In this document: piece by piece, positions 1 through 64,000 of the stretch | Numbering within the stretch: position 1 is the stretch's first letter | Layout of the letters: each line of letters starts with the position of its first letter | Source of the DNA: Sphingomonas sp. LT1P40 | GTDB lineage: Bacteria; Pseudomonadota; Alphaproteobacteria; Sphingomonadales; Sphingomonadaceae | Length of the DNA: 64,000 nt | Reading direction: 5' to 3' | Assembly (NCBI RefSeq): GCF_036663835.1 | Contig: NZ_JAXOJT010000001.1 | Coordinates: forward strand, 930,001 to 994,000 | Position numbers and translations under genes: made by a program | Notes under the pieces: model-generated | What the model was told of the DNA's origin: nothing | Databases searched by the model: none | The model's input: only the letters and a program-made list of their open reading frames with translations

Positions 1-272
1 GCACGTTGCGTCCGCTCGACACGGCGACGGTGTTGGCGAGCCTAAAAAAGACCAACCGTATGGTGGTGGTCGAGGAAGGCTGGCCGGTCTGTTCGATCGC
101 GTCGGAAATCATCGCGGTGGCAATGGACGAGGGCTTTGACGATCTCGATGCGCCGGTCGTGCGGGTTACCAACGAGGATGTGCCGTTGCCCTATGCGGCG
201 AACCTCGAAAAGCTGGCGCTGATTACGGCGGACAAGGTAGTCGCCGGGGTTAAGCGGGTAACCTATCGGTAG
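1..272 (+). CDS. pdhB: Pyruvate dehydrogenase E1 component, beta subunit (3' end only)
   Basis: The last about 90 codons of an open frame that enters from the left edge. The residues LRPLDTATV, the segment [16 protein letters not shown] and the closing [14 protein letters not shown] are characteristic of the C-terminal transketolase domain of the E1 beta subunit. That domain pairs with E1 alpha in the pyruvate dehydrogenase complex, which converts pyruvate to acetyl-CoA. The N-terminal part, with the TPP-binding region, lies outside the window, so domain completeness and any lipoyl fusion cannot be judged. It converges on the tadE-like gene, with a stem-loop between the two. An acetoin or 2-oxoisovalerate dehydrogenase beta subunit is the main alternative. 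Confidence 0.9.
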
Positions 273-279
273 TCTTTGT

Positions 280-298
280 CCTCCCCGCGCCGGGGAGG
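280..298. terminator. Stem-loop between convergent genes
   Basis: A perfect 8-bp stem (CCTCCCCG / CGGGGAGG) with a 3-nt loop lies in the 30-bp gap between the convergent ends of pdhB and the tadE-like gene. There is no T-run on either side, so it is only a candidate bidirectional terminator. Confidence 0.35.
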
Positions 299-302
299 GT
301 AT

Positions 303-953
303 TCAGCAGGTGGATGCGGTGACGCCGGTGACGGGATAGACCCCGTTGCTGCCGCCCACCGTATCGCGGCGATCGCGGACCATCATCGACGCTTCCTCAC
401 GGAAGCTGGTGTTGGGGGCGAGCGAGCGGCTGAAGATCGGCTGATATTCGTAATAGACTTCGACATACATCGTCACGCCGGCCTCCGGCGCGACGGCGAG
501 CCGCCCGGTCCTGCCCATGCCGTTGAGGTTGGTCGTTCCCGCCGCGCCATAGCTGGAGGTCTGGGTGGTTTTGGCCCCGCGGCACCGTTGCCAGCGGATG
601 CGGTACTTGTTCGTCGTGTTGGGCGTGGCCACCGGTTCCAGGCTCGACACGATCACACGGCCGCGCGTGAACAAATCGAGTTCGCCACCCTGCAGACCCG
701 AGCCGGTGAGCAGATCATTGATATCGGCCTCGTTGATCGTCTTTGCCTGGAGCTGGCTGCCGGAACCGATGCGCGCGGCATTGTCGGCGAGGTGCAGCGA
801 AATCTGGCTGACCCGCATGCGGGTGATGATGTAATTGGTCATCTCCGCCCCGGTCAGGCTGAGGATTAGCAGGATCGGAAGCGACAAGGCGAATTCGATC
901 AGCGCAAGACCGCTGGTCGCATCGCGCAGGGCGGATAACGGATGGCGCCTCAT
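303..953 (-). CDS. TadE-like pseudopilin/minor pilus protein
   Basis: About 216 residues. A basic N-terminus is followed by the prepilin-like segment SGLALIEFALSLPILLIL with the conserved glutamate, then a single membrane helix and a Ser/Thr/Asn-rich extracytoplasmic region. This is the layout of TadE-family (Flp pilus-associated) proteins. The ATG at 953 overlaps the upstream stop as ATGA, implying translational coupling; a GTG at 962 is an alternative. It is the third gene of a unit transcribed leftward from 3741. The TadA ATPase, TadB/C platform and CpaA peptidase are not in the window. The exact role, minor pilin or assembly factor, is not shown. Confidence 0.75.
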   Translation of the reverse strand: MRRHPLSALRDATSGLALIEFALSLPILLILSLTGAEMTNYIITRMRVSQISLHLADNAARIGSGSQLQAKTINEADINDLLTGSGLQGGELDLFTRGRVIVSSLEPVATPNTTNKYRIRWQRCRGAKTTQTSSYGAAGTTNLNGMGRTGRLAVAPEAGVTMYVEVYYEYQPIFSRSLAPNTSFREEASMMVRDRRDTVGGSNGVYPVTGVTASTC

Positions 954-1729
954 AACAGGCACAGCCCGAACAGCGGGACCGTACAGGGACTTCCACCTGC
1001 GCCGGTCGCCGTTGCCGAGGGCGTCGGCGAGGGGGTTGGCGACGCGCTTGCAGACGAGGTCGGCGTGGGTGTCGGCAACGGCGTGGCAGTGACCGCCGCC
1101 GGGCAGTTGCGCACCTGAGTCGATGCCGCCGCATTGGCCTGATCGCTATAAGGCTGGTTGCGCAGCACGGTCGCCGCCGTGATCTTCGTCGTGCGCGATC
1201 CGCCGATCAGATTGTAGAGCGGGAACATCCGCGGATAACTCATCGTGACGGTGTAGAGCGTCGCGTCTTTCGCGCCGCCCTGACCCTCACGCGCGCCGTC
1301 GCGATCCCAACTGCTGTTGTTGTTCGCATCGACATAAGGCTCGCTGCCGTCGCAGGTGCCATTGACGTTGGTGTCGGTCCAGGTTTCGGAGCGCGCCGCC
1401 GCCGCTTCTGAAAAGGTGCGGTAATAGCGGCGGGTGACATTGATCGTGGCATTGTTGGCGAGCGCGCGGACTTGCGATTTCACCTTGTTGTCCAGCGCGG
1501 TCTGCGCACCGGATTCAAAGCCGCTCTCCAGCGTCGAATCACGCGCGGTCTTTTGCACGATGCCTTGCAATGCGGCGCGTGCGTAAAGCGTGTGGGCGAT
1601 GTCGAACGCGCCGAGCAGGATCAGGCCGAGTACGGGCGCCACCATCGCAAATTCGATGACGGTGGCGCCCGACTCGTCGCGCAGAAGCGCGCCGGGTGTG
1701 ACACGGCGGAGGGAGAATCGCCGGTTCAC
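950..1729 (-). CDS. TadE-like protein with low-complexity C-terminus
   Basis: About 259 residues from a GTG that overlaps the stop of the upstream TadG-like gene (GTGA). The frame stays open further upstream, but that part lies inside the previous gene. The N-terminus reads DESGATVIEFAMVAPVLGLI, the TadE hallmark with glutamate and a hydrophobic helix. A periplasmic domain follows, then a Pro/Thr/Ser-rich stretch (about residues 218-245) and a Cys-containing tail. Such tails are common in surface-exposed proteins. By context it is a minor pilin or assembly protein of a Tad-type system, coupled to both neighbours by 4-bp overlaps. Confidence 0.75.
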   Translation of the reverse strand: MNRRFSLRRVTPGALLRDESGATVIEFAMVAPVLGLILLGAFDIAHTLYARAALQGIVQKTARDSTLESGFESGAQTALDNKVKSQVRALANNATINVTRRYYRTFSEAAAARSETWTDTNVNGTCDGSEPYVDANNNSSWDRDGAREGQGGAKDATLYTVTMSYPRMFPLYNLIGGSRTTKITAATVLRNQPYSDQANAAASTQVRNCPAAVTATPLPTPTPTSSASASPTPSPTPSATATGAGGSPCTVPLFGLCLL

Positions 1730-3741
1730 CTGGTCAGCCTGAGCTGGGAAATTTGATCCGCGATCGACTTGAACGTATTTTGCAGGTCGGTCGAATTGCG
1801 TGCGGCAAAGAAGCGACCGGAGGTGGCACAAGACGTCATCATCGTCTCGATCGTGCTGTTCGATGCACCGAACCAGATCACCCACAAGGTGATGTTTTTG
1901 TTCTTGACTGCCGTGCAGATCGCCGCCGTTCGCGCGTTGACTTGCTGGGTCAGCGTGCCCGTGGTCAGGCAGCCGCCGGTCGGCGCGCTGGATGGATCGG
2001 TCGTACGCCGATCAAGCCACGGGAAGCCGTAAGGACCGTAATCGGTGTCGCCGGTACACGCTTCACCGTCGGTCATGAAGATCAGGTGGCGCTCTATTTC
2101 CGCGCCCTGTGGCGTGAATTCATTCTCCGAGCGGAAGATGCCGGTCGGCGAGATGAAGCGAGCGCCCCATAGCAGGCCGATGTCGTGGTACGTATTGCCG
2201 TTGGGCGTCAGGCCGTCGACGTAGGTTTCAAAGGCAGACGCCGTCGGCCACGCCTGTAGCTTGCGCGCCTCTTCCGGGCAATAATAGGGTACGTTATTGT
2301 AGTAATCGGTGGTCGTTAGCGCTTCGCTGCGGTCGAGCTGGTTCCAGTCCGTGGTGACGTCGCGTGCGAAGATGACCTCTCGAAGTGCCGGCCCCCATTG
2401 TGTCGTCGAGTCTGCTGTGCTCGGGACCAGATCGATGTCGAGATCCTTCGCTCCTGCCGGGATCGGGCTGTAGCTGGACTGAGAAACCGTCGCCCGCTCC
2501 TCGATGCAGCCGTCCCACGTGATGGTGCGAGCGGCTCCGCTTGCTCCAATTGGAAGCGTGATCGTGTTGTTCCAGCTCGTACCGTTTTTTAACCCCGAAA
2601 CATTGTGCGAAATCAGGGCATAGCGCCAGCGGTTGAATGTCTGGCTGGTGCTGGATACTGGCGTTTGGGTATGAACGACGACGGTATAATTGCCGGTTCC
2701 CCGCCGCCGCGTGATGACCACGCAACCCCACCAGCCGCTATAGTCTTCATAGTCAATATTGACCTTGCTATAGGTCCGCGTCGTAGAGGTGCGAACGCCC
2801 GCACCATCGGTGCTGACCGCTGAATCAATCGTAAAGCTGCCGTTGACGTTGTTCTGATCGGCCGGTGTGCTGGAGCAGGAATGACCGTTGGAAACGGCCC
2901 ATTCGGTCCAGCCGCTATCACCCGCCCCCGGGGAGCCGACAGTATCGACGGCCGGGTTGGGATAGGTGTAGGTCGTCGCACCTGTCGTCCATTGCGGTTC
3001 GCGTGACTGATACGACCAGTTGTTGGCGATAAAATCGACGGGAAGCAGCTTCCCGACATTCACGTTTGAGGCGTAGGGGACGAAACCGAAGCGGACTTGA
3101 ACCGAGCCACCCGTGCCGCCTGACGGTGCGCCACCGACGCATGTTTCGGCGGTGTCGAGCCGCGCGACCGTTTCGTAGAAGCATTTTACCGCCGAATGCA
3201 GCGCTTCCATCTTGGTCTGCGTATCGGTCGATACCGCCTTGCTCGCCATCGATCCGGTGGTGTCGAGCACGAACATCACATCTGTGTTGGGTAGCCGCAT
3301 TTCGGCATCGCACGTGACCGTGAGGGTTTCAGTGGTCTTACCGAACACGCGCATGACCGTCATCGGCAGCACCGCCGACGCTGTGCCGGAGACCTTGCCC
3401 GCGCTTTCGGTGAATGCTTTGGTGACCGACGACGCGCCATAGGGGCTGGCCTGGATATTCGCGTCGAAGAAGCGGTTCGCCGCGCCTTGCGCCGCATTGT
3501 TGTCGAATGCCCAGGTGCCGCCACCCATCTGCTTGCGCCCTGCAAGCGCACCGGCGTCACAGGCATGTTGCAGGCGTGTCTTGACGATGTACATGCGGCT
3601 GATGTCGACACCGCCGCCCACCATGCCCGCCAGTGGAATCAGCGATGCCGCGACGATCGCAAGCGTATTGCCGCGCGTGTCGCGTGCTAGTGACGTCAGC
3701 CAATTACGGGCGCTGTTCGCTGCCCCTGCACGCGTTATCAT
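1726..3741 (-). CDS. TadG-like pilus-assembly protein with von Willebrand factor A domain
   Basis: About 671 residues from ATG 3741. The open frame continues upstream, but the protein-like sequence begins at MITRAGAANS. The N-terminal Tad segment (about residues 20-55, with GNTLAIVAASLIPLAGMVGG) is a membrane anchor. It is followed by a VWA domain whose metal-ion adhesion motif DTTGSM starts at residue 160. Later segments such as LIFMTDGEACTGDTDYG and ITLWVIWFG fit the VWA core. Family knowledge places TadG proteins at the cell surface near Flp pili. It is first in a three-gene unit with two TadE-like genes. The divergent gene to its right starts 112 bp away, so promoters must lie in that gap. 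Confidence 0.8.
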   Translation of the reverse strand: MITRAGAANSARNWLTSLARDTRGNTLAIVAASLIPLAGMVGGGVDISRMYIVKTRLQHACDAGALAGRKQMGGGTWAFDNNAAQGAANRFFDANIQASPYGASSVTKAFTESAGKVSGTASAVLPMTVMRVFGKTTETLTVTCDAEMRLPNTDVMFVLDTTGSMASKAVSTDTQTKMEALHSAVKCFYETVARLDTAETCVGGAPSGGTGGSVQVRFGFVPYASNVNVGKLLPVDFIANNWSYQSREPQWTTGATTYTYPNPAVDTVGSPGAGDSGWTEWAVSNGHSCSSTPADQNNVNGSFTIDSAVSTDGAGVRTSTTRTYSKVNIDYEDYSGWWGCVVITRRRGTGNYTVVVHTQTPVSSTSQTFNRWRYALISHNVSGLKNGTSWNNTITLPIGASGAARTITWDGCIEERATVSQSSYSPIPAGAKDLDIDLVPSTADSTTQWGPALREVIFARDVTTDWNQLDRSEALTTTDYYNNVPYYCPEEARKLQAWPTASAFETYVDGLTPNGNTYHDIGLLWGARFISPTGIFRSENEFTPQGAEIERHLIFMTDGEACTGDTDYGPYGFPWLDRRTTDPSSAPTGGCLTTGTLTQQVNARTAAICTAVKNKNITLWVIWFGASNSTIETMMTSCATSGRFFAARNSTDLQNTFKSIADQISQLRLTR

Positions 3742-3852
3742 CGGTGGATCGTCCCCGGTTCGATCACGCGCTATGCGGGCACTGCGGCTAACGCGCGCTG
3801 AAGGCGCATGGTTAACAACGCGTTTGCAATTGCTCCGGAATGGAGACGGCCG

Positions 3853-4500
3853 ATGATTTCTCAACCGGAACGGAGGATGATCCTGTCCTATTCGCCAACA
3901 GCGACGGCGGGGCGGGGGCTGGCGGCGCTGCTGACGCTGGACGACCGGCTGGCGGAGACACTGCGGACGACGAGCGAGCCGATGCTGGGGCAGATCCGGC
4001 TGCAATGGTGGCATGACGCGCTGATCGCACTCGACACCGCACCGCCGCCGGGGGAGCCGGTGTTGCAGGCGATTGCGCAGGACGTGCTGCGGATGGGGGT
4101 CGGCGGGTCGATGATCGCCGGAATTGCCCAAGGCTGGCAGGCGCTGTTGCAGGAGGAGTTGGATGATCTGGCACTGCGGACTTACGGGGCGCGGGGGCGG
4201 CGGTTGTTCGAGCTGGCAGGGATATTGGCGGGGGCGTCTCCCGCCGATCCGTTGACGCTGGCTGGGGAAGGCTGGGCGCTGGCCGGTTTGTCGGGGAAGC
4301 TGACCGATCCGGGTGAGGCGGCGGCGGCGCGGGCGATTGCGGTGGAATCGCTGAGAGCGGCGACGTCGGCGCGGTGGAGCCGGAATGGGCGGGCTTTAGG
4401 GGCGATGGCGCATCTGGCGCGGATGGAACTGGAGGGGGTTTCGGAAGGGTCGCCGCGACGGACGTGGCGGGCATTGCGGCACCGATTTACCGGTCTGTGA
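3853..4500 (+). CDS. Squalene/phytoene synthase-fold protein, probably non-catalytic
   Basis: About 215 residues from ATG 3853, preceded by a GGAG-type site. LGQIRLQWWHDAL is a hallmark of the trans-isoprenyl diphosphate synthase head-to-head family, and the protein is all-helical. It is much shorter than catalytic phytoene or squalene synthases (about 280-350 residues), and I cannot find the two aspartate-rich DxxxD motifs that bind prenyl diphosphate. That resembles the NDUFAF6-like branch, which assists respiratory complex I assembly in mitochondria. The role in this bacterium is inference. Next to it is an EF-hand gene; no carotenoid genes are nearby. Confidence 0.7.
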   Translation: MISQPERRMILSYSPTATAGRGLAALLTLDDRLAETLRTTSEPMLGQIRLQWWHDALIALDTAPPPGEPVLQAIAQDVLRMGVGGSMIAGIAQGWQALLQEELDDLALRTYGARGRRLFELAGILAGASPADPLTLAGEGWALAGLSGKLTDPGEAAAARAIAVESLRAATSARWSRNGRALGAMAHLARMELEGVSEGSPRRTWRALRHRFTGL

Positions 4501-4553
4501 CGTCTTGCCGTCGGCGGTGCGGGCGTTAGCCTGTGGCGCGAGGGAGACTCGGC

Positions 4554-5033
4554 ATGTGGCGATATTTCGTGGGGGGTCTGGCGGCGTTGCTGATGGCGGG
4601 GGCGGGCGTGTTCCTGTTTCAGGGGCGTGCGACGCCCGAGCCGGTGCCGCCGGCACCACCAGCGCCGGTGCAGAGCGAAACGGTCGAGGCGGAGGAAGCG
4701 GTTGGCGAAGTGCCCCGGGCAACGCCGAAAACGCGGGAGGAAAAGCGCTTCAACCGCAACGACAAGGACCGCAACGAGATCGTCACGCTGGCGGAACTGT
4801 CCATGCCGCGTCGCAAAGCGTTCGCCAAACTCGACAAGAATGGGGACGGCAGACTGTCGTTCGAGGAGTGGGCGGTACGGACGACAACGCGCTTTGCCAC
4901 GGCGGACAAGGACCGGTCGGGCGGGCTGACCCGCGCGGAGTTTGCGACGACCGCGCCAAAGCGCAGGGCCGCCACCGCGCCAAAATGCGACTGCCGGGAG
5001 GCGGTGGCAAAGGCGCTGGCGGACGCGGGCTAG
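4554..5033 (+). CDS. Membrane-anchored EF-hand calcium-binding protein
   Basis: About 159 residues from ATG 4554, preceded by GGGAG. The N-terminus (WRYFVGGLAALLMAGAGVFL) is an uncleaved anchor or signal sequence. A Pro/Glu-rich linker follows, then three EF-hand-like loops: DKDRNEIVTLAE, DKNGDGRLSFEE and DKDRSGGLTRAE. The second has the full canonical pattern (D-x-N-x-D-x-R-x-S-x-x-E). A short CDC near the C-terminus might be redox-active. It probably binds calcium in the periplasm; partner and function are unknown. It lies 53 bp after the phytoene-synthase-fold gene, in the same direction. Confidence 0.8.
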   Translation: MWRYFVGGLAALLMAGAGVFLFQGRATPEPVPPAPPAPVQSETVEAEEAVGEVPRATPKTREEKRFNRNDKDRNEIVTLAELSMPRRKAFAKLDKNGDGRLSFEEWAVRTTTRFATADKDRSGGLTRAEFATTAPKRRAATAPKCDCREAVAKALADAG

Positions 5034-5034
5034 G

Positions 5035-6387
5035 TCACGCTGCCTTCACCCATTCGGCAAAGGCGGCGCGGGCGCGGGCGGTGTACATCAATTTGCGGTC
5101 GGCCTTTTTCGTGCGGCCCTCGATTGGCGGCATAAGGCCGAAATTGACGTTCATCGGTTGATAGGTCTCGACCTCCGCGCCGCCGGTGATGTGGTGCAAC
5201 AGCGCGCCGAGAGCGGTTTCGACCGGGGGCGGGGTGAGCGTGTGGCCGAGCAGTTCGGCGGCGGCAAAGCGACCAGCCATTAGGCCGATCGCGCTGCTTT
5301 CGACATAGCCTTCGCAGCCCGTGATCTGTCCGGCGAAGCGGATATTGGGGCGCGATTTAAGGCGCAGCGTGGGATCCAGCAGTTCGGGCGAGCGGATGAA
5401 GGTGTTGCGGTGCAGACCGCCGAGACGGGCGAACTCTGCGTTTTCAAGACCAGGAATCGTCCTGAATAGAGCGACTTGTGCGCCATGCTTCAGTTTGGTC
5501 TGGAAGCCGACCATGTTCCACAGCGTGCCGGTGGCGTTGTCCTGTCGCAGTTGCACGACGGCATAGGGCCAACGGCCGTCGGGAAATTCTTCGCAAACGG
5601 TTTTGGGATCGTCGAGGCCGACGCCCTTCATCGGGCCGTAGCGCGGGGTGTCGATGCCGCGTTCCGCCATGACCTCAATCGGCATGCAGCCTTCGAAATA
5701 GGGGACGTTTTCCCATTCCTTGAACTCGGCCTTTTCGCCGTCGAGCATGCCCTGATGAAAGGCGAGATACTCGTTCTTCGTCATCGGGCAATTGATGTAA
5801 TCCTTGCCGGAGCCACCGGGACCAACTTTGTTCCAGCGGCTCTGGAACCACGCCTTTTCCATGTCGATGCTCTCGAAATGGACGATTGGCGCAATGGCGT
5901 CGAAGAAAGCGAGTGCGTCTTTGCCCGTCTCAGCACCGATGCTGTCGGCTAGGTCGGGGGCGGTGAGCGGGCCGGTGGCGACGATGGCGAGACCTTCGTC
6001 GGGGAGGGCGTCGACGCGTTCGCGGACGATGGTGATGTTGGGGTGCGCGGCGAGTGCCGCCGTGACGCCATCGGAGAAGCCGTCGCGATCGACCGCGAGC
6101 GCGGAACCGGCGGGGACTTTGTGAATGTCGCCCTGTGCCATGATGAGCGAACCGAGGTCGCGCATCTCCTGATGCAACAGCCCGACCGCGTTGCGTTCGG
6201 CATCGTCGCTGCGGAAGCTGTTCGAGCAGACCAGTTCGGCGAGGCCGTCGGTCTGGTGCGCTGGCGTCATGTCGCCGGACCCGCGCATCTCGGAAAGCTT
6301 TACGCGGATGCCGGCGTTGGCGAGTTGCCAGGCGGCTTCGGAACCGGCGAGACCGCCGCCGATGATGTGGACTTGATGGTTATTCAT
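5035..6387 (-). CDS. trmFO: tRNA (uracil-54-C5) methyltransferase, folate/FAD-dependent
   Basis: About 450 residues. It starts at [20 protein letters not shown], whose [10 protein letters not shown] is the FAD-binding GxGxxG region of TrmFO/GidA-family flavoproteins. Downstream, [25 protein letters not shown] and [12 protein letters not shown] are TrmFO signatures, and [17 protein letters not shown] is the conserved C-terminal block. The enzyme makes ribothymidine-54 in tRNA using methylenetetrahydrofolate. The reading frame extends 14 codons upstream, but the family N-terminus and the Rossmann motif spacing favour 6387. It converges with the EF-hand gene, with only one base between them. Confidence 0.95.
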
Positions 6388-6394
6388 GATTGTC

Positions 6395-6460
6395 GAAGTT
6401 GACACACCTTGGAGGGGAGAGGTTGACACTCTTACAGGGTTTCATGCGTGAGGTTGACAC
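6395..6460 (+). repeat. Three direct GTTGACAC repeats upstream of the lysoplasmalogenase gene
   Basis: The 11-mer GAAGTTGACAC (6395) recurs as GAGGTTGACAC at 6419 and 6450, spaced 24 and 31 bp. Each copy contains TTGACA, the sigma-70 -35 consensus. I could not match a good -10 element at 17 bp from any copy. They lie in the gap between the divergent trmFO and lysoplasmalogenase genes and may be regulator sites or alternative -35 boxes. Confidence 0.4.
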
Positions 6461-6528
6461 CTGCCCGGTGGTGCCGGACGCTTGGGCTCCCTTAGTCGAA
6501 CCGGGGGGCTGTAGGAAAAGGGAAAGTG

Positions 6529-7191
6529 ATGCGGGGGCTGAATCACGGGCTGTTCTGGATCGCGGTGCTGGCGGGGGCGAGCTATTCGTTGACGGTTTGG
6601 GACGTCGTCGAAGCCGGAGCGTGGGCGGCGGCGTGGAAGACCAGCGGTGTGGCGTTGCTGGCGGTGTGGGCGGCGACGCAGGCGCGGGACGCCGAAGGGT
6701 GGCTGATCGCGGGAGTGCTGGCGTTGGGCGCTGCGGGTGACTTACTGCTGGAAACGCACGGGTTCACGATCGGTGGCGCAGCGTTCGCGGCGGGGCATAT
6801 GGCGGCGATCGCGCTGTACTGGCGTAACCGGCGGGTGGCATTGACGCCGAGCCAGAAGGCGCTGGGCTGGGTGATCGCGCCCGCAACCGTGGCGATCTCG
6901 GCGATGTTGGCGGCACCGGTGGGGCAGGCGTTGCCGGTGGGAGTCTATGCCGCGTTTCTGGGCGTGATGGCGGCGACGGCGTGGACCAGCCGGTTTCCGC
7001 GTTATCGCGTGGGCGTCGGCGCGATGCTGTTCGTGGTGTCGGACCTGCTGATCTTTGCGCGGATGGGGCCGCTGGCAGGGTCGGCGGTGCCGGGGATGTT
7101 GATCTGGCCGACCTATTTTGCGGGGCAGGCGCTGATTGCATGGGGCGTGGTTCAGGTGAGCCGATCGACCGAGATAAAGTCCGATCGCTAA
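6529..7191 (+). CDS. Lysoplasmalogenase (YhhN/TMEM86 family)
   Basis: About 220 residues from ATG 6529, just after AGGAAAAGGGAAAG. A GTG three bases earlier is also possible. The protein is almost entirely membrane helices, about eight, with family motifs LALGAAGDLLLE (aspartate in the second block), FAAGHMAAIALYW and FVVSDLLIF. In characterised members these acidic and histidine residues are needed to hydrolyse the vinyl ether bond of lysoplasmalogen. Bacteria with this gene do not always contain plasmalogens, so the substrate here is uncertain. It is divergent from trmFO and ends 4 bp into the stop region of parE, which converges on it. Confidence 0.85.
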   Translation: MRGLNHGLFWIAVLAGASYSLTVWDVVEAGAWAAAWKTSGVALLAVWAATQARDAEGWLIAGVLALGAAGDLLLETHGFTIGGAAFAAGHMAAIALYWRNRRVALTPSQKALGWVIAPATVAISAMLAAPVGQALPVGVYAAFLGVMAATAWTSRFPRYRVGVGAMLFVVSDLLIFARMGPLAGSAVPGMLIWPTYFAGQALIAWGVVQVSRSTEIKSDR

Positions 7192-7484
7192 TCCGCGTCG
7201 TTGGTCCAGTCTTCGCGGGCATGGCGGATGCGCAGGATGAAAACCGTGTCTTCGACATCTATTTCATATACAATGAGATGTGCCTTGTACCGGTGTGCGC
7301 GGACTGGCGGCGTGATTTCCTCCCGCAACCTCGCGGCACGTGGATATTGAGCCAGAAACTCGAAAGTCGATTCCAGTCCGCCGTGATAATGGTCGGCCTG
7401 CGAAAGACCGAAGCGGCCCAGCCCATTTAGATAAATATCGACAAGATCGTCCGCGGCTGTCCGCGCCAGCCGCCATTTCGCCAT
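7188..7484 (-). CDS. parE: Type II toxin, RelE/ParE family
   Basis: 98 residues with the ParE layout. ARTAADDLVDIYLNGLGRFG forms the N-terminal helices, a central QYPRAARLREEITPPVRAHRY strand region follows, and the end is VFILRIRHAREDW. ParE toxins generally poison DNA gyrase, while RelE relatives cleave mRNA; the LRIRHAREDW ending fits ParE better. The antitoxin gene lies immediately upstream, separated by one base, so the pair is co-transcribed and probably coupled. No mobile-element gene is nearby. Activity is inferred only from the family. Confidence 0.88.
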   Translation of the reverse strand: MAKWRLARTAADDLVDIYLNGLGRFGLSQADHYHGGLESTFEFLAQYPRAARLREEITPPVRAHRYKAHLIVYEIDVEDTVFILRIRHAREDWTNDAD

Positions 7485-7485
7485 G

Positions 7486-7728
7486 TCAGCCTTGCTTGGC
7501 TTTCGTCAGCGCCCGGTCGCGGATCGCCGCCATATTCTCGCCGCTCACGCCGCTCTCGCGCGCCTCGTTGACATATTGCTGCATGGCAGCAATCCGATCG
7601 GTCCGCTCCTGTTCCCGCTGAATCAGGCTGCGGATGAGATCGCTGCCATCGGCAAATCGGCCACTGCGGGTCTGAGAGTCGATCCAGCGCTCCATTGCTT
7701 CGGGAAGCGAGATATTGAGCATCACCAT
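7486..7728 (-). CDS. parD: Antitoxin, ParD-like ribbon-helix-helix
   Basis: 80 residues. The N-terminus MVMLNISLPEAMERWIDSQ has the beta-strand and helix pattern of CopG/ParD ribbon-helix-helix proteins. GRFADGSDLIRSLIQREQ matches ParD, where the conserved 'ySsxSEvIRdal' turn occurs. The charged C-terminal half (about residues 45-80) would wrap around the toxin. ParD proteins repress their own operon, so an operator should lie between 7729 and 7760, but I see no clear palindrome there. It starts at ATG 7728. Confidence 0.88.
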   Translation of the reverse strand: MVMLNISLPEAMERWIDSQTRSGRFADGSDLIRSLIQREQERTDRIAAMQQYVNEARESGVSGENMAAIRDRALTKAKQG

Positions 7729-7767
7729 GCGAGGAATATGCAGGGCGGCAACCCATGGCGCAAGATG

Positions 7768-7791
7768 CGGAGCGCCGTTTCCAGCGCTCCG
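7768..7791 (-). terminator. Stem-loop after the small membrane protein gene
   Basis: An 8-bp perfect stem (CGGAGCGC / GCGCTCCG) with an 8-nt loop sits 7 bp beyond the stop of the gene at 7798-8172. It lacks a U-run, so it may be a weak terminator or an RNA-stabilising hairpin. Confidence 0.35.
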
Positions 7792-7797
7792 AAAGGT

Positions 7798-8172
7798 TCA
7801 GGCCGTAACCGGACGTTGCCCGTCGCTGAGCCACTGGTTCACCTTGCGGCCGAACTGGGCGATGGCGCCCATGTTGAAGAAGTGCATCGCGCCCAGCACG
7901 ATGACCGCAAGGCCGACCTTGCTGCTGAGGAAGCGGATCGCTTCGGGGATCGTTGTCGGTTCGCGGCCCAGGCTGAGCGTCAGCGTGATGAAGCCGATGT
8001 TGATGAGGTAGAAGCCGACGACCAGCAGGTGATTGGTCGAGTTCGCCAGCGTGGCGTTCTGTCCGAAACATTGGGTGAGAAAGACGATGCCATTGCGGCT
8101 GAGCGTGCGAGCGACCCAGATCGTCAGCGCGATCGTGATCACGAGATACAGGGCATAGACGGTCTCAATCAT
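7798..8172 (-). CDS. Small integral membrane protein coupled to a desaturase
   Basis: About 124 residues with three or four membrane helices (MIETVYALYLVITIALTIWV; LLVVGFYLINIGFITLTLSL; VGLAVIVLGAMHFFNMGAI). I do not recognise a named family. Its ATG overlaps the TGA of the fatty-acid desaturase gene (ATGA), so the two are translationally coupled. By context it may be a partner or electron-supply component of the desaturase, but no haem or iron ligands are obvious beyond a few histidines (TNHLLV, MHFFNMG). The reading frame extends far upstream in the shadow of the desaturase; the start chosen is the coupled one. Confidence 0.75.
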   Translation of the reverse strand: MIETVYALYLVITIALTIWVARTLSRNGIVFLTQCFGQNATLANSTNHLLVVGFYLINIGFITLTLSLGREPTTIPEAIRFLSSKVGLAVIVLGAMHFFNMGAIAQFGRKVNQWLSDGQRPVTA

Positions 8173-9011
8173 CTTACTTCTCCTTGCTGATTCAGTTTGC
8201 GTGGAAGGGCGACCACCATCCGCATCCGCGAGGCCAACCGGGGTGCCGCCGCGTCGATGCGGGTGGCGAGGGTGGGGAGGCGGCTGACGGGGACGGCGGG
8301 GAACAGGTGATGTTCGAGGTGGAAGAACATGTTGTAGCTGACGGCATTGAGCAGCCAGCCGCGTTGCGTGCGAGCGACGATGCCGTCCTCGCAATCGTGA
8401 TGGGTGATCCAGACGGCGAAGAAGGCGGTCAGGCTTTGCGCCACCAGCATTGCGGCGAGGTGGTAGAGCAGGGGTGGCCATAGCGTTGTAAGCGCGAGGA
8501 CGGTCATGGCGGCGTTGAGCGCGAGCTCGATGCGCATGCGGCGCCGGAGCTGCGGGCCGCCGTTGCGCCAGCCATAAATATGGGTTTCCAGCGGAAAGCG
8601 CGGGCCGAAGCGGAGAACTTGCCATAGCGTCATATGGCCGCAGCGCCCCTCGATATCGTCGTCGGTGCCGACCTTGCTGTGATGGTGGAGGTGGTTGAAC
8701 GCGACCGAGCTGTTGGAGCCGAGCATCAGCGCGCTCAAGCCGTGAAGGACGAGGCGGTGACCGCGCGGGGTGAAGCCGAGATTATGGTGGATTGCCTCGT
8801 GATTCAGGCGCAGCGCGGCGAGGAAGAACAGGAAGGAGGCGAAGGCGGCGAGCGGCCAGATGCCGAATGCGGCGGCGGTGAGGGAAGCGGCGAGCCAGGG
8901 GAGCGGGTGGAGGCATTCGATCATGCCGTCACGCGGGCGCATCGCGACCAGATCGCGCCAGGCGACGTGCGCGAGCGCCGGATCGGCGGCGTGGGCGTGA
9001 TGTCTGGCCAT
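8169..9011 (-). CDS. Membrane fatty-acid desaturase
   Basis: 280 residues with the three histidine boxes of membrane di-iron desaturases: HEAIHH (71-76), HLHHH (107-111) and HLEHH (231-235), separated by hydrophobic pairs of helices. AVWITHHDCEDG holds an extra His-His. The enzyme would introduce a double bond into an acyl or other lipid chain; the substrate cannot be told from sequence. The start ATG 9011 has AAGGGAG upstream. The promoter region carries a copy of the palindrome found at the GbsR-type regulator gene (9032-9051), suggesting control by that regulator. The next gene downstream is coupled by ATGA. Confidence 0.88.
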   Translation of the reverse strand: MARHHAHAADPALAHVAWRDLVAMRPRDGMIECLHPLPWLAASLTAAAFGIWPLAAFASFLFFLAALRLNHEAIHHNLGFTPRGHRLVLHGLSALMLGSNSSVAFNHLHHHSKVGTDDDIEGRCGHMTLWQVLRFGPRFPLETHIYGWRNGGPQLRRRMRIELALNAAMTVLALTTLWPPLLYHLAAMLVAQSLTAFFAVWITHHDCEDGIVARTQRGWLLNAVSYNMFFHLEHHLFPAVPVSRLPTLATRIDAAAPRLASRMRMVVALPRKLNQQGEVR

Positions 9012-9031
9012 GTCACTGCTCCCTTACTGTT

Positions 9032-9051
9032 ATTTCTGTAAATTCAGAAGG
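9032..9051. promoter_or_regulatory. Operator-like site upstream of the desaturase gene
   Basis: ATTTCTGTAAATTCAGAAGG matches the perfect palindrome at 9645-9664 at 16 of 20 positions. It is centred about 30 bp upstream of the desaturase start, where a repressor could block transcription or initiation. Read by eye; binding by the adjacent GbsR-type protein is inference. Confidence 0.6.
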
Positions 9052-9085
9052 TAATGGGTATGCGGAATCGCGTCTTTGGTCTGGT

Positions 9086-9637
9086 TCAGTCCTTTGAGGC
9101 GCGGGCGCCGGGGATGAAGCGGGCGACCTTGCCGCCAAGCTTCATCAGAGTGACGAGCGTGGGCTTGGGCAGGACGCGCACCTGATCGTACCAGGTGCCG
9201 AGCGTGCCAATAAATTCGTGCATGCAGGTGACGCGTTCGCGGACATGCGGCGGGGCATTCTTGTCGGCGGCGAGGCGGGTGGCGAGTTCGCCGAGAAGCT
9301 GGACCGTCGGGTCGATCTCGCGCCGTTTGCGTTCGGCGGAAATGCGCATGAGCATTTCCCACAAATCGGTTTCCGCGACGAAATGGTCGCGGCGGTCGCC
9401 CTCGACATGGACGCGGCGGACGATGCTGTAGCCTTGCAGTTCTTTCAGGCCGGTGGAGACGTTGGAGCGGGCGAGGCCGAGCGTATCGACGATCTCCTCC
9501 GCATGGAGCGGTTTGTCGGACAGATAGAGCAAGGCGTGGACCTGCGCGACGGAGCGGTTGACGCCCCAATGCGTTCCCATCTCGCCCCAGTGGAGGATGA
9601 ACGCCTTTGCGTCGGGATGGTCTGCGAAGCGGGTCAT
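9086..9637 (-). CDS. GbsR/MarR-family transcriptional regulator
   Basis: About 183 residues from MTRFADHPDAKAFILHWGEMG. The winged-helix core is KPLHAEEIVDTLGLARSNVSTGLKELQGYSIV in outline: a helix, a recognition helix around LARSNVSTGLKEL, and a wing. The N-terminal HWGEMG and the C-terminal helical dimerisation region fit the GbsR branch of MarR-like regulators. The gene lies between the desaturase, on the same strand downstream, and a divergent VOC gene, with a perfect palindrome 8 bp upstream of its start. It probably represses itself and both neighbours. The inducer is unknown. The frame extends upstream through the palindrome, so the start at 9637 is preferred. Confidence 0.82.
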   Translation of the reverse strand: MTRFADHPDAKAFILHWGEMGTHWGVNRSVAQVHALLYLSDKPLHAEEIVDTLGLARSNVSTGLKELQGYSIVRRVHVEGDRRDHFVAETDLWEMLMRISAERKRREIDPTVQLLGELATRLAADKNAPPHVRERVTCMHEFIGTLGTWYDQVRVLPKPTLVTLMKLGGKVARFIPGARASKD

Positions 9638-9644
9638 GTTGTTT

Positions 9645-9664
9645 ATTTCTGTAATTACAGAAAT
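9645..9664. promoter_or_regulatory. Perfect 20-bp palindromic operator
   Basis: ATTTCTGTAATTACAGAAAT is a perfect inverted repeat in an AT-rich patch of a GC-rich region. It sits between the divergent GbsR-type regulator (start 9637) and VOC gene (start 9681), overlapping both 5' regions. A related copy occurs at 9032-9051. Confidence 0.75.
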
Positions 9665-9680
9665 TGAAGGAGTCAATGCC

Positions 9681-10070
9681 ATGATCGATCATATGGGTGT
9701 CGCGGTGAGCGACGCGGAACGCTCGAAGGTATTTTATGAGGCGGCGCTGAAGCCGCTGGGCATGAAATGCCTGACATCGGTGCCTGCTGACGAAAATGGG
9801 TCGGGCGGTGCGGCCCATGGCTTTGGCGTCGAGGGCGGCGGCGAGTTCTGGGTCGGCGACAATGAGCGGGTGGGCGCGGGGACGCATGTCGCCTTTCGCG
9901 CCGAGACGCGCGCGCAGGTCGATGCGTTTTACGAGGCGGCGATTGCGGCGGGCGGGGTCGACCATGGCGCGCCAGGGCTGCGACCGAATTACGGGCCGAA
10001 CTATTATGCCGCGTTCGTGTTCGATCCGGACGGGATCAATCTCGAAGCGGTATGTTATGCGGCGGAGTGA
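9681..10070 (+). CDS. VOC-superfamily protein (glyoxalase/bleomycin-resistance fold)
   Basis: About 129 residues from ATG 9681, with GAAGGAG 10 bases upstream. MIDHMGVAVSDAERSKVFYE and the C-terminal FVFDPDGINLEAVCY are the two paired beta-alpha-beta halves of the VOC fold; His and Glu at these ends usually bind a metal. THVAFRAETRAQVDAFYEAA is the intervening strand-helix. The reaction is unknown: it could be a lyase, isomerase, dioxygenase or binding protein. It is divergent from the GbsR-type gene and shares its operator, hinting that regulator, desaturase and this enzyme respond to the same signal. The DUF488 gene follows 5 bp later. Confidence 0.8.
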   Translation: MIDHMGVAVSDAERSKVFYEAALKPLGMKCLTSVPADENGSGGAAHGFGVEGGGEFWVGDNERVGAGTHVAFRAETRAQVDAFYEAAIAAGGVDHGAPGLRPNYGPNYYAAFVFDPDGINLEAVCYAAE

Positions 10071-10075
10071 CGGAC

Positions 10076-10516
10076 ATGGCGGTGTTCACGATCGGTTATG
10101 AAGGCACGACCATGGACGCGTTTCTGGCGGCGCTGACGCGGGCCGGAGTCGAGCAGGTCATCGATGTGCGGCAATTGCCATTGTCGCGGCGACCGGGCTT
10201 TTCGAAGTCGTCGCTGGCGGCGGCGCTGGCCGAGCGCGGGATCGACTATGTCCATCTGAAGGCGCTGGGGACGCCAAAGCCGGGGCGGGACGCCGCGAAG
10301 AAGGGCGACCGGGCGACGCTGGAGGCGGTGTATTCGGGCCAGTTGGGGCTGCCAGAGGCCCAGGTTGCAGCGGCGCGAATGCGGGCGCTGATCGCTGAGA
10401 AGCCGAGCGCGTTGCTGTGTTTCGAGCGCGATCCGTGCATGTGCCACCGGACGCTGTTGCTGGCGGCGGAGGGAGAGGGCGTCGAGATCGTGGATCTGTT
10501 TGCCGAGGGCGTGTGA
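10076..10516 (+). CDS. DUF488 family protein
   Basis: About 146 residues from ATG 10076, with the upstream stop and GGAG just before. MAVFTIGYEGTTMDAFLAAL, DVRQLPLSRRPGFSKSSLA and the C-terminal LLCFERDPCMCHRTLLL, with CxC-H, are clear DUF488 signatures. The family is widespread in bacteria; its biochemical role is not established, though the conserved Cys/His/Arg residues suggest nucleic-acid or small-molecule chemistry. It follows the VOC gene closely and is probably co-transcribed with it. A long inverted repeat lies 40 bp beyond its end. Confidence 0.88.
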   Translation: MAVFTIGYEGTTMDAFLAALTRAGVEQVIDVRQLPLSRRPGFSKSSLAAALAERGIDYVHLKALGTPKPGRDAAKKGDRATLEAVYSGQLGLPEAQVAAARMRALIAEKPSALLCFERDPCMCHRTLLLAAEGEGVEIVDLFAEGV

Positions 10517-10556
10517 GCTGGAGCTTATAGCATGATGATATCGCCATGAAATATCC

Positions 10557-10634
10557 GTCGCCCCGGCCTTGAGCCGGCGTCCCGCTTCTTCTAGCGGTCG
10601 AAGAAGCGGGACCCCGGCTCAAGGCCGGGGCGAC
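10557..10634. repeat. REP-like intergenic inverted repeat
   Basis: Two 34-nt arms (10557-10590 and 10601-10634) pair with one mismatch around a 10-nt centre. The arms contain CCCCGGCCTTGAGCC and CCCGCTTCTT. The element lies between convergent genes (DUF488 and DUF952). Elements of this shape recur through related genomes as mobile REP/MITE-type sequences (general knowledge). Transcribed, it would form a very stable hairpin and could end transcription from both sides. Confidence 0.7.
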
Positions 10635-10701
10635 GATATGCAACGCTTAATCCAAACCGTTCTGCTTGGGACGAACGGGTCAGATACGAAGCGCGGTCCT
10701 T

Positions 10702-11049
10702 TTATCCCGTGACTGGCAATTTGACGCTTCCAGCCGCCCCGCGCTCCAGCGGCGAATAGGCGATCACGGCCGAAAGTGGCAGCACGGCGTAGATGTGTGG
10801 GAATTCTGCGCCGCCGCGTGAGACTTCCCATTTGATCGCGTCGCCCAGCGCTTCGAGATCGACTGCGGCGACCCAGAGATTATCCTGTCCGGCAAAGTGC
10901 TTGTCGACGGTTTCGGTGAGCTGATCCGCCGTTGACATATGTATGTAGCCGTCCGCCAGATCGACCTGAGCTCCGGCGAAGTTGCCGGTTTCCAGCGCGG
11001 TCATCTGGTCGGTGGTGAGGACTTTATAAGCGGTGGTGGGACGGCTCAC
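10702..11049 (-). CDS. DUF952 domain protein
   Basis: 115 residues from a GTG whose TGA overlap with the gyrA stop reads GTGA, so it is coupled to gyrA. TAYKVLTTDQMTALETGNF, ADGYIHMSTADQLTETVDKHF and DNLWVAAVDLEALG match DUF952, a small domain related to poly(ADP-ribose) polymerase-like/glutathione S-transferase-adjacent proteins of unknown activity. The His-containing YIHMST segment is the most conserved part. Position behind gyrA suggests co-expression but not a gyrase function. Confidence 0.85.
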   Translation of the reverse strand: MSRPTTAYKVLTTDQMTALETGNFAGAQVDLADGYIHMSTADQLTETVDKHFAGQDNLWVAAVDLEALGDAIKWEVSRGGAEFPHIYAVLPLSAVIAYSPLERGAAGSVKLPVTG

Positions 11050-13805
11050 TGGCCGTCCTCTGGTCCTGCTGCGGAATTGTCGTCGGTATCCGCGTCCGGC
11101 GTCGGCGCGATTTCGACTTCGCCATCGGCGAGATTGATCTCGGCCTCTTCCTCGCTCTCCTCGATCCGGGCGGCGCTGACGACATGTTCGTCGGCGGCGA
11201 CGCGAAAGAGGATCACGCCCTGGGTATTGCGACCGGTGACGCGGACCGAGCCAACGGTGGTGCGGATCAGCTTCGCCTGATCGGTGACGAGCATCAGTTG
11301 CTCGCCATTATGCGCCGGGAAGCTGGCGACGACCGGGCCATTGCGGTCCGAACTGACGATGTTGGTGATGCCCTGACCGCCCCGATTGGTGCGGCGATAT
11401 TCATAGGCCGAGGTGCGTTTGCCGTATCCGTTCGCGGTGACGGTGAGGATGAATTCCTCCGCCGCCTCGAACTCGGCCATGCGTTCCGGGCTGAGCGTGA
11501 TCTCACGGTCGCCTTCCTTCCACGGCGCGGCCTTGAGGTAATCTTCGCGCTCCTGTGGCGTGGCGGCGAAACCGCGCAGGACAGAGAGCGAGATGACCTC
11601 GTCACCTTCCGCCAAGCGCGCGCCACGCACGCCGGTCGAATCGCGGCTCTGAAACTCGCGCACATCGGTCGAGGCGAAGCGGATCGCCTTGCCCTGTTTG
11701 GTGGCGAGCAGGACGTCGTCGGTTTCGGTGAGCAGCGAGACGCCGATCAGGCGGTCCGCTGACTCATCCTCAAACTTCATCGCAATCTTGCCGTTGGTGC
11801 GGATGTTGGCGAAAGCGTCCATCGAGTTGCGGCGCACCGAACCTTTGGCGGTCGCGAACATGACGTGGAGGTTGGCCCATTCGGCTTCGTCCTCCGGCAG
11901 CGGCAAGACGGTCGAGATGACTTCACCCGTCGCCAGCGGCAACAGGTTGATCATCGGACGGCCCTTGGTCGCCGGGCCACCCTCGGGCAGGCGCCAGACC
12001 TTCATCCGGTAGACCTTGCCGTGGCTGGAGAAGAACAGCACCGGCGTGTGCGTCGAGGTCACGAACAGGTTCGTGATCGCGTCCGCGTCCTTGGTCGCCA
12101 TGCCGGCGCGGCCCTTGCCGCCCTTGGCCTGGGCGCGGAAGGTTTCAAGCGGCGTGCGCTTGATATAGCCTTCCATCGTCACGGTGACGACCATGTCCTC
12201 GCGCTCGATCAGGTCTTCGTCGTCGATGCCATCGGCGGCGGCGGCGATTTCGGTGCGGCGCGGGGTGGCGTATTGATCGCGGATGACGGTGAATTCTTCG
12301 CGCATCACTTCATATAGCTTCGCGCGGTCGGCGAGGATGGCGAGCAGCTCGGCGATCGCCTCGGCCAGCTTGGCGAGTTCGTCGCCGATCTCGTCGCGGC
12401 CCAGGCCGGTGAGGCGGTGCAGGCGCAGGTCCAGGATCGCGCGGACCTGAAGATCGGACAGGCGATAGACGTCGCCGGTGACTTCGACCTCGGTCGCCTC
12501 GACCAGGCGGATATAGGACGCGATTTCGGCGATCGGCCATTCGCGGACGAGCAGGCGTTCGCGCGCGACCACCGGGCTGGGCGAACCGCGGATGATCTTG
12601 ACGACCTCATCGAGGTTGGTGACCGCGATAACCAGACCGAGCAAGATGTGCGCACGGTCGCGCGCCTTGGCCAGCTCGAACTTCGAGCGGCGGGTGATAA
12701 CCTCTTCGCGGAAATGCACAAAGGCTTCGACGATGTCGCGCAGGTTGAGGAGTTCGGGGCGGCCACCGCGAATCGCGAGCATGTTGGCGGGGAAGCTTTG
12801 CTGCGCCGGGGTGTTGCGCCAGATCTGGTTGAGGACGACTTCGGGCGTGGCGTCGCGCTTCAGGTCGATGACGATGCGCACGCCTTCGCGGTTGGAGAGG
12901 TCGCGGATGTCGCTGACCCCCTCGACCCGCGGCGGATTGCTGCCGTCCTTCTTGCACGCCTCCGCGATCAGCTCGACCAGGCGGTTCTTGCCCTGCTGAT
13001 ACGGGATTTCGGTGAGGACGATCGAGCGCTTGTCGCCGCGCTGTTCAGTGACATAGCGGCTGCGCACGATGATCGATCCGCGCCCGGTCTGATAGGCGCT
13101 GCGGCAACCGGCGCGGCCCAGGATGATGCCGCCGGTCGGGAAATCGGGGCCGGGGACGATTTCCATCAGCTCCTCGATCGTCACCGCGCCATTGTCCATG
13201 TACGCGAGACAGGCGTCGATTACTTCGCCGAGGTTATGTGGCGGAATATTGGTCGCCATGCCGACCGCGATGCCGCCCGCGCCGTTGACCAGCAGGTTCG
13301 GATAGCGCGCGGGCAGCACCGTCGGCTCACTTTCGGAGCCGTCGTAATTGTCCTGAAAGTCGACGGTATCCTTGTCGATATCGTCGAGCAGCGCCATCGC
13401 CACCTTGGCCAGCCGCGCCTCGGTATAGCGCATGGCCGCTGGCGGATCGGGGTCCATCGACCCGAAATTGCCCTGACCATCGATCAGCGGCACCCGCATC
13501 GCCCAGTCCTGCGCCATGCGCGCCATGGCGTCATAAATCGAGCTGTCGCCGTGCGGATGGTATTTACCCATCACGTCACCGACCAGTCGGGCGGACTTGC
13601 GATAGGCGCGGCCGGGCAGATAGCCGCCCTCCTGCGCCGCATAGAGGATACGGCGGTGAACGGGTTTCAGGCCGTCGCGGACATCGGGCAGCGCGCGCGC
13701 CACGATCACGCTCATCGCGTAATCGAGGTAGCTGGTCTTCATCTCGTCGACGATCGAGATCGGCGTGATATCGGAAGGGTCCGCGAGGACGGTCTCGTCG
13801 GTCAA
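11046..13805 (-). CDS. gyrA: DNA gyrase subunit A
   Basis: 919 residues. Catalytic tyrosine Y127 lies in [10 protein letters not shown]. The quinolone-resistance region [19 protein letters not shown] keeps Ser88 and Asp92, the positions equivalent to E. coli Ser83 and Asp87, so no classical resistance change is seen. The C-terminal beta-pinwheel carries QAKGGKG, the GyrA box (QRRGGKG in E. coli). This supports GyrA rather than ParC. The acidic tail is rich in Asp and Glu. The start is TTG 13805: a stop codon lies two codons upstream, and the following residues fit the family. The Shine-Dalgarno sequence is weak. Confidence 0.96.
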
Positions 13806-14057
13806 GTCTCAAAGCTTTCGAAGGGTTGTTTCAGTATCGTGACCGCTCTAGCGAACCCCCATGCACCTGCCAACCCCGCGCGCGTGCGCGCACGCGAGGG
13901 ATATATGGGCGAAATGCGGGAGCCATTGCGTTCAAAATGCGTTCAGCGTGGGAATGCGAGGGGTGGAATGCAGCACGCCGCCTTGACCCCGCGCGGCGGA
14001 TTACTAGAGCGGTTGTGACCCTGTTTGCTACGCGCGACCGCGTAAGGAGAGACCTGG

Positions 14058-15317
14058 ATGAAATCAGTTTCAAAGGCTGCGATTGCCGCCGCGGTTATAT
14101 TCGGCGCGCCGATGCTCGCAGGCATCGCTCCTGTCGCTGCGCAGGACAAGAAGGCCGAGGCCGCGCCGTTGAAGGTCAGCGCCAATTTCCGCAAGGCGAT
14201 CACCGAAGCGGAAGCGGCGGCCAAAGGTACGGATCGTGCCGCTGAGGAGGCGAAGGTCGCGGCGCTCGAAGCGCTGGTTACCAACGCCGATGAGAAGTTT
14301 TTCGCCGCCAAGATGCGCTATGATCTTGAAACGAAGAAGCAGAACAATGTCGGTCGCGGCACCGCGCTTGACACGCTGATCGCCAGCGGGCGGATCACCG
14401 GCCCCGATCTAGGCAATCTACATTTCGTGCGCGGCCAGTTGCTGGCGCAGGACAAGAAGTACCCGCAGGCGCTGGAGCAATACGCCAAGGCGAAGGCGGC
14501 GGGCGGCAATCAGCCCGATCTGCCGTTGCAGCGTGCCGTTGCCCAGCTCCAGACCAAGGACGTGACCGGTGGCGTCGCCTCGCTCGACGAAGCGATCAAG
14601 GCGCGCGAAGCGGCTGGGCAGAAGGCACCCGAGACCTGGTACAAGATCGCCGTTTCGGAACTCTACAAGTCGGGCAACAAGGCGGGTGCCGCCGAGTGGC
14701 TGAGCCGCCAGCTTGCCGCTTACCCCAGCGCCGATACGTGGCGCTCATCGCTGTTGGTGTTCATCGAACAGGCGAATGCCAAGGGCGTGGCGCTCGACGC
14801 GGACCAGCGTCTCGACCTGTTGCGCCTGATGCGCGCGTCGAAGGCGATGGGCGGCGAGAACGACTATTTCGAATATGCCGATGCGGCGCAGCGACGCGGC
14901 CTGCCATGGGAGGCCAAGTCGGTGATCGAGGAAGGTCGCGCCAACGGCAAGGTCCCGGCGGGCAGCGCGCGGATGAACCAGCTCTACACCACCGCCGTCG
15001 CGCGCGAAAAGGCCGAGGGGCCGCTTGCGCCCGAGGAAAAGCGCGCCGCCGCAGCGCCAAAGGGCGACATCGCCATGCAGACCGGCGACGCGTATCTGGG
15101 CACGCGCAATCATGCCAAGGCGGTCGAACTCTATCGACTGGCGCTGCAAAAGGGTGGGGTGGATACCAATCTGGTGAACACCCGTCTGGGCATCGCGCTG
15201 GCCATGGCCGGCCAGAAGGCTGAAGCGAAAACGGCGTTTGCCGCCGTGACCGGTTCGCCGCGCGGCGACATCGCGCGCTTCTGGTCCGCATGGCTGGATC
15301 AGCCAGCTGCTGCCTGA
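14058..15317 (+). CDS. Exported TPR-like protein of unknown function
   Basis: 419 residues from ATG 14058, with AAGGAGAGA upstream. The signal peptide MKSVSKAAIAAAVIFGAPML ends near VAAQ. The mature part is helical and alanine-rich with tetratricopeptide-like repeats, for example FVRGQLLAQDKKYPQALEQY (about residue 125) and GDAYLGTRNHAKAVELYRLA (about residue 345). TPR proteins mediate protein-protein contacts; the partner is unknown. A strong terminator follows. It lies divergent to gyrA across a 252-bp gap. Confidence 0.75.
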   Translation: MKSVSKAAIAAAVIFGAPMLAGIAPVAAQDKKAEAAPLKVSANFRKAITEAEAAAKGTDRAAEEAKVAALEALVTNADEKFFAAKMRYDLETKKQNNVGRGTALDTLIASGRITGPDLGNLHFVRGQLLAQDKKYPQALEQYAKAKAAGGNQPDLPLQRAVAQLQTKDVTGGVASLDEAIKAREAAGQKAPETWYKIAVSELYKSGNKAGAAEWLSRQLAAYPSADTWRSSLLVFIEQANAKGVALDADQRLDLLRLMRASKAMGGENDYFEYADAAQRRGLPWEAKSVIEEGRANGKVPAGSARMNQLYTTAVAREKAEGPLAPEEKRAAAAPKGDIAMQTGDAYLGTRNHAKAVELYRLALQKGGVDTNLVNTRLGIALAMAGQKAEAKTAFAAVTGSPRGDIARFWSAWLDQPAAA

Positions 15318-15336
15318 TCGGCCGTGTGACGAAATG

Positions 15337-15369
15337 AAAAGGGGCGGTCGTAAGGCCGCCCCTTTTTTT
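15337..15369 (+). terminator. Rho-independent terminator of the TPR gene
   Basis: AAAAGGGGCGG and its complement CCGCCCCTTTTTTT form a stem of about 9 GC-rich pairs with a short loop, followed by seven T. It lies 20 bp after the TPR gene stop. Confidence 0.9.
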
Positions 15370-15421
15370 GTGGGTGCTTTTCGAACTGGCCCGCGTGCGA
15401 CCGGGCGCGGACATTCACTTC

Positions 15422-15564
15422 TAGCCCCTCCCGCCTTCGCGGTAGGGGTTGGGGAGGGTCTTCTTCTTTCGTGAGGTCGCGAGCTGGCCTGACCTGACTG
15501 ACAAGGTCGGGCAAAAGAAGAAGACCCTCACCCAACCCTCTCCCGTGACGAACGGGAGAGGGCC
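15422..15564. repeat. Long intergenic inverted repeat element
   Basis: The left arm holds GGGGTTGGGGAGGGTCTTCT. The right arm holds its imperfect complement AGAAGACCCTCACCCAACCC, and each side has an additional inner CCTCCCG/GGGAGAGG hairpin. The unit of about 143 bp separates the TPR gene from the lrp-type gene. It looks like a MITE/REP-type repeat; no open frame is involved. Confidence 0.65.
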
Positions 15565-15575
15565 AAGAAGGCACG

Positions 15576-16040
15576 CTATGCCTCCACCGGCACACCGGGC
15601 AGCGATTTGGACGAGCGGATCGTCAGCGACGTGCGGACATGCGCGACATTGGGGGCGGTGGTGAGGCGGGTGGTGAGGAATTGCTGAAAACTGCTGAGGT
15701 CGCGGGCAACGATCTTCAGGATGAAATCGATATCGCCGTTGAGCATATAGCATTCGCGGATCTCGGGAATCTCCGCGACATGCGCCTCGAATGCCTCCAG
15801 ATCGGTCTCGGCCTGACTTTTCAGGCTGACCATGGCGAATACGGTGATGGTATAGCCAAGCCAGGCAGGGTCCAGGTCGGCATGATAGCCGCGAATCGCG
15901 CCTTTTTCCTCCAGCGTGCGCACACGGCGCAGGCAGGGCGGGGCGGTCAGGCCGACGCGATCGGCCAGATCGACATTGGTCATCCGGCCGTCATTCTGCA
16001 GATGCGCAATAATCTGCCGGTCGATCTCGTCAAAGGCCAT
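15576..16040 (-). CDS. Lrp/AsnC-family transcriptional regulator
   Basis: 154 residues. N-terminal HTH: FDEIDRQIIAHLQNDGRMTN, then VDLADRVGLTAPPCLRRV with the recognition helix LTAPPCLRRVR. The linker is GAIRGYHADLDPAWLGY. The C-terminal RAM ligand domain contains ECYMLNGDIDFILKIVARDL. Family members sense amino acids and act on amino-acid metabolism genes. No target is adjacent. The start at 16040 is usual for the family. Confidence 0.93.
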   Translation of the reverse strand: MAFDEIDRQIIAHLQNDGRMTNVDLADRVGLTAPPCLRRVRTLEEKGAIRGYHADLDPAWLGYTITVFAMVSLKSQAETDLEAFEAHVAEIPEIRECYMLNGDIDFILKIVARDLSSFQQFLTTRLTTAPNVAHVRTSLTIRSSKSLPGVPVEA

Positions 16041-16220
16041 ATGGCGCTCCCCTTTTTGCGACAGGATCGAGTCGCATTATGTCGGTTAAGCATAAGATAA
16101 TTACTCGCCAACGCAATTGTCCCACAATGCGACGTGCCGAAATGCCGGGGTTACGGAACCGGCTGAAGCGGTTAAGGAATCCTTACCGCGCGACTTCCCG
16201 CCGGATGGAATGCATGATCG

Positions 16221-18467
16221 GTGCGGTTCGACGATACTCTCGAAACGGTGCTTGCGGCGGACATCTCGACCGCGTTCGGGAAGGCGTCGGCATGGCGCCA
16301 GATCGTCGATCTGATCGGTCGCCGCCGGGTTCCGGCGGATGTGCGCGCGCTGTCTTTGCTCGAATCGATTCGCGCCAATGTACCGGTCGCCGTTCGTGCG
16401 GCGAGTGCCCGCGCGCTTGAGCTGGCACAGCCACCGGTAGCGCTGGTGGCGTTGTGCGCGGCGGACGAGATCGCGGTGGCCGCACCGGTCTTGCATTCGG
16501 CACGGCTGAATTCGGGCGAGTGGATCGAACTGCTGCCGCGCTTGTCATCGGCGGGGCGAGCGGTGCTGCGCGCGCGGCGTGATTTGCCGCCGGGAATCGA
16601 GCGCGCGCTGGAGAGTTTCGGGGCGGTCGACTTTGTGATCGCGGACGGTGTCGTTGCTGCCGTTGCGGACGAACCGGTCGCGCTTGCCACGGTCGAAGAA
16701 GCGGCTCCGATAAACGAAACTGTGGACAAGTCGGACGCAATGGTTGCGCCCGAGCCGGTTTGGATCGACTGGGGCGATGTGATCGCGGACAGCCCCGAAA
16801 TCCCGGTTCCGGCAACGGCACCGGTGGCTATCGCCGAGCCAGTCGAACCGCCGGTGACAGGCATCGATTGGACCGACGTCGTCGCGGCGCGCTCGACTGG
16901 CGACATCGAACTGCCCGCCGAAGCCTCGGTGCCCGAGCCGCGCAGGCACATCCGTATCCGGCCGGTGATGGAAGCCGTCGTCGATGTCGTCCCGACGCCG
17001 GTCGATGTACCGCCTGTCGTCGATTTCTTGCCGGACGCGGTCGAACCGGCGGAAATCGACACGCCTGTGCTTGCCCCGCCGGTATCGACCTTTGTCTCGA
17101 TTGGCACCGCCGCGCTGGGGATCCCTGTTGTCGCCGCCGCGCTGCAACAGGCGGCGCACGCCCCGTCCGACCAGGACGATTCCGCGTTGCCCCAAAGCGA
17201 GACAGGGGCCGAACCGCTCGCCGCAACGACGCTTGCTGCCGAGTCCGAACTCGCGCACGATTCGGGCATGTCAGGGGAAGAAACCATCCTCGCCGACCGC
17301 GAAGACGTGGCGGCGGACGCTGCCGCGCGACCTGCGGAGACGGCGATCGCGGCGGCACCGGAAGGGCCGTTCGAGATCGCCGAAGTGGTTGCGCGCATCG
17401 ACGCATTCTACACGCTGCGACAGGATCGTCCGGTCGCGCTGCCGATGGAAGCACGCGCCGACGGGTTCCGTTTCGAGACCGACGAACAGGGCGTGATCCG
17501 CTGGATCGACGGCGTTTCGCGCGCGCCACTGATCGGCCTGTCGCTTGACATGACCGCGTTGCCCGACGGATCGCGGGTCGATGGCGTTGCTGCCGGCGCG
17601 TTCCGGCGTCGTGCGGGGTTTGTCGATGCGCGGTTGTTCGTGGCGGGCGAAAGCGATGCGGCGGGTGACTGGCGCATCTCCGCGAACGCCGCGTTCGACC
17701 CGGCCACCGGCCGTTTCAGTGGCTATCGCGGCAGTGCGCGTCGCCCGCGTGTCGAGGAAAGCGCTGCGACGCCGGTCGTGCCGTCCAGCGGGGCGGGGGA
17801 TTCGCTGCGCCAGTTGATGCATGAGTTGCGCACGCCGACCAACGCCATTGCCGGGTTCGCCGAACTGATAGAGCGCGAGATGCTGGGCGAGGTCGAGCCC
17901 GTGTATCGTGAGCGGGCGGCGGCGATCCGCGATCATGCCCGCAATTTGCTGGCGGCGATCGACGATCTCGACATCGCTGCGCGGATCGAGGCTTCGGCGC
18001 TGCGGCTCTATCCCGGCGATGTCGCGCTGCGCCCGATGCTGGCGCGGATTGCCGAGGATCTGGGCGTGCTGGCGACGATGCGCGGGGCGTGGATCGCCCT
18101 GCCGATCGACAATCTGACCGTCACCGGCGATGTCCGCGCGGTCGAGCGGCTGTTGTCGCGGATGCTCGCCACGCTGATTTCGGCGGCGGGCGAGGGCGAG
18201 CGGGTCGCCATCCGGCTGGCGGCTGAAAGCGACGATTCCATCGCCATCGCGTTCGATCGCCCGACGGCGCTGGCGGCGTATAGCGGCGACGCGGTGTATG
18301 GGATCGACGATGAGGGCGAGGACAATGCGCTGCTCGGCACCGGTTTCGCGCTGCGGCTGATCCGCAACCTGGCGCGCGAGCTGTCCGGATCGTTCGTGAT
18401 CGAGGCGGACAGCTTTACGATCCGCCTGCCTGCCGCGGTAACCAAGTCTTTGGAGCAAGTGCGCTAA
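16221..18467 (+). CDS. Multi-domain histidine-kinase-like protein with degraded ATPase domain
   Basis: 748 residues from GTG 16221; nearby ATGs are out of frame. Residues 20-140 are helical and resemble DUF2336 (PVALVALCAADEIAVAAPVL). An acidic Pro/Val-rich linker runs to about 390, followed by a PAS-like region (about 395-520). The HisKA H-box LMHELRTPTNAIAGFAELI has the phosphoacceptor His534. In the C-terminal ATPase-like region the N-box asparagine is absent (LATLISAAGEGERVA, about 650-665) and the DxGxG box cannot be found; only a G2-like LGTGFALRLIRNLARE remains (about 704). It may be a pseudokinase or phosphotransfer scaffold. A deacetylase gene follows 10 bp later. Confidence 0.75.
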   Translation: MRFDDTLETVLAADISTAFGKASAWRQIVDLIGRRRVPADVRALSLLESIRANVPVAVRAASARALELAQPPVALVALCAADEIAVAAPVLHSARLNSGEWIELLPRLSSAGRAVLRARRDLPPGIERALESFGAVDFVIADGVVAAVADEPVALATVEEAAPINETVDKSDAMVAPEPVWIDWGDVIADSPEIPVPATAPVAIAEPVEPPVTGIDWTDVVAARSTGDIELPAEASVPEPRRHIRIRPVMEAVVDVVPTPVDVPPVVDFLPDAVEPAEIDTPVLAPPVSTFVSIGTAALGIPVVAAALQQAAHAPSDQDDSALPQSETGAEPLAATTLAAESELAHDSGMSGEETILADREDVAADAAARPAETAIAAAPEGPFEIAEVVARIDAFYTLRQDRPVALPMEARADGFRFETDEQGVIRWIDGVSRAPLIGLSLDMTALPDGSRVDGVAAGAFRRRAGFVDARLFVAGESDAAGDWRISANAAFDPATGRFSGYRGSARRPRVEESAATPVVPSSGAGDSLRQLMHELRTPTNAIAGFAELIEREMLGEVEPVYRERAAAIRDHARNLLAAIDDLDIAARIEASALRLYPGDVALRPMLARIAEDLGVLATMRGAWIALPIDNLTVTGDVRAVERLLSRMLATLISAAGEGERVAIRLAAESDDSIAIAFDRPTALAAYSGDAVYGIDDEGEDNALLGTGFALRLIRNLARELSGSFVIEADSFTIRLPAAVTKSLEQVR

Positions 18468-18477
18468 AGGCTGTTCC

Positions 18478-19506
18478 GTGAATACGGATCATCAGCCCGC
18501 CCCCGGCCGGGGGTATCGCGTCCCTGCGCCCGCGCGGGCCTCGCAAATCGTCTGGCCGGACGCGTTCGGCACGCGCTTTTCGGTGTTTGTGGACACCGAG
18601 GAGGAGTTCGACTGGTCGAAGCCGCTTGCCCGCGAGAATCGCTCGACCGAGGCGATGCGGGCGCTGCCCGAGATGCACCGGCTGTTCGTCGATCATGGCG
18701 TACCGGCGAGCTATATGATCGATCATCCGATCGTCGATTGCTCGATGTCGGTGGATATTCTGAACGCGTTGCTGACCGACGGCCGCTCGGCGATCGGGTC
18801 GCAGCTGCATCCTTGGGTCAATCCGCCGTTCGTGGAGGACGTGACGCCGATCAACAGTTTTGTCGGCAATTTGCCGCGCGAGCTGGAGGCGGCGAAGCTG
18901 CATGCGTTGACCGACGCGATCGAGACGACGTTCGGGCGGCGACCGGTGATGATGCGGACCGGGCGCTATGGCATCGGTCCCAACTCGCTCGAACTGCTGG
19001 CGGCGGCGGGGTATCGTGTCGATACATCGATGCGGTCGGGCTATGGCTATGCGCACGAGGGCGGGCCGGATTTCGCCGCGATTTCCAACCACGCATTTCG
19101 CACCGGGCGTGGCGAGCTGATCGAGCTGCCGCTGACGACGATCTACACCGGCGCATTGGGCGCGGGCGGGGTGCGGCTGTATCGCACGCTGGGCAAGCTG
19201 CCAAAGGCGCGCGGGATCGCGTCGCGGCTGAAGCTGATGACCAAGGTTGCGCTGACGCCGGAGGACATGCCGATCGGCCCTGCACTGGAGGCGATCCGCG
19301 TGGCGGCGGATTCGGATGTGCGGTTGTTGATGTTCTCCTACCACTCGCCGTCCGCCGCGATCGGCTACACCCCCTATGTCCGCGATGGGGGTGAGTTGCG
19401 GGCGTTCCACAACTGGTGGGAACAGGCGTTCGGGTTGCTGGCGAAGCTGGGCATCGCGTCGGCATCGCATGACGAGATATTGGCGGCGCTGGACCGGGCA
19501 GGTTGA
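18478..19506 (+). CDS. Polysaccharide deacetylase-family protein
   Basis: 342 residues from GTG 18478. FSVFVDTEEEFDW carries the catalytic-type aspartate with acidic residues. SQLHPWVNPPF gives a His, MMRTGRYGIGPNSLELLAAA resembles the family's xRxGxxG motif, and LLMFSYHSPSAA near the C-terminus supplies the closing histidine. This matches the NodB-type carbohydrate esterase 4 layout as found in capsule and exopolysaccharide loci. There is no signal peptide, so the protein is probably cytoplasmic. It is encoded directly after the kinase-like gene and may be co-transcribed. The actual substrate is unknown. Confidence 0.75.
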   Translation: MNTDHQPAPGRGYRVPAPARASQIVWPDAFGTRFSVFVDTEEEFDWSKPLARENRSTEAMRALPEMHRLFVDHGVPASYMIDHPIVDCSMSVDILNALLTDGRSAIGSQLHPWVNPPFVEDVTPINSFVGNLPRELEAAKLHALTDAIETTFGRRPVMMRTGRYGIGPNSLELLAAAGYRVDTSMRSGYGYAHEGGPDFAAISNHAFRTGRGELIELPLTTIYTGALGAGGVRLYRTLGKLPKARGIASRLKLMTKVALTPEDMPIGPALEAIRVAADSDVRLLMFSYHSPSAAIGYTPYVRDGGELRAFHNWWEQAFGLLAKLGIASASHDEILAALDRAG

Positions 19507-19552
19507 CGCTTGCCGTGATCGCGGTTCGCCCGTAATCGCGGACCCGCTGGAG

Positions 19553-19629
19553 GGGCCTGTAGCTCAATTGGTTAGAGCTGACCGCTCATAACGGTTAGGT
19601 TGCGGGTTCAAGTCCTGCCGGGCCCACCA
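19553..19629 (+). tRNA. tRNA-Ile (anticodon CAU, lysidine-modified type)
   Basis: 77 nt. The acceptor GGGCCTG pairs with CGGGCCC (one G-T pair), the D-loop is AGCTCAATTGGTTAGAGCT, and the anticodon loop CTCATAA has anticodon CAU. The T-arm is TGCGGGTTCAAGTCCTGCC, and CCA is encoded. Overall sequence resembles tRNA-Ile2 rather than initiator or elongator Met, because the acceptor begins G-C and has no initiator mismatch. TilS would convert C34 to lysidine to read AUA. Confidence 0.85.
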
Positions 19630-19633
19630 GCGT

Positions 19634-21217
19634 TCAAGCGACCTTCCGACGTTCGCTCATCTCGTCATTCAGCATTTCGGCCAGCAGAAATGCCAGTTCC
19701 AGCGATTGCCCGGCGTTGAGGCGCGGGTCGCAATGCGTGTGGTAGCGGTCGGCCAGGTCATGCTCGCTGACGTCGATCATGCCGCCGGTGCATTCGGTGA
19801 CGTTCTGCCCGGTCATTTCGGCGTGTATGCCGCCGGCGATCGTTCCCTCGGCGCGGTGGACGGCGAAGAAGCCGCGCACTTCCTCCAATATGCGCTCGAA
19901 CGGGCGGGTCTTGTAGCCGTTCGCGGCCTTGACGACGTTGCCGTGCATCGGGTCGCAGCTCCACACGACGCTATGCCCTTCGCGTTTTACGGCGCGAACG
20001 AGTTTCGGCAGGCCGGCCTCGATCTGGTCATGGCCATAGCGGGTGATGAGCGTCATGCGGCCCGGCGTGCGCGTGGGGTTCAGCGTGTCGAGTAGCCGCA
20101 GCAGTGCATCCGGCTCCAGGCTGGGACCGCATTTCATGCCGATCGGGTTGCCGATGCCGCGCAGGAACTCGACATGCGCGCTGCCGTCGAAGCGGGTGCG
20201 GTCACCGATCCACAGCATGTGCGCGCTGGTGTCGTACCAGTCGCCGGTCAGCGAATCCTGTCGCGTCAGCGCTTGCTCATAGGGGAGCAGCAACGCTTCG
20301 TGGCTGGTGTAGAAATCGGTCGCCTTGAGCTGTGGCACGCTGTCGGCGTCGATGCCGCACGCCTGCATGAAGTCGAGCGCCTCGCCGATGCGGTCGGCGA
20401 CATCCGCGAACTTCTTGCTCCACGGTGAGGAGCCGAGGAAGTCGAGCGTCCATTTGTGGACCTGATGCAGGTTCGCATAGCCGCCGCTGGCAAAGGCGCG
20501 CAGCAGGTTGAGCGTGGCGGCGGACTGGCTGTAGCCCTGAACCATCCGTTGCGGATCGGGGATGCGCGATTCGGGGGTGAAGGCGATGTCGTTGATATTG
20601 TCGCCGCGATAGCTGGGCAAGGTGACGCCATCGATCGTCTCGGTATCGGCGGAGCGCGGCTTGGCGAACTGACCGGCCATGCGCCCGACCTTCACCGTCG
20701 GCAGTTTCGACGCAAAGGTCAGGACGACCGCCATCTGAAGGATGACGCGGAAGGTATCGCGGATGTTGTTGGGGTGGAATTCGGCAAAGGATTCGGCGCA
20801 GTCGCCCCCCTGCAACAGAAATGCTTCGCCGCGCGACACCTTGGCCAACTCCTGCGTCAGCGCGCGAGCTTCACCGGCGAAGACGAGCGGGGGGTAATTG
20901 GCGAGTTGCGACGTTGCGGCGTCGAGCGCGGCCGCATCGGGGTAAGTGGGCAGCTGGCGCGCCTCGGCCTGTTTCCAGCTGTCGGGGGTCCAGCCCATAT
21001 CCTGCTCCAGATTGCGGACATGGACGTACCAGTCCTGATGATGCGCGATGCCGTTGGCGGCGATCTGATTGAGGACGGCGGCGGAGGCGCGCTTGCCTTC
21101 CTCCTCCCAGCCCTGAACCGTCGAACCGGGCGTGTCGAACCACGCGCCGAATGCGGCGCGGGAGAGGGAGCGCTCCTCACGGAAGCGGCGAATTTTGGAA
21201 CCGGCTAATGTGCTCAT
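19634..21217 (-). CDS. Class II DAHP synthase with N-terminal Cro/C1-type HTH domain
   Basis: 527 residues. Residues 74-527 are a complete class II 3-deoxy-D-arabino-heptulosonate-7-phosphate synthase: [14 protein letters not shown] with metal ligand Cys140, [40 protein letters not shown] and [18 protein letters not shown]. It makes the first intermediate of the shikimate pathway. Residues 1-73 are extra and read as an [23 protein letters not shown] then [14 protein letters not shown], with a recognition-helix pattern. The usual enzyme length is about 455, close to the portion from Met74 (start 20998), which has its own GGAGCAGG ribosome site. No stop separates the parts. Two inverted repeats lie upstream (21230-21282). 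Confidence 0.92.
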
Positions 21218-21229
21218 GATGCGACGCCC

Positions 21230-21246
21230 TTACCCGTATGGGGTAA
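21230..21246. promoter_or_regulatory. Inverted-repeat site 1 upstream of the HTH-DAHP synthase gene
   Basis: TTACCCGTATGGGGTAA has perfect 6-bp arms (TTACCC / GGGTAA) around 5 bp. It ends 13 bp before the ATG at 21217 and resembles site 2. This is the kind of site an N-terminal HTH domain could bind to autoregulate; binding is inference. Confidence 0.6.
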
Positions 21247-21265
21247 ATCAACGCAAGCGATTAAT

Positions 21266-21282
21266 TCACCCCGTGTGGGTAA
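21266..21282. promoter_or_regulatory. Inverted-repeat site 2 upstream of the HTH-DAHP synthase gene
   Basis: Read on the minus strand it is TTACCCACACGGGGTGA, matching site 1 in the left arm and five of six right-arm positions. Its centre is 36 bp from that of site 1, about three and a half helical turns. Confidence 0.55.
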
Positions 21283-21368
21283 ACCAGGTTGGGCATACCG
21301 GTTCAGCGGGCCTTAATGCTGCCGCGTGCGTTAGCTACGCATCGGTCTGATTGTGTTTGGAGTGTCCT

Positions 21369-21776
21369 ATGATCCGGATGTTGTTGCTGACGGCGCTGCT
21401 GGCGACACCCGCAATGGCCCAGGAGGCCGCGTCCGGCGAGCCGCCACAGCGCGTCCGCAGCGTCGTGCTGTTTGGCGAGGACAAATGCCCAAAGGCCGAG
21501 AGTGCGGACGAGGTGGTGATCTGCTCACGGCCCGGTGATTCGCCGTTTCGTATCCCCAAGGCGTTGCGCAAGACCGAGCCGGGGCCGGGTGGGACCAGCT
21601 GGGTCCGGCGCGCCGAACTGGTCGATGAAGTGAACCGCGCGGTGCTACCGGGGAGCTGCAACCCGATCGGCAGCTTCGGCCAGAGCGGCTGCACGATGCA
21701 GATGCTGCGTCAGTGGAAGGCCGAGCAGCGCGAGAAGAAGGCGGCCGAAGCGGAAATTCCGGGCGGCGAGGACTAG
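21369..21776 (+). CDS. Small exported protein of unknown function
   Basis: About 135 residues from ATG 21369, with a signal peptide MIRMLLLTALLATPAMA (cleavage before QEA). The mature domain has four cysteines (DKCPKAESADEVVICSRP and PGSCNPIGSFGQSGCTMQML) that could form two disulphides. The C-terminus is charged (EKKAAEAEIPGGED). I do not recognise the family. It lies between the divergent DAHP synthase gene and convergent trpE. Confidence 0.7.
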   Translation: MIRMLLLTALLATPAMAQEAASGEPPQRVRSVVLFGEDKCPKAESADEVVICSRPGDSPFRIPKALRKTEPGPGGTSWVRRAELVDEVNRAVLPGSCNPIGSFGQSGCTMQMLRQWKAEQREKKAAEAEIPGGED

Positions 21777-21779
21777 GCC

Positions 21780-23297
21780 TTATTGCCCGAAGCCGGACTC
21801 GGATGCGCGCGCGACGGCTTCGCGCGCTGCCGCAAATAGTGCGCCCGCCTTGGCCTCGCATTCGCGCTGTTCATAAACCGGATCGCTGTCGGCGACGATG
21901 CCTGCGCCTGCGGTCACGTACATGGTCCCGTCCTTGACGATGCCGGTGCGCAGCACGATGCAGCTGTCCATCGATCCGTCGGGCGAGAAATAGCCGACGC
22001 CGCCCGCGTAAGGCCCGCGCTGATCGACCTCCAGCTCGGCGATGATCTCGCACGCCCGCACCTTGGGCGCGCCGCTGACCGTTCCTGCCGGGAAACCGGC
22101 GAACAGCGCGTCGATCGCGTCGGCATCGGGGCGCAGGCGGCCGACGACGTTCGAGACGATGTGCATGACGTGGCTGTAGAATTCGACGGTGTAGCTGTCG
22201 GTGACTTTCACCGTGCCCGCCTCGGCGACGCGGCCGGTATCGTTGCGACCCAGATCGAGCAGCATCAGATGTTCGGCGCGTTCCTTGGCATCGGCGAGCA
22301 GGCTGGCCTTGTTCGCCTGATCCTCGGCATCGGATGCGCCGCGCGGGCGGGTCCCGGCGATCGGGCGGATGGTGACTTCGCCGTCGCGCACGCGGACCAG
22401 GATTTCCGGGCTGGATCCGGTAAGGGCGAAGCCGGGCAGGTCAAGGAAGTAGAGAAAGGGCGACGGGTTGATGCGCCGGAGCGCGCGGTACAGTTCGATC
22501 GGCGGCAGCGGGAAGGGCGTGCTGAAACGTTGCGCGAGGACGACCTGAAACACGTCGCCGGCCGCGATATAATCTTTCGCTCGCGCGACCATCGCGCCGT
22601 AATCGGCGGCGGAAATGGCAGGTTCGGCGGCAACCGGGATGGCATCGGCGGTAACGCGCGCGGGAAGCGGCGCGGCGGCGAGACGCGCGGCGGTGGCGTC
22701 GAGACGCTCGGTTGCGGTTGCGATCAGCCCATCGGTATCTCGTGTGGCGTCGGGCCACACGGGCGCGACGAGGAACAGCGAATCGGCGAGGCGATCGAAG
22801 ATCAGGATCACCGTCGGCCGCACGAAGATCATGTCGGGCAGGCCCAGCACATCGTTGGCGGCGCGCGGCAGTTTCTCGACCAGCCCGATCGTCTCGTAAC
22901 CGAAATAGCCAACGAGGCAGGCAAGCGCGCGGGGCAGTTCGGGCGGCACGTCCATCCGGCAATCGCGGACAAGGTCGCGGAGCGCGTCGAGTGTCGGCTT
23001 TGCGGCGGGCACGAAGGCGTTGCGGTCGGTGAGCCAGGCGGCATTGACCTCCGCCGCATGGCCATTTGCCCGGAACACCAGATCGGGGGCGAGGCCGATC
23101 AGGCTGTGGCGCCCGCGCACCGCGCCACCCTCGACCGATTCGAGCAGGAAATCGCCGCGCCCCGGCTCGATCAGTTTCAGCGCGGCGGCGACCGGCGTGT
23201 CGGTGTCCGCCAGTTGTTTGCGCCACAGCAGGGCAGGGCGACCGTCGGCAAGCGCCGCGCGGGCCGCTTCGACGCCCTCTACCCCCGCCACATCCAT
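21780..23297 (-). CDS. trpE: Anthranilate synthase component I
   Basis: 505 residues, the normal length. The N-terminal regulatory part holds LLESVEGGAVRGRHSLIGL, whose LLES segment corresponds to the tryptophan feedback site. The C-terminal chorismate-binding domain has AAGDVFQVVLAQRF, LTGSSPEILVRV, RPIAGTRPRG, ERAEHLMLLDLGRND and the end AGAGIVADSDPVYEQRECE. It converts chorismate and ammonia or glutamine to anthranilate, working with TrpG, which is not in the window. It lies 5 bp downstream of the ppiD-like gene on the same strand. Confidence 0.96.
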   Translation of the reverse strand: MDVAGVEGVEAARAALADGRPALLWRKQLADTDTPVAAALKLIEPGRGDFLLESVEGGAVRGRHSLIGLAPDLVFRANGHAAEVNAAWLTDRNAFVPAAKPTLDALRDLVRDCRMDVPPELPRALACLVGYFGYETIGLVEKLPRAANDVLGLPDMIFVRPTVILIFDRLADSLFLVAPVWPDATRDTDGLIATATERLDATAARLAAAPLPARVTADAIPVAAEPAISAADYGAMVARAKDYIAAGDVFQVVLAQRFSTPFPLPPIELYRALRRINPSPFLYFLDLPGFALTGSSPEILVRVRDGEVTIRPIAGTRPRGASDAEDQANKASLLADAKERAEHLMLLDLGRNDTGRVAEAGTVKVTDSYTVEFYSHVMHIVSNVVGRLRPDADAIDALFAGFPAGTVSGAPKVRACEIIAELEVDQRGPYAGGVGYFSPDGSMDSCIVLRTGIVKDGTMYVTAGAGIVADSDPVYEQRECEAKAGALFAAAREAVARASESGFGQ

Positions 23298-23302
23298 CGC
23301 GG

Positions 23303-25252
23303 TCAGTTGCCGCCCGTGCTCTGGCCGCCGAGCTGCGCCTTGAGCCGTGCGATGGCCTGCTCGTTGCGCTTGATGCCGACCGTCTTGCGCACTGCCTTGA
23401 CGAACTGCTCGACATATTCGCTGCCGATCATCTGGCCGAGCTGGCTGCGCGTCTGGGTCACCAATGGCTGGTTACCACGCGCATTGCCCGCCTGAATTGC
23501 GTCGAGCCAGACCACCCAGTACCCGCCGCCATTGGGCGCCTCGGTCAGCTTCGCCTTTTTCGCGGCCATGCTGAACATCAGGCGGACCGGCGGTGGCACC
23601 TGTTGCCCCATCTGTCCGATTTCGCCGCGCGATGCGTCGAGCGGCTGGAGCGCGGGCAAAGTGAGACCGGTCTTTTTCATGGCATCCGCGATCGGCGTGC
23701 CCTTGTTCACGTCCGCGAGGACCGCGGCCGCGACTTTGCGTGCGCCCTGAAGCTGGCGATCGCGCAGGAAGTCGGCGGTGACGCCTGCACGGATCTGCGC
23801 GAGCGGGAGCGGGGCTGCGGCGATGACGCGTTCGGTCTTGATGAGTGCGAAGCCGCCATCCTGACCGATCTGGATCAGCTGGGGATCGTCGCCGGTTTCC
23901 ATCGCAAAGCCGCCCTGTGCGATCTGTCCGAGCACCGGGTCGGGCTGCGCTTGGGGATCCTGCGTCGCACGACCGTCGGCGAAAACGGGCGGCGTGGCTT
24001 CGGCTTTCAATTTTGCGTCGGCAACCGCTTCGTCGAAGGTGGCGTTATTGGCGAGGCCGTTGTCGAGGCGCGCGCGCATATTGGCGAGCGCTTCCGCCTC
24101 CTTGCGCGCGGTGATCGCGGTGGCGATTTCGGCGCTCACCTGCGTCAGCGGTTTGGCGGCGATCTGGTCGATCTTTTCGACGCGGACGATGCTCCAGCCG
24201 AATTGCGAACGTAGCGGCCCGACGACATCGCCGGCCTTTGCGGCGAAGGCGGCGTCGGCGATAGCCTGGCTGCTCGAGCGCGCAAAGGCGGGCTTTTCGG
24301 CGTTTTCGATGGTGGCGGGCTTCAGGCCGATCGCCTGTGCGGCGGCCGCCATCGACATGCCGCCCTTGATCTTCGCGGCGAGTGCATTGGCTGCGGCCTG
24401 ATCGGCGACGTTCACTTGCGCAAAGGTGCGGCGCGTGCTCGCGGCGTATTTTGCGGCATCCTTGCGATAGGTTTCCGCGATCTCGGCGTCGGTCGCCTTC
24501 GCGCTTTCGGCGAACTGGTCGGGCCGGACGATGGCGTAACGGATCACGCGGCGCTCGGGCAGCGTGTAGCGCGCACGGCCGCGATTGTAGAAAGCGGTCA
24601 GTTCGGCATCGGTGGGTGCCGCTCCGGGGGCGATTGCGGCGCTGGGAATATAGCCGACCGACCCCTTGCGCCGCTCCAGCAGCAGCGAGGCGTAGGGCGT
24701 GGCGAGTTCGACGGGCACGTAGTTGGCGGCGACCGAGGTACCCGCGACCCATTGCGCGAGAATACCCTGACGGATGTCGGCGCGAATCTGTTCGGTGGTG
24801 ATAGCTTCGCGCGCCAGCACCTGTTCAAAGGCGCGCTGGCTGAACTGGCCGGTGATTGGGTCGGCAAAGGCGGGGCTCGACGCGATCTCGCCGTCGATCG
24901 CGGCCTTGGACACCGACATGCCGTTCTTGCGGGCATATTCCTCAAGCGTCAGGCGGTTGACGATATCGTCGAGCACCTGCTCATACCCGCCCGAATTCAC
25001 GAACTGGGTCATGTCGAGCATCGGCTGCTGCTGACGCACGCGTTCCAGCGCGTTCTTCATCCGCGCCTGAACCTCCGCCTCGTCCACCTTGCGATCGCCA
25101 ATCTCGATCAGCGCACCGCTGCGGGGTCCCGAACTGCCGGTCAGGTTGGTGATATCGCCCAGCGCGAACGCCACGGCGATGAGGACGAGCAACAGAAGCG
25201 CGACAATCTTGCCGACAGTCGAAAAGATGGTGCGCCGAAGGAAGGTGAGCAT
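23303..25252 (-). CDS. Membrane-anchored periplasmic peptidyl-prolyl isomerase/chaperone (PpiD-like)
   Basis: 649 residues. The N-terminus MLTFLRRTIFSTVGKIVALL plus the following hydrophobic stretch is a signal anchor. Residues about 45-180 form a SurA-N-like helical chaperone domain (QARMKNALERVRQQQPMLD, LTLEEYARKNGMSVS). The middle holds a parvulin-like region (about 270-390; AGDVVGPLRSQFGWSIVRV), and further helices follow. This is the PpiD layout, a helper for proteins leaving the SecYEG translocon. It is upstream of trpE with a 5-bp gap, a pairing inferred to be an operon by spacing only. tpiA is divergent, 128 bp away. Confidence 0.85.
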   Translation of the reverse strand: MLTFLRRTIFSTVGKIVALLLLVLIAVAFALGDITNLTGSSGPRSGALIEIGDRKVDEAEVQARMKNALERVRQQQPMLDMTQFVNSGGYEQVLDDIVNRLTLEEYARKNGMSVSKAAIDGEIASSPAFADPITGQFSQRAFEQVLAREAITTEQIRADIRQGILAQWVAGTSVAANYVPVELATPYASLLLERRKGSVGYIPSAAIAPGAAPTDAELTAFYNRGRARYTLPERRVIRYAIVRPDQFAESAKATDAEIAETYRKDAAKYAASTRRTFAQVNVADQAAANALAAKIKGGMSMAAAAQAIGLKPATIENAEKPAFARSSSQAIADAAFAAKAGDVVGPLRSQFGWSIVRVEKIDQIAAKPLTQVSAEIATAITARKEAEALANMRARLDNGLANNATFDEAVADAKLKAEATPPVFADGRATQDPQAQPDPVLGQIAQGGFAMETGDDPQLIQIGQDGGFALIKTERVIAAAPLPLAQIRAGVTADFLRDRQLQGARKVAAAVLADVNKGTPIADAMKKTGLTLPALQPLDASRGEIGQMGQQVPPPVRLMFSMAAKKAKLTEAPNGGGYWVVWLDAIQAGNARGNQPLVTQTRSQLGQMIGSEYVEQFVKAVRKTVGIKRNEQAIARLKAQLGGQSTGGN

Positions 25253-25380
25253 GGAGACCCGATCAATGGGAAGTGTTGGTGGGTGCTTTAGGGGGGCAAT
25301 GCCCCGCCATCAAGCTTGTGTGCGTGCTTGGGGGTGCGTATCGGCATGTCCGAAATCAGACAATTGTCAGGGAGAGCGGG

Positions 25381-26127
25381 ATGCGGCGCAAGCGGGTGGC
25401 GGGAAACTGGAAGATGTTCGGGCTCAAGGCCGATCTGGTCGAGGTTCGGGGCATCGCGGAGATTGCGGCGGCAAATCCCGGCGTGGATGTTGCGCTGGGC
25501 CTGCCTGCGACACTGATCGAGGCGGCGGCCGCGGTTGCGGGGACCGTGGCGATAGGCGGGCAGGATTGCCACGCTGCCGAACAGGGCGCGCATACCGGCA
25601 ACATCTCCGCCGCGATGCTGGCGGAGGCCGGAGCCAGCTTCGTCATCGTCGGGCATAGCGAACGCCGCGCGCACCAGGGCGAGACCGATGCCGACGTCAA
25701 GGGCAAGGCCGAGGCGGCGCACCGCCACGGGCTGAACGCGATCCTGTGCGTCGGCGAAACGCTGGAGCAACGTGACGCGGGCCGGGCCGAGGCTGTGGTG
25801 ACGGCGCAGGTCGCGGCATCGATGCCCGACGGCGCGGATGCGGCATGGCTGGACATCGCCTATGAGCCGGTCTGGGCGATCGGCACCGGACGCACGCCGA
25901 CCGAGGGCGACGTGGCGGCGATGCACGGTGCGATCCGGACGAAGCTGGCCGAATTGCTCGGCGCAGATGCGGCGGCGCGGATGCGGATTCTGTATGGCGG
26001 ATCGGTCAATGGCGCGAATGCGGCGGCGCTGCTGGGCTGTGCCGATGTCGATGGCGCGCTGGTTGGCGGTGCCAGCCTGACCGCCGCGAAGTTTGGGCCG
26101 ATCATCGAAGCGGCGGCGTCGCTGTAA
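25381..26127 (+). CDS. tpiA: Triosephosphate isomerase
   Basis: 248 residues from ATG 25381, with AGGGAGAGCGGG upstream; an in-frame earlier ATG at 25273 would add a non-family stretch. Motifs: GNWKM (Lys11), VIVGHSERR (catalytic His), IAYEPVWAIGTGRTPT (catalytic Glu and flexible loop 6, with Arg where many members have Lys) and ILYGGSVNGANA (phosphate binding). It interconverts dihydroxyacetone phosphate and glyceraldehyde 3-phosphate. Confidence 0.96.
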   Translation: MRRKRVAGNWKMFGLKADLVEVRGIAEIAAANPGVDVALGLPATLIEAAAAVAGTVAIGGQDCHAAEQGAHTGNISAAMLAEAGASFVIVGHSERRAHQGETDADVKGKAEAAHRHGLNAILCVGETLEQRDAGRAEAVVTAQVAASMPDGADAAWLDIAYEPVWAIGTGRTPTEGDVAAMHGAIRTKLAELLGADAAARMRILYGGSVNGANAAALLGCADVDGALVGGASLTAAKFGPIIEAAASL

Positions 26128-26208
26128 CGGGATTATCGTGGATTATTCGGGTAGATTCTCCCTAGCTTTCCGCGCGGACCCCGCCTAAAGGCCACGCTCC
26201 GTTGTGTC

Positions 26209-26285
<77 letters not shown>

Positions 26286-26369
26286 CCCTTTCGACCAATC
26301 GCCAATCCCGTTCGACCGGCTGCATGGAATTGCATCGCCTGTTCAACTGTGGTTGCGTTAGGGTCGGAA

Positions 26370-27506
26370 ATGCAACTTCCCAACGGCCCGCAATCCTCGC
26401 CCTATCTGGTGCCGCATCGTATCGCGGTGCTGTCGATCGTCGTGTTCTGGCTGTTCTACTATGTCACCGTGTCGCTGCGGTCATGGATCATGGGCTATCC
26501 CGGTTTTGCGTGGATGCTCGACAACCGGGCGTGGGTGTCGCTGTTCGGGATCGGGTTCACCTATCTGCTCTATTGGGCGTTACGACTGCTGAACGATCGT
26601 GCGTTGGGCGTACGGGTGGGAGCGGCTTTCATATTGTCCGGGGTCGTTGCGACGGCTTACTCGGCGGTGAATTACGCTTCCTTCTATGTTTATGACCCTG
26701 CACCGCCCGAGGTGCAGCGCGCCAAGGACGCGGTAGCGGGGACGGCGAAGGCCGTTGCCGAGCCGGAGAAAAAGGATGCGGCGCATCTGATCTCCGAGAA
26801 TGCGCTGCACTGGTATTTCTTCATCACGTCATGGGCGGTATTCTATCTGGCGATGTCCTATGCCGGCGCGGTGCGCGCGTCCGAGCGGGAGGCGGCGCGG
26901 TTGCGCGCGGCGGCGCAGACGGCGGAACTGCGCGCGCTGCGCTACCAGGTGAATCCGCATTTCCTGTTCAACACGCTCAATTCGATTTCGGCGCTGGTGA
27001 TGTCGGGGAAACGCGGGGATGCAGAGACGATGATCCTGAATCTGGCGACGTTTTTCCGCACCAGCCTGGCCGCGGAGCCGACCGAGGATGTGCCGTTGAG
27101 CGATGAGATAGCGGTGCAGCAGCTCTATCTGGAGATTGAGGCGGTGCGCTTTCCCGAGCGGCTGCGTCCGATGTTCGAGATCGACGCCGACGTGCAGGAT
27201 GCGTGTGTGCCGGGCCTGATCCTGCAGCCCTTGATCGAGAATGCGGTGAAATACGGGGTCGCGCCTGCGCATCGACCGGTACAAATCTGCGTGACCGCAA
27301 AGCGTGCAGGCGACAGGCTGGAGGTGACGGTGGCCGATGATGGGGACGGCGTTACGACAGCCAATGGAACCGGGGTCGGTCTGCGCAACGTGCGCGACCG
27401 GCTGAGCGCGCGATTCGGCGATGCCGCCACGCTGGTCGCGGGCAAAAGCGACACTGGCGGGTTTGCCGCGACGCTGACGATGCCGCTGGTGCGCGATGGC
27501 TGTTGA
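26370..27506 (+). CDS. LytS-type sensor histidine kinase
   Basis: 378 residues from ATG 26370. Several N-terminal membrane helices (about residues 17-35, 55-72, 84-104, 146-165) form a sensor region. RYQVNPHFLFNTLNSISALV is the His_kinase H-box with His197. The HATPase part shows LILQPLIENAVKYGV, VADDGDGV and GTGVGLRNVRDRL. This is the LytS/YehU class that partners LytTR regulators, and the regulator gene overlaps its 3' end by 11 bp. The stimulus is unknown. The open frame extends into the tRNA gene, so the start at 26370 is preferred. Confidence 0.92.
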   Translation: MQLPNGPQSSPYLVPHRIAVLSIVVFWLFYYVTVSLRSWIMGYPGFAWMLDNRAWVSLFGIGFTYLLYWALRLLNDRALGVRVGAAFILSGVVATAYSAVNYASFYVYDPAPPEVQRAKDAVAGTAKAVAEPEKKDAAHLISENALHWYFFITSWAVFYLAMSYAGAVRASEREAARLRAAAQTAELRALRYQVNPHFLFNTLNSISALVMSGKRGDAETMILNLATFFRTSLAAEPTEDVPLSDEIAVQQLYLEIEAVRFPERLRPMFEIDADVQDACVPGLILQPLIENAVKYGVAPAHRPVQICVTAKRAGDRLEVTVADDGDGVTTANGTGVGLRNVRDRLSARFGDAATLVAGKSDTGGFAATLTMPLVRDGC

Positions 27507-28239
27507 ACGGCTCCGCACGCTGATCGTCGACGACGAACCGCTGGCGGTCGAGCGGATGCAGATATTGTGTGCAGGCATTCCCGCGATCGACCTGATCGGC
27601 ACGGCGAGCGACGGGGACGCCGCGCTTCGGCTGATCGAGGCCTTGAGACCCGATCTGGTGCTGCTCGACATTGCCATGCCGCAACGCGACGGGATCGGCG
27701 TGGCGAGCGCACTGTCGGCAGCGGGGCATCGCCCCGCAGTGATCTTCTGCACCGCGTTCGAGCAGCATGCGGTGGCGGCGTTCGACGTCGCGGCGGTGGA
27801 TTATGTGTTGAAGCCGGTCAGCGCCGAGCGACTGGCGCGCGCGGTGCAGCGCGCGGTGGAAATGGCGGGGCGGGGGCAGGGGACGTCGGCATCCTTGGCC
27901 AGCTCGCGCTGGATCGAGGAATTCTGGGTCCCGCACCGTTCGGAAATGGTGCGCGTGGCCGCCGCCGATATCGAGCGAATCGATGCCGAGCGCGACTATA
28001 TGCGGCTGAGCCTGGGCGCGCGCAGCTATCTGATCCATCAGACGATCAGCGATCTGGAGCGACGGCTGGACCCGGAGCGCTTTATCCGGCTGCACCGATC
28101 GACGATCGTGCGGCGCGACCGGATCGTGAAGCTGCGGCACGACGGACTGGGCGTGTGGCATGCCGAGCTGGCGGACGGTGAGGCGGTGCGGATCGGGCGC
28201 ACCTATCAGGCCGCGGCGAAGGCGATCATGGCGGGATAA
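27496..28239 (+). CDS. LytTR-family response regulator
   Basis: 247 residues. The receiver domain (about 5-120) has VDDEP, the phosphoacceptor Asp58 in VLLDIAMP, and the lysine in VDYVLKPVS. A LytTR DNA-binding domain follows (about 145-245): VRVAAADIERIDAERDYMRL, RFIRLHRSTIVRRDRI and the end DGEAVRIGRTY. It overlaps the kinase gene by 11 bp, so the two form a two-component system. Such pairs often control surface or metabolite-transport genes; no target is adjacent. Confidence 0.94.
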   Translation: MAVERLRTLIVDDEPLAVERMQILCAGIPAIDLIGTASDGDAALRLIEALRPDLVLLDIAMPQRDGIGVASALSAAGHRPAVIFCTAFEQHAVAAFDVAAVDYVLKPVSAERLARAVQRAVEMAGRGQGTSASLASSRWIEEFWVPHRSEMVRVAAADIERIDAERDYMRLSLGARSYLIHQTISDLERRLDPERFIRLHRSTIVRRDRIVKLRHDGLGVWHAELADGEAVRIGRTYQAAAKAIMAG

Positions 28240-28261
28240 GGTTGTTCGGCTTTGCCGAAGC

Positions 28262-28336
28262 GGCACCGGCCCGCTCCCCCGCCCGGCCAGCCATCCAGCA
28301 TGACCCTGTGGGTGGCCGGGTGGGGGAGCGGGTGCC
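28262..28336. repeat. Intergenic inverted repeat
   Basis: The left arm GGCACCGGCCCGCTCCCCCG and the right arm GGGGGAGCGGGTGCC pair over more than 20 positions, with an inner CGGCCAGCC / GGTGGCCG extension. It lies just after the response regulator, before a separate hairpin at 28360. This is REP-like, or a terminator region for both sides. Confidence 0.55.
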
Positions 28337-28359
28337 GCAACCGTCCGGCATGCCGTACC

Positions 28360-28399
28360 AAAAATGACCCCGCCGCCGGTCCCTCCGGCAGGCGGGGCC
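28360..28399 (-). terminator. Rho-independent terminator of the UrcA gene
   Basis: On the minus strand GGCCCCGCC pairs with GGCGGGG, inner CCGG pairs extend the stem, and the run CATTTTT follows. It starts 14 bp beyond the UrcA-family stop. Confidence 0.75.
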
Positions 28400-28412
28400 A
28401 GTGGAATGAGCG

Positions 28413-28748
28413 TCAGGGTGCTACAATGACACTCATGTCGCGCGCCGCAAGCTGGCGGTTGCCGGCGTTGCGGAGCGCGAGGTCGATGGCCGGGGCGGTC
28501 GTGGCGAGCACGGCGGCAACGCAGCGATTGTCGGCGGCCTGCATCGCCAGGTCGCGCTGGGGCGCAGCATCGCAGATGCGGCGCGCGGCGGTCGTGATGC
28601 GTCGGTCAAAGGCCTGCTTGCCCTTCGCGCTGACCAGATTGAGGTCGGCATAGGACACGGCGATCTTCTTCTCACCACCGGCGAAAGCGGGAACCGCTGC
28701 GAGGAGCGCGGCGGCGACGGCGGCCGCGCGGGCGAGATGGCTGTACAT
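28413..28748 (-). CDS. UrcA-family small exported protein
   Basis: About 111 residues from ATG 28748, with GGAGTAG upstream; the frame's earlier ATG lacks such a site. The signal peptide MYSHLARAAAVAAALLAAVP ends near AFAGG. The mature part, VSYADLNLVSAKGKQAFDRR then ITTAARRICDAAPQRD, fits UrcA: an AVSYADLDL strand and a helix with the Arg-Arg-x-Cys pattern. A second cysteine near NRCVAAV may pair with it. The function of UrcA is unknown. A terminator follows. Confidence 0.8.
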   Translation of the reverse strand: MYSHLARAAAVAAALLAAVPAFAGGEKKIAVSYADLNLVSAKGKQAFDRRITTAARRICDAAPQRDLAMQAADNRCVAAVLATTAPAIDLALRNAGNRQLAARDMSVIVAP

Positions 28749-28916
28749 GGGGTCTACTCCGGGGTTCGTTGACGCGTTCACACCGAACGCTGACCCCGGC
28801 TACGCTTCGGCGGTCGGTACCGCGAACGGTGCTCGACCAGCGCCATTGCCCGCTCCACGGGACGTTTTCGTCTGACCAACGACCGATCGTCGACGACGAA
28901 CGAAACGGCCCCACAA

Positions 28917-28951
28917 CGAAAAAGGGCGCCCCCGGAGGGACGCCCTTTCGT
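28917..28951 (-). terminator. Rho-independent terminator of the small lipoprotein gene
   Basis: On the minus strand AAAGGGCG pairs with CGCCCTTT around a GC-rich loop, followed by TTTTTCG. It begins 36 bp after the lipoprotein stop. Confidence 0.8.
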
Positions 28952-28986
28952 TCGGCCGGACCCGTGAGGGTCGGGCTAAAGCGCGA

Positions 28987-29214
28987 TTACTCTGCGATGT
29001 TCGCCGCAGCGTTGTCGAGCGTGTCGGCAGCGTTCTCGAGAGCTGCTTCAGCAACTTCGTTGGTCGCGTTGTCAGCGGCCAGTTCGAGGTTGTCTGCGCT
29101 GTCTTCGAGTGCTTCTGCAACGTTCTCGGCAGTGTTGTTCGCAGCAGGCGTGGTGTTGCAAGCAGCGAGCGACATCAGGCCGGTCGCGGCAGCGACGATG
29201 AGAATCTTCTTCAT
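28987..29214 (-). CDS. Small acidic lipoprotein of unknown function
   Basis: About 75 residues from ATG 29214, with GGGAG upstream. The N-terminus MKKILIVAAATGLMSLAAC is a lipoprotein signal (lipobox LAAC). The mature chain of about 57 residues has no aromatic residues and is rich in Ala, Asn and Glu, repeating AENVAEALEDSADNLE-like units about every 11 residues, which suggests an amphipathic helix. It resembles entericidin-size lipoproteins in layout only. Promoter and terminator signals suggest a single-gene transcript. Confidence 0.7.
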   Translation of the reverse strand: MKKILIVAAATGLMSLAACNTTPAANNTAENVAEALEDSADNLELAADNATNEVAEAALENAADTLDNAAANIAE

Positions 29215-29354
29215 TCGTTTGCTCCCAAGCAAATTTATTCGGTTCGCCCCGGCCCGATTGCCGTGCGAGTTAGTCGGAATAACGCGCCGCGCGCCGCCGT
29301 CAATGGTAATTCATCTGGCAGCAATGTTGGCCCGCCCGAAAATGGTGCGCCGCA

Positions 29355-30713
29355 TCATGGCACGGAGCCGATTTCTTCGGGCGCGTTGGCAACCACCGCG
29401 AGCATCGCAGTCCATGCCGCGACATTTTGGCGCAACTGTGACCGATCGATCTTGTCGAGCGTGTCGTCGGGTGTGTGGTGCAAGTCGAAATAGCGCGTGC
29501 CGTCCTGTTGCAGGTCGATCGCCGCGACACCCGATTTTACGAGGTCGGAGATATCAGCGCCACCGCCCGCGCGTTGCGTGCTGCGACCGACGCCCAGCGG
29601 TGCCAGCGCGGCGGTGACGCGGTCGCCCACACCCTTAGCGCTGTCCGGCAGTTTGAAATCGACACGCCAGATACGGTCGGCTCCGAAATCCGATTCGGAT
29701 GCCAGCGCGTGACGCTCGGCCTTATGCGCCTCGAAATAGGCCTTTCCGCCGAACACGCCGACTTCCTCGGCCCCCGCCCACAGGATACGGATCGTACGGC
29801 GCGGCTGGCCTGCATCGAGGATTCGCTTCGCGGCCGCGGCGACAATCCCGCAACCCGCGGCATCGTCGAACGCGCCGGTGCCCAGATCCCAGCTGTCGAG
29901 ATGACAGGCGATAATGACCATTCCCGCCGCCGGATCGCTGCCCGGCACATCGGCGATGACATTGCCCGATTCGCGGGTGCCGGCCTGGCGCGGGGTGAGG
30001 GTGAGCTTTACCTTTACCGGCTGACCGCGCTTGACGATTCGCTCCAGCTGCTCGGCATCGGGCAGGGCGAGTGCGGCGGACGGGATCGGCGTGACGCCGG
30101 ACTCGAAGCTGGTGCCGCCGGTGTGCGGATTGCGGTGATAATCGGTGCCGATCGACCGGATCAGGACCGCCACCGCGCCTTTCTTTGCGGCGATGTTCGG
30201 CCCCTGCCAGCGGGCGGCACCGTAAGCGCTATATTGCGAGCCGTCCTGTGTGCGGGTCATGCCGTGGCTGATAAAGGCGATCTTGCCCCTCAAACTGCCG
30301 TCGGGTGCGGCGCGCAGATCGGCGACGGTGGGGAAATAGACGATCTCGGCCTCCAGACCCTTTGCCGGGGTCGCGCCGCTGTTGCCAAGTGCGGTGAGCG
30401 TCAGCGGTTGCGGGAAGGGGGCGGTGACCTCCGCCTTTTCCTCGCCGCGCACCCAAACCGGCATCTGGTATGGTTCGCTGCGCACATTGCTGAAACCGAG
30501 CGCGGTGAGTTTCTTCACCGCCCAAGCGCGGGCGCGCGCTTCGGCCTCGGTACCCGCCAGGCGCGGGCCGATCTCGGTCGTTAGACCTTCGGTGATGTCC
30601 CAGGCGACATCGTCCTTCAGCGCGGCGTCGCGCAGAGCGGCGGGATCCATCTGGGCCAGCGCGGGGAGGGGCAGGGCGAGAGCGGCAACGGCCGCGAGCA
30701 GTAATGTACGCAT
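29355..30713 (-). CDS. Secreted M28-family zinc peptidase
   Basis: 452 residues with signal peptide MRTLLLAAVAALALPLPALA. A PA-like insert (about 110-235) is followed by the M28 core: the metal and catalytic residues lie in CHLDSWDLGTGAFDDAAG, WAGAEEVGVFG (catalytic glutamates), SESDFGAD and DLHHTPDDTLD. The overall layout matches plasma glutamate carboxypeptidase-like and aminopeptidase members of M28, which act on N-terminal residues or dipeptides. It is divergent from ettA. Its cleavage preference is not visible from sequence. Confidence 0.9.
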   Translation of the reverse strand: MRTLLLAAVAALALPLPALAQMDPAALRDAALKDDVAWDITEGLTTEIGPRLAGTEAEARARAWAVKKLTALGFSNVRSEPYQMPVWVRGEEKAEVTAPFPQPLTLTALGNSGATPAKGLEAEIVYFPTVADLRAAPDGSLRGKIAFISHGMTRTQDGSQYSAYGAARWQGPNIAAKKGAVAVLIRSIGTDYHRNPHTGGTSFESGVTPIPSAALALPDAEQLERIVKRGQPVKVKLTLTPRQAGTRESGNVIADVPGSDPAAGMVIIACHLDSWDLGTGAFDDAAGCGIVAAAAKRILDAGQPRRTIRILWAGAEEVGVFGGKAYFEAHKAERHALASESDFGADRIWRVDFKLPDSAKGVGDRVTAALAPLGVGRSTQRAGGGADISDLVKSGVAAIDLQQDGTRYFDLHHTPDDTLDKIDRSQLRQNVAAWTAMLAVVANAPEEIGSVP

Positions 30714-30817
30714 TGACCGGTGCTAACCACCGCCGCCCGGTTTGCCAACCGCCGGGGGCATCGCTACATGCGCGACCAACCTTTCTGCCATCCCAGATAT
30801 CCAGACGGAGACCACCC

Positions 30818-32497
30818 GTGGCCGCCCAATATGCGTTCGTCATGAAGGACATGACCAAGACCTTCCCCGGTGCGCCCAAGCCGGTGCTGAGCAACATCAA
30901 TTTGCAATTCTATCAGGGTGCCAAGATCGGCATCGTCGGCCCCAACGGCGCGGGCAAGTCCACGCTGATGAAGATCATGGCGGGCGTCGACAAGGATTTC
31001 ACGGGCGAGGCCTGGCCGGGTGAGAACATCACGGTCGGCTATCTGGAACAGGAGCCGGAGCTCGACCCGACCAAGACCGTGCTGGAAAACGTCAAGGACG
31101 GCGCGCGCGAGACCGCCGATCTGGTCGAGCGCTTCAACGCGATCTCGGCGGAAATGGGCGAGCCGACCGACGAGACCGATTTCGACGCGCTGATGGAGGA
31201 AATGGGGAACCTTCAGACGAAGATCGACGCGGTCGATGGATGGTCGCTCGACAGCCAGCTCGAACTGGCGATGGAGGCGTTGCGCTGCCCGCCGTCCGAT
31301 TCGCCGGTCACCAGCCTGTCGGGCGGTGAAAAGCGCCGCGTCGCGCTGACGCGATTGCTGATCCAGAAGCCGTCGATCCTGCTGCTCGACGAGCCGACCA
31401 ACCATCTGGATGCCGAAAGCGTCAAATGGCTGGAAAATCACCTGAAAGAATATGCCGGCGCGGTGCTGATGATTACCCATGACCGCTATTTCCTCGACAA
31501 CGTCGTCGAGTGGATTCTGGAAATCGATCGCGGCAAATACTTCCCTTACGAAGGCAATTACTCGACCTATCTGGAGAAGAAGTCGAAGCGTCTGGAGCAG
31601 GAAGACCGCGAGGAATCGGGCCGCAAGACCGCGATCCGCAACGAGCTGGAATGGATCCGGCAGGGTGCCAAGGCACGCCAGACCAAATCCAAGGCGCGTA
31701 TCGCCAAGTTCGAGGAACTGGTCGAGCAGCAGAAGAACCGCACGCCGGGCAAGGCACAGATCGTAATCCAGGTGCCGGAACGTCTGGGCGGCAAGGTGAT
31801 CGAGATGGAGAATATCTCGAAAGCGTATGGCGACAAATTGCTGTTCGAGAATCTGTCCTTCACGCTGCCGGCCGGCGGGATCGTCGGCGTGATCGGACCG
31901 AACGGCGCAGGTAAGTCCACGCTGTTCAAGCTGATTATCGGTTCGGAAGAGCCCGACACGGGGACGATCGACAAGGGCAGCACGGTCCGTCTGGGCTATG
32001 TCGACCAGAGCCGCGATCACCTCGACCCGACCAAGAATGTCTGGGAGGAAATCTCCGACGGCCTGGATTACATGAAGGTCAACGGCCACGACCAGTCGAC
32101 CCGCGCCTATGTCGGCGCGTTCAACTTCAAGGGGCAGGACCAGCAGAAGAATGTCGGCAAGCTGTCCGGTGGTGAACGCAACCGCGTGAATATCGCGAAG
32201 ATGCTGAAAAAGGGCGGCAACGTCCTGCTGCTCGACGAACCGACCAACGATCTCGACGTCGAAACGCTGGGCGCGCTGGAGGAAGCGATCGAGAATTTCG
32301 CGGGCTGCGCGGTGGTCATCAGCCATGACCGCTTCTTCCTCGATCGGCTGGCGACGCACATCCTGGCGTTCGAGGGCAATAGCCACGTCGAATGGTTCGA
32401 GGGGAATTTCGAGGCTTATGAAGAGGACAAGCGCCGCCGTCTGGGCGATGCGGCGGATCGGCCTACGGCGCTGGCGTATAAGAAGCTGACGCGGTGA
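30818..32497 (+). CDS. ettA: Energy-dependent translational throttle protein EttA
   Basis: 559 residues from GTG 30818, with ACGGAG upstream. It has two ABC-F ATPase domains, each with Walker A GPNGAGKST (41-49 and about 365-373), signatures SLSGGEKRRVA and LSGGERNRVN, and Walker B ILLLDEPTNHLD and VLLLDEPTNDLD. The arm and linker contain KKSKRLEQEDREESGRK. ABC-F proteins lack membrane helices. The EttA subclass acts at the ribosomal E site, regulating early elongation by ATP level. It is divergent from the M28 gene across about 100 bp. Confidence 0.95.
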   Translation: MAAQYAFVMKDMTKTFPGAPKPVLSNINLQFYQGAKIGIVGPNGAGKSTLMKIMAGVDKDFTGEAWPGENITVGYLEQEPELDPTKTVLENVKDGARETADLVERFNAISAEMGEPTDETDFDALMEEMGNLQTKIDAVDGWSLDSQLELAMEALRCPPSDSPVTSLSGGEKRRVALTRLLIQKPSILLLDEPTNHLDAESVKWLENHLKEYAGAVLMITHDRYFLDNVVEWILEIDRGKYFPYEGNYSTYLEKKSKRLEQEDREESGRKTAIRNELEWIRQGAKARQTKSKARIAKFEELVEQQKNRTPGKAQIVIQVPERLGGKVIEMENISKAYGDKLLFENLSFTLPAGGIVGVIGPNGAGKSTLFKLIIGSEEPDTGTIDKGSTVRLGYVDQSRDHLDPTKNVWEEISDGLDYMKVNGHDQSTRAYVGAFNFKGQDQQKNVGKLSGGERNRVNIAKMLKKGGNVLLLDEPTNDLDVETLGALEEAIENFAGCAVVISHDRFFLDRLATHILAFEGNSHVEWFEGNFEAYEEDKRRRLGDAADRPTALAYKKLTR

Positions 32498-32503
32498 AAT
32501 GGT

Positions 32504-32851
32504 TCAGCGCGGTCCGGATTCCTCGTCCGGGTCGCGCTGATATTCTTTCGACAGCAACTTGCGTGTGACGAGATTGTAGGTCTTGTCACCTTTTCTGGCC
32601 GTGTAGAGCAGCCACTGTCCGAAGCAGAACGCCAGGATCATGCCACTGGCAATAAAGGCAATTGCGCAGCCAATATACCATGCAGTGCTCCCGTGATCCA
32701 CGATCATGCCCCACACCCATAAGGGGACCAACGGTATCATTGCCAACAGTATAAACTTATTGTCGAAACCAACTGGGTCTCGTCGGATGGTCTTGCGAAC
32801 TCGTCGACGGATTCGGCAATAAAGCGCTGCTAGCCGATCTCGGTGGATCAC
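32504..32851 (-). CDS. Small two-helix membrane protein
   Basis: 115 residues from a GTG overlapping the Uma2 gene's stop (GTGA). A strongly basic N-terminus (RRRVRKTIRRDP) precedes two helices, FILLAMIPLVPLWVWGMIV and WYIGCAIAFIASGMILAF, then a polar C-terminal tail (KEYQRDPDEESGPR). I do not recognise a family. It is convergent with ettA and apparently translated with the Uma2 gene. Confidence 0.6.
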   Translation of the reverse strand: MIHRDRLAALYCRIRRRVRKTIRRDPVGFDNKFILLAMIPLVPLWVWGMIVDHGSTAWYIGCAIAFIASGMILAFCFGQWLLYTARKGDKTYNLVTRKLLSKEYQRDPDEESGPR

Positions 32852-33420
32852 AATGTTTTCGTATCGACTGTCAGGTTCGATATTGCCGCAGCCGTTAAAA
32901 GGTCGCCAAAAGCTACAATTCGCTGCTCACTGTAGGAAGCACTTACGGGACGCCACATCTGGTAGATCACCGATGCGTTAACGTCGATAACCCAATATTC
33001 CGGAACACCTTCGCGCGCATAAATCTTGGCCTTGCGCCCCAGATCGTTCCGCAGCGTTGTGTCTGAAACTTCAATCACCAGCGCCAGCGACGAGAGCGGA
33101 ATGAGGCCGCTCCCTTCCGGTTCTGACGTGACCGATATGTCCGGTGCCGGTACGTTATAGGGCGGCATGGAAACCGACCCTTCGATCAGCGGCTCCAATC
33201 CATCCGAGCGTTTCGCAAGTTCAGCAGCAAGCAGGATAAGAAATCGGGTCTGGATACGCGCATGGGGCCGGTGCAGCGCATTCATATAGACGACTTCTCC
33301 CTCGATCAGTTCTGTTCGACCATAGGAATCAAATGCTCCGGCGTCGTCGAGCATGAGATAATCCTCGACACGGAGCTTTACTGGCTTCCATTCGGTCGTG
33401 AGGGGAACGGCGTCCGTCAT
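32848..33420 (-). CDS. Uma2-family (DUF820) endonuclease-fold protein
   Basis: 190 residues. ELIEGEVVYMNALHRPHARI gives the conserved Glu and His, APDISVTSEPEGSG the central aspartate, and LVIEVSDTTLRNDLGRKAKI the family's (E/D)-x-S-x-x-S and Lys, followed by YAREGVPEYWVIDVNASV. This matches the restriction-like PD-(D/E)XK fold of Uma2 proteins; family function is uncertain. Codon and base composition are slightly less GC-rich than the neighbours, so transfer is possible but not shown. Confidence 0.85.
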   Translation of the reverse strand: MTDAVPLTTEWKPVKLRVEDYLMLDDAGAFDSYGRTELIEGEVVYMNALHRPHARIQTRFLILLAAELAKRSDGLEPLIEGSVSMPPYNVPAPDISVTSEPEGSGLIPLSSLALVIEVSDTTLRNDLGRKAKIYAREGVPEYWVIDVNASVIYQMWRPVSASYSEQRIVAFGDLLTAAAISNLTVDTKTL

Positions 33421-33485
33421 GCGCTCATCCTATCACAGCCACCGCCACCCTCAATCCCCCGTCACTCGCAGGAACCCGAGATCGC

Positions 33486-33866
33486 TCAGCCCTTGCCCAT
33501 CGCCCGGTCGGCGCTCCATGCGCCGCCGCCGGCCGCGGCGAGGTAGAGGAAGATGAAGCAGAAGAGCAGGATCGCCTCACCGCCATTGGCTGCGGGGAAG
33601 AACCCTTTCGAGGCGTGCGCCATGAAATAGCCGATCGCGCACATGCCCGATGCGATGAACGCAACCGGCCGGGTAAACAGGCCGATGACCAGCAGCGCAC
33701 CGCCGATGAGTTCGATTGCGCCTGCTGCATAGAGCAACGGATTGAGCGGCATCGGGAAGGGCGGTAGGCCCAGAAGCTTCGAGGTGCCGTGCTGCAGGAA
33801 CGCCAGTCCTGCGACGATTCGCAGGACGCTGAGCAGCTTGTCGGACCAGCTTGCGGGAATGGGCAT
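33486..33866 (-). CDS. DoxX-family membrane protein
   Basis: About 126 residues from ATG 33866, with CCAAGGAGA upstream. It has four membrane helices typical of DoxX: LSVLRIVAGLAFLQHGTSKL, LLYAAGAIELIGGALLVIGL, PVAFIASGMCAIGYFMAH and EAILLFCFIFLYLAAAGGG. The conserved QHGTSKL and ELIGG motifs are clear. DoxX proteins are linked to redox and thiol stress in some bacteria; the role here is not known. Confidence 0.9.
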   Translation of the reverse strand: MPIPASWSDKLLSVLRIVAGLAFLQHGTSKLLGLPPFPMPLNPLLYAAGAIELIGGALLVIGLFTRPVAFIASGMCAIGYFMAHASKGFFPAANGGEAILLFCFIFLYLAAAGGGAWSADRAMGKG

Positions 33867-33981
33867 GCGGTTTCTCCTTGGGCGCGTCAGGGCGACGTCG
33901 CCGTTGCGCAGGTGAAACATTTCATACCGCTTGGGTGAGATCAATCCCGCGAGCTGAAAACGATCGTTTCAGGGAAGGGTT

Positions 33982-34980
33982 TTAGTCCCCCGTCACCTTC
34001 AACGGCCCCAGATCGCCCAGCCCGACTGTCCCGCTGGCCAGCGCCAGCATCCGGTCCAGCGACACTTTCGCCTTCAACCGGATATCGTCCGCAATCTCGA
34101 TGCGCGGCTCCAGATCACGCAGCGCGACGTAGAGCTTCTCCATCGTGTTCAGCGCCATGTACGGGCAGATGTTGCAGTTGCAGTTCCCGTCCGCTCCCGG
34201 CGCACCGATGAAGGTCTTTTCCGGGACCGCCTTCTCCATCTGATGGATGATGTGTGGTTCGGTGGCGACGATCATCGTGTCGCCGTCGAAATCCTTGGCA
34301 TAGGCCAGGATGCCGCTGGTCGATCCGATATAGTCGGCATGGTCCAGCACATGCGGCGGGCATTCGGGATGCGCGGCGACCGGCGCACCGGGGTGCTGGG
34401 CTTTCAGCTTCAGCAGTTCGGTTTCGCTAAATGCCTCGTGCACGATGCACACACCCGGCCATAACAGCATGTCGCGGCCCATCTTCCGGTTGATATAGCC
34501 GCCGAGGTGCTTGTCGGGGCCGAAGATGATCTTCTGATCCTTCGGCAACTGGCTCAGGATTTTTTCGGCGGAGGAACTGGTGACGATGATGTCGGACAGC
34601 GCCTTCACCTCGACCGAGCAGTTGATATAAGTGAGCGCAATATGATCGGGATGCTGCGCGCGAAACGCCGCGAACTGATCGGGCGGGCATGAGTCCTCAA
34701 GGCTGCAACCGGCGTTCATGTCGGGGAGGATCACGATCTTCTGCGGCGACAGGATCTTCGCCGTCTCCGCCATGAAACGCACGCCGCAGAATGCGATGAC
34801 CTCCGCATTCGTCTCCGCCGCCTTGCGGCTCAGTTCCAGACTGTCACCAACAAAGTCGGCAATGTCCTGAATCTCGGGCTTCTGGTAATAATGCGCCAGG
34901 ATCACCGCGTTGCGCTCCTTGCGCAGACGATCGATCTCGGTGCGGATGTCGATGCCGGACAGGTTCGTTGGCGCGTTCAT
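33982..34980 (-). CDS. nadA: Quinolinate synthase A
   Basis: 332 residues from ATG 34980; the reading frame extends upstream within the next gene's 3' part. The iron-sulphur cysteines are in AFCGVRFMAETAKIL, GCSLEDSCPP and NCNICPYMAL. ILAHYYQKPEIQDIADF is the substrate-binding N-terminus, and HPECPPHVLDHADYIGSTSG is also present. The enzyme condenses iminoaspartate with dihydroxyacetone phosphate to give quinolinate. NadC (42223) is the next step of the pathway; NadB is not in the window. A hairpin overlaps its ribosome-binding site (34983-35006). Confidence 0.95.
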   Translation of the reverse strand: MNAPTNLSGIDIRTEIDRLRKERNAVILAHYYQKPEIQDIADFVGDSLELSRKAAETNAEVIAFCGVRFMAETAKILSPQKIVILPDMNAGCSLEDSCPPDQFAAFRAQHPDHIALTYINCSVEVKALSDIIVTSSSAEKILSQLPKDQKIIFGPDKHLGGYINRKMGRDMLLWPGVCIVHEAFSETELLKLKAQHPGAPVAAHPECPPHVLDHADYIGSTSGILAYAKDFDGDTMIVATEPHIIHQMEKAVPEKTFIGAPGADGNCNCNICPYMALNTMEKLYVALRDLEPRIEIADDIRLKAKVSLDRMLALASGTVGLGDLGPLKVTGD

Positions 34981-34982
34981 TA

Positions 34983-35006
34983 TGGGACCCTTTATCTTTG
35001 GTCCCA
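34983..35006 (-). promoter_or_regulatory. RBS-overlapping stem-loop upstream of nadA
   Basis: On the minus strand TGGGACC pairs with GGTCCCA across 10 nt (AAAGATAAAG). The AAGGG ribosome site lies partly in the loop and partly in the stem, and the nadA ATG follows 2 nt beyond. This could make translation conditional on unfolding. Confidence 0.45.
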
Positions 35007-35029
35007 CATGGCCTTGTCCGGCGCGGGGT

Positions 35030-35797
35030 TCAACCGCCGAAGGGCGGGAATTCATAGGGGGCGAGTGCGCCACCCGGCTGGCCGGTGGTTATCAGCTCAA
35101 ACAGGGTGAGGCCGAATGCGCTGTTCGCGATCCACTGGCTCACCAGCCGCATCGTCAGGATCGCACCGACACCCCAAAACCACGCGGCATGGATCCGCCC
35201 TCGCGTGCGCAAATCCCACAACATACCCGCAAGCGGAAAGAGCAGCAGCAGACAAAGCTCGATTGTGGCCGCATGCGGCATGACGAGTGGCGCGGGGACG
35301 AGCCGACCGATACCGGGGCCGGTTAGGATTGCCATGCCACTGAAATGCAGCCTTTTGTGCCAGTCGCTCTGGCGGCGCAACAGGATCGCCGCCGTGGACA
35401 GGCCGACGAACACCCATACCCCAAGCGGCGCGTAAATGAGGAAGAAGGCAGGCTCATAAATTGGCGCAGCGCGGCCCAGCCGGATTGCCTCGATCGCCAC
35501 CAGCGGGCCGACCACCGCCATCACGACCAGCCAGCCCGCGCCAATCCAGCCAAGGCGGCGGTGCAGCGCGATGCTGCCGCGCGTGGCGAGCAGCGTCTGT
35601 GCGACATAGATGACGACCCAGCCGAAAAACACCAGTGCATGGGCATGGACGACCGGGGGTGCGTTGAAGCTGGAGATGCCCATGAGGACGAAGAAGACGA
35701 ACCCGGCGGTGATTACCGCCGCCATCGTCAGCCCGCCCCACAGGAAGAAACCGTCATCGCGCCGCGTGTCGCTGCCCGTATCTGCAATGGTTGCCAT
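35030..35797 (-). CDS. Multi-pass membrane protein of unknown function
   Basis: 255 residues with about seven hydrophobic helices. VHAHALVFFGWVVIYVAQTL and IALHRRLGWIGAGWLVVMAV give the conserved-looking His-containing helices, and VPAPLVMPHAATIELCLLLL is another. The pattern of histidines in helices is seen in haem- or quinone-binding membrane families (such as DUF2306-like proteins), but I cannot assign it. Its stop lies 49 bp upstream of the nadA start, so nadA could be co-transcribed. Confidence 0.65.
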   Translation of the reverse strand: MATIADTGSDTRRDDGFFLWGGLTMAAVITAGFVFFVLMGISSFNAPPVVHAHALVFFGWVVIYVAQTLLATRGSIALHRRLGWIGAGWLVVMAVVGPLVAIEAIRLGRAAPIYEPAFFLIYAPLGVWVFVGLSTAAILLRRQSDWHKRLHFSGMAILTGPGIGRLVPAPLVMPHAATIELCLLLLFPLAGMLWDLRTRGRIHAAWFWGVGAILTMRLVSQWIANSAFGLTLFELITTGQPGGALAPYEFPPFGG

Positions 35798-35856
35798 AAG
35801 ACCGCCCCCGATCGATTATGGGCAGTGGCGATATCATGTTTCGAAAACGAATCGAA

Positions 35857-36591
35857 CTACTTCTTCTCGCGCGCCGCGCGTTCTTTCATCACCTGATCGA
35901 CCGGCTTCGACATGTCCCAGCGTTCGCCGTCGCGCACCGCGCGTTCGGGTGGAAAGGTCACGACGACGCGGACATCGCCCAGGCCCGCCGCCGTTAGCGG
36001 TTGCGCGAGCAGGCGGGCGAGCGCGCGGCGACCGTTTTCGCGCGCCTGCGCCATGCGCTCGGGGCTTTTCGCCTCGCGCTCGGCGACGGCGGTGGCGCGG
36101 GCGGAGGTGCGCTGGCTGAGCGCTTCGGCGGCATCGCGGGTGACGAACAGGCCGCTGGTTTCGACCAGGGTGCGGCGGCCCTCATCGGTGTTGGCGGGGG
36201 CGGCTGTGACATCGGGCGCATCGACGATCAGCGTCCGGGTCTGTGCATTCCATTGCAGATCGCCCGAATCGAGGCCGGCGAGATCGACGAAATAGCCGAC
36301 CGAATAGGGCATCTTCACGACCTGATCGCTGCGCAACATGCCCAGGCCGCGTGTGTCGGATGCGGTCGCCTGAACCGTGCCGGTCAGTTCGGCGACCTTC
36401 AGCGTGCCGGTGCCGGTCAGGCGTGCGGTGATGAGTTGCGTGACCGGCGACCCGCCCTCCTCGGGCAGGGTTTGCATTCGAGTTTCGTTGTAGCGGTCCC
36501 ACGAAATCCATGCTGCGGCCCCGATCACGGCGAGCGCAGCGGTGATAAGCAGGCCGCGCACCAGACCGTCGCGCTTCATAACGTCCGCCAT
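35857..36591 (-). CDS. DUF4230 domain protein
   Basis: 244 residues. The N-terminal membrane helix LVRGLLITAALAVIGAAAWI is followed by the DUF4230 core: ITARLTGTGTLKVAELTGTV in outline, SVGYFVDLAGLDSGDLQWN, LIVDAPDVTAAP and a C-terminal region ARALLAQPLTAAGLGDVRVV-like (LARLLAQPLTAAGLGDVRV). The family is unassigned. The start at 36591 has GAGGAAGG before it; a second ATG at 36579 overlaps the upstream stop as ATGA. It is coupled to the MBL-fold gene. Confidence 0.75.
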   Translation of the reverse strand: MADVMKRDGLVRGLLITAALAVIGAAAWISWDRYNETRMQTLPEEGGSPVTQLITARLTGTGTLKVAELTGTVQATASDTRGLGMLRSDQVVKMPYSVGYFVDLAGLDSGDLQWNAQTRTLIVDAPDVTAAPANTDEGRRTLVETSGLFVTRDAAEALSQRTSARATAVAEREAKSPERMAQARENGRRALARLLAQPLTAAGLGDVRVVVTFPPERAVRDGERWDMSKPVDQVMKERAAREKK

Positions 36592-37433
36592 GCGCCACCT
36601 TCCTCACCGATGACCACGCCACGATTTCGCAAGTCGAATAGATGCGCGAGGACCGAACGCCCCGCCGCGCCGGTCAGGCGCGGGTCGAGTCCGATATACA
36701 TCTTCTCGACCATCGCCGGGATTTCGCCGATCTGCTCACCCAGTAATCGCAATATCTGTCGCTCCCGCTGTTTGCGGTGACCCATCATCCCGCGCACCAG
36801 CTGGCGCGGGTTGGTCACCGGATCGCCATGCGCCGGGTAGTAAACGCGGTCCTCGCGCCCCTGCAGTTTGTCGAGGCTCGCCATATAGTCACCCATGTCG
36901 CCATCGGGCGGCGCGACCACGCTGGTCGACCAGCCCATGATATGGTCGCCGGTGAACAGCGCCCCGCTTTCCTCCAGCGCGTAGCAAAGGTGATTGGAGG
37001 TGTGGCCGGGGGTGGCGACGGCGGTGAGTGTCCAGCCTTTGCCGGAGACCTGCTCGCCATTCGCCAATACGCGATCCGGCGCATAATCGCGGTCGAACGC
37101 GGCGTCGGCGCGCGGGCCGTCATCGTCGAGCGCGAGCGGGGCACAACCGATGATCGGCGCGCCGGTCGCGGCCTGCAACTTGCGGCTCGCAGGACTGTGA
37201 TCGCGGTGGGTATGAGTGCAGAGGATTGCCGTGACCGGGCGCCCGGCAATCGCGCGGACGATGGCATCGACATGCTCGGGCAGATCGGGACCGGGATCGA
37301 TCACCGCGATATCGGCGATGCCGACGAGATAGGTCTCGGTGCCGGTATAAGTGAAAGGCGAGGGGTTCGCCGCGAGAATGCGCGCAACCAGCGGTTCGAG
37401 ATGGATTGCTTCACCGGGTGGAAGTTCACTCAT
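36576..37433 (-). CDS. Metallo-beta-lactamase-fold hydrolase (LACTB2-like)
   Basis: 285 residues from ATG 37433; upstream codons of the open frame are not family-like. The metal ligands are in LCTHTHRDHSPA (HxHxDH), VATPGHTSNHLCY and LFTGDHIMGW, and a C-terminal winged-helix-like tail follows (HRKQRERQILRLLGEQIGEI). This resembles LACTB2 and related thioesterase or RNase-like members rather than true beta-lactamases. It lies downstream of a BlaI/M56 pair, with DUF4230 coupled after it. Confidence 0.88.
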   Translation of the reverse strand: MSELPPGEAIHLEPLVARILAANPSPFTYTGTETYLVGIADIAVIDPGPDLPEHVDAIVRAIAGRPVTAILCTHTHRDHSPASRKLQAATGAPIIGCAPLALDDDGPRADAAFDRDYAPDRVLANGEQVSGKGWTLTAVATPGHTSNHLCYALEESGALFTGDHIMGWSTSVVAPPDGDMGDYMASLDKLQGREDRVYYPAHGDPVTNPRQLVRGMMGHRKQRERQILRLLGEQIGEIPAMVEKMYIGLDPRLTGAAGRSVLAHLFDLRNRGVVIGEEGGAWRTL

Positions 37434-37570
37434 CGGGCCGAAATGGCGGTTCGCCGCGCGCGCTACAAGTCCAAACGCAACTTGGGGCCGGCCGCCTGAC
37501 GGGTGCGGCCGGCCCCGGTTGGAGCATCCCCTCAACGATGGGCAGGCTGGGGGGACCCTTCCGCCCTCCC

Positions 37571-39169
37571 TCAATCCTTGTCGGCGTCCTCCAGCTCGCG
37601 CACCGCGTCGTCGATGCCCCGCAGTGCGGCGGCTTTCTGATCGGGGCTGAGATCGTCCTGCATCTCGATCGACTTGCGCGCCATGCGCAGGCCCATCATC
37701 GCATGGCGCTTGCCCATGTCGGCGCTGGCGACGGCGAACACGCGTGCCTGCCGTGCCATACCCTCAGCAGCCTTGGCCTTGCCTGCCGCCCATTCGGCCC
37801 GTGCTTCGATCCGGTCGGTGCAGATCACGATCCTGCGCTTGCCGCCGTCCTTGCTCTCGATCTTCAGGTCGCCGTCCTTGGGCGGGCCGCAATTGGACGA
37901 GGTGACCGTGTCGATGTCATCGCCGGACACGACGAAAGATTTGCTGTCGGACCAGACGAACTTCTGCCCGTCCTTTGGCGCGCGGATCATGCGTACTTCG
38001 CGCTTTTCGCCGTCCTTGCCCTTTCCGACGATAACGATTCGGCGCTCGACCTTGGCCTTTGGTGCATCGGGAGCCTCCGGCGCATCCGGCGCATCCGGTG
38101 CTTCGGGGGGCGGCGGCGCGTCGTAAGGCTCGGGCGGCGTCGGCAATTCGGCTGGCGTGGGTGGCGCGGTCTGCAGATCGACGCCGATCGCCTCACCGAC
38201 ATCGGCGCGCAGATTGGCTGCGGCCTGGGTGCCCGATGCGGTGAGCGCCAGCGCGCCCAGTGTCAGCGCGACTGCGCCGGTAACACCCGCAGCGATGCGG
38301 CTACGCGATTTGCGGTCATGCTTTGAAAGCATTTTCAACCTCCCTTTGAGTTCATTGATGGTGTGCAGGTGACAAGCTGCCGAGACCGCACCCCCATGCG
38401 CGGACTTGACGATGGCGCGGCCATAAGCATGGCGCAGCGCCGGGGCGCGGCCGGCGAGCACCAAGGCATCGCAGGCCATCTCCTGATCGGCACGGAAGGC
38501 GCGAAACGCCCGCCATGCGACCGGGTTGAACCAATGGAGCGCGAGCACGATCAGCGCGATCCAGTTGGCGATCAGGTCACCACGAAGATGGTGCCCGAGT
38601 TCGTGCGCGAGCGCGAGGTTGCGCTCAAGCGGGTCGTAACGCTCGTTGAAGTCGCGCGGAAAGGCGACGTATTTGCGGAAAATGCCGAAGGCGAGCGGGC
38701 CGGTCGCGGCGTCGGTCTCGATCACCCGCACCCGCCCCTCCGCCACCGTGCGGTCGACCCGCGCGCGCTTGAGCAGTTTCGAGCAGAAGCGGCTGTGCGC
38801 GATCAGATGCCAGCCGAGGAACGCGGCGGCGCCGATTGCCCAGAGTCCGGCGGCAATGGGAAACCAGTCGATCGGTGCGACGTCCGCAGCGGCCAGCGCG
38901 GCTGTCGCATCCGGCCCGGATAGCGGGACAACGATATAGTAGCTGATGACATCGCTTGCCGCCGCGACTGGCATCTCGGCGCTGGCCCGCCAGCTTTCGG
39001 GAAGCGGGGGCAGGGCAAGCCGCAGCACCGGGAGTGCCCACAGCGCGTAGGCGATGTTGGGGCCGAAATGGCGGCTGACCGGTTTGCGGATCGCCAGCAC
39101 CAGCAGCATCAGCAATGTGGTGGCGACGAAGGTTTCCAAGACCCAGCCAGCTGAAAAGGGGCCGATCAT
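37571..39169 (-). CDS. BlaR1/MecR1-like membrane M56 peptidase
   Basis: 532 residues. The N-terminal helices (about 8-50, 100-122) lead to LALAHELGHHLRGDLIANW, with zinc motif HELGH at 189-193, and FNPVAWRAFRAFRADQEMACD. A further helix follows (about 285-310). The C-terminal half has a Pro/Asp repeat (APDAPEAPDAP, about residues 355-372) and a polar domain; it is not the penicillin-binding sensor of classical BlaR1. It overlaps the blaI-type gene by ATGA. The likely role is proteolytic release of the BlaI-like repressor; the signal is unknown. Confidence 0.88.
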   Translation of the reverse strand: MIGPFSAGWVLETFVATTLLMLLVLAIRKPVSRHFGPNIAYALWALPVLRLALPPLPESWRASAEMPVAAASDVISYYIVVPLSGPDATAALAAADVAPIDWFPIAAGLWAIGAAAFLGWHLIAHSRFCSKLLKRARVDRTVAEGRVRVIETDAATGPLAFGIFRKYVAFPRDFNERYDPLERNLALAHELGHHLRGDLIANWIALIVLALHWFNPVAWRAFRAFRADQEMACDALVLAGRAPALRHAYGRAIVKSAHGGAVSAACHLHTINELKGRLKMLSKHDRKSRSRIAAGVTGAVALTLGALALTASGTQAAANLRADVGEAIGVDLQTAPPTPAELPTPPEPYDAPPPPEAPDAPDAPEAPDAPKAKVERRIVIVGKGKDGEKREVRMIRAPKDGQKFVWSDSKSFVVSGDDIDTVTSSNCGPPKDGDLKIESKDGGKRRIVICTDRIEARAEWAAGKAKAAEGMARQARVFAVASADMGKRHAMMGLRMARKSIEMQDDLSPDQKAAALRGIDDAVRELEDADKD

Positions 39170-39534
39170 GACTTGATCTCCTTCAACAGTGCCTCGATCT
39201 CGGCGATATCCTGTTCGGTGAGCGCGTCACGCTCGGCGAGGTGAGCGACCAGCGGCGTCAGCTTGCCGCCGAACAGCCGATCCATCAGGCGGCGCGATTC
39301 GCCCTCGACGTAATCACCGCGCTCGACCAGCGGGCGGTATTGATAGCGGCGGCCATCTTCCTCCGCCGCGATGACGTTCTTGGCGAGCAGGCGACCGAGC
39401 AACGTCTTGACCGTGTTCGAGCTCCAGCCGCGTTCAGGGTCGACGCGCTCAACGACTTCCTGCGCCGCGAGCGGCGATTCGTCCCACAGCACTTCCATGA
39501 CGGCGTGCTCGGCATCGCTGATTCGTTCGCTCAT
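39166..39534 (-). CDS. BlaI/MecI/CopY-family repressor
   Basis: 122 residues. Winged helix: ISDAEHAVMEVLWDESPLAA, then QEVVERVDPERGWSSNTVKT with the recognition helix GWSSNTVKTLLGRLLAKNVI, and the wing AAEEDGRRYQYRPLV. The C-terminal part is the dimerisation helix. It represses its operon and is inactivated by proteolysis by the BlaR1-like partner encoded next (ATGA overlap). Two palindromes lie upstream (39547-39584). Confidence 0.94.
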   Translation of the reverse strand: MSERISDAEHAVMEVLWDESPLAAQEVVERVDPERGWSSNTVKTLLGRLLAKNVIAAEEDGRRYQYRPLVERGDYVEGESRRLMDRLFGGKLTPLVAHLAERDALTEQDIAEIEALLKEIKS

Positions 39535-39546
39535 CGGCCTCCCTTT

Positions 39547-39564
39547 CGATTACGCGTGTAATCG
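39547..39564. promoter_or_regulatory. BlaI-type operator site 1
   Basis: CGATTACGCGTGTAATCG has GATTAC and GTAATC arms around a 4-bp centre and sits 13 bp upstream of the repressor start. It contains the TAC/GTA half-sites of BlaI-family operators. Confidence 0.6.
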
Positions 39565-39568
39565 TTAC

Positions 39569-39584
39569 GACCACATCTGTAGTC
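39569..39584. promoter_or_regulatory. BlaI-type operator site 2
   Basis: GACCACATCTGTAGTC, on the other strand GACTACAGATGTGGTC, carries the TACA-x-x-TGT core of BlaI/MecI operators. It is one repeat unit upstream of site 1 (centres 21 bp apart), as expected for cooperative repression. Confidence 0.6.
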
Positions 39585-39816
39585 AATAGGCTGAACGCGA
39601 AATGAATGAATTGACAGGTGGGTTCCGCTGCTTCTGTCGGAAAGTTTTACATCCGATCCGGCGTCAGGATTTTGCTAACCATTGAAAGCCCGGATTTCCG
39701 AGGGTTGCCGATGTTGGCACGCGCTCTGCAACCGATCAAGCACACACCGTTCACAAGGCGTGTAACGCTTCAGAGGCGGGCAGCTTGCATACCGGCGAGC
39801 GCCCGCCTCGCCCGTT

Positions 39817-41127
39817 TTAGGGCCGGGGCATCCGATAGTTCACAGGCTTGCCATCGCGCCGACGTCGTTTGCGGAACAGCTTTGCGCCATCCTCCTCGAG
39901 TCGCTCGGCGGCGCGGTCCAGTGCCTTTGGATAGATTTCGCCGAACAGACGCTCGAAGGTGTGGGTCCAGCCGAACTGCTCGACGACCATCGCGCGGGCG
40001 CGGGCACCGATCAACGGTGCGCCATCGTGCCAGAGTTTGACGACATTGGCGGCCATTGCAGCGGTGTCGTCCACCGGCCCGAGCAGGCCAAGCCCTGCCG
40101 GCACGCGATCGGGCATCGCGCCGCTGGCGACACCGACGACCGGCAGGCCGCACGACTGCGCCTCGAGCACCGAAATACCGAAGGTCTCGTCCGCCATCGC
40201 GGAGACATAGATGTCGGACGACGCCAGCGCCCGCGCCAGTTCGGTGCGATCCTTCTCGAACCCCGGAAAGGCGATCGGCAGGTCGGCGGCTTCGGCGGCG
40301 AGGCGTTCACGCAGCTTGCCGTCGCCGACCATCACCATCGCCGCGCCCAGACCGGCGGGCAGCTTGCGGAACATATCGACCAGCCGGTCGGCGCGCTTTT
40401 CATTGTCGATGCGCCCGGCATAGATCAGCAGCGGGCCGTCCCCCGGCAGACCCAGCGACGCGCGGTAGCCGGGGTCGCGCTTGGACGGTGCGAACATCGT
40501 TGTGTCGACGCCAAGCGGCATGACGTCGGTGCGCGTGATCGTCTTGCGCGCCAGCGTCGCCCGCGCATCCTCGCTCAGCGTATAGACGCGGTCGAACTCG
40601 CGATAGGTGATCTCGGCATAGCCATAGGACAGCATGCGCATGAACCGTGCCGCAAGCCGCCCCGCCGCCGGTTCGACCACGCGATAGATATGCGCATTGG
40701 GGAAATCGGTGCGGTAACCCGCAACCAGCGCGGTCTGCGGATAGTCGCGGCGGTGGCGGATCGCGGTCCATGGCAGCAGCCACGGGCACAGCGATTCGAT
40801 GATGTCGGGGCGATATTCGGCGAGCAGATCGCGCACCGCCGATGTCCGCGTGATAAAGCGGTAATTGGGGCTGCCGCGCACGGGCTCCGCGCCCATTTCG
40901 ACGAAGATATGGCGGCCGTTGGTCGTGATGCGATCCTGTGGGCCGGGCACGATCTGGAGCAGCCGGTGCGGGGTGTAGCGCAGCACATAGTCGCGCTTCT
41001 CGCGCAGATAGGTGCTGATCCCGCCGCCGCCTGCGGGCGAATAGCTCTGCGTCAGATCGCAGATCAGCAGAGACGCATCGTCCCCGACCGCTGCACCGGG
41101 TGCTGCAGTTATCGGTTGAACGAACAT
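39817..41127 (-). CDS. Glycosyltransferase family 4 protein
   Basis: 436 residues. The N-terminal domain begins with LLICDLTQSYSPAGGGGIST, the donor-side Gly-rich loop. The C-terminal domain has LLIYAGRIDNEKRADRLVDM, MVGDGKLRERLAAEA and MADETFGISVLEAQSCGLPV, the GT4 E-x7-E motif. It probably transfers a sugar from an NDP-sugar to a lipid-linked or surface glycan acceptor. A basic tail (RKRRRRDGKP) may contact membrane phospholipids. It is monocistronic in this window. The acceptor is unknown. Confidence 0.88.
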   Translation of the reverse strand: MFVQPITAAPGAAVGDDASLLICDLTQSYSPAGGGGISTYLREKRDYVLRYTPHRLLQIVPGPQDRITTNGRHIFVEMGAEPVRGSPNYRFITRTSAVRDLLAEYRPDIIESLCPWLLPWTAIRHRRDYPQTALVAGYRTDFPNAHIYRVVEPAAGRLAARFMRMLSYGYAEITYREFDRVYTLSEDARATLARKTITRTDVMPLGVDTTMFAPSKRDPGYRASLGLPGDGPLLIYAGRIDNEKRADRLVDMFRKLPAGLGAAMVMVGDGKLRERLAAEAADLPIAFPGFEKDRTELARALASSDIYVSAMADETFGISVLEAQSCGLPVVGVASGAMPDRVPAGLGLLGPVDDTAAMAANVVKLWHDGAPLIGARARAMVVEQFGWTHTFERLFGEIYPKALDRAAERLEEDGAKLFRKRRRRDGKPVNYRMPRP

Positions 41128-41156
41128 GGGACAGGCCAGCCTTTACACCGCGAAAA

Positions 41157-41486
41157 TTACGCGGCGGCGACGCCCTTCTCTTCCAGAAGTTGCGCCAGCT
41201 CACCGCTCTCGTACATCTCCATCATGATGTCCGAACCGCCGATGAACTCGCCCTTCACATATAGTTGTGGAATCGTCGGCCAGTCCGAAAATTCCTTGAT
41301 TCCCTGACGGATGCCCTGATCCTGCAACACGTCGACGCTCTCGAATTCGACGCCGAGATGGCCGAGGATCGAGATCGCGCGATTGGAAAAGCCGCATTGC
41401 GGAAACAGCGGCGTCCCCTTCATGAACAGCAGCACGTCATTGCCATCGACCAGGGTCTGAAGGCGGGCCTGGGTATCGTCGGTCAT
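41157..41486 (-). CDS. grxD: Monothiol glutaredoxin (Grx4/GrxD)
   Basis: About 109 residues. FPQCGFSNRAISIL carries the CGFS active site (Cys31). LFMKGTPLFP, DWPTIPQLYVKGEFIGGSDI and the C-terminal helix complete the family. CGFS glutaredoxins bind a [2Fe-2S] cluster and pair with BolA proteins, and a bolA gene is immediately upstream. The chosen ATG 41486 has GGAG before it; an ATG at 41504 overlaps the bolA stop as ATGA and would add six residues. Confidence 0.95.
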   Translation of the reverse strand: MTDDTQARLQTLVDGNDVLLFMKGTPLFPQCGFSNRAISILGHLGVEFESVDVLQDQGIRQGIKEFSDWPTIPQLYVKGEFIGGSDIMMEMYESGELAQLLEEKGVAAA

Positions 41487-41500
41487 TTCATTCGCTCCGG

Positions 41501-41743
41501 TCATTCGGTAATTACAGGCGCAGCCGTGGTCAGCTGCAACGCATGGAGCACGCCACCCATCCGCCCGCCGAGTGCGGCATAAACCGCCTGATGCTGCCTG
41601 ATCCGGGGCATTCCCCGGAAACTCTCACTCACGACACGAGCGGCATAGTGATCGCCGTCGCCGGCCAGGTCGGTGATCTCGACCCGGGCATCGGGAATGC
41701 CGGATCGGATCAGCGCCTCGATCTCGTCCGCCGCCATCGCCAT
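41501..41743 (-). CDS. bolA: BolA-family protein
   Basis: 80 residues. IEALIRSGIPDARVEITDLA is the N-terminal helix and strand, HYAARVVSESFRGMPRIRQH the class II KH-like segment (the motif GMxRIxQHQAVYAAL), and GGVLHALQLTTAAP the C-terminal strand, with a conserved His in LHALQL. BolA binds CGFS glutaredoxins through an iron-sulphur cluster and acts in iron homeostasis. It overlaps grxD by ATGA and follows the ATPase-inhibitor gene by one base, forming one unit. Confidence 0.93.
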   Translation of the reverse strand: MAMAADEIEALIRSGIPDARVEITDLAGDGDHYAARVVSESFRGMPRIRQHQAVYAALGGRMGGVLHALQLTTAAPVITE

Positions 41744-41744
41744 G

Positions 41745-42068
41745 CTATTTGGCTTCCATCAACTGGCGGCGCGCTTCGATCATCTGGGTTTCCAGCGCCT
41801 GACGCACCTTCGACTCGTCGGTCTCGACGCCCGCCGCGGTCAGATCGCCGACGACCTTGCGGATCACATCGTCGTCCCCGGCTTCCTCGAAATCGGCCTG
41901 CACCACTGCCTTGGCATAAGCGTCGGTCTCTTCCGGCGTCAGGCGCATCAATCCGGCGGCCCACACGCCGAGCAGCTTGTTGCGGCGCGCGGTGACGCGG
42001 AACGCCATATCCTCGTCCATCGCATATTTGGTCTCGAATGCGCGTTCACGATCGTCGAAAGTGGTCAT
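41745..42068 (-). CDS. DUF1476 F1-ATPase inhibitor zeta subunit
   Basis: 107 residues from ATG 42068. MTTFDDRERAFETKYAMDED and RVTARRNKLLGVWAAGLMRL are the family core. The rest is helical, ending ETQMIEARRQLMEAK. In alphaproteobacteria this protein binds F1 and blocks ATP hydrolysis, with the N-terminal stretch as the inhibitory segment. The upstream open frame is not family-like. It is co-directional and adjacent to bolA/grxD. Confidence 0.9.
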   Translation of the reverse strand: MTTFDDRERAFETKYAMDEDMAFRVTARRNKLLGVWAAGLMRLTPEETDAYAKAVVQADFEEAGDDDVIRKVVGDLTAAGVETDESKVRQALETQMIEARRQLMEAK

Positions 42069-42127
42069 CCGGATGTCCCTTAATTGTTCGCCAGCTGCTT
42101 GGGTCGAGATAGGAGGGGCGGGGCGGC

Positions 42128-42226
42128 ATGACAACGGGGATCGCAAAACTGTCGCCATGGGCTTCGCGCATGGCCGCCATGCGCTATAGCGCCGCTCCAC
42201 CACCCCGTGCAGGACATGGCCCATGA
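42128..42226 (+). CDS. Putative 32-codon leader ORF coupled to nadC
   Basis: ATG 42128 is preceded by AGGAGGGG (42111-42118), stronger than nadC's own site, and runs to a TGA that overlaps the nadC ATG (ATGA). It would encode a basic peptide beginning MTTGIAKLSPWASRM. Such arrangement suggests translational coupling or regulation of nadC. No homologue is recognised, and its coding reality is unproven; it also spans a palindrome at 42166-42184. Confidence 0.4.
   Translation: MTTGIAKLSPWASRMAAMRYSAAPPPRAGHGP
42166..42184. promoter_or_regulatory. Perfect 19-bp dyad upstream of nadC
   Basis: GCGCATGGC-C-GCCATGCGC has 9-bp perfect arms and ends 38 bp before nadC. It could be an operator or an RNA hairpin. 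Confidence 0.45.
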
Positions 42227-43068
42227 CCGATTTCCAGCTCGACGGCTTCGACCTTGCCGCCTTTGTCGTCGCCACGCTGGCCGAAGATGTCGGCGCGGGG
42301 GACATTACCTCGAACGCGGTGATTCCCGCCGATGCCGTCTTTACCGGCGTGATGGACAGCCGTGACGCGATCGTGGTGGCAGGGCTGCCGATCGCCGCCG
42401 CATTCTTCCGCGCGCTCGATCCCGACGTCGAAATCGAGTTGCTGACGGGGGAGGGGGGCCGAGTTCCGGCGGGCAGCGACCTGATGCGCCTGCGTGGGAA
42501 GGCACGCGCGCTGCTTACGGCGGAACGCGCCGCGCTGAACACCGTGCAGCATCTGTCGGGCATCGCCACGCTGACGCGCAGCTATGTCGACAAGATCGCG
42601 GGGACGGGGGCGACATTGCTGGACACGCGCAAGACGATTCCGGGGCTCAGGCACCTGGAGAAATACGCGACGCGGATGGGCGGCGCGCAGAATCATCGCA
42701 TGGGCCTGTGGGATGCGGCGATGATCAAGGACAATCATGTCGCGGTCGCCGGATCGGTCGAGGCGGCGGTCGCGCGCGCGGTGGCGGCCGGTATCGAACG
42801 GATCATCGTCGAGGTCGACCGGGTCGAGCAGATCGAACCTGCGCTGGCGGCGGGCGCGACGCATCTGTTGCTCGACAACATGACCCCGCCGACGTTGCGC
42901 GGCGCAGTGACGCTGATCGGCGGACGCGTGCCGAGCGAGGCATCCGGCGGCGTGCGGCTGGACACGATTCGCGCGATCGCCGAAACCGGTGTGACCTTTG
43001 TCAGCGTCGGCCGCCTGACCCAATCTGCACCCGCCGCCGATATCGGGCTGGACTTCACCCCGGCTTGA
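42223..43068 (+). CDS. nadC: Nicotinate-nucleotide pyrophosphorylase (quinolinate phosphoribosyltransferase)
   Basis: 281 residues. EDVGAGDITSNAVIPADAVF, AERAALNTVQHLSGIATLTR, LDTRKTIPGLRHLEKYATRM, GAQNHRMGLWDAAMIKDNHV and EVDRVEQIEPALAAGATHLL are diagnostic of NadC. It converts quinolinate and PRPP to nicotinate mononucleotide, the step after NadA. Upstream lie a candidate leader ORF and a dyad. A small membrane protein gene follows 32 bp later. Confidence 0.96.
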   Translation: MTDFQLDGFDLAAFVVATLAEDVGAGDITSNAVIPADAVFTGVMDSRDAIVVAGLPIAAAFFRALDPDVEIELLTGEGGRVPAGSDLMRLRGKARALLTAERAALNTVQHLSGIATLTRSYVDKIAGTGATLLDTRKTIPGLRHLEKYATRMGGAQNHRMGLWDAAMIKDNHVAVAGSVEAAVARAVAAGIERIIVEVDRVEQIEPALAAGATHLLLDNMTPPTLRGAVTLIGGRVPSEASGGVRLDTIRAIAETGVTFVSVGRLTQSAPAADIGLDFTPA

Positions 43069-43100
43069 GTCCTAGCTGGCTGCAACAGGAGGGGAATTAC

Positions 43101-43568
43101 ATGCGTCCGGTGTCGATCGTTCGGTTCGAGCAGGCCTATCTGGCCTCGATTATTATATGGGTGGCCAATCTCGCGCTGGGCGGCTGGGCGTTGATGATCG
43201 GCCAGTCACAGCGTCAGTTTGAAAAGCACCCGGCCTTTGCCGGCAATCCCCAGATGTTCGATGTCATTGCACCGTCCCTCATGGCACTGCTCGGCGTGCT
43301 GGTGTTATTCTGGCTGTTGCTGTGGTTCTTCACGGCACGCCGGGCGAGCGATGTTGCGAAGTGGGTGATCGTCGTGATGACCGGGATCGCGGTCTTGCGA
43401 CTGCCGCTATTGCTGTTGAGCTATCCGATGACCGGCCTGCTTGGCACCGCGTTGAACGTGGCGGCCACATTGGTGGGCGCCTATGCCGCGTGGCAGTTGT
43501 TTCGCCCGGATGCGCGCGCGTGGTTCAAGGGCATCGAAAGCGACGCGACGGTGGTCTCGTCTGAATGA
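43101..43568 (+). CDS. Four-helix membrane protein of unknown function
   Basis: About 155 residues from ATG 43101, with a strong AGGAGGGG site. It has four hydrophobic helices: AYLASIIIWVANLALGGWAL, SLMALLGVLVLFWLLLWFF, VAKWVIVVMTGIAVLRLPLL and GTALNVAATLVGAYAAWQLF. I do not recognise the family. Its stop overlaps the RNase T2 start by ATGA, which suggests co-translation with that secreted enzyme. Confidence 0.65.
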   Translation: MRPVSIVRFEQAYLASIIIWVANLALGGWALMIGQSQRQFEKHPAFAGNPQMFDVIAPSLMALLGVLVLFWLLLWFFTARRASDVAKWVIVVMTGIAVLRLPLLLLSYPMTGLLGTALNVAATLVGAYAAWQLFRPDARAWFKGIESDATVVSSE

Positions 43569-44278
43569 AGCAGATGCGGCGCGTTGTGGCGTCGTTCGCT
43601 GGCGCGGTCGCGCTGATTCCTGCGGTCGCGTCGGCACAGTCCGATCGTTGCGCGGTTCCCGAACGCCTGCCCGAAAGCGGTGAGCGTGTCGGCTCGCCCG
43701 GCCCGCGTCGCATTGTCCCGGTCGGCGGCTACACGCTCGCGCTGACGTGGAATCCCGGTTTTTGCCGTCAAACCGCCAATCGCTCACGCTTTCAGTGCGA
43801 TCGGCGCAATCGCTTCGGCTTCGTCCTGCACGGCCTGTGGCCCGACGGGCGCGGCGCAAGCTGGCCGCAATATTGCGCAGCCCCCGCGCGTATTCCGGAG
43901 GCGGCGGTGCGGCGCAATTTATGCGCCATGCCGTCACCCGCGCTCCAGCGTTATCAATATGCCAAGCACGGCACCTGTTCGGGCCTTGGTCCTGCCGCCT
44001 ATCTCGATCGTGCGGCGGCGCTCTATGCCGGGGTGCGCTATCCCGACATGGATATGCTGTCGCGCCGTCCGGGCTTGACCGCCGGTCAGTTCGCCAGCGC
44101 CTTTGCCCGCGCCAATCCGGGAATGACGCCAGCGATGCTGCGCGTCGGCGCAGGGCGCGATCGCTGGCTCGATGAAGTCATGCTGTGCCTCGACACGCGG
44201 TTTCGCCCGCGTGCCTGTTCCACACATCAGCGCGGCTTGCCTGGGCACATCCCGTTGAAAATCTGGCGCGGAAGCTAA
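43565..44278 (+). CDS. Secreted ribonuclease T2-family enzyme
   Basis: 237 residues with signal peptide RVVASFAGAVALIPAVASA. CAS-1 is FVLHGLWPDG (catalytic His89), and CAS-2 is YQYAKHGTCSG (Lys134, His135), where a Tyr replaces the usual Trp-Glu-x-Glu start. Cysteines in FQCDRRN and others would form disulphides in the periplasm or outside. RNase T2 cuts single-stranded RNA by transesterification. It is coupled to the preceding membrane gene. The weak CAS-2 glutamate is a point to test. Confidence 0.88.
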   Translation: MKQMRRVVASFAGAVALIPAVASAQSDRCAVPERLPESGERVGSPGPRRIVPVGGYTLALTWNPGFCRQTANRSRFQCDRRNRFGFVLHGLWPDGRGASWPQYCAAPARIPEAAVRRNLCAMPSPALQRYQYAKHGTCSGLGPAAYLDRAAALYAGVRYPDMDMLSRRPGLTAGQFASAFARANPGMTPAMLRVGAGRDRWLDEVMLCLDTRFRPRACSTHQRGLPGHIPLKIWRGS

Positions 44279-44703
44279 CCGTCTATCGTCGCGGTCGACG
44301 GGTGGTGTCGGTCGAGATGCTTCTTGATGATCTTCAGATTGCGCGAATTCGAGCGGTAGAAGAAATCGGCGACATCGCCGACGCCGGGGATCAGCCCGAG
44401 CAGCCAGTCGAACCCGACATGGCCCGCCATCTTGGCCATCGCACCCTTTGACATACCCAGATTGCGCGCTTCCCAGATCATGTAGAACCCCATGATCGCC
44501 GCGACCACGTCACCGCCGACCGGGACCAGCCCGATCAGGGCGTCGAGACCGACGGTCTGGCGCGTGCCGGGAATGGTGAAGGAGCGTTCGAGCAGTTTCT
44601 CCATCCCCTCCACCCGGCGGCGCACCGATGCGGGGTCGCGCCCGGTCGGGAATTGTCCGGCGATGCCGCTGGCGGTGTCCCGCATCCGTGTCGCCTTGAC
44701 CAT
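44275..44703 (-). CDS. DUF4112 domain protein
   Basis: 142 residues. SFTIPGTRQTVGLDALIGLV, then PVGGDVVAAIMGFYMIWEAR and GHVGFDWLLGLIPGVGDVAD are the DUF4112 pattern: two membrane-associated helical hairpins with IGLxPxxGD and PGVGDxxD motifs. The function is unknown. The C-terminus is basic (NLKIIKKHLDRHH). It converges with RNase T2; the two stop codons overlap. Confidence 0.85.
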   Translation of the reverse strand: MVKATRMRDTASGIAGQFPTGRDPASVRRRVEGMEKLLERSFTIPGTRQTVGLDALIGLVPVGGDVVAAIMGFYMIWEARNLGMSKGAMAKMAGHVGFDWLLGLIPGVGDVADFFYRSNSRNLKIIKKHLDRHHPSTATIDG

Positions 44704-44715
44704 CCTGCTACCCTC

Positions 44716-46176
44716 TCACTGTTCCGGCCGGCGCAAATGCGTCAGCGGGTGCCAGGCGCGAACATTGGGCTGCCACGCCCGCAAACGCAGCGCGACCAGC
44801 GACCAGCGCAGCGGCTGTGCAATCGGAATATAGGCGGCGTCGTTGGTCAGCGCCATATCGGCATCAGCGATGCGCTGGGCGCGCTGTACCAGCGTCGGGG
44901 CATCGCGTGCCGCCTCGATCGTCGCCATTACGTCATCAGGGCACTGGCGGCATGCCGTCACCAGATACCAGCGCCCGCTGTCATAGGGCGCAACCGCGTC
45001 GATCAGGCGAAGGTCGGCATCCTCGTCCTCCGCCACCCATGACGGTTGCAGCCCGATTTCGATCAGGTCGCGGGCGATGCGGCTCCACAACAGGGTCGCA
45101 CCGGGACTGCGCGGCATCGCCAGGCGGATCGTCAGCGGCACATCGGCATTGTTCGCGTGCCACGCCGCGACGCGATTACGCGCGGTAATCAGGCGACCCT
45201 CCGGCGGCAGTACCTGCCATTCCGGCACCGCCGGATCGCCTGCGGAATCGAGCCGTGCGGGCAACAGGGTCTCGACCGGTAGCCAGTCTGGGCGGAACAA
45301 GGCAGTCAGCGCCGCCCGGTCGATCGCCATCGCAATCGCTGCGCGATTTTCCGCGGTGGCCAGAAACCCCTCGCGCGATACCACCGCCAGCCCGAACAGT
45401 CCGGCAGCGGGATCGCTGCGGATATTGGTCGGCGCGACGTCCGCGCGGGTGACCAGCGGCCAGTCACGATAGCTGCCGCCGAGCACCAGATCGGATTCAC
45501 GGCGGGCAAAGCGCGTGATCGCGCTGGCCGCACGTTCGCCGCGCAACCGGACATTGTCGGCGGGGTCGGGCTCCTCGTCATCCTCGACCACGCGTGCCGG
45601 GTCGAGCGTCGGTCGCAACAGCCAGCCGATGCGCTCGCCCGCATCCTCGAACGGGCCGGTTCCAGCCAACCGGGGGCGGCGCAGCACCGCAAACTCGGGT
45701 TGCGCGAACAGCTTCAGCATGTCCGGGCGCGGGCGTTTCAGGCGGATTTCAATGATCTGCGGCGTCATCTCGACGATCTCGTCGATCACCGCGACAAAAG
45801 GGGCGAGCGAGCTGCGGCTGCGCGGTTCGATCACGCGCTTCAAGCTGGCGACGACCTGAGCGGCGGTGACGGGCGAGCCGTCCGACCATTCGGCGGCGCG
45901 CAGGCGGAAAATATAGCTTTGCCCGCCGTCGATGACGATCCAGCGCTCGGCCAGGCCCGGCTCGATCCCGCCGCCGGCGTCGAAGCGGACCAGTCCCTGT
46001 GCGGTCGTACCCAGCATGACACGCGCGGGGAAACCGAGTTCAGCCTGTGCAGGATCGCTGAGTTCGACGGGGTCGCCGATCGCGCTGACGACGACCGCGA
46101 CATCGTCTGGCCGGCGCTCACACCCGCCCGCGATCAGCGCAAGCGCGGCGGCGAGGGGCAGGGCGGGCCGGAACAT
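44716..46176 (-). CDS. Family-5 solute-binding lipoprotein (peptide-type ABC transporter)
   Basis: 486 residues. The lipoprotein signal is LPLAAALALIAGGCERR (lipobox AGGC). FRLRAAEWSDGSPVTAAQVV and ASLKRVIEPRSRS match the SBP_bac_5 N-terminal signature. EWQVLPPEGR lies further on, in a region compatible with the second lobe. Such proteins bring oligopeptides or other solutes to an ABC permease, but no permease or ATPase gene is adjacent, so it may be an orphan binding or signalling protein. Confidence 0.78.
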   Translation of the reverse strand: MFRPALPLAAALALIAGGCERRPDDVAVVVSAIGDPVELSDPAQAELGFPARVMLGTTAQGLVRFDAGGGIEPGLAERWIVIDGGQSYIFRLRAAEWSDGSPVTAAQVVASLKRVIEPRSRSSLAPFVAVIDEIVEMTPQIIEIRLKRPRPDMLKLFAQPEFAVLRRPRLAGTGPFEDAGERIGWLLRPTLDPARVVEDDEEPDPADNVRLRGERAASAITRFARRESDLVLGGSYRDWPLVTRADVAPTNIRSDPAAGLFGLAVVSREGFLATAENRAAIAMAIDRAALTALFRPDWLPVETLLPARLDSAGDPAVPEWQVLPPEGRLITARNRVAAWHANNADVPLTIRLAMPRSPGATLLWSRIARDLIEIGLQPSWVAEDEDADLRLIDAVAPYDSGRWYLVTACRQCPDDVMATIEAARDAPTLVQRAQRIADADMALTNDAAYIPIAQPLRWSLVALRLRAWQPNVRAWHPLTHLRRPEQ

Positions 46177-46192
46177 GCCCCCGTTTATGGAG

Positions 46193-46221
46193 CCGGGGCG
46201 GGGAAGCCAACCCCGCCCCGG
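46193..46221 (-). terminator. Hairpin downstream of ilvC
   Basis: An 11-bp perfect GC stem (CCGGGGCGGGG / CCCCGCCCCGG) with a 7-nt loop fills the gap between ilvC and the binding-protein gene. No U-run; probably a structural 3' end or weak terminator. Confidence 0.5.
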
Positions 46222-46228
46222 TGTTACC

Positions 46229-47251
<1,023 letters not shown>

Positions 47252-47365
47252 TTAGGTTTCCCCTTCGTCGTTCCCGCGCGAACGGCGTCATTCCGCCGCG
47301 CCATAGTCGATCCGCCCCGCTATGGGGCGACAGTTAATCTGTAGGCCATTCAATCTCCGGGCAGA

Positions 47366-47881
47366 TCAGGCCGCCTCCCGGCCCCGTCCGATGGCGACGA
47401 TGCCGGTGCGGGCGACCTCGATCAGCCCGACTTCGCCCATCAGTTCGACAAACTTGTCGATCTTCTCGGTCCCGCCGGTTACCTCGAATACGAAGCTCGA
47501 CGTTGTCGCATCGACCACGCGGGCGCGGTAGACGTCGGCCAGCCGCAGCGCCTCGATCCGGTGATCGCCGGTCCCGGCGACTTTCACCAGCGCCAGCTCG
47601 CGCTCGACATGTTCGCCCTCGGCGGTCAGGTCGCGCACCTTGTGGACCGGCACCAGCCGGTCGAGCTGCGCCACGATCTGCTCCAGCGTCGCCGGGCTGG
47701 CCGACGTCACGATGGTAATCCGGCTGACCCCCTTGTCATGGGTGATCTCGCTGACCGTCAGGCTCTCGATATTGTATCCACGCGCGGTGAACAGACCGGC
47801 GATCCGGGCGAGGATGCCCGGCTCGTTATCGACGATCACGGCAAGCGTATGCCGCTCGGCTTTTTCTTCCTTGATATGCAT
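47366..47881 (-). CDS. ilvN: Acetolactate synthase small (regulatory) subunit
   Basis: 171 residues. The N-terminal ACT domain is HTLAVIVDNEPGILARIAGL and FTARGYNIESLTVSEITHDK, which binds valine for feedback inhibition. The C-terminal ALS_ss_C region is LIEVARTGIVAIGRG. It activates the large subunit encoded just upstream, separated by 3 bp. Confidence 0.95.
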   Translation of the reverse strand: MHIKEEKAERHTLAVIVDNEPGILARIAGLFTARGYNIESLTVSEITHDKGVSRITIVTSASPATLEQIVAQLDRLVPVHKVRDLTAEGEHVERELALVKVAGTGDHRIEALRLADVYRARVVDATTSSFVFEVTGGTEKIDKFVELMGEVGLIEVARTGIVAIGRGREAA

Positions 47882-47884
47882 GGG

Positions 47885-49630
47885 TCAGACCAGCGCCTTG
47901 GCTTCGTCGTCCATTTCGCCGGAGACTTCGGCGGCCTGGAGCATCATTTCGGTATGGGCGGCACCCGACGGGATCATCGGGAAGCAGTTGGCGAGCTTCG
48001 CCACGCGGCAATCGACGATCACCGGCCCGTCATGGGCGAGCATCTCTGCGATGCCATCGTCCAGCGCGGCATTACCCTCGATCCGGATGCCCTTCCAGCC
48101 ATAGGCTTCGCCCAGCTTCACAAAGTCTGGCAGGGCGTCGCTGTAACTCTCTGAATAACGGCTGCTATAGGTCAGTTCCTGCCACTGGCGGACCATGCCC
48201 ATATATTCGTTGTTCAGGATGAAGATCTTGACCGGCAGGCGATATTGCGTCGCCGTCGCCAGCTCCTGAATGTTCATCTGGATCGACGCTTCACCGGCAA
48301 TGTCGATCACCAGCGCGTTGGGATTGCCGAGCTGCGCCCCGATCGCGGCGGGCAGGCCATAACCCATCGTGCCGAGACCCCCGCTCGTCAGCCACTTGTT
48401 CGGCGACTCAAAGTGGAAATGCTGTGCCGCCCACATCTGGTGCTGGCCAACCTCGGTCGTGATGATCGGATTCCGGTCGCGCGTTGCCTCCCACAGTGAG
48501 CGGATCGCGCGCTGCGGCATGATGTCGCCGCCGACCTCGGGAAAATCGAGGCACTTGACCGCGCGCCAGCCCTCGATCCGCCGCCACCAGTCGGACAGAT
48601 CGGGCTTGGGAAACTGCCGCCCTTTCCAGATGCGGACCATATCCTCCAGCGCGTGGCCGACATCGGCGACGATCGGCAGGTCCACGCGCACCGTCTTGTT
48701 CATCGACGATCGGTCGATATCGATATGGATCTTCCGCGCATGCGGCGCGAATGCGTCCAGCCGCCCGGTCACGCGATCGTCGAACCGCGCGCCCAGCGCG
48801 ATGATCAGATCGGCCTGATTCATCGCGAAATTGGCTTCATAGGTGCCATGCATGCCCAGCATGCCCAGCCACTGGTCGGATGAGGCGGGCAGGGCGCCCA
48901 GCCCCATCAGCGTGGACGTGACCGGCGCACCGGTGATCCGCGCCAGTTCACGCAGCAACTGGCTGGCCTGTGGCCCCGAATTGATGATGCCGCCGCCGGT
49001 GTAGAAGATCGGCCGTTCCGCCGCCGCCAGCATTTCGACCGCCGATTCGATCAGCGTCTTGTCGGCTTTTACCTGCGGGCGATAGGTCTTGTGCTGGATC
49101 GGGCCAGGCTTGGTGTAGCGCGCGGTGGCGATCTGGACATCCTTGGGGATGTCGATCACGACCGGACCGGGACGGCCGGACGTGGCGATGTGAAACGCCT
49201 CATGCACCACGCGGCCCAGATCCGCCGGATCCTTCACCAGATAATTATGCTTCGAGCAGTGGCGCGTGATGCCGACCGTATCGGCTTCCTGAAACGCGTC
49301 GCTGCCGATCAGATGCGACGGCACCTGACCCGTGATGACGACCATCGGGATCGAATCCATCAGCGCATCGGTGATGCCGGTAACCGCGTTGGTCGCGCCA
49401 GGGCCGGAGGTGACGAGCACGACGCCAGGCTTACCGGTCGAGCGGGCATAGCCCTCCGCGGCATGCGTCGCCGCCTGTTCGTGGCGGACCAGAATGTGCC
49501 GAATCTTCTTCTGCTTGAAGATCGCGTCGTAAATCGGGAGCACGGCCCCGCCCGGATAGCCGAAGATGACTTCCACACCGAGGTCGTTGAACGCCTCGAT
49601 CAGGATGTCTGCTCCGCTCTTCTCGGTCAC
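47885..49630 (-). CDS. ilvB: Acetolactate synthase large subunit
   Basis: 581 residues from GTG 49630, with AAGGAGACG before it. The N-terminal TPP domain has GYPGGAVLPIYDAIF and the catalytic Glu in VRHEQAATHAAEGYARSTG. The central part holds GPGATNAVTGITDALMDSIP. The C-terminal TPP-binding region is IDIAGEASIQMNIQELATAT, a variant of the GDGxF-type motif with Glu in place of Asp/Gly. It makes acetolactate from two pyruvates. It lies downstream of miaA and upstream of ilvN. Confidence 0.96.
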   Translation of the reverse strand: MTEKSGADILIEAFNDLGVEVIFGYPGGAVLPIYDAIFKQKKIRHILVRHEQAATHAAEGYARSTGKPGVVLVTSGPGATNAVTGITDALMDSIPMVVITGQVPSHLIGSDAFQEADTVGITRHCSKHNYLVKDPADLGRVVHEAFHIATSGRPGPVVIDIPKDVQIATARYTKPGPIQHKTYRPQVKADKTLIESAVEMLAAAERPIFYTGGGIINSGPQASQLLRELARITGAPVTSTLMGLGALPASSDQWLGMLGMHGTYEANFAMNQADLIIALGARFDDRVTGRLDAFAPHARKIHIDIDRSSMNKTVRVDLPIVADVGHALEDMVRIWKGRQFPKPDLSDWWRRIEGWRAVKCLDFPEVGGDIMPQRAIRSLWEATRDRNPIITTEVGQHQMWAAQHFHFESPNKWLTSGGLGTMGYGLPAAIGAQLGNPNALVIDIAGEASIQMNIQELATATQYRLPVKIFILNNEYMGMVRQWQELTYSSRYSESYSDALPDFVKLGEAYGWKGIRIEGNAALDDGIAEMLAHDGPVIVDCRVAKLANCFPMIPSGAAHTEMMLQAAEVSGEMDDEAKALV

Positions 49631-49692
49631 CAGTCGTCTCCTTCTTGTATTTTGCCGCGCTGCAATAGCAGCAGGGGAAGCGCGCTGCTATG

Positions 49693-49707
49693 CGTATGAA
49701 TCATACG
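49693..49707. promoter_or_regulatory. Dyad in the gap before ilvB
   Basis: CGTATGA-A-TCATACG has 7-bp perfect arms with a single central base, about 63 bp upstream of the ilvB start and just downstream of miaA's 3' end. It is a candidate operator; the factor is unknown. Confidence 0.45.
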
Positions 49708-49716
49708 TGTCAAGCA

Positions 49717-50658
49717 TCAATGTTGTAATAATCTGTCGAATAAGATCAATTGATTGGATGTTTCTGTCTCGCTAGTGCGTTCCCACGTCTGCGGCATCTG
49801 TCTTCTGAACCAGGTATATTGCCGCTTGGCATATTGACGTGTGTCCATTTGTCCGGTGGCGATGGCACAGGGCTTGCCCATGTCGCGAAGGAAGACAGGG
49901 TCCAGCACGTGCAGGCCGATCGCGCCCAGCACCGGGCTCTTGATCGGCAGGTTCCGGGCGCGCAACGCGGACGCCTCATCATATGCATCGGAGAACATGC
50001 CTTCGAACCGCGCATCGATCCGCGCATAGAGCCAGTCGCGCGGCGGCAACAGAATGAGCGGGGCGAGGCTGATGTCATCGGCGATTCCACCGACGCGAAA
50101 TCGCTGCCAGTCCTTTAATGTGCGCCCCGTCGACCGCACAACCTCCAAAGCACGCGCCACCCGGGTGGTGTCGGCGGGTGCGAGCCGGGCGGCTGCCTCG
50201 CTATCTTCCCCGGTCAGCGCCGCATGGGCGTCGGCAACTGGCAGCGCGCGCACCGCAGCCCGTATGTCCGCATCGATTTCCGGTACCGGCGCGATGCCAT
50301 CGAGCAGGGTTCGGAAATAGAGCCCGGTGCCGCCGACAAGAATCGGCAAGCGCTCAATGGCATGGGCTTCGGCAATCGCCGCCTTGGCGTCGTTCGCCCA
50401 TCGCGCCGCCGAACAGGCTTCGGCACCGTCGATATAGCCGAACAGCCGATGCGGATGCCGCGCCTCGTCCTCCACCGATGGCCGCGCGGTCAGGACACGC
50501 AGGTCGCTATACACCTGCATCGAATCGGCGTTGATGATCACTGAAGGCGTCCGGTCGGCCAGCGCCATCGCCAAAGCGGACTTGCCGCTGGCGGTCGGCC
50601 CTGCAATGAGCGCCACCTTTGGTTTTGGCCTTGGCTCTGGGGAAGACGGCATGTTCAT
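49717..50658 (-). CDS. miaA: tRNA dimethylallyltransferase
   Basis: About 313 residues. It has the P-loop LIAGPTASGKSALAMALADR, INADSMQVYSDLRVLTARP, LVGGTGLYFRTLLDGI and ARRRQYTWFRRQM-like KRQYAKRQYTWFRRQMPQTW (here RQYAKRQYTWFRR). It adds an isopentenyl group to A37 of UNN-reading tRNAs. The start is uncertain: ATGs at 50658 and 50652 both overlap the serB start on the opposite strand. The catalytic core begins at KVALIAGPTASG, so the first 10-20 residues are poorly defined. Confidence 0.93.
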   Translation of the reverse strand: MNMPSSPEPRPKPKVALIAGPTASGKSALAMALADRTPSVIINADSMQVYSDLRVLTARPSVEDEARHPHRLFGYIDGAEACSAARWANDAKAAIAEAHAIERLPILVGGTGLYFRTLLDGIAPVPEIDADIRAAVRALPVADAHAALTGEDSEAAARLAPADTTRVARALEVVRSTGRTLKDWQRFRVGGIADDISLAPLILLPPRDWLYARIDARFEGMFSDAYDEASALRARNLPIKSPVLGAIGLHVLDPVFLRDMGKPCAIATGQMDTRQYAKRQYTWFRRQMPQTWERTSETETSNQLILFDRLLQH

Positions 50659-51532
50659 CGCAACGCTGATAGCAGCGGATCGGCTTTTGGCGGGCGATAT
50701 TTCCTCCGCACAGGACAAGCTGCGCGATGCGTTCTGCGACCCGAAGGGCGTCGCGCCGATCGAGGCGGGGAAGGCGGTAGATATCGCCCTTGCGGGCGGC
50801 CCCGATCGCGCCCGTGCTGCGCTTGAAGGGGCATATGACGGGGTCGATATCGTCGTTCAGCCAATCCTCGGCCGGATCAAGTCGCTGCTCGTCGCCGACA
50901 TGGATTCCACCATGATTACCGTCGAATGTATCGACGAACTCGCCGACTATGCCGGGATCAAGGCGCAGATCGCCGAAGTGACCGAAGCGGCGATGCGCGG
51001 CGAGCTGGACTTTGCCGAAGCGCTGGATGCGCGCGTCGCGCTGCTCAAGGGGTTGGGCAAGGATGCGATTGACCGCTGCCTGGCGGAGCGGGTGAAGTTG
51101 ATGCCGGGCGCGCGGACGCTGGTGCAGACGATGGGGGCAAACGGCGCACGCACGATCCTCGTCTCGGGCGGCTTCACACGGTTCGCGGAGCCAGTGGGCG
51201 CGCAGATCGGCTTCGACCGCGTCATCGCCAATGAGTTGCTGATCGAGAACGCCGCATTGACCGGTGCGGTAACCAAGCCGATCGTCGATTCAGCGACCAA
51301 GGAAAAGACGCTGCTGGGCGCGATGGCGGAATATGGTCTGCCCGCCAGCGCGACGATGGCGGTGGGCGACGGGGCCAATGATCTGGCGATGATAAAGCAG
51401 GCGGGGCTGGGCGTCGCCTATCACGCCAAGCCGATCGTTGCGGCGGCGGCCGGGGCGCGGATCGACCATAATGACCTGACGGCATTGCTCTACGCGCAGG
51501 GGATCGGACGGGGCGATTGGGTTACAACTTGA
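50651..51532 (+). CDS. serB: Phosphoserine phosphatase
   Basis: 293 residues from ATG 50651. The HAD motif I is VADMDSTMITVECIDELADY (nucleophile Asp83, acid Asp85), motif II is ILVSGGFTRFA, and motif IV is AVGDGANDLAMIKQAGLGVA. The N-terminal ACT-like region is about residues 1-70. It performs the last step of serine synthesis. Its start overlaps the divergent miaA start; GGGGAAGACGGC just upstream may be its ribosome site. Confidence 0.93.
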   Translation: MFIATLIAADRLLAGDISSAQDKLRDAFCDPKGVAPIEAGKAVDIALAGGPDRARAALEGAYDGVDIVVQPILGRIKSLLVADMDSTMITVECIDELADYAGIKAQIAEVTEAAMRGELDFAEALDARVALLKGLGKDAIDRCLAERVKLMPGARTLVQTMGANGARTILVSGGFTRFAEPVGAQIGFDRVIANELLIENAALTGAVTKPIVDSATKEKTLLGAMAEYGLPASATMAVGDGANDLAMIKQAGLGVAYHAKPIVAAAAGARIDHNDLTALLYAQGIGRGDWVTT

Positions 51533-51563
51533 TTCTTCCCCCGGAGGGAGAGGAATATCTAAT

Positions 51564-52565
51564 TCACCCCCGCACCGGCACGCACGGGCTGACGCCACGG
51601 CACGCACCGCTCGCCTCCGCGCTCGAGCCGAACGGCCCGACCAGAACCTTGGTCAGCCGACCGGCCTTTACGTAAAATACCTGCCGCCCGGAAAACCGTC
51701 CGGCATTCTGCGCCCACACTTTCCGCGCATTGGCCGGATCGCCGAACGCGCCGAGCTGAACACGCCAGCCGCCGTCGCGCACGGGTGCGGCTTCGGCGAC
51801 CTCGACGGGCGCGGCAGGGCGCGGTCGCGGTGTCGGTTTCGGTGCCGGACGCACCATCGGCGGGGCAGGGCGCGCCTCCGCGACTTCAGGCTCGGACCCG
51901 CCCGGTATCGGCTGATAGGCGGTCGAGGGCGGCAGCTCGGTCCGCCCGATCGGTCCACTAGGGTTCCGCGATGGCGGCAAGGCGGCGACCTGCGGTCGTC
52001 CGGCCTCACGCTCGTAAGCGCGTGCCAGCTCGACGCCCTTTTGGCGGTCCTGCAAGCTGATATAACGATCCATCTGCGCCTGTGCGGTCGATGCCTGGGG
52101 CAATCCCTGCGCCGCTGCGCGTGCGGTCAGCGCATAGGCGCGGACCCAGTCCTTCGCCACGCCGTCGCCGTTGAAGTACATCGTGCCCAGCACATATTGC
52201 GAGCGCGGTTCACCGCGCGACGCCGATTTCTGCAGCCACTCGACCGCCTGCATGCGCTTGTTGTTCTCGAACAGCGCGAGGCCGTAATTCTCCTCGGCCT
52301 GTGGATGCCCCTGCAACGCGGCCTTGCGATACCATTCCTCGGCCTGACCCATGTCGGCGGGTACGCCACGGCCCAGCTTATAGGCTTGACCCATGTTGAA
52401 CTGCGCATCGGCATCGCCAGCGACGGCGGGGCCGCGCCATTCCGCCACAGCTTTCTTATAGTCGCCGCGCTGCCACGCCTCGACGCCCGTCTTGACGTCG
52501 GCCAGCGCAGGCCCGCTCACGAGCGTGGCGGCGGCAAGCAGTACCGCCAAAGCAATTCGATTCAT
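51564..52565 (-). CDS. SPOR-domain protein with Sel1-like repeats
   Basis: 333 residues from ATG 52565. The signal peptide is RIALAVLLAAATLVSGPALA. Sel1-like repeats follow (GDADAQFNMGQAYKLGRGVP, GHPQAEENYGLALFENNKRM, GEPRSQYVLGTMYFNGDGV, about 48-155). A Pro-rich linker runs to about 260, and the end is a SPOR domain (GWRVQLGAFGDPANARKVWA). SPOR domains bind denuded peptidoglycan at division sites. It lies divergent from a parA-like gene, with a similar SPOR protein beyond. Confidence 0.85.
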   Translation of the reverse strand: MNRIALAVLLAAATLVSGPALADVKTGVEAWQRGDYKKAVAEWRGPAVAGDADAQFNMGQAYKLGRGVPADMGQAEEWYRKAALQGHPQAEENYGLALFENNKRMQAVEWLQKSASRGEPRSQYVLGTMYFNGDGVAKDWVRAYALTARAAAQGLPQASTAQAQMDRYISLQDRQKGVELARAYEREAGRPQVAALPPSRNPSGPIGRTELPPSTAYQPIPGGSEPEVAEARPAPPMVRPAPKPTPRPRPAAPVEVAEAAPVRDGGWRVQLGAFGDPANARKVWAQNAGRFSGRQVFYVKAGRLTKVLVGPFGSSAEASGACRGVSPCVPVRG

Positions 52566-52747
52566 TCCGCCCATCCCCGGTCAGTCCCTTGGATAATGCC
52601 AGTTAACCATCGTGTGGCCAACAAATCCTTGCGGTAGCGTTAAGCCCGCGATGGGACGCGCCCCGTGTCATGGCCGCAACATTAACCGCTTCTTAGGGTC
52701 CGGCTGTCATCCCGATGCTCGGGTTACCGGGTATTTAAGAGGGGTCG

Positions 52748-53461
52748 ATGCGCGTACTAGCGATGGCATCACAAAAAGGTGGTTCGGGAAAGACCACGCT
52801 GAGCGGGCATCTTGCGGTGCAGGCGCAGCGTGCGGGTCATGGCCCGGTCGTGCTGATCGATATCGATCCGCAGGGGTCCTTGTCGGACTGGTGGAATGAG
52901 CGGCAGACGGAATTTCCCGCCTTCGCCCAGACCACGGTCGCGCGGCTGGCCGCCGATCTCGAAGTGCTTCGGCAACAGGGCTTCCGCCTCGCCGTGATCG
53001 ACACGCCCCCCGCCATTACCATGGCGATCCAGAGCGTGATCCAGGTCGCCGAACTCATCGTCATTCCGACACGTCCGTCGCCGCACGATCTGCGCGCGGT
53101 CGGTGCTACCGTCGATCTGTGCGACCGCGCGGGCAAGCCATTGCTGTTCGTGGTCAACGCGGCGACGCCCAAGGCCAAGATCACCAGCGAAGCCGCCGTC
53201 GCGCTGTCGCAGCATGGCACCGTCGCCCCGGTGACGATCCATCAGCGCACCGATTTCGCATCGTCGATGATCGACGGGCGCACGGTGATGGAGATCGATC
53301 CGAACTGCCGCTCCGCCGGCGAAGTCGTCGCTCTGTGGTCGTACATCAACGACCGACTCGAAAAGAACTTCCGCCGCACCGTGTTCACGCCGCCCGCCGC
53401 GACGCATGTCGCGTTTGCCGGACGCGCACAGGGTGGCTTCGGCCGCCGGGTGGTGAGCTGA
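52748..53461 (+). CDS. ParA-family ATPase
   Basis: 237 residues. The deviant Walker A KGGSGKTT (10-17, with the signature Lys10), the switch-like IDIDPQGSLSDWW, Walker B LAVIDTPPAITMAI and FVVNAATPKAKITSEA are typical of short ParA proteins that lack an N-terminal HTH. No parB gene or obvious parS sites are next to it. An RHH-type gene follows by 1-bp overlap, then a SPOR-TPR gene. It probably positions or segregates a protein or a locus; the cargo is unknown. Confidence 0.9.
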   Translation: MRVLAMASQKGGSGKTTLSGHLAVQAQRAGHGPVVLIDIDPQGSLSDWWNERQTEFPAFAQTTVARLAADLEVLRQQGFRLAVIDTPPAITMAIQSVIQVAELIVIPTRPSPHDLRAVGATVDLCDRAGKPLLFVVNAATPKAKITSEAAVALSQHGTVAPVTIHQRTDFASSMIDGRTVMEIDPNCRSAGEVVALWSYINDRLEKNFRRTVFTPPAATHVAFAGRAQGGFGRRVVS

Positions 53462-53988
53462 TGTTCGGCGCCGCCAAGCCCACCGCGTCGCTGTCCTCGG
53501 GCCTGCTCGCCCGCAAGGGTCAGGCGCGCCCCGCGATGCGCCCGCAGGGGTTCGTCGGTCTAAACCCCGGCACGTCGCTCGACGATCTCGGCTGGAATGA
53601 CATGGGCGTCGATGCTTTCGAGCCCGCGCCCGTCACCGAAGCGGTACCGCCAGTGCTCGCGCAGCGTCTGGCGCTGGCTGAAGAATTCACGCCGCCGCCG
53701 CAACCGGTGCTGGCACCCGAGCCTGTGGTCGAAACGCCGGTCGCGGAATCGCGGCCTGTCTCCACCGCCACCGCTGCCCGCATCGGGCGCGAAGTATCGG
53801 TGAAAAAGGGCAAGGCGGCGTTCACGCTGCGGCTCGACACCGATCGTCATCTAAAACTGCGCCTCGCCTCCGCGCTTTCGGGCCGTTCGGCCCAGCTTCT
53901 CGTGACCGAGGCACTCGACGCATTTCTTGAAACGCTTCCCGAAGTCGGGGCGCTGGCGAGCCAGTGTCCGTCGGGCAAGGCTCGTTAA
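53461..53988 (+). CDS. Proline-rich protein with C-terminal ribbon-helix-helix domain
   Basis: About 175 residues from ATG 53461, overlapping the ParA stop by one base (TGATG). The N-terminal 110 residues are low in predicted structure and rich in Pro and Glu. Residues 118-160 (AAFTLRLDTDRHLKLRLASA then LVTEALDAFLETLPEV) read as a ribbon-helix-helix DNA-binding domain. This could be the partner that stimulates the ParA ATPase, as RHH proteins (ParG-like or CopG-like) do for plasmid ParA. Binding sites are not identified. Confidence 0.75.
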   Translation: MFGAAKPTASLSSGLLARKGQARPAMRPQGFVGLNPGTSLDDLGWNDMGVDAFEPAPVTEAVPPVLAQRLALAEEFTPPPQPVLAPEPVVETPVAESRPVSTATAARIGREVSVKKGKAAFTLRLDTDRHLKLRLASALSGRSAQLLVTEALDAFLETLPEVGALASQCPSGKAR

Positions 53989-54005
53989 TCAGGGGGATTT
54001 GAGCC

Positions 54006-55352
54006 ATGAACGCACGTCGCATCTTCACCATCACCGCATCGGCACTCGTGCTGGGCGCACCCATAATCGGCGGTCCGGCGCTGATCGGCGGCCTTGCCGT
54101 CGCCAGCAAGACCGTCATCACCCAGGACGCAAAAAAGGCGTCGAAGGAAGCCCAGGCGGCGCGCAAGGCGCTGAAGGGCGGCAAGGCCCAGCTCGCCGTG
54201 ACGCATGCCGAGGCAGCGGTGACCTTCGATCCCAAGAACGGCGCATACCGCACGCTGTTGGGTGAGACCTATCTGTTCGCGGGCCGCTTCGTCTCCGCCG
54301 CGCAGGCGCTGAACGAAGCGCTGTCGCTCGATCCGGCGAATGGCCGCACCGCGCTCAACCTCGCGCTTGCACAGATCGCGGTCGGCGAGTGGGCGACCGC
54401 GCGCCAGACGCTCGAAACGCATGCGGCGACCATTCCGGTTAGCGACCGTGGCCTCGCCTTTGCGCTGGCCGGCGATCCCGCCACCGCCGTGGCGCTGCTC
54501 AGCGATGCCGCGCGCAAGCCCGGTGCCGATGCCAAGACACGCCAGAACCTCGCGCTCAGCTTCGCGCTGGGCGGCCAGTGGCAGCAGGCACGCGCCGTTG
54601 CCGGCATCGATCTGTCGCCCGATCAGCTCGACGGGCGCATCATGCAATGGGCCAGCTTCTCGCGGCCCCAGAACGCTTATGACCAGGTTTCCGCCCTGCT
54701 CGGCGTGACGCCGGTGGCGGACAATGGCCAGCCCGAACGGCTCGCGCTCGCCCAGTCGATGACGACGGCGGTCGCGGCACAGCAGGTCGGCGATCCGGTC
54801 GATGCCTATATGCCCGGCAGCGATTCCGCCGCTGCGGCAGCAGCACCTCCGGCCGCCGATGTCGCCATGACCGGCGAAGTCGCCGCGCCCGCGATTACCG
54901 CGCCCGGCGGCCGGCAAATCGTCTTCGCCCCGCGTCAGGAAGTCATTCAGGCGATTCCTGCCGCAGTGGTCAAGCCAGCTGCGTTCGTCAAAGCAACCCC
55001 GGTCGAAGTCGGCGCGCGCAAGGCGGTGCAGATCGATCTTGCCTCAGTCAAGCCGGCAAAAGGCAGCTGGTTCGTCCAGCTCGGCGCCTATGACAGCAGC
55101 GGCATCGCGCGCGATGCATGGGGCCGTTCGGTCAAGCGCATCCCGGCTTTGCAGGGTATGACGCCGTCCAGCGCCAGCGTCTCGACGCGTGCCGGTACCT
55201 TCCATCGCCTGTCGGTTGGCGGCTTCGACCGTGCCAGCGCGAACACGCTGTGCGGTCAGGTTCGCGCCACCGGCGGCACTTGCTTCGTGCGCACCGGCGC
55301 GGGTGACAAGGTCGCCAGCTGGGGCAAGGGCGCACAGCTCGCCTCGCGCTAA
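54006..55352 (+). CDS. Exported TPR protein with C-terminal SPOR domain
   Basis: 448 residues. An N-terminal signal/anchor (FTITASALVLGAPIIGGPAL) precedes TPR-like repeats (about 40-200; AVTFDPKNGAYRTLLGETYL, RFVSAAQALNEALSLDPANG). An Ala/Pro linker follows, then a SPOR domain (about 353-430, GSWFVQLGAYDSSGIARDAW). Other cysteines near the end (LCGQVRATGGTCFVR) could pair. It follows the RHH gene by 17 bp. The set implies a septum-located complex driven by a ParA-like switch. Confidence 0.82.
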   Translation: MNARRIFTITASALVLGAPIIGGPALIGGLAVASKTVITQDAKKASKEAQAARKALKGGKAQLAVTHAEAAVTFDPKNGAYRTLLGETYLFAGRFVSAAQALNEALSLDPANGRTALNLALAQIAVGEWATARQTLETHAATIPVSDRGLAFALAGDPATAVALLSDAARKPGADAKTRQNLALSFALGGQWQQARAVAGIDLSPDQLDGRIMQWASFSRPQNAYDQVSALLGVTPVADNGQPERLALAQSMTTAVAAQQVGDPVDAYMPGSDSAAAAAAPPAADVAMTGEVAAPAITAPGGRQIVFAPRQEVIQAIPAAVVKPAAFVKATPVEVGARKAVQIDLASVKPAKGSWFVQLGAYDSSGIARDAWGRSVKRIPALQGMTPSSASVSTRAGTFHRLSVGGFDRASANTLCGQVRATGGTCFVRTGAGDKVASWGKGAQLASR

Positions 55353-55384
55353 ATCAGGGCGCTAAGTAATTCAGAGCTCTCCCA

Positions 55385-55414
55385 GGCCCCGGTTCGCGCA
55401 AACGGACCGGGGCC
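55385..55414. terminator. Hairpin between the SPOR and dihydroorotase-like genes
   Basis: GGCCCCGGT pairs with ACCGGGGCC around a 12-nt loop; a weak T-rich stretch (ACTTTGTCT) follows on the + strand. It lies between convergent genes and may serve both. Confidence 0.5.
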
Positions 55415-55423
55415 GAACTTTGT

Positions 55424-56647
55424 CTAGGCGATCTCCGCGCCGCCCTTGAACAGTCGTACTGCTTTGCCCTGAACCGGCAGGCCGTCGAACGGGGTGTTGC
55501 CGGCCTTGCCCGCCAACGTATCCGAACTGATCTGCCACGGCGCATCCGCGTCGATCAGCACCAGATCGGCAGGCGTCCCCGCGGCCAGCGTGCCCGACTT
55601 GATCCCCAGCAGTTTTGCCGGATTATGTGCCAGCAGCGCGAACAGACGGTCCAGCGTCAGCCGCTCGTCACGCACCAGCCCCAGACCCAGCGCCAGCAAG
55701 GTCTGCGCGCCCGCCATGCCGGGCGTCGCATCGGCGAAGGGCAGGCGCTTTTCCTCCGGCCCGCGCGGGTCGTGCCCCGAACACAGGATATCGATCGTCC
55801 CGTCGCTGAGCGCCTCCTGCGCCGCCTGGCGATCCGCTTCGTCACGCAGGGGCGGGGAGAGGCGCGCAAAGGTGCGGAAATCGGTCACGGCGATATCCGA
55901 CAGCAACAGATGCGCCGGGGTGATCCCGCACGTCACCTGCACGCCGCGCGCCTTGGCCGCACGGATCAGGTCGAACCCTGCCGCCGTCGTGACCTGCCGG
56001 AAATGGATCGCCGCGCCGGTTTCCTCGGCCAGCATCAGGTCGCGCGCAATCGCCATCGCCTCGGCAATCGCGGGTGCCGCGGGCAGGCCTAGCCGCGTCG
56101 CCGTCTCACCCTCGGTCGCCACCGCAGCGCCCGCAAGGCCCGCATCCTCGGCATGTGCGATCACCGTCAGCCCGCAATCGCGCGCATAGGCCAGCACGCG
56201 GCGCATCACCCCCGAATTGGCGATCCAGCCGCGCCCGGTGGCGACGGCGCGCGCACCCGCCTCCGCATTGATGGCGAACTCGGCGAGATCCTTGCCTTCA
56301 AGACGCCGCGTTGCAGCGGCGATCGGGTGGACCCACAATTCAGGCTTGCCCATGTCGGCGGCACGCTGGACGATGCCGGGGTCGTCCAGCACTGGCGACT
56401 GATCGGGCATCAACCCCACGCGAACAATTCCGCCCGCACGGCACGCCGCCTTGTCCACCGCGAACGCACCCAGATCGGTGAGGGCAGGAGCGAGCAACTT
56501 GCCCGTGCAGTCGATCTGGCGCGTGCCGACCAGCAACTCAAACTTGCCGGTCTTCGCGATGACATCGCCATCGACCAGCAGATTGCCCATCGTCATGCCG
56601 CCCTCAGGGCAAATCAGCGTGGCGTTCAGGAATGCGATACCACTCAT
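55424..56647 (-). CDS. Dihydroorotase-like protein, probably non-catalytic (PyrC')
   Basis: About 407 residues from ATG 56647, overlapping the pyrB stop by ATGA. The fold follows dihydroorotase and allantoinase ([56 protein letters not shown]). The first metal motif DxHxH is replaced by ALTDLGAF (about 55-62), and CSGHDPRG stands where a ligand-containing TDHAPH would be. Thus two metal-binding elements are lost. Family knowledge: such PyrC' proteins act as structural partners of aspartate transcarbamoylase. A working dihydroorotase must be encoded elsewhere. Confidence 0.82.
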
Positions 56648-57633
56648 GCCCAGCCCTCCACGCCACGCGCATGGCGGGTCAGCACGTCCAGGCAAGCCAT
56701 CCGCACCGCCACACCCATCTCGACCTGTTCGGTGATAGCGGATCGGCCCGGCATATCGGCGACGCTCGACGTGATCTCGACACCCCGGTTCATCGGGCCG
56801 GGATGCATCACCAGCGCATCGGGCTTGGCCCGCGCCAGCCGCTCGGGTGTCAAACCATAGTTCAAATGATATTCGCGCGTGGACGGAATAAACGCGCCCG
56901 ACATCCGCTCATTTTGCAGCCGCAGCATCATCACGACGTCCGCGCCTTCAAGCGCCGCGTCGAAATCGGTGAAGGGTGTCACCCCCATCGCCTCGATCGC
57001 GGCGGGCATCAGGGTCGATGGCGCGACCACACGAACCTCCGCCGCCAGTGCGGTCAGCGCCAGGATGTTCGACCGCGCCACCCGGCTGTGCAGGATATCG
57101 CCACAAATCACGACTCGCTGGTGCGCGATGCTCCCGCGCCGTCGCCGGATCGTCAGCGCATCCAGCAGCGCCTGAGTCGGATGCTCGTGGCTGCCGTCGC
57201 CCGCGTTCAAAACCGGGCAATCGACCTTGTCCGCGATCAACTGAACCGCGCCCGACGACATGTGTCGAATCACGATCACGTCGGCGCGCATCGCGTTCAG
57301 CGTCATCGCCGTGTCGATCAGCGTCTCGCCCTTCTTCACGCTCGACTGCGCCGCGTGCATGTTGACGACATCCGCGCCCAGCCGCTTTCCGGCGATCTCG
57401 AATGACAGCAGCGTGCGGGTAGAGTTCTCGAAAAACGCATTGATCTGCGTCACCCCGTCCAGCCGATGGTCGCTCTTGGCGCGGCTGCGGTTCGCTTCGA
57501 TCCATTGTTCCGCCTCGTCGAGCAGGAACAATATCTCGTGCGGCTGAAGTCCGGCAATGCCGGTCAGGTGCGCGTGCGGGAACACGGCGCGCCCATTTAT
57601 CTGGGCGCCGGGGCGGTGATCTGAAGGTTGCAT
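56644..57633 (-). CDS. pyrB: Aspartate carbamoyltransferase catalytic subunit
   Basis: 329 residues. [20 protein letters not shown] is the carbamoyl-phosphate site (STRT), [20 protein letters not shown] and [18 protein letters not shown] supply the HPTQ motif, and [13 protein letters not shown] is the aspartate-side loop. It joins carbamoyl phosphate and aspartate in pyrimidine synthesis. The partner PyrC' is coupled by ATGA. No regulatory PyrI gene follows. Confidence 0.95.
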
Positions 57634-57712
57634 TAAAGGGGTCGGTTAGCGGGCCGGGATCGACGGTGCAAGCGCAAGGCGACAAGTGACCGGGTGTTTG
57701 TGCCCGGCCACC

Positions 57713-58669
57713 TCAGCCATGAAGCCGGAAGAAGTCGAACACGGTATCGTCAATCCGTCGCGCGCGGTTCTCGCTGGTGCCGCCATAGGTATGCACGCCC
57801 ACCGCGACCCGGCGATTGTCGCTGAACAGGGCAAAGATCGGGGCGCCGCTCATCCCGCCTTCGGTATCGAACGGATAGATCAGGAAATCGTCGGTCACGT
57901 CGGTCAGCCGACCGCCGTTATAATATTGCGTCGCCGGGGTCCGGTCGATGCCATAGCCGCTGACATTCACCTGAAGCCCCGCCAGTTGCGGCTCGCTGTA
58001 GCTGGCATAGCCGAACCAGCCGAGCTTGCTTCCCGGCTCGTCGGTGTCGAGCAGAAGCACGCCATAGTCATGTTCGAGCCCGCCATGCCCGGCGAGCCAT
58101 TCCACCGGGCAATGCGCGTCCGCCACATGATAGCTTTTGAACGGCGCCGAATAGCCGTCATAGCCCGGCGTCACGAGGATCCGGCTCGCTTTGCCATAAT
58201 CCTTGTGAAAGATATTGTGTCCGGCGGTACCCAGCGCCCTGCGCCCCAGGAACCAGGCGGTGCCGGTCGCACGCTTTCCCGAGCTGTAGGTGATGTCGAG
58301 ATGCGCGATGCAACGCCAGGGCAGGGCGGTGGTGTCGGAGACGGGCACGCGATCGTCCTCACCGATGATCGATTGCGCCACCCAGGTTCGGTCGTCGGGG
58401 TCGCGCGGACGCGAATTGGTCTTTGTTGCAAACAGTCCGTTGCTGCGTGCGACATAGGCGTCGAATCCGGGTACATTCTCCAGCGAACTGCCGCCATTGG
58501 TTTCCGTCATGAACGGCGCACTGAAGCGCGGCGTGGGCGGCAGGCCTTCGATCAACGGCGGCGCGGCGAGCGCCGCGCCGAGAATCGCCGGCGGGCCGAG
58601 CGTAACGCGCGTCGCGTCGCCGTGTTTCGATCCCTTTGCGGATTTTGGCTTTGCCACGTTACGCGTCAT
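57713..58669 (-). CDS. Trypsin-like serine protease (S1/V8 type)
   Basis: 318 residues. The triad is His151 in LGTAGHNIF, Asp201 in LEHDYGVLLL and Ser274 in TEGGMSGAPIF. The oxyanion GGxSGxP matches glutamyl endopeptidase/V8-like members. YDGYSAPFKSYHVADAHCPV lies between. The N-terminus has no convincing Sec signal (basic, then an Ala-rich helix), so its export route is unclear; residues 1-60 may be a propeptide. The ATG overlaps the stop of the upstream lipoprotein-like gene, so they are translated together. Confidence 0.82.
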   Translation of the reverse strand: MTRNVAKPKSAKGSKHGDATRVTLGPPAILGAALAAPPLIEGLPPTPRFSAPFMTETNGGSSLENVPGFDAYVARSNGLFATKTNSRPRDPDDRTWVAQSIIGEDDRVPVSDTTALPWRCIAHLDITYSSGKRATGTAWFLGRRALGTAGHNIFHKDYGKASRILVTPGYDGYSAPFKSYHVADAHCPVEWLAGHGGLEHDYGVLLLDTDEPGSKLGWFGYASYSEPQLAGLQVNVSGYGIDRTPATQYYNGGRLTDVTDDFLIYPFDTEGGMSGAPIFALFSDNRRVAVGVHTYGGTSENRARRIDDTVFDFFRLHG

Positions 58670-59970
58670 TTCGCTGTCTCATTACCGGCGGCATCGCCGT
58701 CGCTGCCTTCGCTCTCGCGCGCCTTGTCGGCAGGCGATGGCTGAACCGTGGCCTTTCCGGCTGGCTGGCCGGGATTGACGGTCACCTCTGTCGCGTCCCC
58801 GCCAATACCTTGCTTGATCCGGGACAGCCCCGGATAGCCCACGCTTAGCAACGCGTCAGCGCCCTTCAATCCGGCTTCTGCCTTGACCTTCGCCTTGTCC
58901 GCCAGATCGGCGCGCGCTTTCTCCAGCGCAATGATCTGATCGATCCGCGACTTGCGCTTGGTCAGAAAGCTGGTGGACTGGTCGAGATAGGCACCGACCA
59001 ATGTCGCAGGCAGCAGAAACAGCGCCGCCGCCTCAGATTTGCGGGTCACTTCGGTCTTGGTGGCGACGCCGCTGACCAGCGTCACCTTGGTCGAGACATC
59101 GGCCAGCCCGGAGCGCGACACCGGGATCACCACCGGATCGGCACCGTTCGTCAACTGGATTACCGCGCTTTGCAGACGCGCGCCCCCGGCGACGATCTCC
59201 AGGAATGCCGGTGTCGGCTGGCGCGTGCAAATGCCCCTGCGGCAATCGGTGGCGCGCGCGCGCACCCCGCTTGGCCAGGTGAACGGCCGATAGCCGCGCA
59301 ACCCGATCGTAAAGGGCTGAAGCTGCCGGTTTAAGTCAAGCTTCTTGATGAACGAATCCTTCGCCGCATCGGCCTGATACTGACGAAGTTGCTCGATTCC
59401 CCTGGTCCGGACGGTGGTCTTCAGCAAATCATTGGCGGCCGCCATTTGCGGACAATCGGCGGGATCGACCCAGATGCGCAACAGCACCGCGTCGGTGGTA
59501 TCCTTTGCGCCGCTCTCCGGCCGCAGCGCGGCGGCGGACTTGGCCAGGTTCCCCAGTGCCTCGGTGGTCTTTTCCTTGGTATCGGAATCGATTGAGGTAA
59601 GCAGCGAGTTGGTCTGCTCGACCTTCATCGTATCCTCGTGAAACCCCGAAATCTTGTGCGTGAGAACATAGGGACCCCATTGCTTGCTGGAAACGCAGCC
59701 TTGGGTAACGAACTGCGCGCTCTCGATCATCTCCGCGCCGGTGTCCGCCACGAACACGGGCTCGCTCAGTTCGACCTGCAGTCCGTTCGCTGCTGAGGCG
59801 ACAAGCCGCACCTCGATCAGCCCGCGCGGCAGGTAATAGGCCTGCCCGGTCAGCGCTTGCCGTGACGTTGCCGAACTGCTTCTCACATCGGTGCTGGTCA
59901 GCGCCGCCCCGCAAGCAACGTTAAGCAACACCACAGACATGACCAGTGCATTCTTGAATGCTGGAAGCAT
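58666..59970 (-). CDS. Putative lipoprotein of unknown function, partner of a protease gene
   Basis: About 434 residues from ATG 59970, with GGGGGACC before it. The N-terminus MLPAFKNALVMSVVLLNVACG looks like a lipoprotein signal with an imperfect lipobox (NVAC). The mature part alternates Ala/Ser-rich helix with beta-like blocks, contains CSSKQWGPYV, DCPQMAAAN and RRGICTRQPT cysteines, then a helical coiled region (about 330-390, ALEKARADLADKAKVKAEAG). I recognise no family. It may be the substrate, inhibitor or anchor of the downstream protease. Confidence 0.65.
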   Translation of the reverse strand: MLPAFKNALVMSVVLLNVACGAALTSTDVRSSSATSRQALTGQAYYLPRGLIEVRLVASAANGLQVELSEPVFVADTGAEMIESAQFVTQGCVSSKQWGPYVLTHKISGFHEDTMKVEQTNSLLTSIDSDTKEKTTEALGNLAKSAAALRPESGAKDTTDAVLLRIWVDPADCPQMAAANDLLKTTVRTRGIEQLRQYQADAAKDSFIKKLDLNRQLQPFTIGLRGYRPFTWPSGVRARATDCRRGICTRQPTPAFLEIVAGGARLQSAVIQLTNGADPVVIPVSRSGLADVSTKVTLVSGVATKTEVTRKSEAAALFLLPATLVGAYLDQSTSFLTKRKSRIDQIIALEKARADLADKAKVKAEAGLKGADALLSVGYPGLSRIKQGIGGDATEVTVNPGQPAGKATVQPSPADKARESEGSDGDAAGNETAK

Positions 59971-60105
59971 CGCAGGTCCCCCACATGGTCGCCAAAACCA
60001 AAAGATCAGGAAGACGCAAACCCGGCGAAGCGCGAATACTGCCATGCGCGCTCGCAAAGGACAACTGTGACTGTAACCAAAGCGGATAGGTACGGTTTCG
60101 CGTGT

Positions 60106-60570
60106 CTATCCGGCCGTCGCCAGCGCGTCGATCGCCCCTTGCAGGATGTAGCTTGCCGCCAGCTTGTCCACCCGCTCCGCCCGTTTGGCGCGCGACAAGT
60201 CTTCGGCGATCATCTGCCGCTCGACCGCCTGAGTCGACCAGCGTTCGTCCCACATGAAGATCGGCAGGCCCAGATCGGCGACATTGCGTGCGAAGGCGCG
60301 GGTCGATTGGGTACGCGGCGAATCGGTCCCGTCGAGGTTGAGGGGCAGGCCGATAACCAGCCCCTTCACCTGCTGCGCGGCGATCAGCGCGGCCAGCAGG
60401 CCCTTGTCCGCGGTGAACTTGGTACGGCGGACAAGCTCGGCGGGGCTGGCGAACGACCAGCCCGAATCGCACAACGCCGTACCAATCGTCTTGGTGCCGA
60501 CATCAAGCCCCAACAGCCGCCCGCCGCTCGGCAGCGCATCGCGGAACAGCGCGCGATCCTCGGTAATCAT
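60106..60570 (-). CDS. ruvX: Putative pre-16S rRNA nuclease / Holliday-junction resolvase-like RuvX (YqgF)
   Basis: About 154 residues from ATG 60570, overlapping the upstream stop by [24 protein letters not shown] (first catalytic Asp), [38 protein letters not shown] (acidic pair) and [14 protein letters not shown] are family motifs. YqgF is the RNase H-like nuclease for 5'-end maturation of 16S rRNA. It is the last gene of a unit with the DUF3089 hydrolase. Confidence 0.93.
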
Positions 60571-61688
60571 TTCGAACGAGCGGGGGCGAACGCCGCCAGA
60601 CGCCGCTCCGCATCGGCTCGGACATTGGCCCAGAACAGCGAATAGTCGAACACATGGTAATTGTTGCCGGGGAGAACATAACTGCTCCCCAGTTCGGCGG
60701 GCGGGTTGCCGATCAGCAATATTCCGCGTCCCTCGCACCGCGCAGGGATCTCGGTCTTTGTCAGAGTGGCCGTCGCGAAATCGGCGGACGGGACCAGGCT
60801 ACCGGCATTCACACCGACCCCGACTGCTGCCGCCCCGGGCTTTCCTGTAATCGGGTTGGTACACACCATCGGCGTGTTCGCACGTGGGGTGCCGTTGAAA
60901 CCCTTTGTCGCGTCGAATGTGTCGAGGATCAGTGCCGGATCGGCGGGCTCGGCAAAGCTCTGCCACGACAGGATGCACCCGGCCTGATCGGCGGTCGCAC
61001 ATTCGGGCAGGCCCAGCAACGGCAGATCGGCGGTCTTGGAGATCGGCCAGCCGACCACGTATGCCGCGACGATCCGCTTCGCCAACGGCTTCCCCGCCAC
61101 GCGATCGTGCAACAGCCGACTCAGGTGCAGTGCGCCCTGACTATGTCCGGCCAGGATGATCGGTCGGTCGCCCGCCTCCTTCAGAAACTGGTCGAACGCC
61201 GCGCCGACATCGCCGTAAGCCAGGTCGAATGCCTTCTTTGCTTCATCCTGTGTCGTCAGGAACGCGCCGAACGCCGCCTGTCGGTAACGCGGTGCCCAGA
61301 TCGACCCCACGCCGTTAAACGCGCTCGCCTGCCCGCGCAGAAACAAAGCGGCACGGTCATTGGCGACCTTGTCGTCCAGCGGCGCATTCCAGCGTGCGCG
61401 TTCGAGGTAGGAAGTGGGGTGGATGAAGAAGACGGCGGCGACCGGCTTCTCCGCCACCGCAAATCCTTCGGGCACCCACAGCGCCGGATTGCCCGGCTTG
61501 TCGGGCCGCGCCAGCCACATAGTCGCACTGGCATAACGCTCGCCCGGCAGTGCCGCTTGTGGCTCGAACGCAGCACTCGGCACCATCGTCCGGCGGATCA
61601 ACTCGATCCCCCAGATGCGATAGGCGAACGCCGCCGCAATCGCGAGTGCGATCAAGAAAGCAATCACATACAGGAATTTGCGCGCCAA
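60567..61688 (-). CDS. DUF3089 alpha/beta-hydrolase
   Basis: About 373 residues from TTG 61688, which has GGAGAAGCCGG just before it; the frame continues upstream without a good signal. The membrane anchor is [60 protein letters not shown] (nucleophile elbow GHSQG) and [10 protein letters not shown] are DUF3089 features; the triad Ser is in GHSQG. The substrate is unknown. It is divergent from the DUF4153 gene across 97 bp. Confidence 0.82.
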
Positions 61689-61785
61689 CCGGCTTCTCCA
61701 TCGTGCGGACCGGCGCTGCGTTGCGCGATGGTCGCGCAGGATGCAACCATGTAAGGGGCAAGCAAGCGCGCGGGGGAGGGTGACA

Positions 61786-63558
61786 ATGACCGACGAACAG
61801 AATGCGGACCGCTGGCCGCTATTGCCGGTCATACTCGCCGCACTCGGCCTTGCCACCGGCGTTGCCGCGCACGCGATTCTCGGCAGTGGCTATCAGCCCG
61901 CCCTCAGCGCGATTCGGGTCGCGCTGCTCAGCCTCGTCACAGTCTCTGCGATCCTGTTCGCGTTCATCGCCACGCGCGGCGATCTTTTGCGATCGGCTTT
62001 GGTCGCGGGCGGATGCGGCATCATCGCTGCGCTGATCCTGTATTTCAACGGCGCAACGTCGGGCTGGAGCGCGACCGAGGGTTGGCGACTGTTCAGCCTC
62101 GCGCTCGCCATCGGCATCGCCGCGCCGCTGTTCCAAGCCGGACGGGAAGGGGGCTTTCGTCCGCTGAACTATGCCGCCGTCCATGACTTTGCGTGGACCA
62201 ACGTGGTCATCTGGTGCCTCAGCTGGGCATTTGTCGGAATCGTGATGCTGCTGTCATGGCTCCTCGCCGCGCTATTCGACCTGATCGGCATCGAGTTCCT
62301 GGGCAGAATGCTGCAAAAGGACTGGGTCTGGCGCCCGCTGGTCGGCCTCGCCTTCGGTCTTGGCGTCGCGTTGCTGCGTGAGCATGTCCGCATCGTCCGG
62401 TTGCTTCAGAATGTCGCCATGCTGGTGCTCGGCGTCCTCGCCCCGGTGCTCGCCATCGGACTCGCGCTGTTCCTGCTTGCGCTCCCGTTCACCGGGCTTC
62501 AGCCCTTATGGGACGCGACCAAGGCGACGACCCCAATCCTGCTGAGCTGTGCGGCCGGCGCGCTGCTGCTGGTCAACGCCGTGATCGGCAATGGCGGCGA
62601 CGATCCGAAGCGCAACCGCGTCCTGCGCTGGGCCGCGATGGTGCTCGCGGTCGTTATGCTGCCGCTCACAGTCATCGCCCAGATCGCGACCGCGCTGCGC
62701 ATCAACCAGTACGGCTTCACGCCGGAGCGGCTTTGGGCGCTCACCTTTGTCATCCTCGCTACCGCCTACGCCACTGCCTATCTGGTCAGCGTCGTGCGCG
62801 GTCAGGCGGGCTGGGCCGAGCGGGTGCGCCCCGCCAACCTCAACCTCGCTTTCATTACCTGCGGTGTCGCGTTGCTGCTCGCCACGCCGATCCTCAGCTT
62901 CAACGCAATTTCGACCCGCGATCAGGTCGCCCGCCTCGAATCGGGCAAACTCAGCCCAGACAAATTCGACTGGCGCGCGCTGGCCTTCCACTTCGGCGAG
63001 CCGGGTCGCAAGGCGCTGGAACGGCTGAAAACCGCCTCCAACCCCGCGATCCGCGCCAAGGCGCTTGCCGCTACGACCGCCAAATCCTCCTACGACGTCT
63101 CGGACGGCAGCAACGCCGTTCAGGCCGAGAAGCTCGACAAGACCCTGCGCATCCTGCCAGCCGGAACCCCATTGCCCGTCGACCTGCGTGAGTTGGTTGC
63201 CGCCGGTTATCAATGCCGTCGTGAACCCTGCACGCTCGCATTTCTGGACGCGGGCAAGACCGCGATATTGCTGACCAACGCGTGCTTCGCGCCACCCAAG
63301 CCCGCGCCTACGCCAACGTCATCCGGCCCGGTCGTCACGACAATGGCAACACCGGGCTGCTACGGAAATGAGCCCGACCGCTACGTGCTGACCGACGGCA
63401 AATGGCTTGCCGCAGAGCGGGTCAGGCAGCCCGACATAACGCCAGCCGAACGGGCGAACAGCGCAGCGGGGCTGACCGACGGCAATGTCGAAATCCGCCC
63501 GGTCGAGCGCCGTCAGGTTTTCGTCGGCGGCGTCCCTGTCGGCCAACCCTTCGAATAA
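61786..63558 (+). CDS. DUF4153 multi-pass membrane protein
   Basis: 590 residues from ATG 61786, with GGGGGAGGG upstream. About eleven or twelve membrane helices run from residues 10 to about 400 (WPLLPVILAALGLATGVAAH, ALLSLVTVSAILFAFIATRG, WTNVVIWCLSWAFVGIVMLL). A soluble C-terminal domain of about 190 residues follows (about 400-590), with cysteine pairs (YQCRREPCTLAFLDA, NACFAPPKP). DUF4153 function is not known. gatC follows after 42 bp containing a hairpin. Confidence 0.85.
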   Translation: MTDEQNADRWPLLPVILAALGLATGVAAHAILGSGYQPALSAIRVALLSLVTVSAILFAFIATRGDLLRSALVAGGCGIIAALILYFNGATSGWSATEGWRLFSLALAIGIAAPLFQAGREGGFRPLNYAAVHDFAWTNVVIWCLSWAFVGIVMLLSWLLAALFDLIGIEFLGRMLQKDWVWRPLVGLAFGLGVALLREHVRIVRLLQNVAMLVLGVLAPVLAIGLALFLLALPFTGLQPLWDATKATTPILLSCAAGALLLVNAVIGNGGDDPKRNRVLRWAAMVLAVVMLPLTVIAQIATALRINQYGFTPERLWALTFVILATAYATAYLVSVVRGQAGWAERVRPANLNLAFITCGVALLLATPILSFNAISTRDQVARLESGKLSPDKFDWRALAFHFGEPGRKALERLKTASNPAIRAKALAATTAKSSYDVSDGSNAVQAEKLDKTLRILPAGTPLPVDLRELVAAGYQCRREPCTLAFLDAGKTAILLTNACFAPPKPAPTPTSSGPVVTTMATPGCYGNEPDRYVLTDGKWLAAERVRQPDITPAERANSAAGLTDGNVEIRPVERRQVFVGGVPVGQPFE

Positions 63559-63566
63559 CCACGCTT

Positions 63567-63600
63567 GAAGGGCAAAGGCGCGACTGTTAGTCGCGCCTGC
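63567..63600 (+). promoter_or_regulatory. Ribosome-site plus hairpin in the gatC leader
   Basis: GAAGGG (63567-63572) is followed by CAAA, a 9-bp perfect stem GGCGCGACT / AGTCGCGCC with a 3-nt loop (63577-63597), and TGC before the ATG. Folding would place the site about 7 nt from the start. In linear form the spacing is 28 nt. Confidence 0.55.
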
Positions 63601-63888
63601 ATGTCCGTAGATACCGCCACCGTCAAAAAGGTCGCCGGCCTCGCGCGCATCGCCATCACCGATGCCGATGCCGAACGCCTTGCGCCCGAACTCAACAACA
63701 TCCTCGGCTGGATCGAGCAGCTGGGCGAGGTCGATACCTCCTCGGTCGAGCCGATGACTGCCGTCATCCCCAACAAGCTGCGCCTGCGCGACGATGTCGT
63801 GACCGAGCCGGACCAGCGCGACGCGGTGCTCGCCAATGCGCCCGTTGCAGAACACGGCTTCTTCGCTGTGCCGAAGGTGATCGAATAA
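63601..63888 (+). CDS. gatC: Aspartyl/glutamyl-tRNA amidotransferase subunit C
   Basis: 95 residues. [58 protein letters not shown] and a C-terminal [12 protein letters not shown] are typical. It stabilises the GatA-GatB complex that converts Glu-tRNA-Gln and Asp-tRNA-Asn to the amide forms. gatA overlaps the stop codon by one base (TAATG). The leader hairpin may tune its translation. Confidence 0.95.
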
Positions 63889-64000
63889 TGAGCGACGTCA
63901 CCAACCTCGGCGTCGCGGCGCTGCGCGACGGCATCCGCCTCGGTGAATTCTCCGCGCGCGAAGTCGCAGACGCCTTCATCGTCAAGGTCAGCCAGGCCAA
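63888..64000 (+). CDS. gatA: Aspartyl/glutamyl-tRNA amidotransferase subunit A (5' end only)
   Basis: The first 37 codons before the window ends: SDVTNLGVAALRDGIRLGEF then SAREVADAFIVKV, the helical start of GatA. The amidase signature lies beyond the window. It starts by a 1-base overlap with gatC. Confidence 0.93.
   Translation, partial: MSDVTNLGVAALRDGIRLGEFSAREVADAFIVKVSQA

Follow-up and report, generated by a model that had tools for sequence, protein, structure and literature searches.

DAHP synthase is the first enzyme of aromatic amino-acid synthesis, at the step where the shikimate pathway is entered and controlled. In the window (the whole stretch of 64,000 nucleotides that was analysed) an open reading frame of 527 codons on the minus strand (19634..21217) encodes a complete class II DAHP synthase with an XRE/Cro-type helix-turn-helix (HTH) joined to its N-terminus. 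The question raised by this locus is what a DNA-binding domain does on such an enzyme.

The fusion and its conservation in the genus

The protein can be divided into three parts:

20999..21217, minus strand: XRE/Cro-type HTH, residues 1-73 (weak HTH_31 match, AF2 model, kept in 99 fused loci)
20993..21025, minus strand: variable linker, about residues 65-75 (dN/dS, low pLDDT)
19634..20992, minus strand: class II DAHP synthase, residues 76-527 plus stop (PF01474, TIGR01358 and 5uxm matches)

The catalytic part matched PF01474 over its full length (695.7 bits) and TIGR01358 with 699.9 bits (cut-off 614.7). In the structure match it was 60% identical to the type II DAH7PS PA2843 of Pseudomonas aeruginosa (5uxm), and residues 74-517 aligned to 5uxm 8-449 with a single 2-residue gap (E 6.8e-198). 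PA2843 carries no HTH, and the match starts at residue 8 of its solved chain as against residue 74 of our protein. Since this alignment is nearly end to end, the insertion missing from type IIB enzymes is taken as present, which would make ours a type IIA enzyme. It was the only DAHP synthase found in its genome, and this together with its conservation leads us to predict that it is enzymatically active.

The N-terminus had been proposed from the bare sequence to be a Cro/C1-like HTH, and a prediction of that fold was obtained. The AF2 model of residues 1-66 (mean pLDDT 92.9) has helices at 4-15, 20-26, 31-39, 46-54 and 60-63, i.e. the five helices of the XRE/Cro-C1 class. The helices thus span about residues 4-63, the domain proper residues 1-66, and the recognition helix lies at about 31-39 (GSTVQGWEE). 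A profile search of solved structures with HTH alignments gave a best E of 0.022 for alignment A4 (P22 c2 at 0.029) and nothing sensible for alignment A1. When the whole protein was modelled, pLDDT fell below 50 from residue 68 to 89, and the model was poor over the catalytic part as well (mean pLDDT 65.5).

Using residues 1-75 alone as query, we recovered 66 protein clusters, every one of them with PF01474; 60 were 521-534 aa long and 6 were shorter. A search of 295 genomes of the genus gave matches in 287, and at least 117 of the 295 had, among the matches listed, a full-length fusion (alignment starting at residue 1 or 2 and reaching residue 520 or beyond). The other matches listed begin near residue 45-75. 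The in-frame fusion is therefore real and conserved, and its N-terminus is shared with many DAHP synthases of the genus. Further fused genes are found in G012, spread over two contigs, and in G263 (L250:312-1715, minus strand), where the frame is broken after about residue 415 by either a frameshift or a sequencing error. The genome of locus L003 (G026) has a second copy of the fused gene (C1:3913923-3915503), matched in three pieces; this copy is about 14 kb from the contig end and the first is 19 kb from the contig start, perhaps because the ends of the assembly overlap.

We compared 136 loci, 99 fused (counting L098, whose alignment starts at residue 6) and 37 unfused. The median dN/dS was 0.153 for residues 1-63, 0.472 for residues 64-76 and 0.147 for residues 77-518. 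The equally low values of HTH and enzyme indicate that the HTH is translated and selected as strongly as the enzyme. The unfused relatives begin at a MAANWAPDSW-like motif that corresponds to the position of Met74, a common start point that fits an annotation artefact in which a 5' leader has wrongly been read as HTH codons, with translation beginning at Met74. However, the low dN/dS of residues 1-63 and the lack of conservation of Met74 itself rule out translation from Met74 only, and the conservation of the protein across 99 loci and 66 clusters goes in the same direction, so that the artefact has practically no chance of being right. The sequence-only reading had paired unfused homologues with a Met74-only start; the homologues do exist in the genus, starting where Met74 lies, but that start must be rejected for the fused gene. 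No convincing HTH remnant was seen within 700 bp upstream of the unfused genes, and the HTH was also missing from the ten enzymes, taken from other families in the order, that served as outgroup.

Around the fused gene, the next minus-strand gene upstream (21780-23297) resembles by eye trpE, the gene of anthranilate synthase component I; a small ORF on the plus strand (21351-21776) separates the two. On the opposite strand lies a tRNA-Met gene (19553-19629, plus), with 4 bp between its end and the synthase stop codon.

Predicted operators at the promoter of the fused gene

Just upstream of the start codon we found the two half-sites arranged as a dyad that are expected, judging by sequence, of the operator of an XRE/Cro-C1 HTH:

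21230..21246, minus strand: predicted proximal operator TTACCC-CATAC-GGGTAA, an exact dyad, 12 nt to the ATG
21266..21282, minus strand: predicted distal operator TTACCC-ACACG-GGGTGA, 1 mismatch, 36 bp upstream of the proximal one
21251..21256, minus strand: likely -35 box TTGCGT between both operators (conserved TTG; putative promoter function)
21229..21234, minus strand: likely -10 box GGTAAG within the proximal operator's right half-site, after a 16-bp spacer (assigned by position; putative function)

In the window alone these matches are unremarkable, with 10 of 100 shuffles giving at least two at up to 2 mismatches. The comparison of loci is what singles them out. The proximal dyad was present in all 99 fused loci (77 perfect, 16 with one mismatch, 6 with two), 8-12 nt before the ATG, and in none of the 37 unfused loci at up to 2 mismatches, either within 100 nt of the start or within about 400 nt. 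Mononucleotide shuffles contained it in 0.2-0.4% of cases (up to 2 mismatches, within 100 nt). A distal copy (up to 2 mismatches) accompanied it in 72 of the 99, at a distance of 32-36 bp in 65 of these 72. The mean information per position was 1.87 bits in the half-sites, 0.18 in the spacer and 0.07 in the flank, a difference far too large for the dyad to be leftover similarity among related sequences. Among the 22 imperfect proximal dyads, 4 were altered identically in both halves, to TTACGC (L087, L091) or TTACTC (L068, L072), and 18 in one half only. Covariation between recognition helix and operator was not clean within the DAHP synthases: in L072 the operator has changed and the helix is the standard one, and L073 and L078 have the helix change of L087 yet keep TTACCC.

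In 94 of the 99 fused loci a TTG stands at -10 or -9 relative to the operator. This fits the position of a -35 box and places the -10 box inside the right half-site. Binding at the proximal dyad, lying over the likely -10, would then block the promoter. With the HTH on the enzyme and matching sites at its own promoter, the gene is very probably repressed by its own product, and we are confident, from these sequence patterns, that the fused gene encodes a self-repressing DAHP synthase whose HTH pairs would sit on the dyads. The opposite sign of control, in which the HTH at the distal dyad recruits RNA polymerase, would agree with the place of the distal dyad, which precedes the likely -35 box in most of the 72 loci with such a copy. 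Positive autoregulation is nevertheless very unlikely, because the proximal dyad, found in every fused locus, overlaps the likely -10 at 8-12 nt from the ATG, which is the position of a repressor site.

The sites were also searched for in complete genomes. The own genome contained, at up to 1 mismatch, two sites, both at the promoter of the fused gene; the same pattern written backward, used as control, also gave two. In 50 fused genomes, 69 of the 70 exact sites were at the promoter of the fused gene. The one extra site (G108) lies just past the stop of an ORF identified by eye as gpsA-like (L249). Among 30 unfused genomes, 29 had no exact site and G106 had two, and over the same 80 genomes the backward pattern occurred 9 times. 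These counts were made by eye against locus coordinates, and the 50 fused genomes had mostly been picked for an exact proximal site, so the presence of the site in 50/50 is no estimate and the result is where the sites are. No regulon was seen at up to 1 mismatch in the own genome or at exact match in the 50 fused genomes. The sequence-only reading suggested a sensor-enzyme that reports its substrate or product state to transcription. The comparison strongly supports an action on the enzyme's own promoter, where the dyad goes with the fusion, but does not support a wider role in the pathway, as the own genome offers only the two sites at up to 1 mismatch.

The two exact sites of G106 (L207:1501 and 2130, TTACCC-N5-GGGTAA) surround a CI-type repressor of a prophage (HTH plus Peptidase S24). 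Phage and enzyme operators can therefore share a sequence, and cross-talk between prophage and fused enzyme through it is conceivable. As other HTHs can use the sequence, the dyads might belong to another regulator, with the HTH serving enzyme assembly or stability, as XRE-like domains seem to do in HppE. Indeed, our HTH aligns with the XRE-like domains that precede the enzyme domain in HppE and MPnS, although these enzymes are unrelated to DAHP synthase; we know of no operator of their own for either. Several observations speak against this explanation. The dyads occur with the HTH and are missing without it, the linker is variable, and the own genome has neither a site elsewhere at up to 1 mismatch nor a second HTH of the family (none at E 0.01, with 15 of 25 first-look candidates scored). 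In addition, the pattern is repeated with a different dyad sequence in the fusions described below. We consider it very improbable and retain self-repression.

NAD synthetase fusions and phage relatives

The HTH profile also matched the N-termini of proteins of ~775 aa in sister genera, which turned out to be glutamine-dependent NAD synthetases (NadE; CN_hydrolase plus NAD_synthase):

L161-L168, L228-L247, L251-L262 and L273-L289: HTH-NadE fusions of sister genera, with a dyad just before the ATG

They do not correspond to the NadR-type NAD repressor. NadR consists of an HTH, an NMN adenylyltransferase and a ribosylnicotinamide kinase, whereas the enzyme fused here is CN_hydrolase plus NAD_synthase. 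With the NadE-type HTH as query we obtained 150 clusters, Altererythrobacter and Erythrobacter being among their names; PF00795 was present in all 120 matches listed and PF02540 in most. Among the first 40 loci, 36 had GTATCC-N5-GGATAC (up to two mismatches), and in the other 4 its position was taken by a dyad of the type TTATC[CT]. After adding 7 more genomes, a 6-5-6 dyad was found in 47/47 loci, being perfect in 38 and reaching 5 of 6 positions in 9. It was separated from the ATG by 8-12 nt in 46 loci and by 4 nt in the remaining one, and 44 of the 47 had a TTG at -10 or -9 from it. None of 13 unfused NadE loci had the GTATCC dyad. For comparison, within 60 nt of the unfused DAHP synthase genes a perfect 6-5-6 dyad of any sequence was found in 0/37 loci, and one with at least 5 of 6 positions in 7/37. 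In the 4 variant NadE loci, all of one genus, the recognition helix reads TQTVFGW for SRTVYGW and the dyad TTATC[CT] for GTATCC; by sequence this is best read as one event of joint change.

No third fused enzyme appeared among the strong matches when 397 genomes from the family and 385 from the class were searched; with frames judged by length, these matches were frames of DAHP-synthase or NadE length, or small frames. A weak match in G528 (L335:526-2289, plus strand, E 3e-6), where an XRE-type HTH precedes a DNA-methyltransferase-like protein, was rejected as belonging to a different HTH group. Three other weak matches in long frames were likewise discarded, one being mitofilin-like by eye (G842) and those of G635 and G124 chance matches inside other proteins.

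The family also has stand-alone HTH relatives of about 100 aa. Four invariant cysteines mark the tail of all 14 aligned stand-alone HTHs, possibly binding zinc; the protein of L248 is devoid of this tail. We read the genomic surroundings of four such loci, L169, L248 and the viral contigs L303 and L332. In each of them the stand-alone HTH is divergent from a second XRE-type HTH gene and precedes a primase-type gene. These four stand-alone HTHs occupy the Cro position of prophages, and the divergent XRE gene is CI-like by its place. The promoter layout is also related. L332:2880-3375 has it complete, with CTTGC, the dyad CTACCC-GTTAT-GGGTAG, 10 nt and the ATG. Over seven stand-alone loci the dyad was perfect in L332, had 5 of 6 positions in L169, L248, L303, L305 and L306 and 4 of 6 in L304, and a TTG came shortly before it in 7/7 (L330 and L331 are L303 and L304 again, and the viral loci L329, L333 and L334 were left out). 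These regulators thus share with the fusion a related HTH and the order TTG(C), dyad, about 10 nt, ATG, and differ from it in being stand-alone, in their length and cysteine tail, and in having no enzyme. Among GenBank phages, the stand-alone query P0085 gave no match.

A tree was built from 60 HTHs (17 from NadE, 18 stand-alone and, from the DAHP synthases, 25 out of 99), with few columns and a midpoint root. It placed those of the DAHP synthases in one clade (95/90) inside the stand-alone set, with the stand-alone P0074 and P0076 adjoining it (92/84). The NadE HTHs formed a separate clade (100/99). Quick trees of the enzyme require 6-7 changes of the fused state, 2 of them forced by well-supported branches. 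Given the single HTH clade, one gain followed by several losses, which removed the operators too, is the simplest reading. As far as we can infer, unrelated enzymes have apparently acquired a phage cassette of promoter, operator and repressor on two or more occasions. In the case of DAHP synthase it most likely came from a temperate phage of these bacteria, whose Cro-type regulator was fused in frame with the gene. A more general idea is that the cassette of a phage lysogeny switch works as a plug-in feedback device, which on in-frame fusion to the front of any unrelated essential biosynthetic gene would immediately turn the enzyme into its own repressor. It would have been captured two or more times and lost several times together with its operators, and the allostery of the host enzyme (Trp for DAHP synthase, nucleotides for NadE) would tune binding; we offer it tentatively, as something that may well not hold.

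How the enzyme might control its own gene

Self-repression could proceed as follows. As the enzyme builds up, its oligomer would present the N-terminal HTH domains in pairs, and these pairs would occupy the 17-bp TTACCC-N5-GGGTAA dyads of the promoter from which the enzyme is expressed. The bound proximal dyad would cover the -10 region and keep RNA polymerase out, and the distal dyad, where present, would assist through cooperative binding. Comparison of sequences supports the fused gene, the limits of its domains, the purifying selection on the HTH, the tie between dyad and HTH and the near absence of other sites. Physical binding, repression and cooperativity are what we infer from these.

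More speculatively, enzyme with Trp or substrate bound would shift the spacing of the HTHs and so link the state of the pathway to expression. PA2843 is described as a tetramer for which Trp is the sole inhibitor, binding where the subunits of the tetramer meet (PMC6435475), and 5uxm was solved with Trp bound. Trp might therefore alter the spacing of the HTHs; control of DNA binding by Trp or substrate is a plausible guess. The other version of self-repression is pure amount control, in which repression tracks the concentration of enzyme and no metabolite has any effect, the HTH being a homeostat rather than a sensor. The Cro proteins of phages, from which the HTH likely derives, need no ligand to act, we saw here no sign of ligand control, and the variable, low-confidence linker that carries the HTH does not suggest tight allosteric coupling. 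Against this version, the interface Trp site and the Trp-bound structure of a 60% identical enzyme could mean that Trp changes the geometry of the HTH pair. We give pure amount control a chance only slightly short of even, about the same as Trp-altered HTH spacing.

The principle of an enzyme that is also a regulator is already known. NadR, BirA and PutA are trigger enzymes, with enzyme and DNA-binding domain in one chain, and control operons or regulons. In our case the enzyme is another one, the predicted target is only its own promoter and the cassette apparently comes from a phage. BzdR has an N-terminal DNA-binding domain, a linker and a shikimate kinase-like domain without activity, and controls benzoate genes (PMC3602430). 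It resembles our protein in linking a DNA-binding domain to an enzyme domain of the shikimate pathway, while ours differs in its complete enzyme family match, in being the sole DAHP synthase found in the genome and in having its own gene as the predicted target. In literature searches, covering the top-ranked entries of the longer result lists and with subscription journals mostly outside coverage, we found no report of an HTH fused to DAHP synthase or NadE.

If self-repression is true, control of the amount of enzyme would be built into the enzyme itself, with a single target gene and no separate regulator. As fused and unfused relatives exist in one genus, and the design recurs on a second enzyme, it becomes directly testable how enzyme-repressor fusions originate and what they are used for. 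They also suggest that trigger enzymes may arise along a simple path that starts with a phage switch and leads to metabolic feedback.
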